This document shows positions 1 through 35,996 of a DNA stretch of 35,996 nt, in pieces. Made by a program: the position numbers and the translations under genes. Where the stretch lies: the NCBI GenBank assembly GCA_017431345.1, contig JAFRLH010000004.1, positions 1 through 35,996 of the forward strand, written 5' to 3'. The notes under the pieces were generated by a model. The model searched no databases and was not told the DNA's origin. It saw only the letters and a program-made list of their open reading frames with translations. The DNA is from Lachnospiraceae bacterium. Its GTDB lineage: Bacteria > Bacillota > Clostridia > Lachnospirales > Lachnospiraceae. Numbering within the stretch: the first letter of the stretch is position 1; every line of letters starts with the position of its first letter.

Positions 1-168
1 CCAGTTGGGTATTGGGTTAAAGATGAAGAGGCGTCTGAGTTTCATATCGAACCTATATATGTGTGTTCGAATTGTAACGGCTCCGTCTGGGGCAGAGGTG
101 AGTGCACGAGACACTGCCCACATTGTGGCAGTTTAAATATAGAGATAAAAGAAGAGGAAGACGAGTAA
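1..168 (+). CDS. Zinc-ribbon protein, 5' truncated by the window
   Basis: The frame is open from base 1 to a TAA at 166-168, so the start lies outside the window and 55 residues are visible. The visible part carries two CxxC pairs (CSNC and CPHC, about 13 residues apart), the classic pattern of a small structural zinc ribbon. A short acidic tail, KEEEDE, follows. Small zinc-ribbon proteins are common in phage early regions and usually bind nucleic acid or protein, but no specific function can be assigned. The next gene starts two bases after the stop, so the two are probably co-transcribed and translationally coupled. Confident as a coding frame, unsure of role. Confidence 0.7.
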   Translation, partial: PVGYWVKDEEASEFHIEPIYVCSNCNGSVWGRGECTRHCPHCGSLNIEIKEEEDE

Positions 169-169
169 G

Positions 170-376
170 ATGGAAGTTACGATACATATAGGATCATTGA
201 TTTTTGGCTTTATGCTTGGAGCTGGGCTGTTGCTCACATTTTTCATTGCATGCTTTTACGATGACAGGTGGGATGACGGATTTGCGAAGGGCTTTGTTGC
301 CGGTGAAAAGTACATTAAGGATGGCGAAGACAGTAATTGCCAATATGTTGATAAAAACGACCAGAAAAAGGCATAA
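170..376 (+). CDS. Small membrane protein, unknown function
   Basis: This 68-residue protein has one strongly hydrophobic segment at about residues 8-28 (glycine, leucine and phenylalanine rich), followed by a short acidic and lysine-rich soluble tail. That predicts a single membrane span with the tail probably in the cytoplasm. The start ATG lies two bases after the stop of the zinc-ribbon gene, so it looks coupled to it. An overlapping frame starting at 204 encodes no plausible protein and is a shadow. I do not recognise the family. Small single-span proteins like this are frequent in phages of Firmicutes. Confidence 0.6.
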   Translation: MEVTIHIGSLIFGFMLGAGLLLTFFIACFYDDRWDDGFAKGFVAGEKYIKDGEDSNCQYVDKNDQKKA

Positions 377-411
377 ATTACCAATATATTAGCGATTCAA
401 CGGAGGCTTAT

Positions 412-3400
412 ATGAACAATTACACGATCACACACTGTCACAGTATGTATTCGCTTCTGGATTCGGTCACGGATTACAGGCAGTACATGAACCAAGCTGC
501 AGAGTGGGGCATGAATGCAATCGCCATTACAGAGCACGGCAACATCTGGCAATGGTATAAGAAGCTGATGTATGCGAAGAAGTTGGGCCTCAAATATCTT
601 CATGGGGTCGAGTGCTATCTTACACGAACGCTTCGGCCCGAACAAAAGGTGCGTGACAACTATCATACCATCTTGATTGCTAAGAATATGGCTGGTCTGG
701 AAGAGCTTAATGAGATGGTGTCTATATCGCACGATAAGGATCATTTCTATTATAAGCCGAGACTCAGTTTCGATGAGTTTTGCAAACTTTCTCCGAACAT
801 CATCACAACTTCGGCTTGTCTTGCCGGGCCACTTGCTAATCTGGATGAAAATGACCCATGGTTCGAGAGATTGCTTCGTAGATATGATTATCTTGAGGTT
901 CAACCACACGTTAACTCATCGGATCAGATGATATACAATGCTAAACTTGCGGAGTTAAGCAAACGTGAGCATATTCCGCTGATATCTGCAACCGATACTC
1001 ATGCGCTAAACAAGTATCATTTCGAATGCCGGAAAGTGCTGATGGCTCGGAAACACATCGTGTATACGAACGAAGACGAGTTTGATCTCAGCATGAAGTC
1101 TTACGACGAACTAGTCCAGATGTATCATGATCAAGGTGTTCTTACAGAGGATCAGATTGATGAGGCTATTCGGAGCACAAACGAAGTCGCGTATTTATGC
1201 GAGGAACTGGTTCCAGATTGTAGTATCAAAAACCCGATCCTGCATGGTAGTGAAGACGAAGACAAACGCGTGTATTACGAGACGGTTAAAAAAGCGCTCG
1301 AGGAAAAGATCGCCGATGGAACAATTCCTTCAGACGAAATTGAGGCATTTCGCAGTGGCGTAGAAGAGGAGAATCGTGTATTTAAGATTTTGGGCTTTGA
1401 AGGGTTTATGTTGTCTATGCACGAGTTGTTGAAGTGGTGCCATACACATAATATTTCGACAGGCCCCGGTCGTGGATCTGTAGCTGGGTCCAAGGTTGCG
1501 TATCTGCTTGAAATCACCGATGTTGATTCCGTTAGATTTAAGACAATCTTCAGCCGGTTTGCAAATGAGAATCGCGTCGAGCTTGGCGATATCGACGTGG
1601 ATGTGTGTCCAGATCAACAGCAGTTGGTGTTCGAGCATATCGTTAAGCAGTTTGGCAAAGATAAAACTTGCCACATTGTTACGTTCAATTCCTGTGCCAC
1701 AATCAAGTCCATCATCGAAGAGGTTGTCGGTGGTTTGGCTGAGAGGTGGAAGATGGAACATCTCCACGAAAAAGACATTAAAACGCTCATATCCGAATTA
1801 AAGAAGATTAACGCGGATAAGATCATCGCAAATACAAAAGAAAACAATAAGAAGGCGGCAGAGATTAAAGCTCAGATTGCGGAACTGAAAGCGCTTGATA
1901 AACAGATTGAAGGCGATAATCCGTATTCGATCCCGATTATGAAGCGGATGAAAGAAGCCTTCGAAAAGGACTTCGAGTCAGCTTCGAAAAAGTATCCAGA
2001 TGTGGCTTATTATATCGATGGATTTAATGGCGTGGTCGTATCACAGGGTGTACATCCTGCCGGGATGGTAATTGCTCCGATTAATGTGAAGAGAGCATGC
2101 GGCTGCTTCCAGAAGGAATCAGACTGGATCTCGATGCTCGATATGGATGAACTGCACGATCTAAAGTTCCTCAAGTACGATATCTTGGGGCTGAACACAT
2201 TACAGATCACTCGTGACGCATATAAGTACATTGGTAGGCCGATGCAAAAAATATCCGAGTATGATCTGCTTGACCCAAAGGTTTGGGACGATGCGGTCAA
2301 GAGTCCTGTTGGCAACTTTCAATTTGAGTCCGATTTTGCATTCCAAGCATTGCGTAGAATGAAGCCAAGGTCAGTTGAGAACCTCGCACAGTTGTCAGCA
2401 GTACTTCGACCGGCGGCAGAAAGTTTCCGAGATGACTTTGTGGATGGACACGTAAACAAAAATCCATCCAAGATCATTGACGATCTGCTTAAGGACAATA
2501 GAGGTTACATCGTCTTCCAAGAGGACATCAGTGCATTCTTAATGGACATCTGCGGATTCGATGGATCGAAAGCAGACTCTGTAAGACGCGCTATAGGCCA
2601 CAAAGACCAAGAAGCTATCGATGCTGCCATGCCTAAGATTCTGGATGGATATTGCTCAAAATCGGATAAGCCGAGAGAGGTTGCGGAAGAAGAGGCGAAA
2701 CAGTTCCTTGAGATCATCAAGAATTCCGGATCATATGCATTTAACAAGGGCCATGCAGTGTCTTATGCGCTCAACACATTCCGGTGTCTGTATCTGAGGA
2801 CGTACTATCCTCTGGAGTTTATTACTTCGTACTTGACCAACTCAGTTACACAAGAAGATATTGCAAAAGCTACTGATCTTGCAGGCCAATATGGAATCCG
2901 GGTCATTGCTCCGAAGTTTGGACTGGCTCAAGCCGGGTATTCATTCGACAAAGAGCTTAACGTAATTGTCAAGGGCGTAGCGAGTATTAAATATTGTAAT
3001 AAGACCATGGCACAAGCACTATATATGGTATACCACAACACAAAAAACATCAAGGAAATGAGCTTTTTAGATGTGGTGAGACTTATCGAGGAAAATGTTA
3101 GGATCGATACGTGCAAGATGCAGATATTGATCAAGATCGGATTCTTCTCTGATTATGGTGAGATCAACGAACTATTAACACTGTATGATATCTACACGAA
3201 CGTGCTTGATAGTGGCTTGGCAATTCAAATCAATCGGACTGGAATCAACAAATATGTCGGAATGGTTATTGCGGATCACGCTACAGGCCGGAAGAAGGAT
3301 GGGTCAGAAGCCAAATCTTGGACGATCACCGACATGAGTGGACTGATGCATGATCTGGAACGGGTTGTTAAAAGCGCCGGTATCACTGCAGTGACATTTG

Positions 3401-3720
3401 CCCAGAGAGCCGCGTGGGAAACGGAGTTCATTGGGTATGTTACATGCTACACCGGTAAAAAGGATGATCTGCGTAAGGTATATATACAGAAGATGACTCC
3501 AATATATGGCAAGTATGGCGATACAAAAAAGCCTTGGAACTACCGTGTCGAGACAATCAGTGTTGGTTCGGGCAAAATGGCTGTTATATATTGCCGTGCA
3601 GATGTTTATGATACCCACTACGGCTTTAAAGAAGGAAGCGTGATTGAGGTTGAGCCGGGTGGTATTGTAAAAGACAAAAAGGGTTATTGGAATCTTAGAT
3701 CATATCTTTCCTGCCACTAA
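412..3720 (+). CDS. dnaE: DNA polymerase III alpha subunit (DnaE type), phage-encoded
   Basis: This is a replicative C-family DNA polymerase that would copy the phage genome. It has 1102 residues, close to the usual DnaE length. An N-terminal PHP domain (about 1-210) shows a HCHS start motif, TEHGN and GVECYL. The polymerase core carries GPGRGS at about 351-356, the catalytic DIDVD at 393-397 (D395 and D397 match the paired aspartates of DnaE) and KYDILGL with D590 as the likely third aspartate. YAFNKGHAVSYAL in the fingers-like region and an OB-fold-like stretch near the C terminus (GMVIADHATGRKKDG) complete the layout. There is no PolC-type inserted exonuclease. The ribosome site CGGAGG lies 6-10 bases before the ATG. 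Encoding a whole replicase suggests substantial replication autonomy from the host. The identity is clear; the division of labour with the host polymerase is unknown. Confidence 0.95.
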   Translation: MNNYTITHCHSMYSLLDSVTDYRQYMNQAAEWGMNAIAITEHGNIWQWYKKLMYAKKLGLKYLHGVECYLTRTLRPEQKVRDNYHTILIAKNMAGLEELNEMVSISHDKDHFYYKPRLSFDEFCKLSPNIITTSACLAGPLANLDENDPWFERLLRRYDYLEVQPHVNSSDQMIYNAKLAELSKREHIPLISATDTHALNKYHFECRKVLMARKHIVYTNEDEFDLSMKSYDELVQMYHDQGVLTEDQIDEAIRSTNEVAYLCEELVPDCSIKNPILHGSEDEDKRVYYETVKKALEEKIADGTIPSDEIEAFRSGVEEENRVFKILGFEGFMLSMHELLKWCHTHNISTGPGRGSVAGSKVAYLLEITDVDSVRFKTIFSRFANENRVELGDIDVDVCPDQQQLVFEHIVKQFGKDKTCHIVTFNSCATIKSIIEEVVGGLAERWKMEHLHEKDIKTLISELKKINADKIIANTKENNKKAAEIKAQIAELKALDKQIEGDNPYSIPIMKRMKEAFEKDFESASKKYPDVAYYIDGFNGVVVSQGVHPAGMVIAPINVKRACGCFQKESDWISMLDMDELHDLKFLKYDILGLNTLQITRDAYKYIGRPMQKISEYDLLDPKVWDDAVKSPVGNFQFESDFAFQALRRMKPRSVENLAQLSAVLRPAAESFRDDFVDGHVNKNPSKIIDDLLKDNRGYIVFQEDISAFLMDICGFDGSKADSVRRAIGHKDQEAIDAAMPKILDGYCSKSDKPREVAEEEAKQFLEIIKNSGSYAFNKGHAVSYALNTFRCLYLRTYYPLEFITSYLTNSVTQEDIAKATDLAGQYGIRVIAPKFGLAQAGYSFDKELNVIVKGVASIKYCNKTMAQALYMVYHNTKNIKEMSFLDVVRLIEENVRIDTCKMQILIKIGFFSDYGEINELLTLYDIYTNVLDSGLAIQINRTGINKYVGMVIADHATGRKKDGSEAKSWTITDMSGLMHDLERVVKSAGITAVTFAQRAAWETEFIGYVTCYTGKKDDLRKVYIQKMTPIYGKYGDTKKPWNYRVETISVGSGKMAVIYCRADVYDTHYGFKEGSVIEVEPGGIVKDKKGYWNLRSYLSCH

Positions 3721-3739
3721 AATATACTCCTAGTAGGTG

Positions 3740-3767
3740 TTGACATGACACTACATAGTGATATAAT
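3740..3767 (+). promoter_or_regulatory. Promoter P1 with shared operator-like motif
   Basis: A consensus -35 TTGACA (3740-3745) is separated by 16 bases from a consensus -10 TATAAT (3762-3767). The spacer contains the inverted repeat CACTA-CA-TAGTG, and AATAACACT (3765-3773) overlaps the -10. The same layout, spacing and AATAACACT motif recur at 14575-14608 beside a repressor-like gene. It drives the SleB-like hydrolase gene that follows. Confidence 0.8.
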
Positions 3768-3812
3768 AACACTGTGAGGTGTCATAACAACACTTACATG
3801 GGAGGTGAAAAT

Positions 3813-4271
3813 TTGAAGGTACGACGTTTAGTCATTACGGCACTCATCGTTTTAATCTTATCACTTATATTCTCACGAAAAATACTTGCTGTCGAGAACG
3901 ATCATGCTGCGGAGCTACAGTACGAAATAGACCAAGAGACATTGGACATATTTGCAAAATTAGTTTTTGCAGAAGCTGGTAATCAGGGCTTGCTTGGTAA
4001 AAGATATGTGGTCGATGTAGTGCTTAATCGCGTAGACAGCAAACGATTCAAAGAGTCCACGATCATAGATGTCATATATGCTCCGAACCAGTTTTCTCCG
4101 GTTAAGAGTAAATCGTTCTTAGACATTGTTCCGACAGAAGATTGCTATAAAGCAATAGCGCTTGAGTTGGGCGAGCGGACAAATTCAGAAATTTTATTTT
4201 TTAATGGTCGGAGTTACATTCCGAGAACTACACCCGTCCTGATCGAGGGTGATCACTATTTTAGCAAGTAG
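3813..4271 (+). CDS. SleB/CwlJ-like cell-wall hydrolase with N-terminal membrane segment
   Basis: This is a probable peptidoglycan hydrolase of the Hydrolase_2 (SleB/CwlJ) family. It is 152 residues from the TTG at 3813, which is preceded by GGAGGTG at 3801-3807. The upstream in-frame GTG at 3774 coincides with the expected transcription start and has no ribosome site. The N terminus is lysine/arginine rich and then strongly hydrophobic (about residues 6-20), so it is exported or anchored. The catalytic-domain signature reads from LVFAEAGNQGLLGKR (with the conserved glutamate) through VVLNRV and APNQFSPV to the terminal GDHYFSK. It has its own strong promoter P1, unlike its neighbours, which points to separate control. 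In spore formers this family digests cortex; in a phage it could serve lysis or be a lysogenic-conversion factor. Confidence 0.8.
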   Translation: MKVRRLVITALIVLILSLIFSRKILAVENDHAAELQYEIDQETLDIFAKLVFAEAGNQGLLGKRYVVDVVLNRVDSKRFKESTIIDVIYAPNQFSPVKSKSFLDIVPTEDCYKAIALELGERTNSEILFFNGRSYIPRTTPVLIEGDHYFSK

Positions 4272-4281
4272 GGTATAGATT

Positions 4282-4431
4282 ATGAAAAAAGAGACACGCA
4301 CACAGATCACATGTATTAAGATGCTTCCCAATTTTGTTTTAGAAAGATTCGCAACTATGGTTCGTCCTTCGGATGTGCAACAGATCAAAAAAGATTACGA
4401 ATCAAGAGGATATAAAGTTACAGTTGGGTGA
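4282..4431 (+). CDS. Small unknown protein, possibly the 5' part of a frameshifted gene
   Basis: A 49-codon frame begins with ATG at 4282, eleven bases after the hydrolase stop, and ends at TGA 4429-4431. The product is basic and soluble with no recognised motif. The +1 frame stays open across this stop and reads as convincing coding sequence (acidic/lysine rich, no stop) straight into the HPr-like gene at 4559. Either this is a separate short gene with a weak ribosome site, or the two frames once formed one protein of about 173 residues. The UGA is followed by C, a weak termination context. I see no clear slippery sequence. Confidence 0.45.
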   Translation: MKKETRTQITCIKMLPNFVLERFATMVRPSDVQQIKKDYESRGYKVTVG

Positions 4432-4558
4432 CTACATTATTTTTAATAGTCTCGATGATCAAAAGAAAAATCTCTCTAAAATCTTCGGACAGTTTAGCAT
4501 GGATCGCGATCCCTTAACGGTGGATCAAATAAATACATATTTAAATAGGAAGAAACAC

Positions 4559-4804
4559 ATGCAAGAATACGATTTTACTATACGCCTTGATACAAATAGC
4601 GTTATCAATTTTGTTGACATTGCATCGCGAGCAGATGGCGATGTGGATGTATGGAACATTGGGAGACAGAGAATAGTTGATGGGAAATCTCTGATCGGTG
4701 TAATGGCACTAGATTTAAATCAGCCTATACAAGTCAAGATTAGAACGGATAATCCGGATGAATACATGCAGTTCTGCGATGAAGTTAAGAAGTTTTCCAT
4801 TTAG
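4559..4804 (+). CDS. HPr-fold family protein without the phosphorylatable histidine
   Basis: From the ATG at 4559 this is an 81-residue protein of typical HPr length. AGGA at 4547-4550 gives a suitable ribosome site. The stretch VDIASRADGDVDVWNIGRQ, then VDGKSLIGVMALDL and a terminal YMQFCDEVKKF follow the HPr layout (helix, strand, GxxSLxGLMsL helix, C-terminal helix). The active-site histidine region is replaced by a plain TNSVINFVDIA, so it cannot act as a PTS phosphocarrier. Such degenerate HPr-like proteins occur in Firmicute phages and hosts; a Crh-like regulatory role is only a guess. The frame is open upstream to 4373 and that part also looks coding, so the true protein may be longer. 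TTG at 4424 and ATG at 4373 are alternative starts. Confidence 0.6.
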   Translation: MQEYDFTIRLDTNSVINFVDIASRADGDVDVWNIGRQRIVDGKSLIGVMALDLNQPIQVKIRTDNPDEYMQFCDEVKKFSI

Positions 4805-4819
4805 GAGGATATAAACACT

Positions 4820-5176
4820 ATGTATGATCCGAGGTTTAAATTTCAGCCTTACATTGGCGATAACACGTATCTCAATCATGCAAACGATCTGTTGGATATA
4901 CAGGCCAAGATTCACGACAAGCTTGGAGAATGCGAGAACTTTTTGGGAGTTGATTTTTGTGATGTACATGCCGGTGGGATCCAAGTCCGTGGGCATCACA
5001 AGTTAATTGAACGGTATTCATATCCGGGCGTTCAGCCAACAATAGAGTACGATTTTAGCAACTCAGATGAAGTCGTAAACAAATTTATTGAGGCGTGGAA
5101 TGAGGCTGACAACGAAAAAGATGTTCAAAGTTTTTTAAGGTTTGTTAGAGAAGGCGAGAAGTACGGCTGGGATTAA
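4820..5176 (+). CDS. Hypothetical phage protein
   Basis: This 118-residue soluble protein starts at an ATG with an excellent ribosome site (AGGAGG at 4803-4808). No membrane segment or known catalytic motif is visible. The C-terminal third is acidic and probably helical (NSDEVVNKFIEAWNEADNEK). It has two cysteines near the middle but no CxxC pair. It is the last protein gene before the tRNA and structured-RNA cluster, and an RNA pseudoknot can be drawn directly after its stop codon. I do not recognise the family. Confidence 0.7.
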   Translation: MYDPRFKFQPYIGDNTYLNHANDLLDIQAKIHDKLGECENFLGVDFCDVHAGGIQVRGHHKLIERYSYPGVQPTIEYDFSNSDEVVNKFIEAWNEADNEKDVQSFLRFVREGEKYGWD

Positions 5177-5184
5177 AGACAAAT

Positions 5185-5272
5185 AAGTGCGAAGCGCGGG
5201 TCACACTTTCCCCATATAGATACCCCACCCCCTTAAAGAATGTTAATAGTTACCCCGTTAAAAATCCCGCGC
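5185..5272 (+). ncRNA. Structured leader spacer with H-type pseudoknot
   Basis: No protein gene is seen between 5177 and 5277. AAGTG (5185-5189) pairs with CACTT (5204-5208). The loop between them contains GCGCGGG (5194-5200), a perfect 7-base complement of CCCGCGC at 5266-5272, which lies six bases before tRNA-Gln. Together these make a possible H-type pseudoknot. No clear sigma-70 promoter is seen here, although one would be expected for the tRNA cluster. The function is unknown. Confidence 0.4.
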
Positions 5273-5277
5273 ACTAT

Positions 5278-5349
5278 TGGGCTATCGCCAAGTGGTAAGG
5301 CACAGCACTTTGACTGCTGCATACGTTGGTCCGAATCCAACTAGCCCAG
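5278..5349 (+). tRNA. tRNA-Gln(UUG)
   Basis: The acceptor stem TGGGCTA (5278-5284) pairs fully with TAGCCCA (5342-5348), with discriminator G5349. The anticodon stem CAGCA/TGCTG encloses the loop CTTTGAC (5308-5314), giving anticodon TTG. The T arm is GTTGG-TCCGAAT-CCAAC, with C in place of the near-universal U55. CCA is not encoded, so it would need host CCA addition. U34 reads CAA, a codon favoured by the AT-rich phage. The whole anticodon loop is complementary to the loop of the hairpin at 5399-5414. Confidence 0.9.
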
Positions 5350-5351
5350 TG

Positions 5352-5436
5352 CTCAATGTGGCAATTGAGTAATTTCCAAGGTTGGGATGAATGAGATTCC
5401 GGTGTCAAAGCCGGTCTCTCTATTGCACGTAAGTGC
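5352..5436 (+). ncRNA. Structured spacer with three hairpins, one antisense to the tRNA-Gln anticodon loop
   Basis: Three hairpins are seen. CTCAAT/ATTGAG (5352-5357 with 5364-5369) has a 6-base loop. CCGG/CCGG (5399-5402 with 5411-5414) is extended by GAGA/TCTC across a small internal loop. GCAC-GTAA-GTGC (5425-5436) is capped by a GNRA tetraloop. The second hairpin presents GTCAAAG (5404-5410), a perfect complement of the whole tRNA-Gln anticodon loop. AGTGCTCA at 5348-5355 recurs at 5432-5439, flanking the structure. This spacer is not a tRNA: no T arm or acceptor stem can be drawn. Confidence 0.45.
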
Positions 5437-5462
5437 TCATGTTTTAAAACCTCCTGTATAGA

Positions 5463-5530
5463 CGCTCATTAGTTTAGTGGAAGAACAACAAATCTATTTG
5501 AAGACACCGGTTCGATTCCGGTATGAGTGT
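5463..5530 (+). tRNA. tRNA-shaped element lacking an anticodon loop
   Basis: The acceptor CGCTCAT (5463-5469) pairs with ATGAGTG (5523-5529). The D arm is GTTT-loop-GAAC, and the T arm ACCGG-TTCGATT-CCGGT is perfect. The anticodon stem CAAAT (5489-5493) and ATTTG (5496-5500) is also perfect, but only CT lies between its arms, where seven bases belong. About five bases including the anticodon are missing, so it cannot decode. It may be a degenerate tRNA, or it may be kept for its shape. CCA is not encoded. Its last base overlaps the next hairpin. Confidence 0.6.
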
Positions 5531-5630
5531 TCGCATAAGTGTAAGTATGCGAATGTGCTTTTGTCATCTGTTAATGCAACCGTTGCCACACAATGACGAA
5601 GCTGCGCTCCGAATTCTGTAGCTTACACAG
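5530..5630 (+). ncRNA. Structured spacer RNA with kissing hairpins
   Basis: Hairpin 1 has an 8-bp stem TTCGCATA/TATGCGAA (5530-5537 with 5546-5553) and loop AGTGTAAG. Hairpin 2 has an 8-bp stem around 5560-5567/5593-5600, then TGT/ACA and GCAA/TTGC, ending in a CCG loop. Hairpin 3 is CTGT-AGCTTAC-ACAG (5616-5630). GTGTAAG in loop 1 (5539-5545) is a perfect complement of CTTACAC at 5622-5628, so hairpins 1 and 3 can kiss or form a pseudoknot. No coding frame is convincing here. Confidence 0.5.
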
Positions 5631-5652
5631 CATATACACGCTAAGTTGTATA

Positions 5653-5738
5653 ACTCATATGGTCTAACTGGAAAGACGGGTGATGGGATGGACGCATCCA
5701 GATGTCACCAGATCGAGGTTCGAATCCTTGTATGGGTT
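5653..5738 (+). tRNA. tRNA-shaped element with a 14-base hairpin inside the anticodon loop
   Basis: The acceptor ACTCATA (5653-5659) pairs with TATGGGT (5731-5737). The D stem is GTCT/AGAC and the T arm CGAGG-TTCGAAT-CCTTG is good. The anticodon stem GGTGA (5679-5683) and TCACC (5705-5709) is perfect, but its loop is 21 bases instead of 7. The excess of 14 bases is exactly a hairpin, GGATG-GACG-CATCC (5686-5699). Removing it leaves a 7-base loop without U33, so no normal anticodon results. The D arm resembles arginine tRNAs, but the amino acid cannot be assigned. Confidence 0.6.
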
Positions 5739-5739
5739 T

Positions 5740-5811
5740 GGGGATTAGCTCAGATGGTGAGAGCAGCGGCCTTATAAGCCGTGTGTCTTGGGTTCGAATC
5801 CCAAATCCCCA
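5740..5811 (+). tRNA. tRNA-Ile(UAU)
   Basis: The acceptor GGGGATT (5740-5746) pairs with AATCCCC (5804-5810), with discriminator A5811. The D arm is GCTC/GAGC, the anticodon loop is CTTATAA with anticodon TAT, and the T arm is TTGGG-TTCGAAT-CCCAA. An encoded U34 reading AUA is unusual for Ile in most bacteria, which use a lysidine-modified CAU tRNA, but it is common in phages and some Firmicutes. It supplies a codon that is rare in a GC-rich host. CCA is not encoded. Confidence 0.93.
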
Positions 5812-5812
5812 A

Positions 5813-5892
5813 TCAGAGCGATGCCAAGTGCACAGCATCTACGTGCAAGACAAGCGTCTGCGCAAACGCAAGCAAGGCACGGACAACTCTGA
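5813..5892 (+). ncRNA. Cloverleaf-like structured spacer between tRNA-Ile and tRNA-Thr
   Basis: The closing stem is TCAGAG (5813-5818) with CTCTGA (5887-5892). Inside are GATGC/GCATC (5820-5824 with 5835-5839), then CGTGC/GCACG (5842-5846 with 5877-5881) enclosing AGAC-AAGC-GTCT (5848-5859) and GCG-CAAA-CGC (5860-5869). TGCAC in the first loop can also pair with GTGCA at 5843-5847. It is tRNA-sized and branched, but it has no T-loop consensus. It might be a decayed tRNA or an independent RNA. Confidence 0.4.
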
Positions 5893-5899
5893 CGGGTGT

Positions 5900-5973
5900 G
5901 GCTGAGTAGCTCAGTTGGGAGAGCGTCGGGATTTGTAATCCGAATGTCGTTGGTTCGAACCCAACCTTGGCCT
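5900..5973 (+). tRNA. tRNA-Thr(UGU) with an 8-base anticodon loop
   Basis: The acceptor GGCTGAG (5900-5906) pairs with CTTGGCC (5966-5972) through two G-U pairs. The D arm GCTC/GAGC and T arm GTTGG-TTCGAAC-CCAAC are normal. The anticodon arm has one base too many. Either TCGGG/TCCGA closes with a G-U pair around the 8-base loop ATTTGTAA, or a G is bulged beside an A-T pair around the normal loop TTTGTAA. The anticodon is TGT. An 8-base loop is the hallmark of +1 frameshift suppressor tRNAs. Confidence 0.8.
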
Positions 5974-5990
5974 ATAAACACCCGTAATGC

Positions 5991-6073
5991 GCTGGCGTGG
6001 CGGAATCGGAAGACGCTGCGGATTTAAAATCCGTTTTCGTAATGAAGTGTGGGTTCAAGTCCCATCGCCAGTA
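5991..6073 (+). tRNA. tRNA-Leu(UAA)
   Basis: This is a class II tRNA. The acceptor GCTGGCG (5991-5997) pairs with CGCCAGT (6066-6072), and the D arm has the typical leucine layout (TGGCGGAATCGG). The anticodon stem GCGGA/TCCGT encloses TTTAAAA with anticodon TAA. A long variable arm and the T arm GTGGG-TTCAAGT-CCCAT follow. It reads UUA, a codon abundant in the phage and rare in a GC-rich host. CCA is not encoded. Confidence 0.93.
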
Positions 6074-6120
6074 CTAGTTGTTAAACATATACTCATTAGC
6101 TTTATAAGGAGAATTGTGTA

Positions 6121-6591
6121 ATGGAAAAGATTAAGTTATCACCGCCTTGGTTAACACTTTATCACGAGATTGATTGCCTCTTTAGGGATGATTCGGAAGT
6201 CAACGTTTCCTACGACGAGGAGACATACGAGATTAAGCTCTATGTAGATAACAATGCTAAGGCTCAGGCACTTACAGCATTACTTCCCAATGAAAAGGTG
6301 TTTGGGAATATTTCAGTTAAGATTACTGTCGTTCCTGCCAATCAGAATAACCTGACAAAGGCTGATTTGTTCCAAGAAGCGTTTTCCGGTAACCCGGCAT
6401 TCTCTTATGCCAAGGCTGTTGATAGTATTATGGCTCCTAACTTCACGTATGTGGTATTCGCAAAGAAGGTTGTACAGTTCTACAACGACAATATTGGGGA
6501 TATTCATGGACTGGAGTCCACACTGTTTCAGACAATTGCGAAGGATGTCTTCAAGGATGATGCCCAGATAAAGTTCTGCACAGACATCTAA
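6121..6591 (+). CDS. Hypothetical phage protein inside the tRNA cluster
   Basis: This 156-residue soluble, slightly acidic protein starts at an ATG preceded by AAGGAG (6107-6112) at good spacing. It has no membrane segment, cysteine pair or known motif; the only cysteines are one near the N terminus and one near the C terminus. The first half reads as alternating strands (YDEETYEIKLYVDNN, NISVKITVVPA) and the second half as helical. It sits alone between tRNA-Leu and tRNA-Pro. The location is suggestive of a role connected to the RNAs, but nothing in the sequence proves it. I do not recognise the family. Confidence 0.75.
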   Translation: MEKIKLSPPWLTLYHEIDCLFRDDSEVNVSYDEETYEIKLYVDNNAKAQALTALLPNEKVFGNISVKITVVPANQNNLTKADLFQEAFSGNPAFSYAKAVDSIMAPNFTYVVFAKKVVQFYNDNIGDIHGLESTLFQTIAKDVFKDDAQIKFCTDI

Positions 6592-6647
6592 TTTGTTATT
6601 ACCCCTTTCTTTGACGAGGACGGCGCTCTGCCATGCGTCGTTCTCAC

Positions 6648-6721
6648 CGGGGTGTGGCTCAGTTTGGTAGAGCGCTTGGTTTGGGACCAAGATGCCGCAG
6701 GTTCAAATCCTGTCACCCCGA
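6648..6721 (+). tRNA. tRNA-Pro(UGG)
   Basis: The acceptor CGGGGTG (6648-6654) pairs with CACCCCG (6714-6720), with discriminator A6721. The D arm is GCTC/GAGC. The anticodon stem CTTGG/CCAAG holds the loop TTTGGGA with anticodon TGG. The T arm is GCAGG-TTCAAAT-CCTGT. The roughly 55 bases before it contain a GGC-GCTCT-GCC hairpin within GACG/CGTC, another structured spacer. Confidence 0.93.
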
Positions 6722-6730
6722 CGGCCCGAA

Positions 6731-6906
6731 GCTGACAACCTATAGGTATGGCAAAGCATGAAACGGTGATGTCTAGTCAGCAGGCGCGAGCTAATCCGCG
6801 AACGAAAGCTGCTCCTGCCGGTGGAGCGGAGACGCGCACACAACTACACCGTAGCCCCGGACTATGGAGCCGGACAAGTGAAAGAGTAGGGTTGTGTGTA
6901 ACCGGC
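6731..6906 (+). ncRNA. Structured non-coding RNA with a pseudoknot, downstream of tRNA-Pro
   Basis: Elements found by eye: GCTGAC/GTCAGC (6731-6736 with 6776-6781); CGCG/CGCG (6785-6788 with 6797-6800); GCTCC/GGAGC (6811-6815 with 6823-6827); and a long 8-bp stem CACACAAC/GTTGTGTG (6837-6844 with 6891-6898) enclosing CCGTAG/CTATGG (6849-6854 with 6862-6867). The loop GCCGGT (6817-6822) is a perfect complement of ACCGGC at 6901-6906, forming a pseudoknot just before a short T-rich run. A frame of 67 codons (6748-6951) crosses it but looks non-coding. It matches no RNA family I can name. Confidence 0.5.
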
Positions 6907-6938
6907 GTTTTTCATTTTATGAGAGGGGGATCTTTGTC

Positions 6939-7505
6939 TTGGTTATTGTGATTGTTGGAGAGTCTGGAAGTGGGAAAACCACAATGGCAAATTGTATTGT
7001 TGATTCGTCTAACTACAGTCGGATTATAACCTACACCACTCGTATGCCACGAAATGGCGAAAGAGATGGTGTAGATTATCATTTTGTTCCAAAATCTTTC
7101 TTTAATAATAATGCAAATAAGTTTTTGGAAATGACAGAATACAATGGTGAGTTTTACGGATTATTAAAATCCGACATTGTAGATGCTGTTAGCAAGAATG
7201 AGAATGTTGTGGTTATTGTAACTCCTTCTGGAATGAGACGGATTCGAAACATTGTTCCATGGAGTAAATGCATTTGCGTTTATTTAAGTGTACCGAGGAG
7301 AGACCGGTTAATAAAAATGCTGTATCGGGGCGGAGATATAGATGGTTGTTACCGCCGCAGCTTATGCGATGTTGGTCAGTATGACGGTGTTCGAGAAGAA
7401 GCAGATGTGGTAATTGAGAATCCGGGTTATAAAAAATCGCCAGATCAGCTTGTACAGGAAGCAATGACTATCAGTTGGAATATGTGGGGAGTGTCACTGT
7501 TTTGA
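6939..7505 (+). CDS. Guanylate kinase-like nucleoside monophosphate kinase
   Basis: This enzyme probably phosphorylates GMP/dGMP, or another deoxynucleoside monophosphate, feeding dNTP supply. It starts at TTG 6939, nine bases after the purine-rich ribosome site GAGAGGGGG, and gives 188 residues, close to guanylate kinase length. The Walker A GESGSGKT lies at residues 7-14. The family hallmark YTTRMPRNGERDGVDYHF lies at 32-49, with the TTR and DGVDYHF substrate-contact residues. An arginine-rich lid-like segment lies around 125-150. A longer frame from 6894 would run through the upstream structured RNA and lacks a ribosome site. It leads the nucleotide-metabolism block (NrdH, NrdD, NrdG, dUTPase). 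Substrate specificity cannot be read from the sequence. Confidence 0.85.
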   Translation: MVIVIVGESGSGKTTMANCIVDSSNYSRIITYTTRMPRNGERDGVDYHFVPKSFFNNNANKFLEMTEYNGEFYGLLKSDIVDAVSKNENVVVIVTPSGMRRIRNIVPWSKCICVYLSVPRRDRLIKMLYRGGDIDGCYRRSLCDVGQYDGVREEADVVIENPGYKKSPDQLVQEAMTISWNMWGVSLF

Positions 7506-7693
7506 GAAAGAAAGAACAGCCTAAAGAACAAGATGAGTTTAAGTATTGTGCTATGATGCGATGCGACAATCTCAATTGTCTCAGACATTACAAAAACGCA
7601 CCGTTTGATATCGTAATTAAGTTGAGCCATGCATTCGGCCCGAATAAAAAAACCGGTGTATGCAATGGGTTTGTGGAGGCATTTAATGATTAA
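7502..7693 (+). CDS. Small cysteine-containing phage protein
   Basis: This 63-residue protein starts at a TTG that overlaps the kinase stop (TTGA), with GGGGAG upstream as ribosome site. The N terminus is highly charged (KKEQPKEQDE). A CAMMRCDNLNCLRHY segment follows with three closely spaced cysteines, and a fourth lies near the C terminus. That spacing could bind a metal, but it is not a standard zinc-ribbon pattern. I cannot assign a function. It is tightly coupled to both neighbours. Confidence 0.6.
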   Translation: MRKKEQPKEQDEFKYCAMMRCDNLNCLRHYKNAPFDIVIKLSHAFGPNKKTGVCNGFVEAFND

Positions 7694-7799
7694 AGTGGTG
7701 ATTGCTTTTTTGGTTGGGCTTTTTGTTGGAGGAGCTGTCAGTATCGTTGCCGCTTCTCTCTGCTATATTTCAAAAAGGAGTGAAGAGCGTGAACAATAA
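7686..7799 (+). CDS. Tiny single-span membrane protein
   Basis: This 37-residue frame starts at ATG 7686, inside the end of the preceding gene, and stops at TAA 7797-7799, inside the start of the cysteine desulfurase gene. After MIK comes one long hydrophobic glycine-rich span (FLVGLFVGGAVSIV and onward) and a charged tail KRSEEREQ. Phages of Firmicutes often carry tiny proteins of this M-I-K-x-GLFVGG type. The role is unknown. The nested overlaps on both sides support real translation. Confidence 0.6.
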   Translation: MIKVVIAFLVGLFVGGAVSIVAASLCYISKRSEEREQ

Positions 7800-8958
7800 A
7801 GAATATTATCTGAATTCGGCATCTACAACAAAAGTGGATCCAGATGTTGCAGAAGTTATTTATAGAACGATAAACAAAAACTGGGCAAATCCCTCTGATC
7901 TGTATAAGTCCGGTCGCGAATCCATGAGTATCATTGAAGACGCACAGGACGTGATTAAAGATTATCTCCGAGCCAATGATGGCGATAAGATTATTTTTAC
8001 AGGGTCTGGTTCAGAAGCCAATAACTTAGCGCTCACAGGATGGTCGAAGGCTTTAGATAGAAGGATCGTCTGTGCCACGCCAATAGAGCATAAGTCCATT
8101 GTTGCTCAACCGTGTATACAATGGAATATCGCGGTTGATGAAGTTGGCAGAGTTGATTTAGAGTTCTTGAAAACATTGGCTCGTACCCTTTCTCGTTCGT
8201 ATTACGAAATCATGTTTTCAGTTGGCCTTGTAAACAATGAGATCGGGACAGTACAGGACATCGCAGAAATCTCCAAAATCATTCACGAATATAAGAACTG
8301 TTATCTGCATGTAGATGCCACACAGGGGTTTGCTCATTGTGGTGTAAGTGTAGATGGTATTGATCTTTTGTCGGCGTCATTCCATAAGATTGGTGTTCCT
8401 AAGGGCATTGGGATGTTATATGTACGTGACGGCATAGATTTATCTCCAGTAATATACGGCGGTCAACAGATGTATGGACTGCGAGCCGGGACTGAGAATG
8501 TTCCGTACATTGCTGGAGTGGCTTGCAAGTTCAGAAAATTAAGACATTATCATAACCCATACTATTGGGAACCTAGAGATCGAGAGATTGCGAAAACGAC
8601 TGCTGATTTAATGCAGAAGCTGTTACAAATACCGGGCAGCAGACTGAATGGGCCAATAGATAATAGAGTGCTTGGCAATATTAATATCAGCTTTACGGAC
8701 ATTGAAGGCTCGACATTAGCTCTCATGTTAGATACGGATGGGATTTATATAAGCTCCGGTTCTGCTTGCAACAGTCAATCTGTCGATCCGTCTCACGTTC
8801 TAAAAGCAATCAAAACTCCAGAAGAGTATCAGTATGGAGCAATACGTATAACAATTGACGAACCGCTATCCGAAGAGGAAGTTAATTATATTGCGGGAAG
8901 AATACAGCATTGGGTTTACACATTAAGACGAATCCATAGTGAAGAGGAAGGGGAGTGA
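7789..8958 (+). CDS. Cysteine desulfurase (NifS/IscS type), phage-encoded
   Basis: This PLP enzyme takes sulfur from cysteine as a persulfide for Fe-S clusters or thiolated tRNA. It starts at GTG 7789 with AGGAG at 7776-7780, giving 389 residues, the normal length. FTGSGSEANNLAL (cofactor phosphate binding), ATPIEHKS, the HVDATQGFAH segment, the PLP lysine in SFHKIGVPKG (K200) and the catalytic cysteine in SSGSACNS (C327) are all present, so it should be active. It sits between the kinase and the NrdH/NrdD/NrdG genes. Sulfur supply for the NrdG iron-sulfur cluster or for thiolation of the phage U34 tRNAs are both reasonable inferences. DndA-type DNA sulfur modification is less likely, since no dnd genes are nearby. 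Confidence 0.92.
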   Translation: MNNKEYYLNSASTTKVDPDVAEVIYRTINKNWANPSDLYKSGRESMSIIEDAQDVIKDYLRANDGDKIIFTGSGSEANNLALTGWSKALDRRIVCATPIEHKSIVAQPCIQWNIAVDEVGRVDLEFLKTLARTLSRSYYEIMFSVGLVNNEIGTVQDIAEISKIIHEYKNCYLHVDATQGFAHCGVSVDGIDLLSASFHKIGVPKGIGMLYVRDGIDLSPVIYGGQQMYGLRAGTENVPYIAGVACKFRKLRHYHNPYYWEPRDREIAKTTADLMQKLLQIPGSRLNGPIDNRVLGNINISFTDIEGSTLALMLDTDGIYISSGSACNSQSVDPSHVLKAIKTPEEYQYGAIRITIDEPLSEEEVNYIAGRIQHWVYTLRRIHSEEEGE

Positions 8959-9027
8959 TTCCATTGGGCTGATTAATTTGAGCGGATTTAAAAGGAATAA
9001 AAAAATAATCCGGAGAAAAATGAAGAC

Positions 9028-9228
9028 ATGTCAATAGTTTTATATAGCACTGGGTGTCCAAAATGTAATGTTTTGGAGACCAAATTAAATAATAAAAACA
9101 TTAAATTTGATGTAGTCACCGATGAAGAGGTGATGCAAAACAAAGGATTCATGTCACTTCCCATGCTCGAAGTTAACGGCGAAGAACTTGATTTTATGCA
9201 GGCATTACGTTGGACAAATGAGCAGTGA
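9028..9228 (+). CDS. Glutaredoxin-like redox protein (NrdH-like)
   Basis: This is a 66-residue thioredoxin-fold electron donor. The active-site CPKC lies at residues 9-12, directly after the first strand (MSIVLYSTG). The cis-proline region reads GFMSLPMLEV, and the glutaredoxin/NrdH-like end is GEELDFMQALRW. It stops eight bases before the anaerobic ribonucleotide reductase gene. It is most likely a reductant for that enzyme, although class III enzymes classically use formate. The ribosome site GGAG (9012-9015) is twelve bases from the ATG, a little far. Confidence 0.82.
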   Translation: MSIVLYSTGCPKCNVLETKLNNKNIKFDVVTDEEVMQNKGFMSLPMLEVNGEELDFMQALRWTNEQ

Positions 9229-9236
9229 GGTGAGAG

Positions 9237-11159
9237 ATGGATATATCAATTAAATTAGACAAGAACTTTACAACACAATACAACAAGCTTTTTAGTGAGT
9301 ATGGAACTGAGCTTGCAACCATTAATGGTTTTTCTGATAAGCAATTAAGTTATACAGATTTTATCGACAATTTTGTAGATACAACAACCGTAGCCGATTC
9401 GTCTATTGATGGGAATGCCAATGTAGGACACAAAGATATTGTTACTCTTGAGCGTGAAATGAGTAAACCTCATTCTAAACTCTTGGCCTTTAACAAAATT
9501 TATTATGAAATCCAAAAGAAGTTCGGATTTAAAGCTGCGAATGATTGGTTGAGAATGGAATGGATTGGCGATTTGTATATGCATGACGCTAATTCCTCTA
9601 CATTTAGAAGCTACTGTTTTGCATACGACTTAAAGGATTTGGCAGAAAAGGGTTTGTATTTTATAGATGGACAGAATGCCAAACCGGCTGAACACTTAAT
9701 CACATTTGTTGATTTTATAAAAGAGTTTGTTAGTTATGCTTCGAACCGTACATCTGGCGCGGTCGGATTACCTAATCTGATTCCATATATGTATTATTTC
9801 TGGAAAAAAGATATCGATGATGGCTATTACACAAAAACGCCGGAGTATTATGCAAAACAAAACTTCCAGAGATTTATATATGCGGTTAATCAGCCGTATG
9901 TAAGAGATGGATCACAAAGCGCATTTACTAATACAAGCGTATTTGATCACCCTTATTTTGAGGCATTGTTCGGCGGAGCCGTGTTCCCGGACGGGACATT
10001 TATGATTGACTACGAAGAGGAGATAATTGAGTTCCAGAAGTGGTACATGGAAGTCATGTCTGATATTCGTAGCACAAATATGTTTACATTCCCAGTAAGT
10101 ACTATCAGCTTATTGCGGCAGAATAACAAATTTGTTGATGAAGAGTTTGCGCGTTGGGCCATCCAACATAATATGAAATGGTCAGATAGCAATCTATTTA
10201 TTGATAAGAATGTAAATTCGTTAAGCAATTGTTGCCGGTTAAAATCCAACATTGAGGATCTGGGTTATTTCAACTCAATAGGTGGGAGTGCGTTAAAGGT
10301 TGGCTCTGTTAAAGTTTCAACAATAAATCTGGCGCGAATAGCTTTGGATACAAACTCTGAAGAGGAATACCTTGCCGAACTTGAAAATAGAGTCTGGACG
10401 AATTTACAAGCGCTAGATTGTGTCAGACATATTATTATGCGCAATGTAGATAAGGGTTTGTTACCAAACTTTACGCATGGCTTAATAGACTTTGAGCATC
10501 TGTATAACACGATAGGCTTTATTGGAATATATGAAACCATGAAGAAGTTTGGATATACATATGTGGATGAACTAGAGAATACATATTACATAAAGGACGC
10601 ATCATTGTTCGGTCAAAAGATATTCCAAACAATGAGATCAGTAGCCGACAGATTTATAGCTGAATATGGGTGTGATTATAAGATTAATACTGAACAAATT
10701 CCCGGTGAGAGTGCAGCAGCCAAGCTTATGAAGAAGGATAAAATCTTTTATCCGGACGCAAACATTTACGATTTGCCTTTGTATGGTAATCAGTTTGTTC
10801 CTCTTGGAATCAAGACTACTGGTCAAGAGCGTGTCAGAGTTGCCTCAGAGTTTGATCGTTATTGCTCAGGCGGCAGTATATTACACTTCAATGTAGATTC
10901 GCCGTTTGACTCATTTGATAAGGCGTGGAAGATGGTGAACTATATTGCCGATCAAGGTGTCACATATTTTGCCTTTAATACGAAGATACAGGCATGTGAA
11001 AACAATCACGCTTTTTATGGAACAACATGCCCCGTATGTGGTGGCCCGATTGAAACAGAGTATACGCGCATTGTCGGATTTTATGTACCGGTTAGAACAT
11101 ATTCTAAAGAGCGCAAGGCTGAATTTAAAATGCGTAGATGGGAGAAGGTTAATACTTGA
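9237..11159 (+). CDS. nrdD: Anaerobic (class III) ribonucleoside-triphosphate reductase
   Basis: This enzyme makes deoxynucleotides from NTPs under anoxia with a glycyl radical installed by NrdG. It has 640 residues. The glycyl radical motif RIVGFY has the radical glycine at about G614. A C-terminal zinc-site-like motif is C587, C598 and C601, with H591 possibly as fourth ligand in place of the usual fourth cysteine. SNCCR at C332-C333 and the SYCFAYDL segment give active-site cysteines. The N-terminal ATP-cone found in many host NrdD proteins is absent, as expected of a phage form such as that of T4. The last codon overlaps the NrdG start. It is the core of the phage nucleotide module and implies infection of an anaerobe. 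Confidence 0.93.
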   Translation: MDISIKLDKNFTTQYNKLFSEYGTELATINGFSDKQLSYTDFIDNFVDTTTVADSSIDGNANVGHKDIVTLEREMSKPHSKLLAFNKIYYEIQKKFGFKAANDWLRMEWIGDLYMHDANSSTFRSYCFAYDLKDLAEKGLYFIDGQNAKPAEHLITFVDFIKEFVSYASNRTSGAVGLPNLIPYMYYFWKKDIDDGYYTKTPEYYAKQNFQRFIYAVNQPYVRDGSQSAFTNTSVFDHPYFEALFGGAVFPDGTFMIDYEEEIIEFQKWYMEVMSDIRSTNMFTFPVSTISLLRQNNKFVDEEFARWAIQHNMKWSDSNLFIDKNVNSLSNCCRLKSNIEDLGYFNSIGGSALKVGSVKVSTINLARIALDTNSEEEYLAELENRVWTNLQALDCVRHIIMRNVDKGLLPNFTHGLIDFEHLYNTIGFIGIYETMKKFGYTYVDELENTYYIKDASLFGQKIFQTMRSVADRFIAEYGCDYKINTEQIPGESAAAKLMKKDKIFYPDANIYDLPLYGNQFVPLGIKTTGQERVRVASEFDRYCSGGSILHFNVDSPFDSFDKAWKMVNYIADQGVTYFAFNTKIQACENNHAFYGTTCPVCGGPIETEYTRIVGFYVPVRTYSKERKAEFKMRRWEKVNT

Positions 11160-11629
11160 AGATACTTGGAATTATCACAGAGGACTTTGTGAATTACAAA
11201 AAGCCTTGCATGGTAATTGAGTTTCCAAGCTGTACATTCAAGTGTGATAGAGAGTGTGGAAGGCCAGTGTGCCAAAATAGTGCGCTGGCTACACTTAATA
11301 AAATTAACATTTCAACAAGCAGAATTGCTGAAATGTATACCTCAAACCCCATCACTGAAGCGGTAGTCATGCAAGGTCTTGAACCGTTTGATTCATTCAG
11401 CGATCTAACTGATTTAATTAGAGCACTTAGAAAACAGACGAACGATGACATAGTTATATACACTGGTTATAACGAGGATGAAATTGAGGATTATATATTA
11501 GACTTGAGGCGATATAAAAATATAATCGTTAAGTTTGGTAGATATATCCCGGATCAAAAACAACACTATGATCCTGTGCTTGGAGTCAAGCTTGCTTCGA
11601 ATAATCAGTATGCAAAGAGGATATCTTAA
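11156..11629 (+). CDS. nrdG: Anaerobic ribonucleotide reductase activating protein (radical SAM)
   Basis: This radical S-adenosylmethionine enzyme makes the glycyl radical on NrdD. It starts at TTG 11156, overlapping the NrdD stop by four bases, and has 157 residues, normal for NrdG. It opens KILGIITEDFVNYKKP, and GLEPFDSFSDLTDL corresponds to the GGEP-type SAM-binding motif. The cluster region is unusual: cysteines lie at 26, 30, 34 and 39 (C-x3-C-x3-C-x4-C). Canonical C-x3-C-x2-C would need a cysteine at 33, where there is glutamate. Context makes the identity firm. Which cysteines bind the 4Fe-4S cluster is open. Confidence 0.88.
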   Translation: MKILGIITEDFVNYKKPCMVIEFPSCTFKCDRECGRPVCQNSALATLNKINISTSRIAEMYTSNPITEAVVMQGLEPFDSFSDLTDLIRALRKQTNDDIVIYTGYNEDEIEDYILDLRRYKNIIVKFGRYIPDQKQHYDPVLGVKLASNNQYAKRIS

Positions 11630-12169
11630 ATGGCAACATTACAACAGAAAAGGGGAGATTCGCCGACTGAGATTTGGGATCAGCAACGATTCGGTAAATT
11701 TCTCGTAAAACATAAAGGACGGAAGAGCTTCACGTTTGCAGAAATCGGGACAGACCCAGAGATAGCCGCTGCAAATATTTGGCGCACAATTGGCGACTAC
11801 AAAATATACAATTCCGATTATGGAGTTGTATCAATCGATAAAGACAATACTGTTATAAATGGAGCAATTAGCTTTGACGATATTGTTATTGGGTATAACA
11901 ATCTGGACCTTGGTGACGGCAATGCTCATGCCGGTCTTGCTATTCGAAAAGTTGACAATGGTGTAGTCTATGCCTTTAGAAATGGACGGAATCAGGTTGC
12001 AGTAAACCATCTGCATGCTCATCCGCTTTCAGAAGAAGAAGTCTACAACATTCTGGAGACACGTAAGGATGAGTGGGGAGCATCTGTTATAGCCCTTATT
12101 CAATCCGCTGAACAATACTTTTTAACTGACGAGAGCCATCGCGTTAACGAGTTGAGAAGCGCGGACTAA
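11630..12169 (+). CDS. Hypothetical phage protein after nrdG
   Basis: This 179-residue soluble protein has its ATG immediately after the nrdG stop, and AAGAGGATA supplies a ribosome site inside nrdG. The middle looks like alternating strands (YGVVSIDKDNTVINGAISFDDIVIGY), and there is a histidine-rich VNHLHAHPLSEEEVYNIL that could bind a metal. No known family is evident. Its place in the nrdD-nrdG-dut run makes a link to nucleotide metabolism possible but unproven. A 10-bp hairpin follows its stop. Confidence 0.7.
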   Translation: MATLQQKRGDSPTEIWDQQRFGKFLVKHKGRKSFTFAEIGTDPEIAAANIWRTIGDYKIYNSDYGVVSIDKDNTVINGAISFDDIVIGYNNLDLGDGNAHAGLAIRKVDNGVVYAFRNGRNQVAVNHLHAHPLSEEEVYNILETRKDEWGASVIALIQSAEQYFLTDESHRVNELRSAD

Positions 12170-12179
12170 TCACAATAGC

Positions 12180-12212
12180 GATCCATCCGTGAGACCATCT
12201 TGCGGATGGATC
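12180..12212 (+). other. Intercistronic RNA hairpin before the dUTPase gene
   Basis: GATCCATCCG (12180-12189) and CGGATGGATC (12203-12212) form a perfect 10-bp stem with a 13-base loop. No T-run follows, so it is not an intrinsic terminator. The ribosome site AAGGAG of the dUTPase gene begins seven bases downstream. It could be an mRNA processing or stability element. Confidence 0.6.
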
Positions 12213-12229
12213 CGTTAGAAGGAGAACCA

Positions 12230-12802
12230 ATGCAGAGAGTAGGGAAGTTTGAAAAACTGTCATTAAAACAATTCATATCTGATTTCTTTTCGAGATTCCC
12301 GGCGAGTCGCGTAGATTCAGACATATCCATGCCAGAAATGTTTGACATGATTAACAAATTTTACGATGACGTAGTATTACCAGAGCGAGCAACCGGTGGC
12401 AGTGCCGGGTATGATATTCACACTCCGATTGGGATTCAGCTTGATCCCGGAGAAGACACATGGATCCCGCTTGGCATCAAGTGCAAGATCGAGCCGGGAT
12501 GGTTTCTCATGATCGTCCCAAGATCTGGGTCTGGAAGTAAATATAGATTAAGACTGGCAAATACGGCAGGGATAATCGATTCTGATTACTACAACAATGA
12601 GAACAACGAAGGCCACATACAGATAAGAATTTGTAATGAGGGCGATGACGTGTTTGATGTCGATGCTGGAACCGCAATAGCACAAGCAATATTTGTACCA
12701 TATGGAATTACAGAAGACGATAAAGCGGAAGGAGAACGTAATGGAGGGTTTGGAAGCACGGATGTTACAACCGACACTGCCAACATCAATAACGATCAGT
12801 GA
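12230..12802 (+). CDS. dut: dUTP diphosphatase (trimeric dUTPase)
   Basis: This enzyme hydrolyses dUTP to dUMP and pyrophosphate, keeping uracil out of DNA and feeding thymidylate synthesis. It starts at ATG 12230 with AAGGAG upstream and has 190 residues. All five trimeric dUTPase motifs are visible: I ATGGSAGYDI (about 54-63), II PRSGSGSKYRLRLAN (97-111), III GIIDSDYYNN (114-123), IV GTAIAQAIFVPY (147-158) and V RNGGFGSTD (170-178). Motif III has Ser-Asp-Tyr-Tyr where Asp-x-x-Tyr is usual, and the tyrosine is present. An extra N-terminal stretch of about 45 residues precedes motif I. Its 3' end overlaps the next gene by 62 bases. Confidence 0.93.
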   Translation: MQRVGKFEKLSLKQFISDFFSRFPASRVDSDISMPEMFDMINKFYDDVVLPERATGGSAGYDIHTPIGIQLDPGEDTWIPLGIKCKIEPGWFLMIVPRSGSGSKYRLRLANTAGIIDSDYYNNENNEGHIQIRICNEGDDVFDVDAGTAIAQAIFVPYGITEDDKAEGERNGGFGSTDVTTDTANINNDQ

Positions 12803-12962
12803 AGGCTCAATCAAGGTTAAGCACAACACACTACATATTGCAAATACAATGTATATTGAAGAAATGATTCAGTGTTTGCTTGATAATGGTTATAAAGTTA
12901 TGCTTCAGCGATCAGAACAGGGTGAAGATGAAGAAGGGTGTGATATAACGATATGCTTATAA
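12741..12962 (+). CDS. Small hypothetical protein overlapping dut
   Basis: This 73-residue frame starts at ATG 12741 with AAGGAG at 12729-12734, inside the last 62 bases of the dUTPase gene. The product ends in an acidic segment (SEQGEDEEGCDITICL). The centre (SITISEGSIKVKHNTLHI) looks like two strands, followed by a helix ending in a hydrophobic LLDNGYKVML turn. The family is not recognised. The strong ribosome site and the 10-base overlap with the next gene argue that it is real. Confidence 0.6.
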   Translation: MEGLEARMLQPTLPTSITISEGSIKVKHNTLHIANTMYIEEMIQCLLDNGYKVMLQRSEQGEDEEGCDITICL

Positions 12963-13135
12963 TACTCGAAATTCCAGATGGCGCCGAGGAGCTTAAGGTT
13001 GAAGTTACTGGTAAAGACCCATTTTCGGACAAGCCGTACAGGACAAATGCAATATATGACGAAGACGATATTTGGAGAATGTCCAACGATTTTGACGTCT
13101 GCATCGATAGTGCGTTCGACAGGAGGCCAGAATGA
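12953..13135 (+). CDS. Small hypothetical protein
   Basis: This 60-residue acidic, soluble protein begins with a strand-like MLIILEIPDGAEELKVEV and carries many aspartates further on. It overlaps the preceding gene by 10 bases and the following gene by 4 (ATGA). It lies in a chain of overlapping small genes (12741-14260) that must be one transcript. No motif is recognised. Confidence 0.6.
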   Translation: MLIILEIPDGAEELKVEVTGKDPFSDKPYRTNAIYDEDDIWRMSNDFDVCIDSAFDRRPE

Positions 13136-13347
13136 GAAATTCGAATAGACTTAATGGTTTTTACGACCAATTTTGCGCATTGCACAGGGAGTATTTTCCA
13201 GACTGGAGATTCGGGCAGCTGTGCTCAAACTTTTTCGGGTGGTTATACCAGAATAAAAAGGTGGATTTATTCTTTCCAGAAGAAGACCAGATGCTTGATT
13301 ACTTCAGAGAGTATTGTGAACAGAATTCCATGTGGAGCAAAAAATGA
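13132..13347 (+). CDS. Small hypothetical phage protein
   Basis: This is a 71-residue protein rich in aromatics (YFPDWRFGQLCSNFFGWLY), with an acidic segment FFPEEDQMLDYFREY. The pattern of RFGQL followed by an acidic DxMLDxF helix recurs in small proteins of Firmicute phages, though their function is unknown. It starts at ATGA overlapping the preceding stop and is overlapped by the next start in the same way. Confidence 0.65.
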   Translation: MRNSNRLNGFYDQFCALHREYFPDWRFGQLCSNFFGWLYQNKKVDLFFPEEDQMLDYFREYCEQNSMWSKK

Positions 13348-13658
13348 GCAGAAGCTACAAAAAGAACCACGTCTACAAAGACGACAGTATGGCGAGTGGT
13401 GGCAAGAAGTTCGCCAACACTAAAGTCAGAAACAAAACATTTGACGAAGAAGACCATGTAACCGGTCAACGCGGATCATACAAGAAAGAGTATGAGCAGT
13501 GGGACATTCGTGATTTCGAATTCCGAGAAGATTCAGATGTAATTGAAAAAGCTAAGATCGAGTGGGAGAACGAACCGGAGGATGGCTATCTTCACAGGCA
13601 TTATGGATCATTAAAAAGATACCTATTTAAGGCGACACAGGAGATGAGAAGAAAATGA
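13344..13658 (+). CDS. Small basic phage protein
   Basis: This 104-residue protein starts at ATG 13344 (ATGA overlap). It opens MSRSYKKNHVYKDDS, with GKKFANTKVRNKTF next: a strongly basic N terminus of a type seen in many phage hypothetical proteins. A more acidic C-terminal half with tryptophans follows. The basic part could bind nucleic acid. No enzyme motif is present. A 4-base overlap couples it to the next gene. Confidence 0.65.
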   Translation: MSRSYKKNHVYKDDSMASGGKKFANTKVRNKTFDEEDHVTGQRGSYKKEYEQWDIRDFEFREDSDVIEKAKIEWENEPEDGYLHRHYGSLKRYLFKATQEMRRK

Positions 13659-14260
13659 TTAAAGTTGAGAATATTGATGTATGGGGCTTTGCGCACGCAA
13701 TCCGGGGAATGCGTAATCCGCTTAATTCGTGGGTAAAAAGTGATAGCGAATTTTATGGCAGCATTGATATCGGCCCAAACGATCTGGACCTAATGAGGCG
13801 TTTATACAAAGCTAGGCCTGAGCATCGGAAGTACCTTAGACAAATTTTTGTGTCGATGGACATTACTGCACCTTTTTATTGGTACAAAGAATACGATACT
13901 TATAAGGTTGGAACAGTTGCAAATAGTTGCTCTACAATGCATAAGATTGCTGCGAAAGAATTCACGATTGATGACTTCAGCCATGAGCATTTAGAAGACT
14001 TGTCTCTTCTTGAGAAGACTGTTGCGGTGTTAAACGAGGCGAGAAACAATTATCTTGAAACTAAAGATAGGCGTTATTGGTGGGAGATGATTCAGAATCT
14101 ACCATCGTCCTATAACCAGAAGCGCACTGTTACGATGAACTACGAGAATGTGATCTCCATGATTAAGCAACGGACTGGACATAAGCTCGATGAATGGGAT
14201 GAGTTTGTGGATATTTTAAAGAGTCTTCCATACATCGAAGAAATAATGGGCGATAACTAA
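13655..14260 (+). CDS. Phage protein with possible distant similarity to flavin-dependent thymidylate synthase (ThyX)
   Basis: This is a 201-residue protein. Its central HRKYLRQIFVSMDITAPFYWYKEYDTYK segment, followed by KVGTVANSCSTMHKI, resembles the ThyX region around the RHRxxSxxxxSxR signature in position and character. The late LPSSYNQKRTVTMNYENVISMI, then KQRTGHKLDEW, resembles the ThyX helix that ends in an R-x4-Q-x-E arrangement. The signature itself is not intact, so this is an inference from layout only. A thymidylate-forming role would fit a module with dUTPase and ribonucleotide reductase. The protein may instead be an unrelated conserved phage protein. Confidence 0.55.
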   Translation: MIKVENIDVWGFAHAIRGMRNPLNSWVKSDSEFYGSIDIGPNDLDLMRRLYKARPEHRKYLRQIFVSMDITAPFYWYKEYDTYKVGTVANSCSTMHKIAAKEFTIDDFSHEHLEDLSLLEKTVAVLNEARNNYLETKDRRYWWEMIQNLPSSYNQKRTVTMNYENVISMIKQRTGHKLDEWDEFVDILKSLPYIEEIMGDN

Positions 14261-14270
14261 TAAAAAAAAA

Positions 14271-14301
14271 GAAGAGGGAGTGGTTAATCCATTCCCTCTT
14301 C
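14271..14301 (-). terminator. Intrinsic terminator of the minus-strand repressor gene
   Basis: GAAGAGGGAGTGG (14271-14283) pairs with CCATTCCCTCTTC (14289-14301) through 13 bp including one G-U. On the minus strand it runs directly into a stretch of nine T. It overlaps the end of the repressor gene, whose stop codon lies in the loop. It may also slow + strand transcripts from the 13655 gene. Confidence 0.8.
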
Positions 14302-14508
14302 GCTTGCCATCTTTTCAAATTTCTCCAGATCCTCTAAAGTTATTTCTCCAAATTCCTTTTCGTATCGATGAATCCCCTGTTTAACCAGAGAGAGAATATA
14401 CTGACTGGTGGACATTTCATAATTCAGCTGCGCGATGTATTGACATTTTCTTTTGGTCATCGGGCTAAGATATAACCCAATTCGGTCTTTTTTAATGATA
14501 TTTGCCAC
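14284..14508 (-). CDS. Ribbon-helix-helix-like transcriptional regulator
   Basis: This 74-residue protein is the only gene on the minus strand of the phage part. It starts at GTG 14508 behind a strong AAAGGAGGG. It opens with a basic stretch, then a strand IGLYLS followed by helix TKRKCQYIAQLNYE, a turn with MSTSQYI and a second helix ILSLVKQGIHRYEKEF: the layout of RHH (Arc/CopG-type) DNA-binding proteins. A glutamate-rich tail follows. It is transcribed away from the promoter at 14575, and the region between holds two copies of AATAACACT that also occurs at the hydrolase promoter 3740. It is therefore the natural candidate repressor for both. An antitoxin role is possible, but no toxin partner is seen. 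Confidence 0.7.
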   Translation of the reverse strand: MANIIKKDRIGLYLSPMTKRKCQYIAQLNYEMSTSQYILSLVKQGIHRYEKEFGEITLEDLEKFEKMASEEGMD

Positions 14509-14533
14509 GTTCTAAAACCCTCCTTTCATTGTT

Positions 14534-14562
14534 AAAATAACACTTCCAAATGCGAAAGTCAA
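14534..14562 (-). promoter_or_regulatory. Promoter of the repressor gene, with operator motif
   Basis: On the minus strand, TTGACT (14557-14562) and TATTTT (14534-14539) are 17 bases apart, followed by AAAGGAGGG and the GTG start. AATAACACT (+ strand 14536-14544) covers the -10, as it does in the two + strand promoters. This would allow autoregulation. Confidence 0.6.
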
Positions 14563-14574
14563 CCACTATTAGCG

Positions 14575-14602
14575 TTGACACAACACTTTATGGTGATATA
14601 AT
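14575..14602 (+). promoter_or_regulatory. Promoter P2, near-copy of P1
   Basis: TTGACA (14575-14580), a 16-base spacer and TATAAT (14597-14602) match consensus. The segment from -35 to AATAACACT (14600-14608) is almost the same as at 3740-3773, including the CACT...GTGA spacer half-sites. It drives the small genes 14624-15948 and possibly the integrase. Confidence 0.8.
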
Positions 14603-14623
14603 AACACTATGGAGGTGATTGTT

Positions 14624-14683
14624 TTGGAACTAATTGCACTCTTGTTATTCTTGGTAATTATAAACTTATTTACGATTGATTAA
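14624..14683 (+). CDS. 19-residue hydrophobic peptide
   Basis: TTG 14624 lies behind GGAGGTGA (14611-14618) and gives MELIALLLFLVIINLFTID before TAA 14681-14683. It is the first frame after promoter P2 and is almost entirely a membrane-length hydrophobic stretch. It resembles the tiny membrane peptides of type I toxin modules or leader peptides, but no antisense RNA can be identified by eye. An in-frame ATG at 14609 would add five residues and lacks a ribosome site. Confidence 0.4.
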   Translation: MELIALLLFLVIINLFTID

Positions 14684-14700
14684 AAGAGGGAGGATGTTAG

Positions 14701-15093
14701 GTGACCGTTGACGATCTGATTGATAAATTCACAGATGACATTTGGATGCTTCATGTTTCGAAATATTCTCCGAACATGCCATTAAATGATTTTAAGAATT
14801 ATTTTAATAGGCGTTTGGAAGATATGGAGTCAGTGTCCGCCTCTATGCAATTGCTTTCTCAGCATGTGTGGGGAAATTGCAAGGAGGATATTATTCAGCA
14901 TTACATTAATGCTATCGCTTGCATGCGCTATCTCGTAGACGAACATGTTTGCCTTATGGAATTAATAAATAAGATCCAAGAGGAGAGACAAGTATTCATT
15001 AACGAATATCTCAAACAAAATGGGTTCTCTCCGGACGAAGATTTGACTGTTTTAAATAACGAGGCAGATGTAAAAAGATATGAAAAGAAATAA
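14701..15093 (+). CDS. Hypothetical phage protein
   Basis: This 130-residue protein starts at GTG 14701 after GGGAGGA. It is soluble and predicted helical, with repeated amphipathic segments. Three cysteines are scattered (CKEDIIQHY, ACMRYL, VCLMEL) without a metal pattern. It is the first full-size gene of the P2 transcript that ends with the integrase, so it could be an early or lysogeny-related gene. No family is recognised. Its 3' end overlaps the next gene by 14 bases. Confidence 0.65.
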   Translation: MTVDDLIDKFTDDIWMLHVSKYSPNMPLNDFKNYFNRRLEDMESVSASMQLLSQHVWGNCKEDIIQHYINAIACMRYLVDEHVCLMELINKIQEERQVFINEYLKQNGFSPDEDLTVLNNEADVKRYEKK

Positions 15094-15652
15094 AAAGAAT
15101 AAAAAACAGATTATTAGAAAGCTATTAAATAAATATCGGTGGTTAAGAGTGTATGACCGGAATGGTCACTATTATAGGGACGTCGCGTGGTTGTATAACG
15201 ATTATCCGAAGGGATGGGCGAAGGCACTTCTTCCTCTCATGATACAGGATATTCATAAAGAGTTGTGTTATACAGGCGATGTTGGACGGTTCCGAATTCT
15301 TGATTGTAAAGAAAAGTACGGCGAAATGCGTTGTGACCACAACGGTCAATGCAGCTATAAAGTTGATGAGATCATCATGAAATATGCGTATCTAAGCCAT
15401 TACACATGCACCATTTGTGGACGTCCGGGGATGATGGTAAACAGTGGCTGGATTATACCCATGTGCAAAAGTTGTTTCGATAAGCGTGGGTATAAAAAAC
15501 CATACGAAGAAATGACCGATCCGGACGATTACTTTGAGCCAGTATTCGAGGTTAAGATCTATAACAAGTCTGGAGTTGAAACCAGAGAATATGATGTGAC
15601 TGACATAGTAAAAAGAATGAAGCCCAAGTATAGGCAGGAGATTAATTTATGA
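15080..15652 (+). CDS. Zinc-ribbon-containing phage protein
   Basis: This is a 190-residue protein. The N terminus is extremely basic (MKRNKKNKKQIIRKLLNKYRW). A later CTICGRPG and CKSCF, about 20 residues apart, form a clear four-cysteine zinc ribbon in the second half, after a conserved-looking KYGEMRCD segment. The charged C-terminal tail is probably strand-rich. Nucleic-acid or protein binding is likely; no enzyme motif is visible. It overlaps both neighbours by a few bases and is in the P2 transcript. Confidence 0.7.
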   Translation: MKRNKKNKKQIIRKLLNKYRWLRVYDRNGHYYRDVAWLYNDYPKGWAKALLPLMIQDIHKELCYTGDVGRFRILDCKEKYGEMRCDHNGQCSYKVDEIIMKYAYLSHYTCTICGRPGMMVNSGWIIPMCKSCFDKRGYKKPYEEMTDPDDYFEPVFEVKIYNKSGVETREYDVTDIVKRMKPKYRQEINL

Positions 15653-15948
15653 ACTATATAAAGATTGGAACTTGGTGGCCCTTTACATGCGAGTATGCCT
15701 ACTTTGATATCGACTCATATGAGGCTGATGACATATTCGAGCGTTACGGTGTCCGCGTGAGATATAAGAAAGAAGTTGCGTTTGAAGGTAATGATTATTG
15801 TTGCATTATGGTTAAGTTTAATAAAAGGTACGAGCATGACTTTATTAAGGCCATGAACGATCTCAGGAGAAAGATTCTGTTCATCCCCGGACATGGCGAC
15901 TATCTTGACTTCATAGACAATATTCTGACCCAGATTGAGGAGGCATAA
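15649..15948 (+). CDS. Hypothetical phage protein before the integrase
   Basis: This is a 99-residue protein with a mixed alpha/beta appearance (YIKIGTWWPFTCEYAYFDI; DYCCIMVKFNKRYEHDFIKAMNDL). Two adjacent cysteines lie in the centre. It overlaps the zinc-ribbon gene by four bases, and its stop abuts the integrase ATG, so the three genes are translated from one message. A role as excisionase is worth considering only because of location. It lacks a helix-turn-helix pattern I can recognise. Confidence 0.6.
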   Translation: MNYIKIGTWWPFTCEYAYFDIDSYEADDIFERYGVRVRYKKEVAFEGNDYCCIMVKFNKRYEHDFIKAMNDLRRKILFIPGHGDYLDFIDNILTQIEEA

Positions 15949-17292
15949 ATGCTTTCGTTGAAAGCGCTTCTTAGGTCCGATATAATAACTGAAGAGGAGC
16001 TAGGAAGCGCTGTAGATACAAAAGAACTAATGTATAACAAAGCAAAAGCTTTTGTACTGGCGCGACATGACGCGACAATTACACAATTAAAGAAAGGAGC
16101 ACACGCAGGAAAGTATAAAACATATATCGGAACACCCAGAAGAAGCATTATGGCGTCCACTTATGACGGACTTATCGAAAAACTCTTCAAGTATTATTTT
16201 GACGGAGAGACTACCAGTACCAACGTCACCCTCAAAGAGGGGATTAAGTGGGAGGCAGAGTTCCGACAAAAGGTTAAGGGGACTCAGCGGATAACAATAG
16301 AACGGGCTTGGGATTGTATCAATCGTTCGTTACCGGAAGAATTACTTGAACAACCAATGAACGAACTAGATACAGAACAGATATGCGAGGCGATACGTAC
16401 AAGAATCGCAGAGAAGAATCTCAAGATGGCAAGTGTAAGAACGGTATTGCAGTGGATTCACGCAGCATACCGGCAAGGAATAAATAAAAAGCTTGTCGAT
16501 TCAGATCCAATCTATGGAATTAAAGCAGATTATTTTGCCGTAATGTGTTCCAAAAACCAGAAAAAGAAAGACTTCTGGGACGATAACAGCGGAGAAACAC
16601 TACCACCAGAAACCATTAGAAAGATCGAAGAGCACTTGTGGGAATATATAGACGATGTAACCGCAAGAGCAATTCTCTTAAATCTATATATTGGTTTGAG
16701 GATCGGAGAAACTCCTGCCATTTTAAAGTCCGATATAGACGAAAATTTTGTCCATATCCATCGCCAACAGCAGAGATGCCCACGCAATAAAGAGACTGGA
16801 AGTCCTCAGAAATTTGAGATCGTAGAATACACAAAAAACGAGCGTGGAAATTCTCGCGGAGGAAGATATATACCATTAGATCTTCAGCCGCAAATAAGAG
16901 AGTTTATTGATATCTGTTTTGAAAAATCCGATAAAGACAGTGAGTATCTATTCTCTGACAAAAACGGCGAGCCAATCTCAAAAGATTCTATCAGGACTTA
17001 CTTGCGAAGACATCTTGAAAAGCTCGAAATAAAAACTACGAAGAATCACGTTTTTCGCAAGTCGTTAAATTCCAACGTACTAATTCCAAATGGGTATGAC
17101 GCGATAGAAAGAAGTATGATCCTTGGGCATAGTGTAAGAGTTAACATGGAGAACTACACATACCAAGGAAATTACAAGTACAGGGAGATTTTGGATAAGG
17201 CGTCTGAGTTAGTAACTCAGAGTAACTCAAAAAAGAGCACACAAAAGATAATCCAATTTAACATTGAAAAGTGCCGAAAAGCCTATAAATAA
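15949..17292 (+). CDS. int: Tyrosine recombinase, phage integrase
   Basis: This site-specific recombinase integrates the phage at the adjacent tRNA-Thr gene. It has 447 residues. The catalytic domain shows the first arginine in GLRIGE (R251), HVFRK with H367 and R370, LGHS with H394, and the nucleophile Y403, nine residues after that histidine. The candidate beta-strand lysine lies in the region around KNERGNSRGGRYIPL. The N-terminal half (about 1-210) contains an arm-binding/SAM-like core-binding region. The ATG directly follows the previous stop, with GAGGAGG upstream. The gene ends 15 bases from the 3' end of the tRNA, the usual int-att geometry. Codon and base use belong to the AT-rich phage. 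Confidence 0.93.
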   Translation: MLSLKALLRSDIITEEELGSAVDTKELMYNKAKAFVLARHDATITQLKKGAHAGKYKTYIGTPRRSIMASTYDGLIEKLFKYYFDGETTSTNVTLKEGIKWEAEFRQKVKGTQRITIERAWDCINRSLPEELLEQPMNELDTEQICEAIRTRIAEKNLKMASVRTVLQWIHAAYRQGINKKLVDSDPIYGIKADYFAVMCSKNQKKKDFWDDNSGETLPPETIRKIEEHLWEYIDDVTARAILLNLYIGLRIGETPAILKSDIDENFVHIHRQQQRCPRNKETGSPQKFEIVEYTKNERGNSRGGRYIPLDLQPQIREFIDICFEKSDKDSEYLFSDKNGEPISKDSIRTYLRRHLEKLEIKTTKNHVFRKSLNSNVLIPNGYDAIERSMILGHSVRVNMENYTYQGNYKYREILDKASELVTQSNSKKSTQKIIQFNIEKCRKAYK

Positions 17293-17306
17293 AGGATTTT
17301 CCGTAA

Positions 17307-17340
17307 AGCTGGCAGCGGGAATCGGACCCGCGACCTCCGC
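17307..17340. other. Phage attachment site (att), 3' part of tRNA-Thr
   Basis: The integrase gene ends at 17292 and the 3' end of the tRNA-Thr gene is at 17307. Left of here the sequence is AT-rich phage DNA; right of it the sequence becomes GC-rich host DNA. Tyrosine integrases commonly recombine within the 3' half of tRNA genes and restore it. The exact core cannot be defined because the matching repeat lies outside the window. Confidence 0.6.
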
Positions 17341-17379
17341 ACTACCAATGCGACGCACTACCGACTGTGCTATGCCAGC
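17307..17379 (-). tRNA. tRNA-Thr(GGU), host
   Basis: On the minus strand the acceptor GCTGGCA (17373-17379) pairs with TGCCAGC (17308-17314). The D arm is GCAC/GTGC. The anticodon loop TTGGTAG gives anticodon GGT. The T arm is GCGGG-TCCGATT-CCCGC. CCA is not encoded. It is transcribed toward the prophage from its own promoter at 17412-17441. It is the probable bacterial attachment site, so its 3' part is likely supplied by the phage. Confidence 0.9.
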
Positions 17380-17411
17380 ATCTGTGGTCTGTTCTGTGAC
17401 GACCGTGAGAC

Positions 17412-17441
17412 ATCATACCATACCGCATCTTCGATTGTCAA
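17412..17441 (-). promoter_or_regulatory. Promoter of tRNA-Thr
   Basis: On the minus strand, consensus TTGACA (17436-17441) and TATGAT (17412-17417) are separated by 18 bases. Transcription would start about 25 bases before the tRNA. In the 17380-17504 gap this is the only clear element. No obvious + strand promoter for the MoxR operon is seen there. Confidence 0.65.
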
Positions 17442-17504
17442 CGAAAAGAAGAACAAAAGACTTTTGTGAAGCAGAATTAAAAACCGAAAGGCAGGAGGGG
17501 CCGC

Positions 17505-18431
17505 ATGAACGGGAAACTTTCGCTTTTAAAAGCCAATATCGGCAGAAGACTGATCGGAAAGGATGAGCTGATTGATCTGGTCCTGACGGCGCTGCTCGCG
17601 GGAGGTCATCTTCTGCTCGAGGATGTGCCGGGGGTGGGCAAAACGACGCTCGCCCGGGCCCTGGCCGACTCCATCGAAGCCGGCTTTTCCAGAATTCAGT
17701 GTACGCCTGACACGATGCCGGGAGACATCACGGGCGTGACGGTTTACCACATGGAGAAGGGCGTTTTTGAGACGATTCCCGGGCCGGTTGTCAACCAGAT
17801 TGTTCTGGCGGACGAGCTGAACCGCGCGACGCCCAAGACCCAGGCCGCGCTGCTGGAGGCGATGGAGGAGCGGCAGGTGACGATTGACGGAAAGACGATT
17901 CCGATCCCGGAGCCGTTTCTGGTCATCGGCACGGAAAATCCGATGGAGATGGCCGGAACCTATCCGCTGCCGGAGGCGCAGCTGGACCGGTTCATGATGA
18001 AGCTGAGTGTGGGTTATCCGTCTTCGGAGGAAGCGCTCCGGATGGCGGACGAGTATCTTTCGGGAACACTGCACGAGCCGACTCAGGCCGTTCTGAGCGC
18101 TCAGGATATTCTGGAGATGAAGCGGGAGGTGAGGCAGGTCGGTGTCCATGAAGATCTGCGGATTTATGCCCGTGATCTGATCGAGGAGACCCGGACGCGG
18201 AGTGAAGTCCGGTTCGGGGCAAGTCCGCGCGCACTGCTGGAGCTGCTCCGGGCGTCGCAGGCCTGTGCGTATCTGGAAGGACGGGATTACTGCGTGCCGG
18301 AGGATATCCGCAGGATGTGCCGCGTCACACTGCCGCACAGACTGATTCTGACGGCGGACGCCCGGATGAACCGCACCTCGCCGGAACAGGTCGTCCGGGA
18401 AATTCTGGAACATATCCGCGTTCCGCAGTAG
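17505..18431 (+). CDS. MoxR-family AAA+ ATPase
   Basis: This 308-residue chaperone-like ATPase probably remodels or activates partner complexes such as the DUF58 and transglutaminase products encoded next. The Walker A is VPGVGKTTLA at about 41-50. Walker B (IVLADELNRA) is followed by the MoxR hallmark TPKTQAALLEAMEERQVTIDG, and sensor 1 reads VIGTENPMEMAGTYPLPEAQLDRF. The C-terminal helical lid has an arginine-rich sensor 2 region. The ribosome site AGGAGGG precedes ATG. It is the first gene of the classic MoxR-DUF58-transglutaminase operon and the first host gene right of the prophage. Confidence 0.93.
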   Translation: MNGKLSLLKANIGRRLIGKDELIDLVLTALLAGGHLLLEDVPGVGKTTLARALADSIEAGFSRIQCTPDTMPGDITGVTVYHMEKGVFETIPGPVVNQIVLADELNRATPKTQAALLEAMEERQVTIDGKTIPIPEPFLVIGTENPMEMAGTYPLPEAQLDRFMMKLSVGYPSSEEALRMADEYLSGTLHEPTQAVLSAQDILEMKREVRQVGVHEDLRIYARDLIEETRTRSEVRFGASPRALLELLRASQACAYLEGRDYCVPEDIRRMCRVTLPHRLILTADARMNRTSPEQVVREILEHIRVPQ

Positions 18432-18483
18432 GCGGGCGCCTTTTCATGCCGCTCCGGCGCAGGCCGGGGTGCAGAGGAGAGAC

Positions 18484-19530
18484 ATGCACATCGGGAACGG
18501 GTCCGTCAATCGAAAAAGACTGCTCCTGTATCTGGCAGTACTTGCAGGTGCCGTGGTCCTGGCCAGCCTTGAGGGCGGGCTGTTTCCCTGGTTCTGTCTC
18601 TACGCGGCGCTTCTTTATCTGCCGTTTCAGGCGCTGATGACCTGTCTTTATTTTGCTTTTTTCAAATGTTATCAGGAGCTTCCGGACCACATGACCGTGA
18701 AGGGGGAGGAATATCCTTACCGGCTGATCCTGGAGAATACCGGAATCCTGCCGGTCAACGATCTGATTCTGTGGTTTGACCATTCCTGCTGTCAGCTCCG
18801 CGGGATCGGGGAACAGGAGACGGTTTCGCTGTCCGCGGGATCCAGGCAGGAGAAGCCCGGAACGGCTGTCTGCCGCTACGCGGGGACGTATGAGATCGGA
18901 CTGAAGGAAGTCGAGCTGTGGGATCCCTTCCGGATTTTTTCTCTGCGGATGATCATTCCTTCGGTTTTCCGGGTGACGGTGCGGCCGCGCGTCACCGACG
19001 CGGCGCGCTCTGCGGTGGATTTTGAAAACCTGCTGGCATCCCGTCTTTTCAGCACGCATCAGCAGGAGGAAATCCCCGGCAACGAGATGCACAGATATGA
19101 GCACGGCGAACCGCTGCGGCGCGTGAACTGGAAGGTTTACGCCCGGAGCGGAAAACTGATGACGCGCATTCCGGAGCGGAAAAATCTGCGGGAAGTACAG
19201 ATCTATCTGATTGCGCGGAACAAACCGGCCGAGCTGTTTGACCTTGAGGAGATCCGGTGCCGCGACCGGTTCCTGGAGTTTGCGGTGTCTGCCGCCTGGT
19301 ATTTCGGAAGCCGCCGCGAGGCGGTGCGGCTGGTCTTCCCGCGCGGCGGGATCCGGGAGATGGTTGTTTCCTCGCCGGATACATTTCTGACGTTCTACGA
19401 CGAGATTTCAAGAGGACCTTTTTATAACACGGACGATGAAGCGGACAGACTTGTGCAGGAGTCTGCCCTGCGGGAGAAAAATGGAACAGACAGCGTCATT
19501 CTTCGGGTGGAAGAAGAAAATCTTATCTGA
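18484..19530 (+). CDS. DUF58 domain membrane protein
   Basis: This is a 348-residue protein from ATG 18484. Two hydrophobic segments near the N terminus (about 12-32 and 36-58) anchor it, followed by a beta-rich domain. The DUF58 signature GNEMHRYEHGEPLRRVNWKVYARSGKLMTR sits near the middle, with a von Willebrand-like C-terminal part. DUF58 proteins accompany MoxR ATPases and transglutaminases and are thought to work at the cell envelope. A GTG at 18469 would add five residues. The start is uncertain because GGAG is only four bases from the ATG. The 3' end overlaps the transglutaminase gene by 50 bases. Confidence 0.85.
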   Translation: MHIGNGSVNRKRLLLYLAVLAGAVVLASLEGGLFPWFCLYAALLYLPFQALMTCLYFAFFKCYQELPDHMTVKGEEYPYRLILENTGILPVNDLILWFDHSCCQLRGIGEQETVSLSAGSRQEKPGTAVCRYAGTYEIGLKEVELWDPFRIFSLRMIIPSVFRVTVRPRVTDAARSAVDFENLLASRLFSTHQQEEIPGNEMHRYEHGEPLRRVNWKVYARSGKLMTRIPERKNLREVQIYLIARNKPAELFDLEEIRCRDRFLEFAVSAAWYFGSRREAVRLVFPRGGIREMVVSSPDTFLTFYDEISRGPFYNTDDEADRLVQESALREKNGTDSVILRVEEENLI

Positions 19531-21826
19531 CGGGGATCTGCTGCGGCAGCTCCTTCTGTGTCTGCTCATGCCGGGCGCAGTCAGGATGGTGCCTCTGCCG
19601 GTTTCCGGGGAAGCACAGCAGCAGAGCATCATGCTCTTTCTGTGCGTGCTGTTTGTCCTCGCCGGCGCCGTTCTTTCCGCGCTCGGAAGAAAGCCGGCGG
19701 GACGCATTCTGCCCGCCGTGGTTTTCCTTGTGGTCTTTCTGGCTGAGAGAACCGGTGAAGCTGGGACGGAGAGAGCGGTGCACATCGTGCTGCCTGCATT
19801 GATTCTGTACTGGATTTCCTGTGCCGCACTGCGGCTCGGGAGTTTTTTCGCCGTGCCCGTTTACATCCTGGCCGGGCTGATCGTTTACGGATATGCGCGC
19901 GGAACGATGCCGGACGCGCTCACCCTGTGCGCCGGTCTGCCGCTTCTGCTCTCAGAGCTCCGCGGTATCCGGGACCATCAGAGCGTCCGCTGGCTGGGGG
20001 CTTTCCTGGCTTTCTCGCTTCTTGTCACCGCGCTGCCGGTTCACACGGAACCGATTGACTGGAGCCGCCCGATCGAGCGCGCACAGGAACTTTTTTACGA
20101 GGCGGGAGAGAAGCTGGACCGCCTGACCTATCATTTCTCGGAGCGCCTTCCGCAGATCTTTCCCGAGAGCCGCTACCGGAGCGGCTACAGCGGCCTGGGC
20201 ACTGCGGGGGAAAAACGGGACGCGGAGGACCGGGAGGAACTCGTGCTCCACACCGCCGGCTCCCGGATCACCATTTATCTGGTCGGCCAGACCTACGACC
20301 GATTTGAGGACGGACGGCTTGTTCACAGCGGTAAACAGGAGGAAGCCGCAGCTGCTGAGGATCTTTCCTCCGCCTTTGCCTCCTGGCTGCCGGAGTATCT
20401 GACTGCGCTGTACCGGGCCGGCATCAGCCGCGAGGAAGCCCGGACTTTTTCCGAACCGCACACCATGGATGTTGAATACCGGCTCCTGCAGACCCGCGAT
20501 CTGATCCGGGACCGGTCGACTTTCCGGACCAGTGTCGACCCGAAGGAGCTCGAAGTGACTGATCAGGGGATTCGCTTCGATGCCCGGCACGGGATGGGGA
20601 CGACCTATGAGACAGCCTTTCTGGTGGTCGATTATGCCAATCCGCTCCTGGAAGAGATCCTGCGCGGTCTGCCCGGTACGTCCCGGCGCGCGGACGCACC
20701 TTCTTATGAAGAAATGTGTGAGTATTTCAGTCAGCTTTACGGGGGCTTCCGGAATTTCCGGCTGGAGAATCTGTTATCGGAAGCAGATTACGAGAGCTGG
20801 CGCAGCGGGGAACAACCCGTAAGGACGACCGACGCGGAGATTCCGGAGCGGATCCGGGCACTCGCGGAGCAGATTACTGCCGGCATGACAAGCGACTATG
20901 ACAAAGCGCGGGCGATCGAGCAGTACCTGCGCTCGAACTACCGCTACACCCTGTATCCCGCGGCACCCGCGGACGGGAAGCAGGAAGGGGACTACGTCGA
21001 ACAGTTCCTGTTTGCGACAGGGGAGGGTTACTGCGTCCACTATGCCGCCGCCATGCTGCAGATGCTGCAGGCCGTCGGCATCGAAGCGCGCTATTGTGAG
21101 GGATATGCCTGCCGCATTCCGGTGCACGGAGTCGGTGAATATCAGGTCATGAGCAGCAGGGCACACGCCTGGCCGGAGGCATATTTTGCCGGATTCGGCT
21201 GGGTCCCCTTCGAGCCGACGAGCGCGCTGCCGTCCGCCGCGGACACAACGTGGAACCGCACGGTGAAAGAGGAGAGCGGGGAGAGTGAGGAAGAGGAAGA
21301 TGCGGCGTGGCAGAACCCTTATGCACTGCCCGAGGCAGAGGCGGAACTTCCGGAACCGGAAGAGGAGCCGCTGACATCCCATCCGCTGTTTGTCCCGCTG
21401 CTCACTGTGCTGATCCTGGTGCTCGGCATCCCGCTGTACCTGCTGATTTTCGTGCTGATCCGCCGGCACCTCCGCAGGCGCCGCTACAGGCAGCAGGATG
21501 CCCGGGAGCGCCTGCTGATGCAGGAGGCGGAAATCCGGGAGCTGCTGGGGAAACTGGACCCGGAGCCGGTCAATCCGGTTCTCACGGATTATGCGGCACG
21601 CCTTCCGGACCCGGCACTTTCGGCGGACCTGCGCGCCTTTACGGACTGCTATGAGGCTGTCCGTTTCGGGGCAAAATCTGTCCTTCCGTCCTGGACTCTG
21701 CAGGCGGAAAAGCTGCGCGCGGCGCTGGCGGAGCGCTGGATCGCTGCGGATCCGGACAGCACTCTGAGAAAATGGATCCGGCGTGCACAGATCCGGATCA
21801 GTCGGAGAACTTTTGAGGAGGAATAA
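19481..21826 (+). CDS. Transglutaminase-like membrane protein
   Basis: This 781-residue protein starts at ATG 19481 within the DUF58 gene, with GGGAG upstream. Several membrane spans fill residues 20-190. A long extracytoplasmic region holds the transglutaminase core, with catalytic C518 in GEGYCVHY, H562 in SRAHAW and an acidic residue E578 in GWVPFEPT, where aspartate is typical of many relatives. A very acidic linker (ESEEEED) precedes a last membrane span (about 650-675) and a cytoplasmic DUF4129-like tail. It probably acts on peptidoglycan or surface proteins with the MoxR and DUF58 partners. Substrate unknown. The stop is three bases before the next gene. Confidence 0.88.
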   Translation: MEQTASFFGWKKKILSDGDLLRQLLLCLLMPGAVRMVPLPVSGEAQQQSIMLFLCVLFVLAGAVLSALGRKPAGRILPAVVFLVVFLAERTGEAGTERAVHIVLPALILYWISCAALRLGSFFAVPVYILAGLIVYGYARGTMPDALTLCAGLPLLLSELRGIRDHQSVRWLGAFLAFSLLVTALPVHTEPIDWSRPIERAQELFYEAGEKLDRLTYHFSERLPQIFPESRYRSGYSGLGTAGEKRDAEDREELVLHTAGSRITIYLVGQTYDRFEDGRLVHSGKQEEAAAAEDLSSAFASWLPEYLTALYRAGISREEARTFSEPHTMDVEYRLLQTRDLIRDRSTFRTSVDPKELEVTDQGIRFDARHGMGTTYETAFLVVDYANPLLEEILRGLPGTSRRADAPSYEEMCEYFSQLYGGFRNFRLENLLSEADYESWRSGEQPVRTTDAEIPERIRALAEQITAGMTSDYDKARAIEQYLRSNYRYTLYPAAPADGKQEGDYVEQFLFATGEGYCVHYAAAMLQMLQAVGIEARYCEGYACRIPVHGVGEYQVMSSRAHAWPEAYFAGFGWVPFEPTSALPSAADTTWNRTVKEESGESEEEEDAAWQNPYALPEAEAELPEPEEEPLTSHPLFVPLLTVLILVLGIPLYLLIFVLIRRHLRRRRYRQQDARERLLMQEAEIRELLGKLDPEPVNPVLTDYAARLPDPALSADLRAFTDCYEAVRFGAKSVLPSWTLQAEKLRAALAERWIAADPDSTLRKWIRRAQIRISRRTFEEE

Positions 21827-21829
21827 GAA

Positions 21830-23185
21830 ATGGCTCATGAGAAGTTCCGTTACCGGACTACGGAAGAACTGATGGCAGAAACAGAGCGGCTGGGAATTTC
21901 TCTTCCGCTTGCGGAAGATACGAAAGCCCTTGCCGCGCCGGTTTCTTTTGCCGGCAGAACCCTGCCGAACCGCATGGGAATTGCCCCAATGGAGGGCGCG
22001 GATTCCCTGCCGGACGGATCACCTTCCGAACTGACGCTGCGGCGCTATGTGCGGGAAGCGGAGGGCGGCAGCGCACTCATCTGGTTTGAAGCCATCTCCA
22101 TTGTGGAGGAGGGACGCTCCGGCATGACGCAGCTGATGCTCACGGAGCGGAATCTGGACGCTTATAAGCGGTTCACGGAACAGATCCGGGAGGCGGGCAG
22201 GAAGGCGAACGGCTATGCGCCGTTCCTGATCATGCAGGCCAATCACAGCGGCCGCTATTCCAATCCGCAGAACCGCCCGGCTCCCATCATTGCTTACCGC
22301 CATCCGGAATATGAAAAGTACCGCGCGGCGGACGATTCCTGCATCGCATCGGATGATTATCTGAAGAATCTGGAGGAACAGTTCGGAAAGGCGGCACAGC
22401 TTGCGAAGGAGGCAGGTTTTGACGCAGTGGATATCAAGGCCTGTCACGGTTATCTGCTCGCGGAGCTTCTGAGTGCATTTACGCGTCCGGGCATGTACGG
22501 CGGAAGCTTTGAGAATCGCACGCGTCTTTTAAAGAATGCAATTGCCGCAGCAAAACCCGCTGAGGACGATGCGTTTCTCGTGACGGCCAGAATCGGCATT
22601 TACGACGGTGTCCCTTATCCGTACGGCTTCGGCGTGAGCCCGGAGAGCGGGGCGGATTTTGACGCCGCGGAAGCGGTCCGGCTGGTGCGGGAGCTCAGAG
22701 ATGAGTCTGATTTCTCCCTGCTGGATCTGACCATGGGGAATCCCTATGTCACAACCCATGTCACAAGGCCTTTTGACAGCGGCAAATATGTTCCCGACGA
22801 GCACCCGCTCATAGGAATTGCGCGGATGATCGGCGGGATCGGTGCGGTGAAGCAGGCAGTGCCGGGACCGGTGATTTATGCCTCCGCGCCGTCTTACCTG
22901 CGGCAGTACGCGGATCTGTACAGCGCAGGGGCGGTGGAGCAGGGCCTGTGCGACGGCATGCTGTTTGGCCGGATGGCTTTCGCGGATCCCGATTACGCAA
23001 ATGAGATCATCCGGGACGGGCGGATCAATCCGGGCAGAGTCTGCCTGACCTGCGGAAAGTGCGGAGACCTGATCCGCTCTCACAAGCCGACCGGGTGTGT
23101 TGTGAGAAACCCGGAAATCTATCTTCCGTATTACCGGGAGTTTCTGAAAGAAAAAGACGCGCTTCCCGCGAATTTCAGAGGATGA
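21830..23185 (+). CDS. Old Yellow Enzyme-like NADH:flavin oxidoreductase
   Basis: This FMN enzyme reduces activated double bonds or carries out related redox steps. It is 451 residues, a TIM-barrel OYE domain (about 35-420). The start of the barrel reads LPNRMGIAPMEG. The substrate and flavin-binding segments are QANHSGRYS and KACHGYLLAELLSAFTRPGMYGG, which is followed by SFENRTRLL. A cysteine-rich C-terminal CLTCGKCGDL, with a further cysteine, resembles the 4Fe-4S site of 2,4-dienoyl-CoA reductase relatives, but the NAD-binding half of those enzymes is absent. The ribosome site GAGGAGG is strong. It is the first gene of a redox cluster with three Gfo/Idh/MocA enzymes and an SDR. Confidence 0.85.
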   Translation: MAHEKFRYRTTEELMAETERLGISLPLAEDTKALAAPVSFAGRTLPNRMGIAPMEGADSLPDGSPSELTLRRYVREAEGGSALIWFEAISIVEEGRSGMTQLMLTERNLDAYKRFTEQIREAGRKANGYAPFLIMQANHSGRYSNPQNRPAPIIAYRHPEYEKYRAADDSCIASDDYLKNLEEQFGKAAQLAKEAGFDAVDIKACHGYLLAELLSAFTRPGMYGGSFENRTRLLKNAIAAAKPAEDDAFLVTARIGIYDGVPYPYGFGVSPESGADFDAAEAVRLVRELRDESDFSLLDLTMGNPYVTTHVTRPFDSGKYVPDEHPLIGIARMIGGIGAVKQAVPGPVIYASAPSYLRQYADLYSAGAVEQGLCDGMLFGRMAFADPDYANEIIRDGRINPGRVCLTCGKCGDLIRSHKPTGCVVRNPEIYLPYYREFLKEKDALPANFRG

Positions 23186-23223
23186 AGCGAAAAGTGTTTC
23201 CCACAGGCAGCAGAGGGATGGTT

Positions 23224-24468
23224 ATGAAAGCAGTACTGATCGGTGTATCCGGGTACGGAGATTATTTCTACCTGGACCGGCTGGAACATGAGATTCCGGA
23301 CGGTCTCGGGAAACTGTGTGCGGTCGTCGATCCGTTTATCCGGAACGCGCCGCGCCGCCCGTTTCTGGAGGCGCACCATATTCCGGTTTATGACTCTCTG
23401 GAGTCTTTTTACGAACAGGATCGGGCCGATCTGGTGATCATCGCCTCGCCGGTCCCCTTCCATAAAGAGCAGGTCCTGTGCGCGCTTTCCCACGGCGCTG
23501 TCGTGCTGTGTGAGAAGCCGCTGGTACCGGTGCTGCAGGAGGCGGATGAACTGGAGGCGGCACTGAAGACCGCGGATCTGCCGGTCGGGGCAGAAAATGC
23601 AGGTTCCCGGCTTCTGGTGGGCTTTCAGTGGTCCTACGCCCCGGCGATGCTCCGGCTCAAGGAAGACATTCTGGCCGGGAAGCTCGGCAGGCCCCTTACG
23701 CTGAAGACCTGCGTGTCCTGGAGAAGACCGGACGCCTACTATCAGGGAAGCTTCTGGAAGGGGCGGATCCGGGATGATGCGGGCCGCTGGATCCTCGATT
23801 CCATTCTTTCCAATGCGACGGCGCACTACCTCCACAACATGTTTTTCCTGTCCGGTTCTTCCATGGATGCGGCAGCCCTGCCGGAGTCTGTCGAGGGAAG
23901 CCTGTACCGGGCGCGGGAGATTGAGAGCTATGACACCTGTTTCCTGCGGGGACAGTTCGCGGGCGGCGCGCAGTTCTATATCGCCGTCTCGCACTCCGCG
24001 GAGCAGGAGGCGAACCCGCGCCTTGAATATACTTTTGAAAATGCGGTGGTCACACTGGACACAGGCACAGACGGGATTCTGCGGGCTCAGCGGAGGGACG
24101 GAACCTGCATGGAGTACGGTGAGATGAACAGCAAGAGCGGCGGAAACGAGAAAATCCTCGCCGCATTTGCTGCGGCGGAAGGTGCTGACACCGGAAGGAG
24201 ACCGACCTGCGGAATCCGGACAATCCGGCCGCACCTTGCGGTGTGCAATGCGGTGCTGGATCATATTCCGGTGACAGAGATACCGGAGTCTTTCCGGATG
24301 CGCGTGCAGGAACCGCAGATGACCCAGGTGCGGGGACTTTATGATGCTCTGGAGCAGGGATATCGGAAGATGCAGCTGCCGGACGAGCTGGGCTGCCCCT
24401 GGGCGGCGCCGTCGGTGCGGTTTTCGCTCGAAGGTTATGATCATTTTGAGGGGAGGCTTTTCACATGA
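23224..24468 (+). CDS. Gfo/Idh/MocA-family oxidoreductase (first of three)
   Basis: This is an NAD(P)-dependent sugar- or cyclitol-type dehydrogenase, 414 residues from ATG 23224, which has AGAGGG six bases upstream. The N-terminal Rossmann fold opens KAVLIGVSGYG, the cofactor domain ends at CEKPLV, and the second domain shows SNATAHYLHNMFFLSG with the likely catalytic histidine region. An in-frame ATG at 23218 is too close to the ribosome site. The longer frame from 23059 overlaps the OYE gene. It overlaps the next gene by four bases. Substrate unknown; the three paralogues here differ strongly from one another, so they probably act on different intermediates. Confidence 0.85.
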   Translation: MKAVLIGVSGYGDYFYLDRLEHEIPDGLGKLCAVVDPFIRNAPRRPFLEAHHIPVYDSLESFYEQDRADLVIIASPVPFHKEQVLCALSHGAVVLCEKPLVPVLQEADELEAALKTADLPVGAENAGSRLLVGFQWSYAPAMLRLKEDILAGKLGRPLTLKTCVSWRRPDAYYQGSFWKGRIRDDAGRWILDSILSNATAHYLHNMFFLSGSSMDAAALPESVEGSLYRAREIESYDTCFLRGQFAGGAQFYIAVSHSAEQEANPRLEYTFENAVVTLDTGTDGILRAQRRDGTCMEYGEMNSKSGGNEKILAAFAAAEGADTGRRPTCGIRTIRPHLAVCNAVLDHIPVTEIPESFRMRVQEPQMTQVRGLYDALEQGYRKMQLPDELGCPWAAPSVRFSLEGYDHFEGRLFT

Positions 24469-25535
24469 AGGTCTGTATTATCGGAAACTGCGGCCACGCG
24501 GACCGCGTATTGAAGGCGGCAGTGAAGAGCGCAGCAGGTGCAAAGACAGGAGCAGAGTGCGGTGCGCAGAGTGCGGCTTTTGAGGTGGCCGGCATTGCGC
24601 CGGCTTATGAGGGTGATCCCTCCGCCGCGAAAATGGCGGCACGCTTTGCGGAGCAGGGCTTTTCCGTGCCGGTGTATGAGAACTGGCGGGAGATGCTTCT
24701 GAAGATCCGCCCGGAGATCGCCGTCGTGGACGGCAGATTCGGAGAACATGCGGAGCAGGCCGCATTTTGCCTCCGGCAGGGCATGCATGTCTTCTGCGAC
24801 AAGCCGGCTGCGGTGAATGAGGAGCAGCTTCTGCTGATCCGGGACGCGGCTGCGGAAAGCAGCGGGCTGTACTGGTCCATGCTGACCAGCCGCTACGATC
24901 CGTGGTTTGCCGCGGCGAAACGTATTGTCGACGCGGGGACCATCGGGATCGTGCGCCTGATGGACGGGCAGAAATCCTACAAGCTGGGCACGCGGGCTCC
25001 TTTTTACAGAGATCCGGAGCTGTACGGCGGGACGCTGTCCTGGGTCGGCATACATATGATTGATCTGATGCTCTGGATTTCCGGGAAGAAGTGCGTGCGC
25101 GCCGCGGCGTTTTCCTCGTCGGCGGACAACGGCGGGGCATGCGGAGAGCAGAATCCGGAGACGACGCAGTGTCCGGAGACCACGGTCGTTTTCCAGATGG
25201 AACTGGAGGATGAAATTCTGTGCAGTGTCCGGACAGACTATCTGCGGCCGCCGTTTGCGGCGACGCACGGGGACGACCGGATCCGGATCGTCGGGACGAA
25301 GGGCAGCGTCGAAGTCCGAAGCGACCGGGTTTTTCTGCTGACCGCGGACTGCCCGGAAGGCGCGGAGGTGCCGTGCGGGGAAGAACCGTTGATTTTTGAA
25401 GATTTTGCTGCAGCAGCCGCGGACGGGCAGGCACGCCGCATCAGCAGCGAAGATTCGCTGGAAGTGACGCGGACGGCGCTTCTGTGCACCCGCGCACTGA
25501 AGGAGAGACGCGTGGCGGAAGCCGGAGAGGAGTAA
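24465..25535 (+). CDS. Gfo/Idh/MocA-family oxidoreductase (second of three)
   Basis: This 356-residue protein starts at an ATGA overlap with the preceding gene. The nucleotide-binding start KVCIIGNCGHADRV deviates from the standard GxGxxG (Gly-Asn-Cys-Gly-His-Ala), and the cofactor domain ends with CDKPAAV. Further on GGTLSWVGIHMIDLMLWISG contains the family histidine. An internal alanine-rich insertion sits at about residues 20-36. Divergence in the glycine motif may mean altered cofactor use. It belongs to the 21830-27566 operon. Confidence 0.82.
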   Translation: MKVCIIGNCGHADRVLKAAVKSAAGAKTGAECGAQSAAFEVAGIAPAYEGDPSAAKMAARFAEQGFSVPVYENWREMLLKIRPEIAVVDGRFGEHAEQAAFCLRQGMHVFCDKPAAVNEEQLLLIRDAAAESSGLYWSMLTSRYDPWFAAAKRIVDAGTIGIVRLMDGQKSYKLGTRAPFYRDPELYGGTLSWVGIHMIDLMLWISGKKCVRAAAFSSSADNGGACGEQNPETTQCPETTVVFQMELEDEILCSVRTDYLRPPFAATHGDDRIRIVGTKGSVEVRSDRVFLLTADCPEGAEVPCGEEPLIFEDFAAAAADGQARRISSEDSLEVTRTALLCTRALKERRVAEAGEE

Positions 25536-25539
25536 GAGC

Positions 25540-26313
25540 ATGAAAAAAACAGCACTGGTAACGGGAGCCAGCCGGGGCATCGGCCTGGCCATTGCAAGAC
25601 AGCTCGGGCGCGACGGCTGCCGGGTCATGCTGTGCGCGACGGGAACGGAAGAGAAGAACCGGCAGACGCTGGAAAACCTGCGCGCAGAAGAGATCGAGTG
25701 CGCCTATGTACAGGGTGACATCAGCCGCAGTGAAGACCGCATCCGGATCGTGGAGAAGACAGTGGAGACCTTCGGGCGGATTGATATTCTCGTCAACAAT
25801 GCCGGCGTCGCGCCGCTTCAGCGCGCGGATTTGCTGGATATGACGGAGGAAAGCTTTGACCGGGTGATCGGCATCAACACCCGCGGAAACATGTTTCTGA
25901 CCCAGGCGGTCGCAAAACAGATGCTGAAACAGGACATCATCGACGAACACGGCCTGCGCGGCTTTATTGTCAATGTCTCCAGCTGCAGCGCCGTCGTTTC
26001 CAGTGTCAGCCGCGGTGAGTACTGTGTCTCCAAAGCCGGCGTGTCCATGCTGACGACGCTCTACGCCGACCGGCTGGCCGGCGAGGGAATTCTGGTCAAT
26101 GAAGTCCGGCCCGGCGTGATCGCGACGGACATGACGCAGACGGTGCAGGCAAAATATGACCGGCTCATCGAGGAAGGCGTCTTCCCGATTGCCCGCTGGG
26201 GACAGCCGGAGGATGTGGCGGACGCGGTGAGCGCGCTGTGCAGCGGAAAGCTGCGCTACACAACCGGAAATTATATCGATGTGGACGGCGGCTTCCACAT
26301 CCGCAGACTGTGA
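25540..26313 (+). CDS. Short-chain dehydrogenase/reductase
   Basis: This 257-residue classical SDR uses NAD(P) to interconvert alcohols and ketones. TGASRGIG at 8-15, NNAG at 86-89, the serine region NVSSCS (about 145-150), catalytic Y161 and K165 in YCVSK, and the C-terminal GNYIDVDGGF are all canonical. It is similar in layout to 3-oxoacyl reductase-like enzymes, but in this operon a sugar or glycoside substrate is more plausible. It starts four bases after the previous stop, with GGAGAGGAG as ribosome site. Confidence 0.9.
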   Translation: MKKTALVTGASRGIGLAIARQLGRDGCRVMLCATGTEEKNRQTLENLRAEEIECAYVQGDISRSEDRIRIVEKTVETFGRIDILVNNAGVAPLQRADLLDMTEESFDRVIGINTRGNMFLTQAVAKQMLKQDIIDEHGLRGFIVNVSSCSAVVSSVSRGEYCVSKAGVSMLTTLYADRLAGEGILVNEVRPGVIATDMTQTVQAKYDRLIEEGVFPIARWGQPEDVADAVSALCSGKLRYTTGNYIDVDGGFHIRRL

Positions 26314-26366
26314 CAGCACAGAGTCTGCCTGCAGACAGATTCTGACCGGAGTGAAAGGAGCGGACC

Positions 26367-27566
26367 ATGATTCGCACAGCCATTATCGGTGTCGGCAATA
26401 TGGGAAGCAAATATGCTTCCATTATTCAGTCGGGTGCGGTCCCGGAGATGAAGCTCGCGGCAATTACCCGGGTGCGGGGCGCATACCGGGATCTGCTGCT
26501 GCCTTCCATCGAAGCCGGCCTGCCGGTTTACGACAATGCCGGCGCATTATTTGACGCGATCGAAAGCGGGGAAACTGCTGCGGACGCGGTGATTATCGCG
26601 ACGCCGCACTATGCCCACGAAGAGTCGGCGCTGCGGGCCTTTCGGAATGGTCTGCATGTGCTGTGCGAGAAGCCTTCCGGCGTGTACTCACGTCAGGCCA
26701 GAGAGATGGAGGAAGCCGCCGCGGAGGCGGAGAAAACGGCGGGAGCGGTCTTCGGAATTGTCTTCAATCAGCGCACGCTCCCTGTCTATCAGCGCCTGCA
26801 TGAGCTGGTGAAGAGTGGTGAGTACGGCGCCCTGAAGCGTGTGAACTGGATCGTGACGGACTGGTACCGGCCTGATCCGTATTACGCCGCCAGCTCCTGG
26901 CACGCTGCCTGGAAGAGCGACGGAGGCGGCATCATTCTGAATCAGTGCCCGCACAACCTGGACCTTCTGCAGTGGATCTGCGGCATGCCGGCCCGCGTGC
27001 AGGCTTTCTGTAAGGAAGGACACTATCACGACATCGAAGTCGAAGATGATGTGACGGCTTATCTGGAATGGGAGAACGGGGCCAGCGGAACCTTCGTCAC
27101 CTCAACAGGAGATGCACCCGGCTTAAACCGTCTGGAAATCTCCCTGGAAGAAGCAATGATTGTCTGCGAAAACGGAAAGCTCCGGATCGGGACACTTCAG
27201 GAAGAACTCGGACAGAAAGAGGCGGACTACCGCCGCACGTCGCAGGACTTCTTCCGCAAAATCCGGGGTACCTGGCACGAAGAGACGCCGCCGGCAGAGC
27301 CCGCGCCCTATCAGCGGGTACTGCAGAATTTTGCCGATGCGTGCTGCGGGAAGGGCACCTGCACCGCACCGGGAAACGAAGGACGCAAGAGTCTCCTGAT
27401 CTCCAATGCCATCTATCTCTCCTCCTGGGAGAAGCGTATGGTGGAGCTGCCCGCAGCGGGCAGCGGACAGGAGCGGATCTTCGAAAAGGAGTTTGAAGCC
27501 TGGTTGGAGCGGAAGATCCGCGAAGAAGCGGCAGACAGCACAGGCGGCGGAGATAAATCGGGCTAA
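26367..27566 (+). CDS. Gfo/Idh/MocA-family oxidoreductase (third of three)
   Basis: This is a 399-residue protein. The Rossmann fold starts IGVGNMGSKYASII, the cofactor domain ends at CEKPSGVYS, and the substrate domain includes GGGIILNQCPHNLDLLQWICG with the catalytic-type histidine, the best match to canonical family members of the three. A C-terminal basic and acidic tail extends beyond the usual length. AAAGGAG precedes the ATG. It is the last gene of the operon; a perfect 12-bp terminator hairpin follows 37 bases after its stop. Confidence 0.88.
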   Translation: MIRTAIIGVGNMGSKYASIIQSGAVPEMKLAAITRVRGAYRDLLLPSIEAGLPVYDNAGALFDAIESGETAADAVIIATPHYAHEESALRAFRNGLHVLCEKPSGVYSRQAREMEEAAAEAEKTAGAVFGIVFNQRTLPVYQRLHELVKSGEYGALKRVNWIVTDWYRPDPYYAASSWHAAWKSDGGGIILNQCPHNLDLLQWICGMPARVQAFCKEGHYHDIEVEDDVTAYLEWENGASGTFVTSTGDAPGLNRLEISLEEAMIVCENGKLRIGTLQEELGQKEADYRRTSQDFFRKIRGTWHEETPPAEPAPYQRVLQNFADACCGKGTCTAPGNEGRKSLLISNAIYLSSWEKRMVELPAAGSGQERIFEKEFEAWLERKIREEAADSTGGGDKSG

Positions 27567-27572
27567 AGCAAA

Positions 27573-27601
27573 TTGCAATAGAATACAAGTTGTAATATAA
27601 T
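27573..27601 (+). promoter_or_regulatory. Promoter of the molybdenum cofactor operon
   Basis: TTGCAA (27573-27578) and TATAAT (27596-27601) are 17 bases apart in an AT-rich island within GC-rich DNA. The expected start, about 27608, falls inside the 5' arm of the terminator hairpin at 27604-27632. The sequence around it repeats GTTGCAA/GTTGTAA units. Confidence 0.7.
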
Positions 27602-27603
27602 AC

Positions 27604-27638
27604 GAGTTGCAAGTGAATAACACTTGCAACTCTTTTTT
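27604..27638 (+). terminator. Intrinsic terminator of the redox operon
   Basis: GAGTTGCAAGTG (27604-27615) and CACTTGCAACTC (27621-27632) form a perfect 12-bp stem with loop AATAA, followed directly by six T. It ends the 21830-27566 operon, and it is overlapped by the promoter of the next one. Confidence 0.9.
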
Positions 27639-27671
27639 ATCTATTATGTTTGGCGTTTGTGGGGGGACGTT

Positions 27672-28718
27672 ATGGAACTGAGGAAAACACAGGACGCTGT
27701 CGGGCAGATGCTCTGCCATGATATCACTCAGATTATTCCCGGAGAGTTCAAGGGACCGGTGTTCAGGAAGGGACACATCATCACAGAGGAAGATATTCCG
27801 GTGCTTCTGAGCGTCGGGAAGGATCACGTCTATATCTGGGAAGTCAACGACAAAATGATGCATGAAAATGACGCCGCCATGGTCCTGTACGGACTGTGCG
27901 TGAGCGACCACATGCACCCCTCGGAAATCAAAGAAGGCAAGGTAGAACTGATCGCGGACATCGACGGGCTTCTGAAGGTGGACCGCAGACGTCTTGACAT
28001 GGTGAATTCCATGGGAGAGATGATGATCGCCTGCCGCCATGGGAATTTCCCGGTCCGGGCGGGAGATAAACTCGCCGGAACCCGGATCATTCCGCTGATC
28101 ATCGAAAAGGAAAAGATGGACCGGGTAAAGGAAGCTGCCGGCGGAGAGCCGATTCTGCGTCTTCTGCCTTACACGGAAAAGAAGGTCGGCATTGTTACGA
28201 CCGGCAATGAGGTCTACTACGGCCGGATCGAAGACAAATTTACACCGGTTGTCATCCGCAAGGTCGAGGAATACGGTGCGAAGGTGATCGGGCACAAAAT
28301 CAGCAGCGATGACACGGATATGGAAATCCGGTGCATTGAGGAACTGCTGGAGGAAGGATGCGACTTCATTCTCTGCACGGGCGGCATGAGCGTCGACCCG
28401 GACGACCGCACGCCTTACGCGATCCGCTCCGCAGCCGACGAAGTGATTACTTACGGAGCACCGGTGCTGCCGGGCGCCATGTTCATGCTGGCCTATAAAA
28501 ACTGCACCCGGGCGGACGGAAGCACGAAACGGATTCCGATTGTCGGGCTGCCCGGCTGCGTGATGTATGCAAAGCGGACTATTTTTGATCTGATTCTGCC
28601 GCGGCTTGCGGCGGATGATCCGGTGACACGGGAGGAGATCGACCGGCTCGGTATGGGCGGACTGTGCCTTGGCTGTGAAATCTGTACCTTCCCCAACTGC
28701 GGGTTCGGCAAAAGCTGA
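27672..28718 (+). CDS. Molybdopterin-binding protein (MoeA/MoaB-like)
   Basis: This 348-residue protein starts at ATG 27672 behind GGGGGG. The C-terminal half is a MoCF-type molybdopterin-binding domain: KKVGIVTTGNEVYYGRIEDK, then the FILCTGGMSVDPDD loop, and IVGLPGCVMY. The N-terminal half has the look of a MoeA-like domain, but the protein is shorter than MoeA. It ends with a four-cysteine-rich LGCEICTFPNCGFGK tail seen in clostridial relatives, perhaps a metal site. It likely acts in late cofactor assembly or delivery to molybdoenzymes. First gene of the molybdenum operon. Confidence 0.82.
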   Translation: MELRKTQDAVGQMLCHDITQIIPGEFKGPVFRKGHIITEEDIPVLLSVGKDHVYIWEVNDKMMHENDAAMVLYGLCVSDHMHPSEIKEGKVELIADIDGLLKVDRRRLDMVNSMGEMMIACRHGNFPVRAGDKLAGTRIIPLIIEKEKMDRVKEAAGGEPILRLLPYTEKKVGIVTTGNEVYYGRIEDKFTPVVIRKVEEYGAKVIGHKISSDDTDMEIRCIEELLEEGCDFILCTGGMSVDPDDRTPYAIRSAADEVITYGAPVLPGAMFMLAYKNCTRADGSTKRIPIVGLPGCVMYAKRTIFDLILPRLAADDPVTREEIDRLGMGGLCLGCEICTFPNCGFGKS

Positions 28719-28750
28719 CTGCCGCCCGGGATAAGGCTGAGAAAACAGAA

Positions 28751-29731
28751 ATGCTGGATGCTTACGGAAGAGAAATCGACTATCTGCGGATTTCCATCAC
28801 GGATCGGTGCAGTCTGCGCTGCCGGTACTGCATGCCCGATGGGATTGAACTGCTCTCAATGACGGACCTGCTGACTTACGAGGAAATTCTCGAAATTGCC
28901 CTGACTGCGGCGCAGTGCGGGTTCCGCAAAATCAAAGTGACCGGCGGCGAGCCGCTGGTGCGGCAGGGCGCGGTCTATCTGGTTTCGATGCTGAAAAAAA
29001 TACCTGGCATCGAGCAGGTGACGATGACCACCAACGGGATTCTGCTTCCGCAGTACGCCGCGGATCTGAAGGAGGCGGGGCTGGACGCCGTCAATATCTC
29101 TCTGGACACCCTCTCTCCGGAGCGCTTTGCCTTTATTACGGGGAGGCAGGAGCTTGACAGAGTCCTTGCGGGTATTGAGGCTGCACTCTCAGCCGGCATC
29201 CGGACCAAGCTGAATGTTGTTCTTCAGAAGGGCGTCAATGACGACGAGTGGGAGAAACTGATGCTGCTTGTACAGGACCGCCCGCTGGATGTCCGTTTTA
29301 TTGAAATGATGCCGATCGGCGCGGGGCAGAATACGGAGGGCATCAGCAATGAAGCACTTCTGGAACAGCTCGTTGCGAAATATCCCGGAGCCGAGTCGGA
29401 TTTTGCCATACACGGAAACGGACCGGCGGTCTATCTCAGAATTCCCGGATTTACGGGAAGTGTCGGCTTTATCAGTGCGATTCACGGAAAATTCTGCCGC
29501 TCGTGCAACCGGATGCGGCTGACTTCAACAGGCCTTCTCAAACCCTGTCTGTGTTATGACACCTCCGTGGATCTGCGCAGCATCCTGCGCTCCGGCAGAA
29601 CGCGGGAAGAGCGGGCGGAGCGGCTCGCCTGGGCTTTCGCCAGGGCCTGTGGGGAGAAACCGGAGGAGCATTGCTTTGACCGTGAAGAGGAGATCACGGA
29701 GACCAGGAAAATGGTTCAGATCGGAGGTTAA
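28751..29731 (+). CDS. moaA: GTP 3',8-cyclase MoaA (radical SAM)
   Basis: This enzyme converts GTP to 3',8-cyclo-GTP, the first step of molybdenum cofactor synthesis, together with MoaC. It has 326 residues. The SAM cluster cysteines are C20, C24 and C27 (RCSLRCRYCMPDG). KVTGGEPLVR binds SAM. The second cluster motif CRSCNRMRLTSTGLLKPCL is present, and the protein ends in the functionally important Gly-Gly. Its stop overlaps the next gene. MoaC is encoded at the far end of the same operon. Confidence 0.95.
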   Translation: MLDAYGREIDYLRISITDRCSLRCRYCMPDGIELLSMTDLLTYEEILEIALTAAQCGFRKIKVTGGEPLVRQGAVYLVSMLKKIPGIEQVTMTTNGILLPQYAADLKEAGLDAVNISLDTLSPERFAFITGRQELDRVLAGIEAALSAGIRTKLNVVLQKGVNDDEWEKLMLLVQDRPLDVRFIEMMPIGAGQNTEGISNEALLEQLVAKYPGAESDFAIHGNGPAVYLRIPGFTGSVGFISAIHGKFCRSCNRMRLTSTGLLKPCLCYDTSVDLRSILRSGRTREERAERLAWAFARACGEKPEEHCFDREEEITETRKMVQIGG

Positions 29732-29733
29732 TG

Positions 29734-30657
29734 ATGGGTAAGCTGATCGCCATATGTATCAGTGATGCGCGGGGCACGCAGAAGTATGAGGTTCCGGAGG
29801 CAAGACTGGTTGTGTCGCACGGCATTGAAAAAGATGCACACGCGGGAAACTGGCACCGCCAGGTGAGCCTTCTGGGAATCGAAAAAATTGAGGAGTTCCG
29901 GAAGAAGGGCGCCGACGTCGGATTCGGCGCGTTCGGAGAGAACCTGATTGTGGAAGGCTTCGACCTTCGTCAGCTTCCGGTCGGCACGCGCTTTAAAATC
30001 GGCGATGTGCTGCTGGAGCTCACGCAGATCGGTAAGGAGTGTCATGATCACTGCGCGATCTACAACACGGTCGGTGACTGCATCATGCCCCGTGAAGGCG
30101 TCTTTACGAGAGTGCTGGAAGGCGGCGTGATTCATCCGGGTGATGAAATCGAGTGCATTCCCGCGCAGAATGACCGGCCGTTTACTGCTGCGGTAATCAC
30201 ACTCAGCGACCGCGCGTTCCGGAAAGAGCGGGAGGACTTGAGCGGCCCGCTGATCCGGCAGATTCTGGAGGAGCAGGGCTATGTCGTTGAGGAAACGATT
30301 CTGTTGCCGGACGGAATCACACCGCTGAAGCAGCAGCTGATCCGGCTGGCCGATCAGCGCCAGATCAGTGTCATTTTCACGACGGGCGGCACAGGTTTTT
30401 CGGAGCGGGATGTGACGCCGGAGGCCACGGAGGCGGTCTGTGACCGGATGGCACCCGGTATCGCCGAGGCTATGCGCGCGGAATCGCTCAAAATCACGAA
30501 GCACGCCATGCTGAGCCGTCAGACGGCAGGGATCCGGAAGAAGACGCTGATTGTCAATCTGCCCGGCAGTCCGAAGGCCTGCAGAGAAGATCTGGAGATT
30601 ATCCTGCCGGCGCTCGGGCACGGCCTGGGAATTCTCAGAGGAACGGCGGACAACTGA
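29734..30657 (+). CDS. MOSC domain - MogA/MoaB fusion protein
   Basis: This 307-residue two-domain protein starts at ATG 29734 (GGAGG six bases upstream); an ATG at 29731 overlaps the moaA stop. The N-terminal MOSC domain (about 1-145) has GIEKDAHAGNWHRQVSLL, then GAFGENL and a conserved cysteine in GKECH, the sulfur-carrier-type cysteine of MOSC proteins. The C-terminal MogA/MoaB domain (about 150-307) has VITLSDRAFRKERED and TTGGTGFSERDVTPEAT, the molybdopterin adenylyltransferase signature. Such fusions occur in clostridia. The pair would activate molybdopterin and handle cofactor sulfuration. Confidence 0.88.
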   Translation: MGKLIAICISDARGTQKYEVPEARLVVSHGIEKDAHAGNWHRQVSLLGIEKIEEFRKKGADVGFGAFGENLIVEGFDLRQLPVGTRFKIGDVLLELTQIGKECHDHCAIYNTVGDCIMPREGVFTRVLEGGVIHPGDEIECIPAQNDRPFTAAVITLSDRAFRKEREDLSGPLIRQILEEQGYVVEETILLPDGITPLKQQLIRLADQRQISVIFTTGGTGFSERDVTPEATEAVCDRMAPGIAEAMRAESLKITKHAMLSRQTAGIRKKTLIVNLPGSPKACREDLEIILPALGHGLGILRGTADN

Positions 30658-30721
30658 GACGGCAGTAATGCTCTGCATTTACATATATTAAAAAAATCCA
30701 ATTGGAAAACGGAGGGCAGCA

Positions 30722-31693
30722 ATGAAAAAGAAAATGGCATGGTTACTGACGGCAGGAATGGTTCTCGGGCTGACAGCCTGTGCGGCGCCGGCGGCGCAGC
30801 CTGCTCCCGCAGCAGAAGCTCCCGCAGAGGAGGCCGTGGAGGAAGAGGCCCCTGCTGAGGAGGCGGCAGCGGAAGAGGCAGCGGAAGAGAAAGCGCCCGC
30901 TGAAGAAGAGGCCCCCGCTGAGGAAGCTGCGGCGGAAGAGACGGATATTCAGGTCTTCATCGCAGCCAGTCTGAACACGGTCATGACGGAAGTGGCGGAG
31001 AAGTTCAACGAGACACATCCGGAGATTAAGATTGTCTATAACGCGGACAGCTCCGGAAAGCTGCTGACACAGATCGAGGAAGGCTATGAGTGCGACGTTT
31101 TCTTCTCGGCGGCGCAGAAGCAGATGAATACGCTGGAGAAGGACGACGGGCTGGTTGTCGAGGGAACCCGCCACAATGTCGTAAACAATCAGGTGGTCGT
31201 CGTGACCCTGAAAGACAGCGGGACTGAAGTGACCGGCCTTGAAGATATCGGCAAGGCGGAAAGCATCGCCCTCGCGGACGGATCCGTCCCGGTCGGCCGC
31301 TATACACGCACCGCGCTGATGAATCTCGGCATTCTTCCGGAGGTCGAGGATGCATCTGCCTACACCACCGAGGAAGTCTCCGAGGCTCTGGGAGGCGTGG
31401 AAATCTCCGAACAGTCCAACGTCTCCAAGGTCCTGGCGGCGGTCGTGGAAGGCTCCTGTGAAGTGGGAACCACCTATTATTCCGACACCTACGGCTTTGA
31501 GGATAAACTCGATATTCTGGAGACAGTCCCTTATGACCTGACCGGCAATGTTATTTACCCGATTGCCCAGGTGGTGAACGAAGAGGCGAGTGAGGCACAG
31601 ACCGCAGCCGCGAAGCTCTTCATCGATTATGTTGTATCCGATGAGGCTAAGGCGATTTTTGACTCCTACTACTTTGATACAGATGTGGAGTAA
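30722..31693 (+). CDS. modA: Molybdate ABC transporter substrate-binding lipoprotein
   Basis: This 323-residue protein captures molybdate or tungstate outside the membrane. The signal peptide ends in lipobox LTAC with C20 as the lipidated residue. Then comes an extreme low-complexity linker of Ala-Glu-Pro units (about 21-73). The ModA domain starts DIQVFIAASLNTVM. It shows typical oxyanion-site segments YNADSSGKLLTQI, VFFSAAQ and GSVPVGRYTRTALM. GGAGG precedes the ATG after a short AT-rich gap. It forms an importer with ModB and ModC downstream. Confidence 0.92.
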   Translation: MKKKMAWLLTAGMVLGLTACAAPAAQPAPAAEAPAEEAVEEEAPAEEAAAEEAAEEKAPAEEEAPAEEAAAEETDIQVFIAASLNTVMTEVAEKFNETHPEIKIVYNADSSGKLLTQIEEGYECDVFFSAAQKQMNTLEKDDGLVVEGTRHNVVNNQVVVVTLKDSGTEVTGLEDIGKAESIALADGSVPVGRYTRTALMNLGILPEVEDASAYTTEEVSEALGGVEISEQSNVSKVLAAVVEGSCEVGTTYYSDTYGFEDKLDILETVPYDLTGNVIYPIAQVVNEEASEAQTAAAKLFIDYVVSDEAKAIFDSYYFDTDVE

Positions 31694-31717
31694 TGTTTTA
31701 CAGGAACCTTCTGCAGA

Positions 31718-32422
31718 ATGACTGAAATTGCGGATGTATTGAAAAATCTTGACTGGAGTCCGTTCTGGATTTCCATGAAAACCGGCGTCGTCGCGACGAT
31801 CCTGTCGTTCTTTCTCGGGATCTTCGCGGCGCGCAGGGTGATGTACGCAGGGCCGGGCAGAAAATCGGTCCTGGACGGTATTCTGACGCTCCCGATGGTG
31901 CTGCCCCCGACAGTCGCGGGCTTCTTTCTGCTGCTTCTGTTCAGCAGGCGCAGACCCTTAGGGAGCTTTCTTTTTTCCCAGTTCGGGATCAAAGTCGTGC
32001 AGTCCTGGCTGGGCTGCATCATCGCGGCGACGGTCATCGCCTTTCCGCTGATGTACCGCAACGCCCGCGCGGCCTTCGAACAGGTGGATATGAATCTGAT
32101 TAACGCCGGACGCACCCTGGGGATGAGTGACGGCGAAATCTTCTGGCGCGTCGTGCTGCCGAATGCAGGGCCCGGAATTGCGAGCGGAACGATTCTGACC
32201 TTCGCCCGGGCACTGGGCGAGTACGGCGCGACATCGATGCTGGCCGGCAATATTCCCGGAAAGACCGCCACCATCTCACAGCGGATCGCCATGGTCATAC
32301 AGGACCAGAACTATGTGACGGCCGGCGTATGGGTCGCCATTGTTCTGATCATCGCCTTTGTCTCGATCTTCCTGATGAACTGGTTCACGGGCAAAACCAT
32401 GAAAAACGTGGAGCGGTGGTAG
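31718..32422 (+). CDS. modB: Molybdate ABC transporter permease
   Basis: This is a 234-residue membrane protein with about five to six spans. The first spans follow FWISMKTGVVATIL and LPMVLPPTVAGFFLLLLF. The EAA coupling loop NAGRTLGMSDGEIFWRVVLPNAGPG contacts the ATPase ModC. Its length is standard for ModB. The gene lies between modA and modC with small gaps. AGGA twelve bases before the ATG is a weak ribosome site. Confidence 0.93.
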   Translation: MTEIADVLKNLDWSPFWISMKTGVVATILSFFLGIFAARRVMYAGPGRKSVLDGILTLPMVLPPTVAGFFLLLLFSRRRPLGSFLFSQFGIKVVQSWLGCIIAATVIAFPLMYRNARAAFEQVDMNLINAGRTLGMSDGEIFWRVVLPNAGPGIASGTILTFARALGEYGATSMLAGNIPGKTATISQRIAMVIQDQNYVTAGVWVAIVLIIAFVSIFLMNWFTGKTMKNVERW

Positions 32423-32424
32423 TC

Positions 32425-33525
32425 ATGGAACTGAACGCGGACATTCGTAAAAAACTCGGCTCCTTTTCCCTCGACATGCAGTTTGGTGCATCCCGGCGCC
32501 GGACGGGTTTCTTAGGTGCGTCCGGATGCGGAAAGTCCATGACGCTGAAAGCCATTGCGGGCATCATTGAACCGGATGCGGGACGGATCGAACTGAACGG
32601 ACGGGTGCTGTATGATTCACAGCGGGGCATCAATATCCCTGCGCAGAAAAGAAACGTCGGATATCTTTTCCAGAACTACGCGCTGTTTCCGAATCTGACG
32701 GTACAGCAGAATATTGCCTGCGGCCTGAAGTACTGGAAGCGGGGCAATCGTGAGCGCAGCCGGGAGAAAACGCAGGAAATGATTGAACTGTTCGGCCTGC
32801 AGGGACTGGAGGATCATCTGCCGCGTCAGCTGTCTGGCGGCCAGCAGCAGCGCACGGCGCTGGCCCGGATTCTGGTCTGCCAGCCGGAGGTCATTCTTCT
32901 GGATGAGCCGTTCTCTGCGCTGGATTCTTATCTGAAGGACCGGCTGCAGGACGATCTGATGCTGTATCTGAATGATTATGACGGGCTGATTCTCATGGTC
33001 TCCCACAGCCGCGATGAGCTGTACCGTTTTGCCGATGAACTCATCGTGATGGGAGACGGCTGCACACTGGTGCAGGGCACCCCGGAGGAGGTTTTCCGGA
33101 ATCCTGGGACGAAGAGTGCCGCCATGCTGACCGGGTGTAAGAACTTCTCGGCAGCCCGGCGGATTTCGGATCACGAGCTGTATGCCGCCGACTGGGGCGT
33201 AACCCTCTCGGTTTCCGGTGTGCTGCCGGAAAGCTTTAACGGAATCGGCTTCAGGGCACACGATTTCATTCCGGTCTACGGGCAGAGAGAAGAGAACTGC
33301 ATTCCCTGCAGACTGATCCGGGAGACGGACCTTCCTTTCGAAAAGAATTATTACATTGCACCGGACCATGTACAGGGATCTGAAGAAGAATCATCCGGTT
33401 CGGCAGGTACGGAGGATTGTCTGCTCTGGCGTGTCCAGCGTGACGGACAGGCGCTGATCCGGGAAAAAGGCATGCCGGATTATCTGCGTTTTCCGGAGGA
33501 AGCGCTGCTGTTTCTGAATTCATGA
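32425..33525 (+). CDS. modC: Molybdate ABC transporter ATP-binding protein
   Basis: This 366-residue ATPase powers ModB. Walker A is GASGCGKS at about 31-38, the Q-loop is YLFQNYALFPNL, the signature is LSGGQQQRTALAR, Walker B is VILLDEPF and the switch histidine lies in MVSHSRDE. The C-terminal 130 residues contain no clear Mop/TOBE repeat but are long enough for a degenerate one. It starts two bases after the modB stop. The ATG is the only in-frame candidate near the ribosome site GGAGCGG. The stop overlaps a possible ATG of moaC, but a later ATG is better placed. Confidence 0.93.
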   Translation: MELNADIRKKLGSFSLDMQFGASRRRTGFLGASGCGKSMTLKAIAGIIEPDAGRIELNGRVLYDSQRGINIPAQKRNVGYLFQNYALFPNLTVQQNIACGLKYWKRGNRERSREKTQEMIELFGLQGLEDHLPRQLSGGQQQRTALARILVCQPEVILLDEPFSALDSYLKDRLQDDLMLYLNDYDGLILMVSHSRDELYRFADELIVMGDGCTLVQGTPEEVFRNPGTKSAAMLTGCKNFSAARRISDHELYAADWGVTLSVSGVLPESFNGIGFRAHDFIPVYGQREENCIPCRLIRETDLPFEKNYYIAPDHVQGSEEESSGSAGTEDCLLWRVQRDGQALIREKGMPDYLRFPEEALLFLNS

Positions 33526-33563
33526 CAGCGCGGCAGGACAGAACACAAGGCGGGGAGCAAAAT

Positions 33564-34034
33564 ATGGAATTCACACATTTTGACGAACAGGGCAACGCGC
33601 GCATGGTGGATGTGGGAGAAAAAGAAGTTACGCAGCGGGAGGCGCTGGCCGGCGGCTTTATTCAGCTGTCGGAGGAGGCGTATCAGGCTGTGCTCGGAAA
33701 AAAGGTGAAAAAGGGAGACGTCCTGACCGTGGCGCAGGTCGCCGGAATCATGGGCGTGAAACGGACAGCCGAGCTGATTCCGATGTGCCATACACTGATC
33801 CTGACCCATGTGAGCCTGACCTTTGAGACGGAGGATGAGACCTGTCGGATCCGGGCGCTGTGCCGGGTGCGCTGTGAGGGAAAAACCGGTGTGGAGATGG
33901 AGGCACTGACCGGTGTCAGCACGGCGCTGCTGACCATTTATGATATGTGCAAAGCGATTGACCGGCGCATGGTGATCGGAGAAATCTGCCTTCTGGAGAA
34001 GAGCGGAGGAAAAAGCGGAGTCTTCCGGCGCTGA
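33564..34034 (+). CDS. moaC: Cyclic pyranopterin monophosphate synthase MoaC
   Basis: This enzyme converts 3',8-cyclo-GTP made by MoaA to cyclic pyranopterin monophosphate. It has 156 residues from ATG 33564 (GGGGAG upstream). It opens THFDEQGNARMVDVG. Active-site segments KRTAELIPMCHTL and GKTGVEMEALTGVSTALLTIYDMCKA, and the C-terminal LLEKSGGKSG, match the family closely. It ends the operon. The next gene has its own promoter. Confidence 0.95.
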   Translation: MEFTHFDEQGNARMVDVGEKEVTQREALAGGFIQLSEEAYQAVLGKKVKKGDVLTVAQVAGIMGVKRTAELIPMCHTLILTHVSLTFETEDETCRIRALCRVRCEGKTGVEMEALTGVSTALLTIYDMCKAIDRRMVIGEICLLEKSGGKSGVFRR

Positions 34035-34080
34035 TCTCCCGCAGGTCTGTGAATCCCGTGCATTCTTTCTGTAAAAGCGG

Positions 34081-34109
34081 TTGAGTGCGCGGCCAAAGTG
34101 GATTAGAAT
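34081..34109 (+). promoter_or_regulatory. Promoter of the DUF5722-like gene
   Basis: TTGAGT (34081-34086) and TAGAAT (34104-34109) are 17 bases apart. The expected start (about 34116) coincides with the first bases of a terminator-like hairpin at 34114-34148. Confidence 0.6.
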
Positions 34110-34113
34110 AATT

Positions 34114-34157
34114 GGACAAGGTCTTTCTTACAGAGAGGGACTGTGTCCGATTTTTTT
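34114..34157 (+). terminator. Terminator or attenuator hairpin in the leader of the secreted-protein gene
   Basis: GGACA (34114-34118) pairs with TGTCC (34144-34148). Inside, GGTCTTTCT pairs with AGAGGGACT (several G-U pairs) around loop TACAG. After GA comes a run of seven T (34151-34157). It may terminate the molybdenum operon, and it may also attenuate transcripts from the promoter just upstream. Confidence 0.7.
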
Positions 34158-34179
34158 AAAGTAATAGACAGGAGTCATT

Positions 34180-35811
34180 ATGAAGAAAATACGTAAAATA
34201 GTATCTGTCATTCTGGCAGCGGCGATTGCGGCGCTTCTTGTCTGCAGCGGCGCGGGAAGCGTTTCCGCTCAGGCTGCGGGAAGAACCGTCCACATTGACG
34301 CCTGCCTGATTCAGGGCGATACCGTCATCTGTCAGCTTTCCGGAAATGCTGCGGGCAGCGACGGTATGCTGTATATCTTTTCCGATGAGGTCTGGCAGGA
34401 CGGACCGGTCGGAAATATTGTGGCGTCCGTGCCCGCCGGTTCGACGTCGGCTGCCTTCCCGCTGGGTTATAACACCGCGGGTTCCAACCTGTCGAAGAAA
34501 TTCCTGGTCGCCGTGAAGCAGGGCGGTTCTTTCGTGCAGGTCAGCGACGAGCATTACATCACAAACCCCGAGGCGATGGCCGCCTACTCCATGCCGCGGC
34601 GCGCGACAGGTATCAAGGGTATCCTGATGGATCCCACGAAGATCTCGAGCGGAGAGCTCCAGGAACTGGGCATTCAGCAGGTGGTCTACAACATGTACGT
34701 GGATCAGATCTGCTCCGGTCCCGAAGTGCCGGGCGCAATTCCCTTCCCGTATAACGAGAAGATGTATTATTTTGACCCGGGCATTGTCGGCCATTACGAC
34801 GCGATGGTGATGACGCTGAACAACATGGGCATCTCTGTCACGATGGTGCTGCTGAACGAGGGCACCGGCATTCACTCGGCCGACCTGGTTCATCCGCTGG
34901 CAAAAGACGGCTTCAGGGCTCCCGGCTATGCGCTGAATGTCGCAAACGCGGCAGGAACGGATCACCTGAAGGCGATCGGCGCTTTCCTCGGACAGCGCTA
35001 CAACGGCGCGACCGGCCACGGCCAGATCGACAACTGGATCCTGGGCAATGAGATCAATGCCCGCACATCCTGGTGGTATATGGGCAGCGCGAACCTGACA
35101 CTGAATGTCAGCGAATACACCAAGGCCTTCCGTATTCTGTATAACGAAATCAAAGCCTACACCGCGACGGTGAACATCTACAATTCCATCGACCAGGAGT
35201 GGGGCCGCAAGTCCAACCCGGGCAGCTTCCTGGCCAGAGAGTATCTGGATGAGTTCAACCGCTTCATCCTGCGGGAGGGCAACATTGACTGGGGCCTTTC
35301 CTTCCACCCTTACAATTCCCCGCTGTATGATCCTTACGCGTGGAACGGCCCGGCCGTGTGGGTGCGCAACGATCTGAGTACGCCTTATATCACGATGCAG
35401 AATCTGGATCTGCTGATCAGTTATATGCATCAGCCGCAGTACCTGAACCCCGCGGGACAGTGCCGCAGCATCTCCCTTGCGGAGATCGGCTACACCTCCA
35501 GCTTCGGCACGGAAAGTCAGGAGGCGTCGGTCGCCTATGGTTATCTGATGGCGGCTTCCTCGCCTGACGTCGACGCGTTCATGCTGTTCCGTCAGTCTGA
35601 CAGCGCGGAAGAGATGCAGAGCAATCTGGCACTCGGCTTAAACGACGTGTACGGAAATCACAAGCCGGCTTACGCGATCTACCGCGATCTGGGCACACCG
35701 AATCAGGGCGCCGCTATCGCACGCGCGTCGCAGATTATCGGAACGGATGTTCTTGCGATGGTTCTGAACAGAGTGATCTGGACCAGAGGAGGAGACGGCG
35801 TCATCCACTGA
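34180..35811 (+). CDS. Secreted DUF5722-like protein, glycosidase-type fold
   Basis: This is a 543-residue exported protein. A signal peptide covers about 1-33, ending near VSAQAAG. A small beta-rich domain (about 35-130) is followed by a (beta/alpha)8-like domain. In the latter, WILGNEIN places E291 after the strand-4-type NE motif, and SLAEIGYTS places E435 at a strand-7-type position. This is the acid/base and nucleophile layout of clan GH-A glycosidases, which DUF5722 proteins resemble. Substrate unknown. It has its own promoter, with an attenuator-like hairpin and the ribosome site AGGAG. No anchoring motif is visible, so it is probably released or bound non-covalently. Confidence 0.75.
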   Translation: MKKIRKIVSVILAAAIAALLVCSGAGSVSAQAAGRTVHIDACLIQGDTVICQLSGNAAGSDGMLYIFSDEVWQDGPVGNIVASVPAGSTSAAFPLGYNTAGSNLSKKFLVAVKQGGSFVQVSDEHYITNPEAMAAYSMPRRATGIKGILMDPTKISSGELQELGIQQVVYNMYVDQICSGPEVPGAIPFPYNEKMYYFDPGIVGHYDAMVMTLNNMGISVTMVLLNEGTGIHSADLVHPLAKDGFRAPGYALNVANAAGTDHLKAIGAFLGQRYNGATGHGQIDNWILGNEINARTSWWYMGSANLTLNVSEYTKAFRILYNEIKAYTATVNIYNSIDQEWGRKSNPGSFLAREYLDEFNRFILREGNIDWGLSFHPYNSPLYDPYAWNGPAVWVRNDLSTPYITMQNLDLLISYMHQPQYLNPAGQCRSISLAEIGYTSSFGTESQEASVAYGYLMAASSPDVDAFMLFRQSDSAEEMQSNLALGLNDVYGNHKPAYAIYRDLGTPNQGAAIARASQIIGTDVLAMVLNRVIWTRGGDGVIH

Positions 35812-35908
35812 GGACACGGACACGAACTGAATTCATTAAAAAAAGCGCCCTGCACGGGCAATGTCATTAAGATAAGATGACAATAGTCGCAAGGTGTTCC
35901 TGAAAATT

Positions 35909-35950
35909 AATGGAGAGATCTTAAGAAACAAGCGGGATCTCTCCATTTTT
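35909..35950 (+). terminator. Intrinsic terminator after the secreted-protein gene
   Basis: AATGGAGAGATC (35909-35920) and GATCTCTCCATT (35936-35947) form a perfect 12-bp stem followed by T residues. Two smaller hairpins precede it: GCCC-TGCAC-GGGC near 35853 and TGTCAT/ATGACA near 35863. No gene is seen from 35812 to the window end. Confidence 0.85.
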
Positions 35951-35996
35951 CTGTCTTTAGACAACTCAAACAGGCAGAAATCATTCTGCCTCAAAA

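Follow-up and report, generated by a model that had tools for sequence, protein, structure and literature searches.

The window analysed here, 35,996 nt of a Lachnospiraceae bacterium contig, carries an array in which ARAGORN called six tRNAs (Gln, one with an abnormal anticodon loop, Ile, Thr, Leu, and Pro), together with a seventh, tRNA-like gene at about 5652-5739 whose anticodon arm is over-long; the first-pass annotation had counted five tRNAs. Between tRNA-Pro(TGG) (6648..6721; ARAGORN 6648-6722, Rfam tRNA 6648-6721 with 70.7 bits) and the guanylate kinase gene sits a structured RNA of about 185 nt (6722..6906), placed by our model R1, its homologues, and its layout. The evidence strongly supports that 6722-6906 encodes a member of an undescribed family of structured RNAs in phage tRNA arrays. 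The core of the RNA, 6721-6828, matched R1 with 114.1 bits, the window being among the sequences from which R1 was built, and the 3' part, to 6906, holds helix P4 and a pseudoknot.

Architecture of the RNA behind tRNA-Pro

The fold is strongly supported and comprises P0, P1 with inner arms, P2 with the loop AGCUAAUC, the single-stranded AACGAAAG, P3, P4, and the pseudoknot, all on the forward strand. The discriminator base of tRNA-Pro, an A, is 6721, and 4 nt separate the tRNA from P0 (6726-6727 with 6783-6784), which reads CC/GG in the window, TC/GA in L063, and CT/AG in L066. P1 (6731-6736 with 6776-6781) is GCTGAC/GTCAGC here, TCCGAG/CTCGGA in L068, and TAGGATC/GATCCTA in L080. The arms inside it (6738..6773) are P1a (6738-6740/6745-6747), P1c (6750-6753/6770-6773; GGCA/TGTC), which hardly varies and is therefore weaker evidence, and P1b (6756-6757/6766-6767), with a loop of the TGAAA type. 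Hairpin P2 (6785..6800) has the form CGCG-AGCTAATC-CGCG, with an outer pair that is CG, GC, TA, or AT depending on the member, and is followed by the conserved single strand AACGAAAG (6801..6808). The P2 loop AGCTAATC formed part of the search patterns, and as AGCUAAUC and AACGAAAG were in these patterns, their invariance arises partly by selection; AACGAAAG was identical also in L033, a locus found without the patterns. Hairpin P3 (6809..6829; 6809-6814 with 6824-6829, CTGCTC/GAGCGG) presents in its loop the 5' strand of the pseudoknot, GCCGGT (6817..6822). P4 (6837..6898; 6837-6844 with 6891-6898, CACACAAC/GTTGTGTG, strands chosen by hand) comes next, and 2 nt past it lies the 3' strand, ACCGGC (6901..6906), followed by GTTTTTCATTTT. 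That the pseudoknot joins the P3 loop to a few bases 3' of P4 is likewise strongly supported. The window contains an ATG frame at 6748-6951; protein coding was ruled out, given stops in the three frames within the first 170 nt in 8, 8, and 10 of 10 members.

The RNA does not stand out in the window by itself. The first-pass annotation had proposed that nearly all spacers of the array share a modular design of hairpins whose loops find partners elsewhere, too often to be readily ascribed to chance. The words it quoted were all in place, namely GCGCGGG (5194) and CCCGCGC (5266), GTCAAAG (5404), GTGTAAG (5539) and CTTACAC (5622), TGCAC (5829) and GTGCA (5843), and GCCGGT (6817) and ACCGGC (6901), and GTCAAAG is exactly complementary to the tRNA-Gln anticodon loop CTTTGAC (5308-5314). 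Their number, however, was within reach of shuffled sequences: a hairpin loop with a perfect partner of at least 6 was present in three of six spacers (shuffled mean 1.46; equalled in 38 of 300 shuffled sets), and there were four complementary 7-mer pairs (shuffled mean 2.08; equalled in 53 of 300). Five stretches were folded, spacer 6592-6647 being omitted; four had ordinary energies (z 0.36, -0.50, -1.09, and -0.20) and 5351-5461 stood out (z -2.81). The value of 0.36 belongs to the 6722 spacer, which as a single sequence was no more stable than its shuffles. Tested singly, spacer 6722-6910 was also unremarkable (140 of 300 shuffles), though later vindicated by comparison.

Of the five proposed loop-partner pairings, only 6817/6901 gained comparative evidence. 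In the 16 loci compared, the other spacers had no convincing counterpart, the best match being 24 nt of spacer 2 against the opposite strand of L077 (E 0.030). The pair 5194/5266 in spacer 1 was the least likely by chance when tested singly (4 of 300 shuffles), yet its spacer is among those lacking a homologue, and the energy model favours 5186-5191 with 5270-5275 as outer stem. A convincing homologue is also lacking for the spacer of GTCAAAG, despite its exact 7-mer match. Both strands of 5539/5622 become the outer stem of one long hairpin in the energy model, and this pair was equalled by 41 of 300 shuffles of its spacer, while the 5-mer pair 5829/5843 was equalled in 114 of 300. When the array was searched with the model unfiltered, the runner-up to the 6722 copy was a 10-nt match at E 0.087, not credible as a second copy. 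Chance complementarity is our default reading for the spacers other than 6722-6906. The idea of an undescribed phage RNA beside tRNAs holds for 6722-6906, on the strength of covariation, a re-made pseudoknot, nine homologous loci, and the lack of an Rfam match; a modular design shared by nearly all spacers is not supported.

Homologues and covariation

Homologues were found at nine further IMG/VR phage loci, in distantly related viruses. A search with the spacer (6723-6935) matched L033 over 32 nt (90.6%, E 3.7e-6). A first pattern scan yielded 8 contigs, and in each of them the match was closely preceded by a tRNA or tRNA-like gene. A second scan yielded 38 further contigs, only two of which (L077 and L080) had an ARAGORN tRNA, and it was exactly these two that gave strong model matches (E 2.7e-20 and 1e-14). 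The remaining 36 had a model E of 0.0024 or worse, or no match, and were set aside as chance; the best, L081 (E 0.0024) and L092 (0.0071), both lacked an ARAGORN tRNA. This split by tRNA presence is a built-in control for the pattern matches. Also set aside were L070 (a near-copy of L069), L033 (same contig as L065), and L121, whose model match is cut at the contig end and which has the same sequence as L068 over the part shown.

Searches outside these loci added little. IMG/VR relatives of the proteins at 4820-5173, 6121-6588, and 7702-8955 and of DnaE were not found, and among 28 loci from a gmk search one (L033) carried the RNA. No model match was present within the 23-24 kb around DnaE in L058 and L059, the bacterial contigs with the closest DnaE (45%), in the faecal phage record MT835556 (L061), or in Clostridioides phage LIBA6276 (L062). 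Blastn of three members against the phage collection, and of one against plasmids, gave nothing credible; a phiAxp-2 match (25 nt, E 0.08) reached 10.4 bits with the model (E 0.069) and had no annotated tRNA within the 1.2 kb viewed. Among host genomes, the RNA was detected in 1 of 397 of the family, 1 of 391 of the class, and 1 of 398 of the phylum, always this genome only; these draws overlap (1,186 listings in total), and the stricter filters used lose weak matches. Among RNA-repair proteins, the RNA ligase PF09414 was encoded in four of nine records and RtcB in none of the nine, records that may be fragments.

Comparison of the members showed that the helices covary, the outcome the first-pass annotation had named as support. 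Both sides were altered in 14 of 17 pairs; shuffles averaged 7.0 such pairs, and sliding the pairing gave no more than 6. The covariation score was 0.64 versus 0.21 shuffled. P4 strands paired with their own partners at 58 of 59 positions, compared to 26 of 70 for exchanged strands of equal length; as these strands were picked by hand, only the contrast between own and exchanged counts. The gap from P4 to the pseudoknot was 0-3 nt in the nine members parsed, and the members were 144-186 nt long. P0 of L067 was read by eye, the script having placed it elsewhere, as were P4 and an 11-bp pseudoknot in L080.

The pseudoknot GCCGGT/ACCGGC was re-made with different letters in relatives, unevenly between members. 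In a permutation test with nine members, own partners scored 146 versus 113 ± 7.9, and 2 of 20,000 permutations were as good; L077 was omitted for the resemblance of its downstream part to L069. The P3 strands, like those of P4, had been hand-picked ahead of the permutation and exchange tests. Own partners ranked 7th of 10 in L065, 3rd in L068, and 2nd in L063 and L067. Against the same downstream stretch, the true P3 loop outscored its reversed version in 6 of 10 members, tied with it in L063, and was outscored by it in L065, L069, and L077, and the pseudoknot has only 4-5 pairs in L063, L065, L068, L069, and L077. When P3 was picked automatically, which took other hairpins in L063 and L064, between 0.3% and 89% of shuffles matched the single sequence. 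It could be argued that 6722-6906 is itself chance complementarity in a phage spacer, or a scrap of an ancient mobile element with no RNA function, in keeping with the ordinary folding energy and with window-only counts that do not beat shuffles. Against the two-sided changes, the permutation test, and the sharp split of pattern matches by tRNA presence, this explanation is highly improbable and, in our view, already refuted.

Position next to tRNAs and proposed function

In all ten loci the gene immediately 5' of the RNA is a tRNA or tRNA-like gene, seven of these called by ARAGORN or at the Rfam gathering score and three tRNA-like by eye (L066, L068, and L077). By eye, the discriminator base is 4 nt from P0 in seven of the ten loci and 5, 6, and 6 nt in the others. 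The isotypes of the called preceding tRNAs differ (Pro, Leu, Asn, Trp, and Thr), and the link is therefore to tRNAs as such. Nine of the ten preceding genes lack an encoded CCA (by eye), which L067 has. A called tRNA begins 3-4 nt past the pseudoknot in L063, L064, L066, and L068, so that the element fills the spacer, and tRNA-like genes lie 3 nt past it in L069 and L077 (by eye). No tRNA follows directly in the window, L065, L067, and L080 (4 of 10 loci). Rfam pistol ribozymes accompany the element in the arrays of L065, L069, and L077, the L067 array contains a group I intron, and those of L063 and L080 include a tmRNA.

The evidence for the structure is strong; the function is inferred. We lean, by a modest measure, toward a phage small RNA of this family that is released by tRNA-processing enzymes and acts in trans. 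It would be transcribed together with the tRNAs; its 5' end would arise when the 3' end of the preceding tRNA is processed, and its 3' end through release of the next tRNA by RNase P or, perhaps in the window, through termination at the U-run past the pseudoknot. The freed, compact RNA of about 144-186 nt might then meet, through the loop AGCUAAUC and the strand AACGAAAG, a partner that is probably a host protein or ribonucleoprotein of the translation or tRNA machinery. There was one significant copy per record in the 8 records searched whole (L069 and L070 being near-copies) and one in the window array, which fits a trans-acting RNA; the L080 stretch also had one copy only, in an array of 13 tRNAs and a tmRNA.

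The chief alternative is a hitherto undescribed self-cleaving ribozyme, or an element guiding an RNase, that would act in cis to release the preceding tRNA at its 3' end, a task proposed for theta ribozymes, with a different fold; the tRNA-processing scaffold suggested in the first-pass annotation survives as this rival. Conserved unpaired bases and pseudoknots are frequent in ribozymes, and the element has a block of the former plus a pseudoknot. Its place is nearly constant, 4-6 nt past the discriminator base (by eye), pistol ribozymes share three of the arrays and a group I intron shares that of L067, and theta ribozymes of gut phages often have cleavage sites at tRNA 3' ends (PMC10879173). 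The single copy per whole record, and in L080 despite its many tRNAs, speaks against this, as does the lack of a conserved base at the tRNA junction in ten members. We regard this rival as possible, at about half the weight of the trans-acting RNA; a new catalytic class, in which a ribozyme of about 145-185 nt with a pseudoknot and no kinship to HDV/theta, pistol, or other described classes would cut the tRNA precursor in cis, is somewhat less likely still.

In another conceivable cis role, the element would govern transcription or stability of the array, as a processive antiterminator of the put or EAR type or as a 3'-end shield against exonucleases. The single copy in an untranslated stretch, its place after the final called tRNA (of the array or of the stretch examined) in the window, L067, and L080, and the 3'-terminal pseudoknot followed by a U-run in the window would suit this. 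However, the element is late in some arrays and internal in others, where an antiterminator would be expected at the start, and in six loci another tRNA or tRNA-like gene begins right behind it, so that it is not the end of the transcript there. We consider such a cis role unlikely.

Comparison with known RNAs of phage tRNA arrays

As the first-pass annotation had advised, the element was compared with Rfam 15 covariance models, and no family (pistol, group I intron, tmRNA, T-box, or any other) matched over 6722-6906; overlapping hits had E values of at least 1.3, far under their gathering scores, in scans run at E ≤ 10 for the window, L064, L066, L080, and L068 and at the gathering score only for the other five members. 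No paper describing the RNA was found in the literature searched, which took in PMC8040213 outside its table of 3,161 human-microbiome candidates, and the RNA may be an unnamed entry in that table.

Like the element, theta ribozymes, which are minimal HDV-like ribozymes, are found at the 3' ends of phage tRNAs; their associated tRNAs mostly lack an encoded CCA (4.5% encode it), and their G1 is at the tRNA end (PMC10879173). In contrast, the base after the discriminator was G in 0 of 10 members (C, C, A, C, A, C, U, C, U, and U). The P1 helix of theta and other HDV-like ribozymes starts at the cleavage site. No junction-anchored helix beyond shuffles was detected in the ten members (best L077, 36 of 300 mononucleotide shuffles; others 121 to 300), nor was any HDV-family hit at the gathering score in the window or the nine loci. 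The HDV/theta hallmarks tested are absent. The pistol ribozyme (RF02679) is also small and pseudoknotted and shares three arrays with the element, but its model has 68 positions and no pistol model matches the element. A tmRNA is likewise a structured RNA inside phage tRNA arrays; in L063 and L080 it is a separate gene, and the element matches no tmRNA model.

In the five members scanned at E ≤ 10, GOLLD and ROOL gave no match, and the window and all nine loci had none reaching the gathering score. Like the element, they are structured phage or prophage RNAs often near tRNA islands, and many GOLLD members exceed 800 nt, GOLLD and ROOL forming multimeric cages (PMC12286853). The element, at 144-186 nt, has another fold. 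Being short, present once per record searched, and nearly constant in its spacing from a tRNA, it is easy to test, and it illustrates that the spacers of tRNA arrays can hide RNA genes missed by gene and RNA annotation. This compact family, with its covariation-supported pseudoknot, joins GOLLD, ROOL, and the theta ribozymes among the few structured RNAs described in phage tRNA islands.

The window and its tRNA array

The window (contig C82 of a 94-contig, 3.27-Mb assembly) has a G+C content per kb of 36 to 47% from 1 to ~17.3 kb and ~53 to 62% in the remainder. The first part carries phage genes (DnaE-type polymerase, cell-wall hydrolase, guanylate kinase, anaerobic ribonucleotide reductase, dUTPase, and phage integrase) and the remainder metabolic and transport genes, and the window looks like the end of a prophage within its host. 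At the G+C step, the integrase gene (PF00589) and the adjoining tRNA-Thr(GGT) (tRNA at 17307) together span 15949 to 17379, which is probably the prophage attachment site. A phage-borne class V aminotransferase gene (PF00266; 7702 to 8958) lies downstream of the guanylate kinase gene, gmk; its relatives in two phage records are annotated as cysteine desulfurase.

The tRNA array (5277 to 6721) lies in the phage part. The first-pass annotation had described five tRNAs here, with spacer hairpins whose loops have perfect partners more often than chance would allow. All the loop and partner words that it quoted were found in place, while the tRNA count rose to six by ARAGORN, plus a seventh, tRNA-like gene at ~5652 to 5739. 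The statistical part of the claim did not hold. Under a fixed rule, which required a hairpin loop to have a perfect partner 6 or more bases long, three of the six spacers qualified, yet 38 of 300 dinucleotide-shuffled sets equaled that, and the four complementary 7-mer pairs (shuffled mean, 2.08) were reached by 53 of the 300. The spacer at 6722 to 6906 was itself ordinary by this rule (140 of 300 shuffles as good), though it later proved real. Folding energies of the spacer stretches were also ordinary, except for 5351 to 5461 (z −2.81), the sole one of five folded stretches to do better than shuffles; there, between tRNA-Gln and the tRNA after it, a stable hairpin carries in its loop GTCAAAG (5404), exactly complementary to the anticodon loop of tRNA-Gln (5308). 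Rfam gave tRNAs and nothing else at gathering score, and three non-tRNA matches, all with E of 0.21 or worse, at E ≤ 10. Since loop-partner counts and folding energies were ordinary, the window alone was not decisive, and homologues were needed.

Homologues and covarying helices

Window spacers were first compared with phage loci (L numbers) fetched via the guanylate kinase gene. One match was obtained, between 6778 to 6809, in the spacer between tRNA-Pro and gmk, and L033 (32 nt, 90.6%, E 3.7e-6), another phage in which it likewise lies 3' of a tRNA, with a compensating change in the hairpin (window CGCG/CGCG, L033 TGCG/CGCA). Scanning IMG/VR with the pattern GAGCTAATCCNNNAACGAAAG gave 8 contigs, each with a tRNA or tRNA-like gene immediately before the element, and a looser pattern, AGCTAATCN{3,6}AACGAAAG, gave 38 new ones. 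Only two of the 38, L077 and L080, hold any ARAGORN tRNA, and the same two were strong matches (E 2.7e-20 and 1e-14) to R1, a covariance model built from an eight-member alignment that used neither for its structure; the other 36 had E of 0.0024 or worse or were unlisted at E ≤ 10. A further pattern, drawn from the RNA's other half, added no new independent member in a third scan. The resulting ten loci, window included, contain two close pairs (L065/L069, 89%; L068/L077, 95%), so that about eight are well separated, with 45 to 75% pairwise identity outside these pairs. A relative of the window phage's DnaE was detectable in 5 of 9 records (25 to 41% identity per matched piece). As AGCUAAUC and AACGAAAG were part of the search patterns, their conservation reflects the search in part; both also occur in L033, which was found without the patterns.

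RNAalifold, run without hints on eight distinct aligned members, placed helices P0, P1, P2, and P3, with two-sided change in 13 of 17 pairs. In the model-based alignment, which is fitted to the model, 91.8% of cells were paired, 14 of 17 pairs showed two-sided change, and covariation was 0.643, compared to 0.209 shuffled; sliding the pairings gave no more than 0.216. When a 25-pair structure drawn by hand was applied to the plain MAFFT alignment, 87.1% of cells were paired, 14 pairs showed two-sided change, and covariation was 0.430 (0.174 shuffled, at most 0.120 slid); the sample is small, at ten members, and the shuffle controls leave kinship among members in place. P1 is kept in L080 with a different sequence, TAGGATC/GATCCTA. 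The helices covary among these phage homologues, the kind of comparison that the first-pass annotation had proposed.

P4 and the pseudoknot

Helix P4 is located 3' of P3. All nine members parsed have, 0 to 3 nt after P4, a strand that can pair with the P3 loop, and so does L080 as read by eye. The window pair GCCGGT/ACCGGC, noted in the first pass, has counterparts in its relatives: CGCCAGA/TCTGGCG (L064), GCCAGA/TCTGGC (L066), GTGGTGT/ACATCAC with one G-U (L067), GCCCC/GGGGC (L068), ACCCC/GGGGT (L069 and L077), CTCC/GGAG (L065), GCCC/GGGC (L063), and TTTTATAGTTT/AAACTATAAAA (L080). Exchanging loops and downstream stretches among nine members, with hand-chosen P3 strands, lowered the fit from an own-partner sum of 146 to 113 ± 7.9, and 2 of 20,000 permutations were as good. 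Support per sequence is uneven. The own partner ranked first in the window, L064, L066 (tie), L069 and L077 (mutual tie), and L080. It came second in L063 and L067, third in L068, and seventh in L065. Read backwards as a control, the loop outscored the true one in L065, L069, and L077, matched it in L063, and fell below it in the other six. When P3 had been chosen automatically, in an earlier test, the share of shuffles that were as good ranged from 0.3% to 89% between sequences.

Placement among tRNAs and likely nature of the RNA

By eye, 4 nt separate the discriminator base from P0 in seven of the ten; the gap is 5 nt in L065 and 6 nt in L067 (including an encoded CCA) and L080. A called tRNA precedes the element in seven (Pro in the window and L080, Leu in L063, Asn in L065, Trp in L067, Thr in L069, and a 114-nt Rfam tRNA with an insert in L064), and a gene that is tRNA-like by eye does so in L066, L068, and L077. 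Past the pseudoknot, a called tRNA begins within 3 to 4 nt in L063, L064, L066, and L068, and a tRNA-like gene stands there by eye in L069 and L077; the element fills the tRNA spacer end to end in these six loci, and no tRNA directly follows in the window, L065, L067, or L080. Each of the 8 records searched whole held one significant copy (a second match in one of them, G449, had E 0.145); for L077 and L080, the search covered the fetched stretches. With filters off, the window array contained no second credible copy (the runner-up covered 10 nt with E 0.087). That the element is single-copy, follows different tRNAs, and fits exactly between tRNA genes suggests an RNA gene, whose ends tRNA processing would supply and which, freed from the array, would work in trans. 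The position of the element, late or midway in arrays, makes an antiterminator less likely. The main rival would be a ribozyme freeing the tRNA, because the element has blocks of conserved unpaired bases, which are common to many ribozymes, and Rfam pistol ribozymes lie in three arrays that carry it (L065, 1292 to 1362; L069, 1141 to 1201; L077, 6582 to 6655). Theta ribozymes offer a precedent for such tRNA release, but the theta/HDV hallmarks tested were absent from the element.

A fourth element-bearing phage, L067, has a group I intron (5195 to 5389). A 132-nt stretch beginning in a tRNA-like T arm (L065, 1806 to 1937; L069, 251 to 382; L077, 7139 to 7269) is 95 to 98% identical between L065 and either of the others, compared to 68 to 88% for longer L065 matches with these two, and is possibly another tRNA-linked RNA. 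In the phages that carry the element, tRNA genes recur that have well-formed acceptor and T arms yet contain inserts or an abnormal anticodon region, i.e., no normal 7-base loop (one of the six ARAGORN tRNAs of the window, 5462 to 5532, has an abnormal anticodon loop), a 12-bp anticodon arm (the window's tRNA-like gene), or roughly 10 to 40 extra bases; others are at L064 1106 to 1219, L068 9459 to 9561, and L065 2086 to 2169. Such genes may have decayed, may serve as decoys for tRNA-cutting defences, or may contain small introns. The L080 array has 13 tRNAs and a tmRNA; ARAGORN tRNAs at 2021 to 2094 and 3731 to 3806 have the anticodons TTA ("Stop") and CTA ("Pyl"), and stop codons may be read in this phage.

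Scans of all ten members at gathering score, and of five of them at E ≤ 10, gave no Rfam 15 family that fits the element, in keeping with the undescribed RNA envisaged in the first pass. Nor was a description found in the literature covered, the candidate table of one survey lying outside that search. We rate the element as a new family among the structured RNAs of phage tRNA islands. Compared to GOLLD and ROOL, it differs in size and gives no model match, but it shares with them its habitat, the phage tRNA island.
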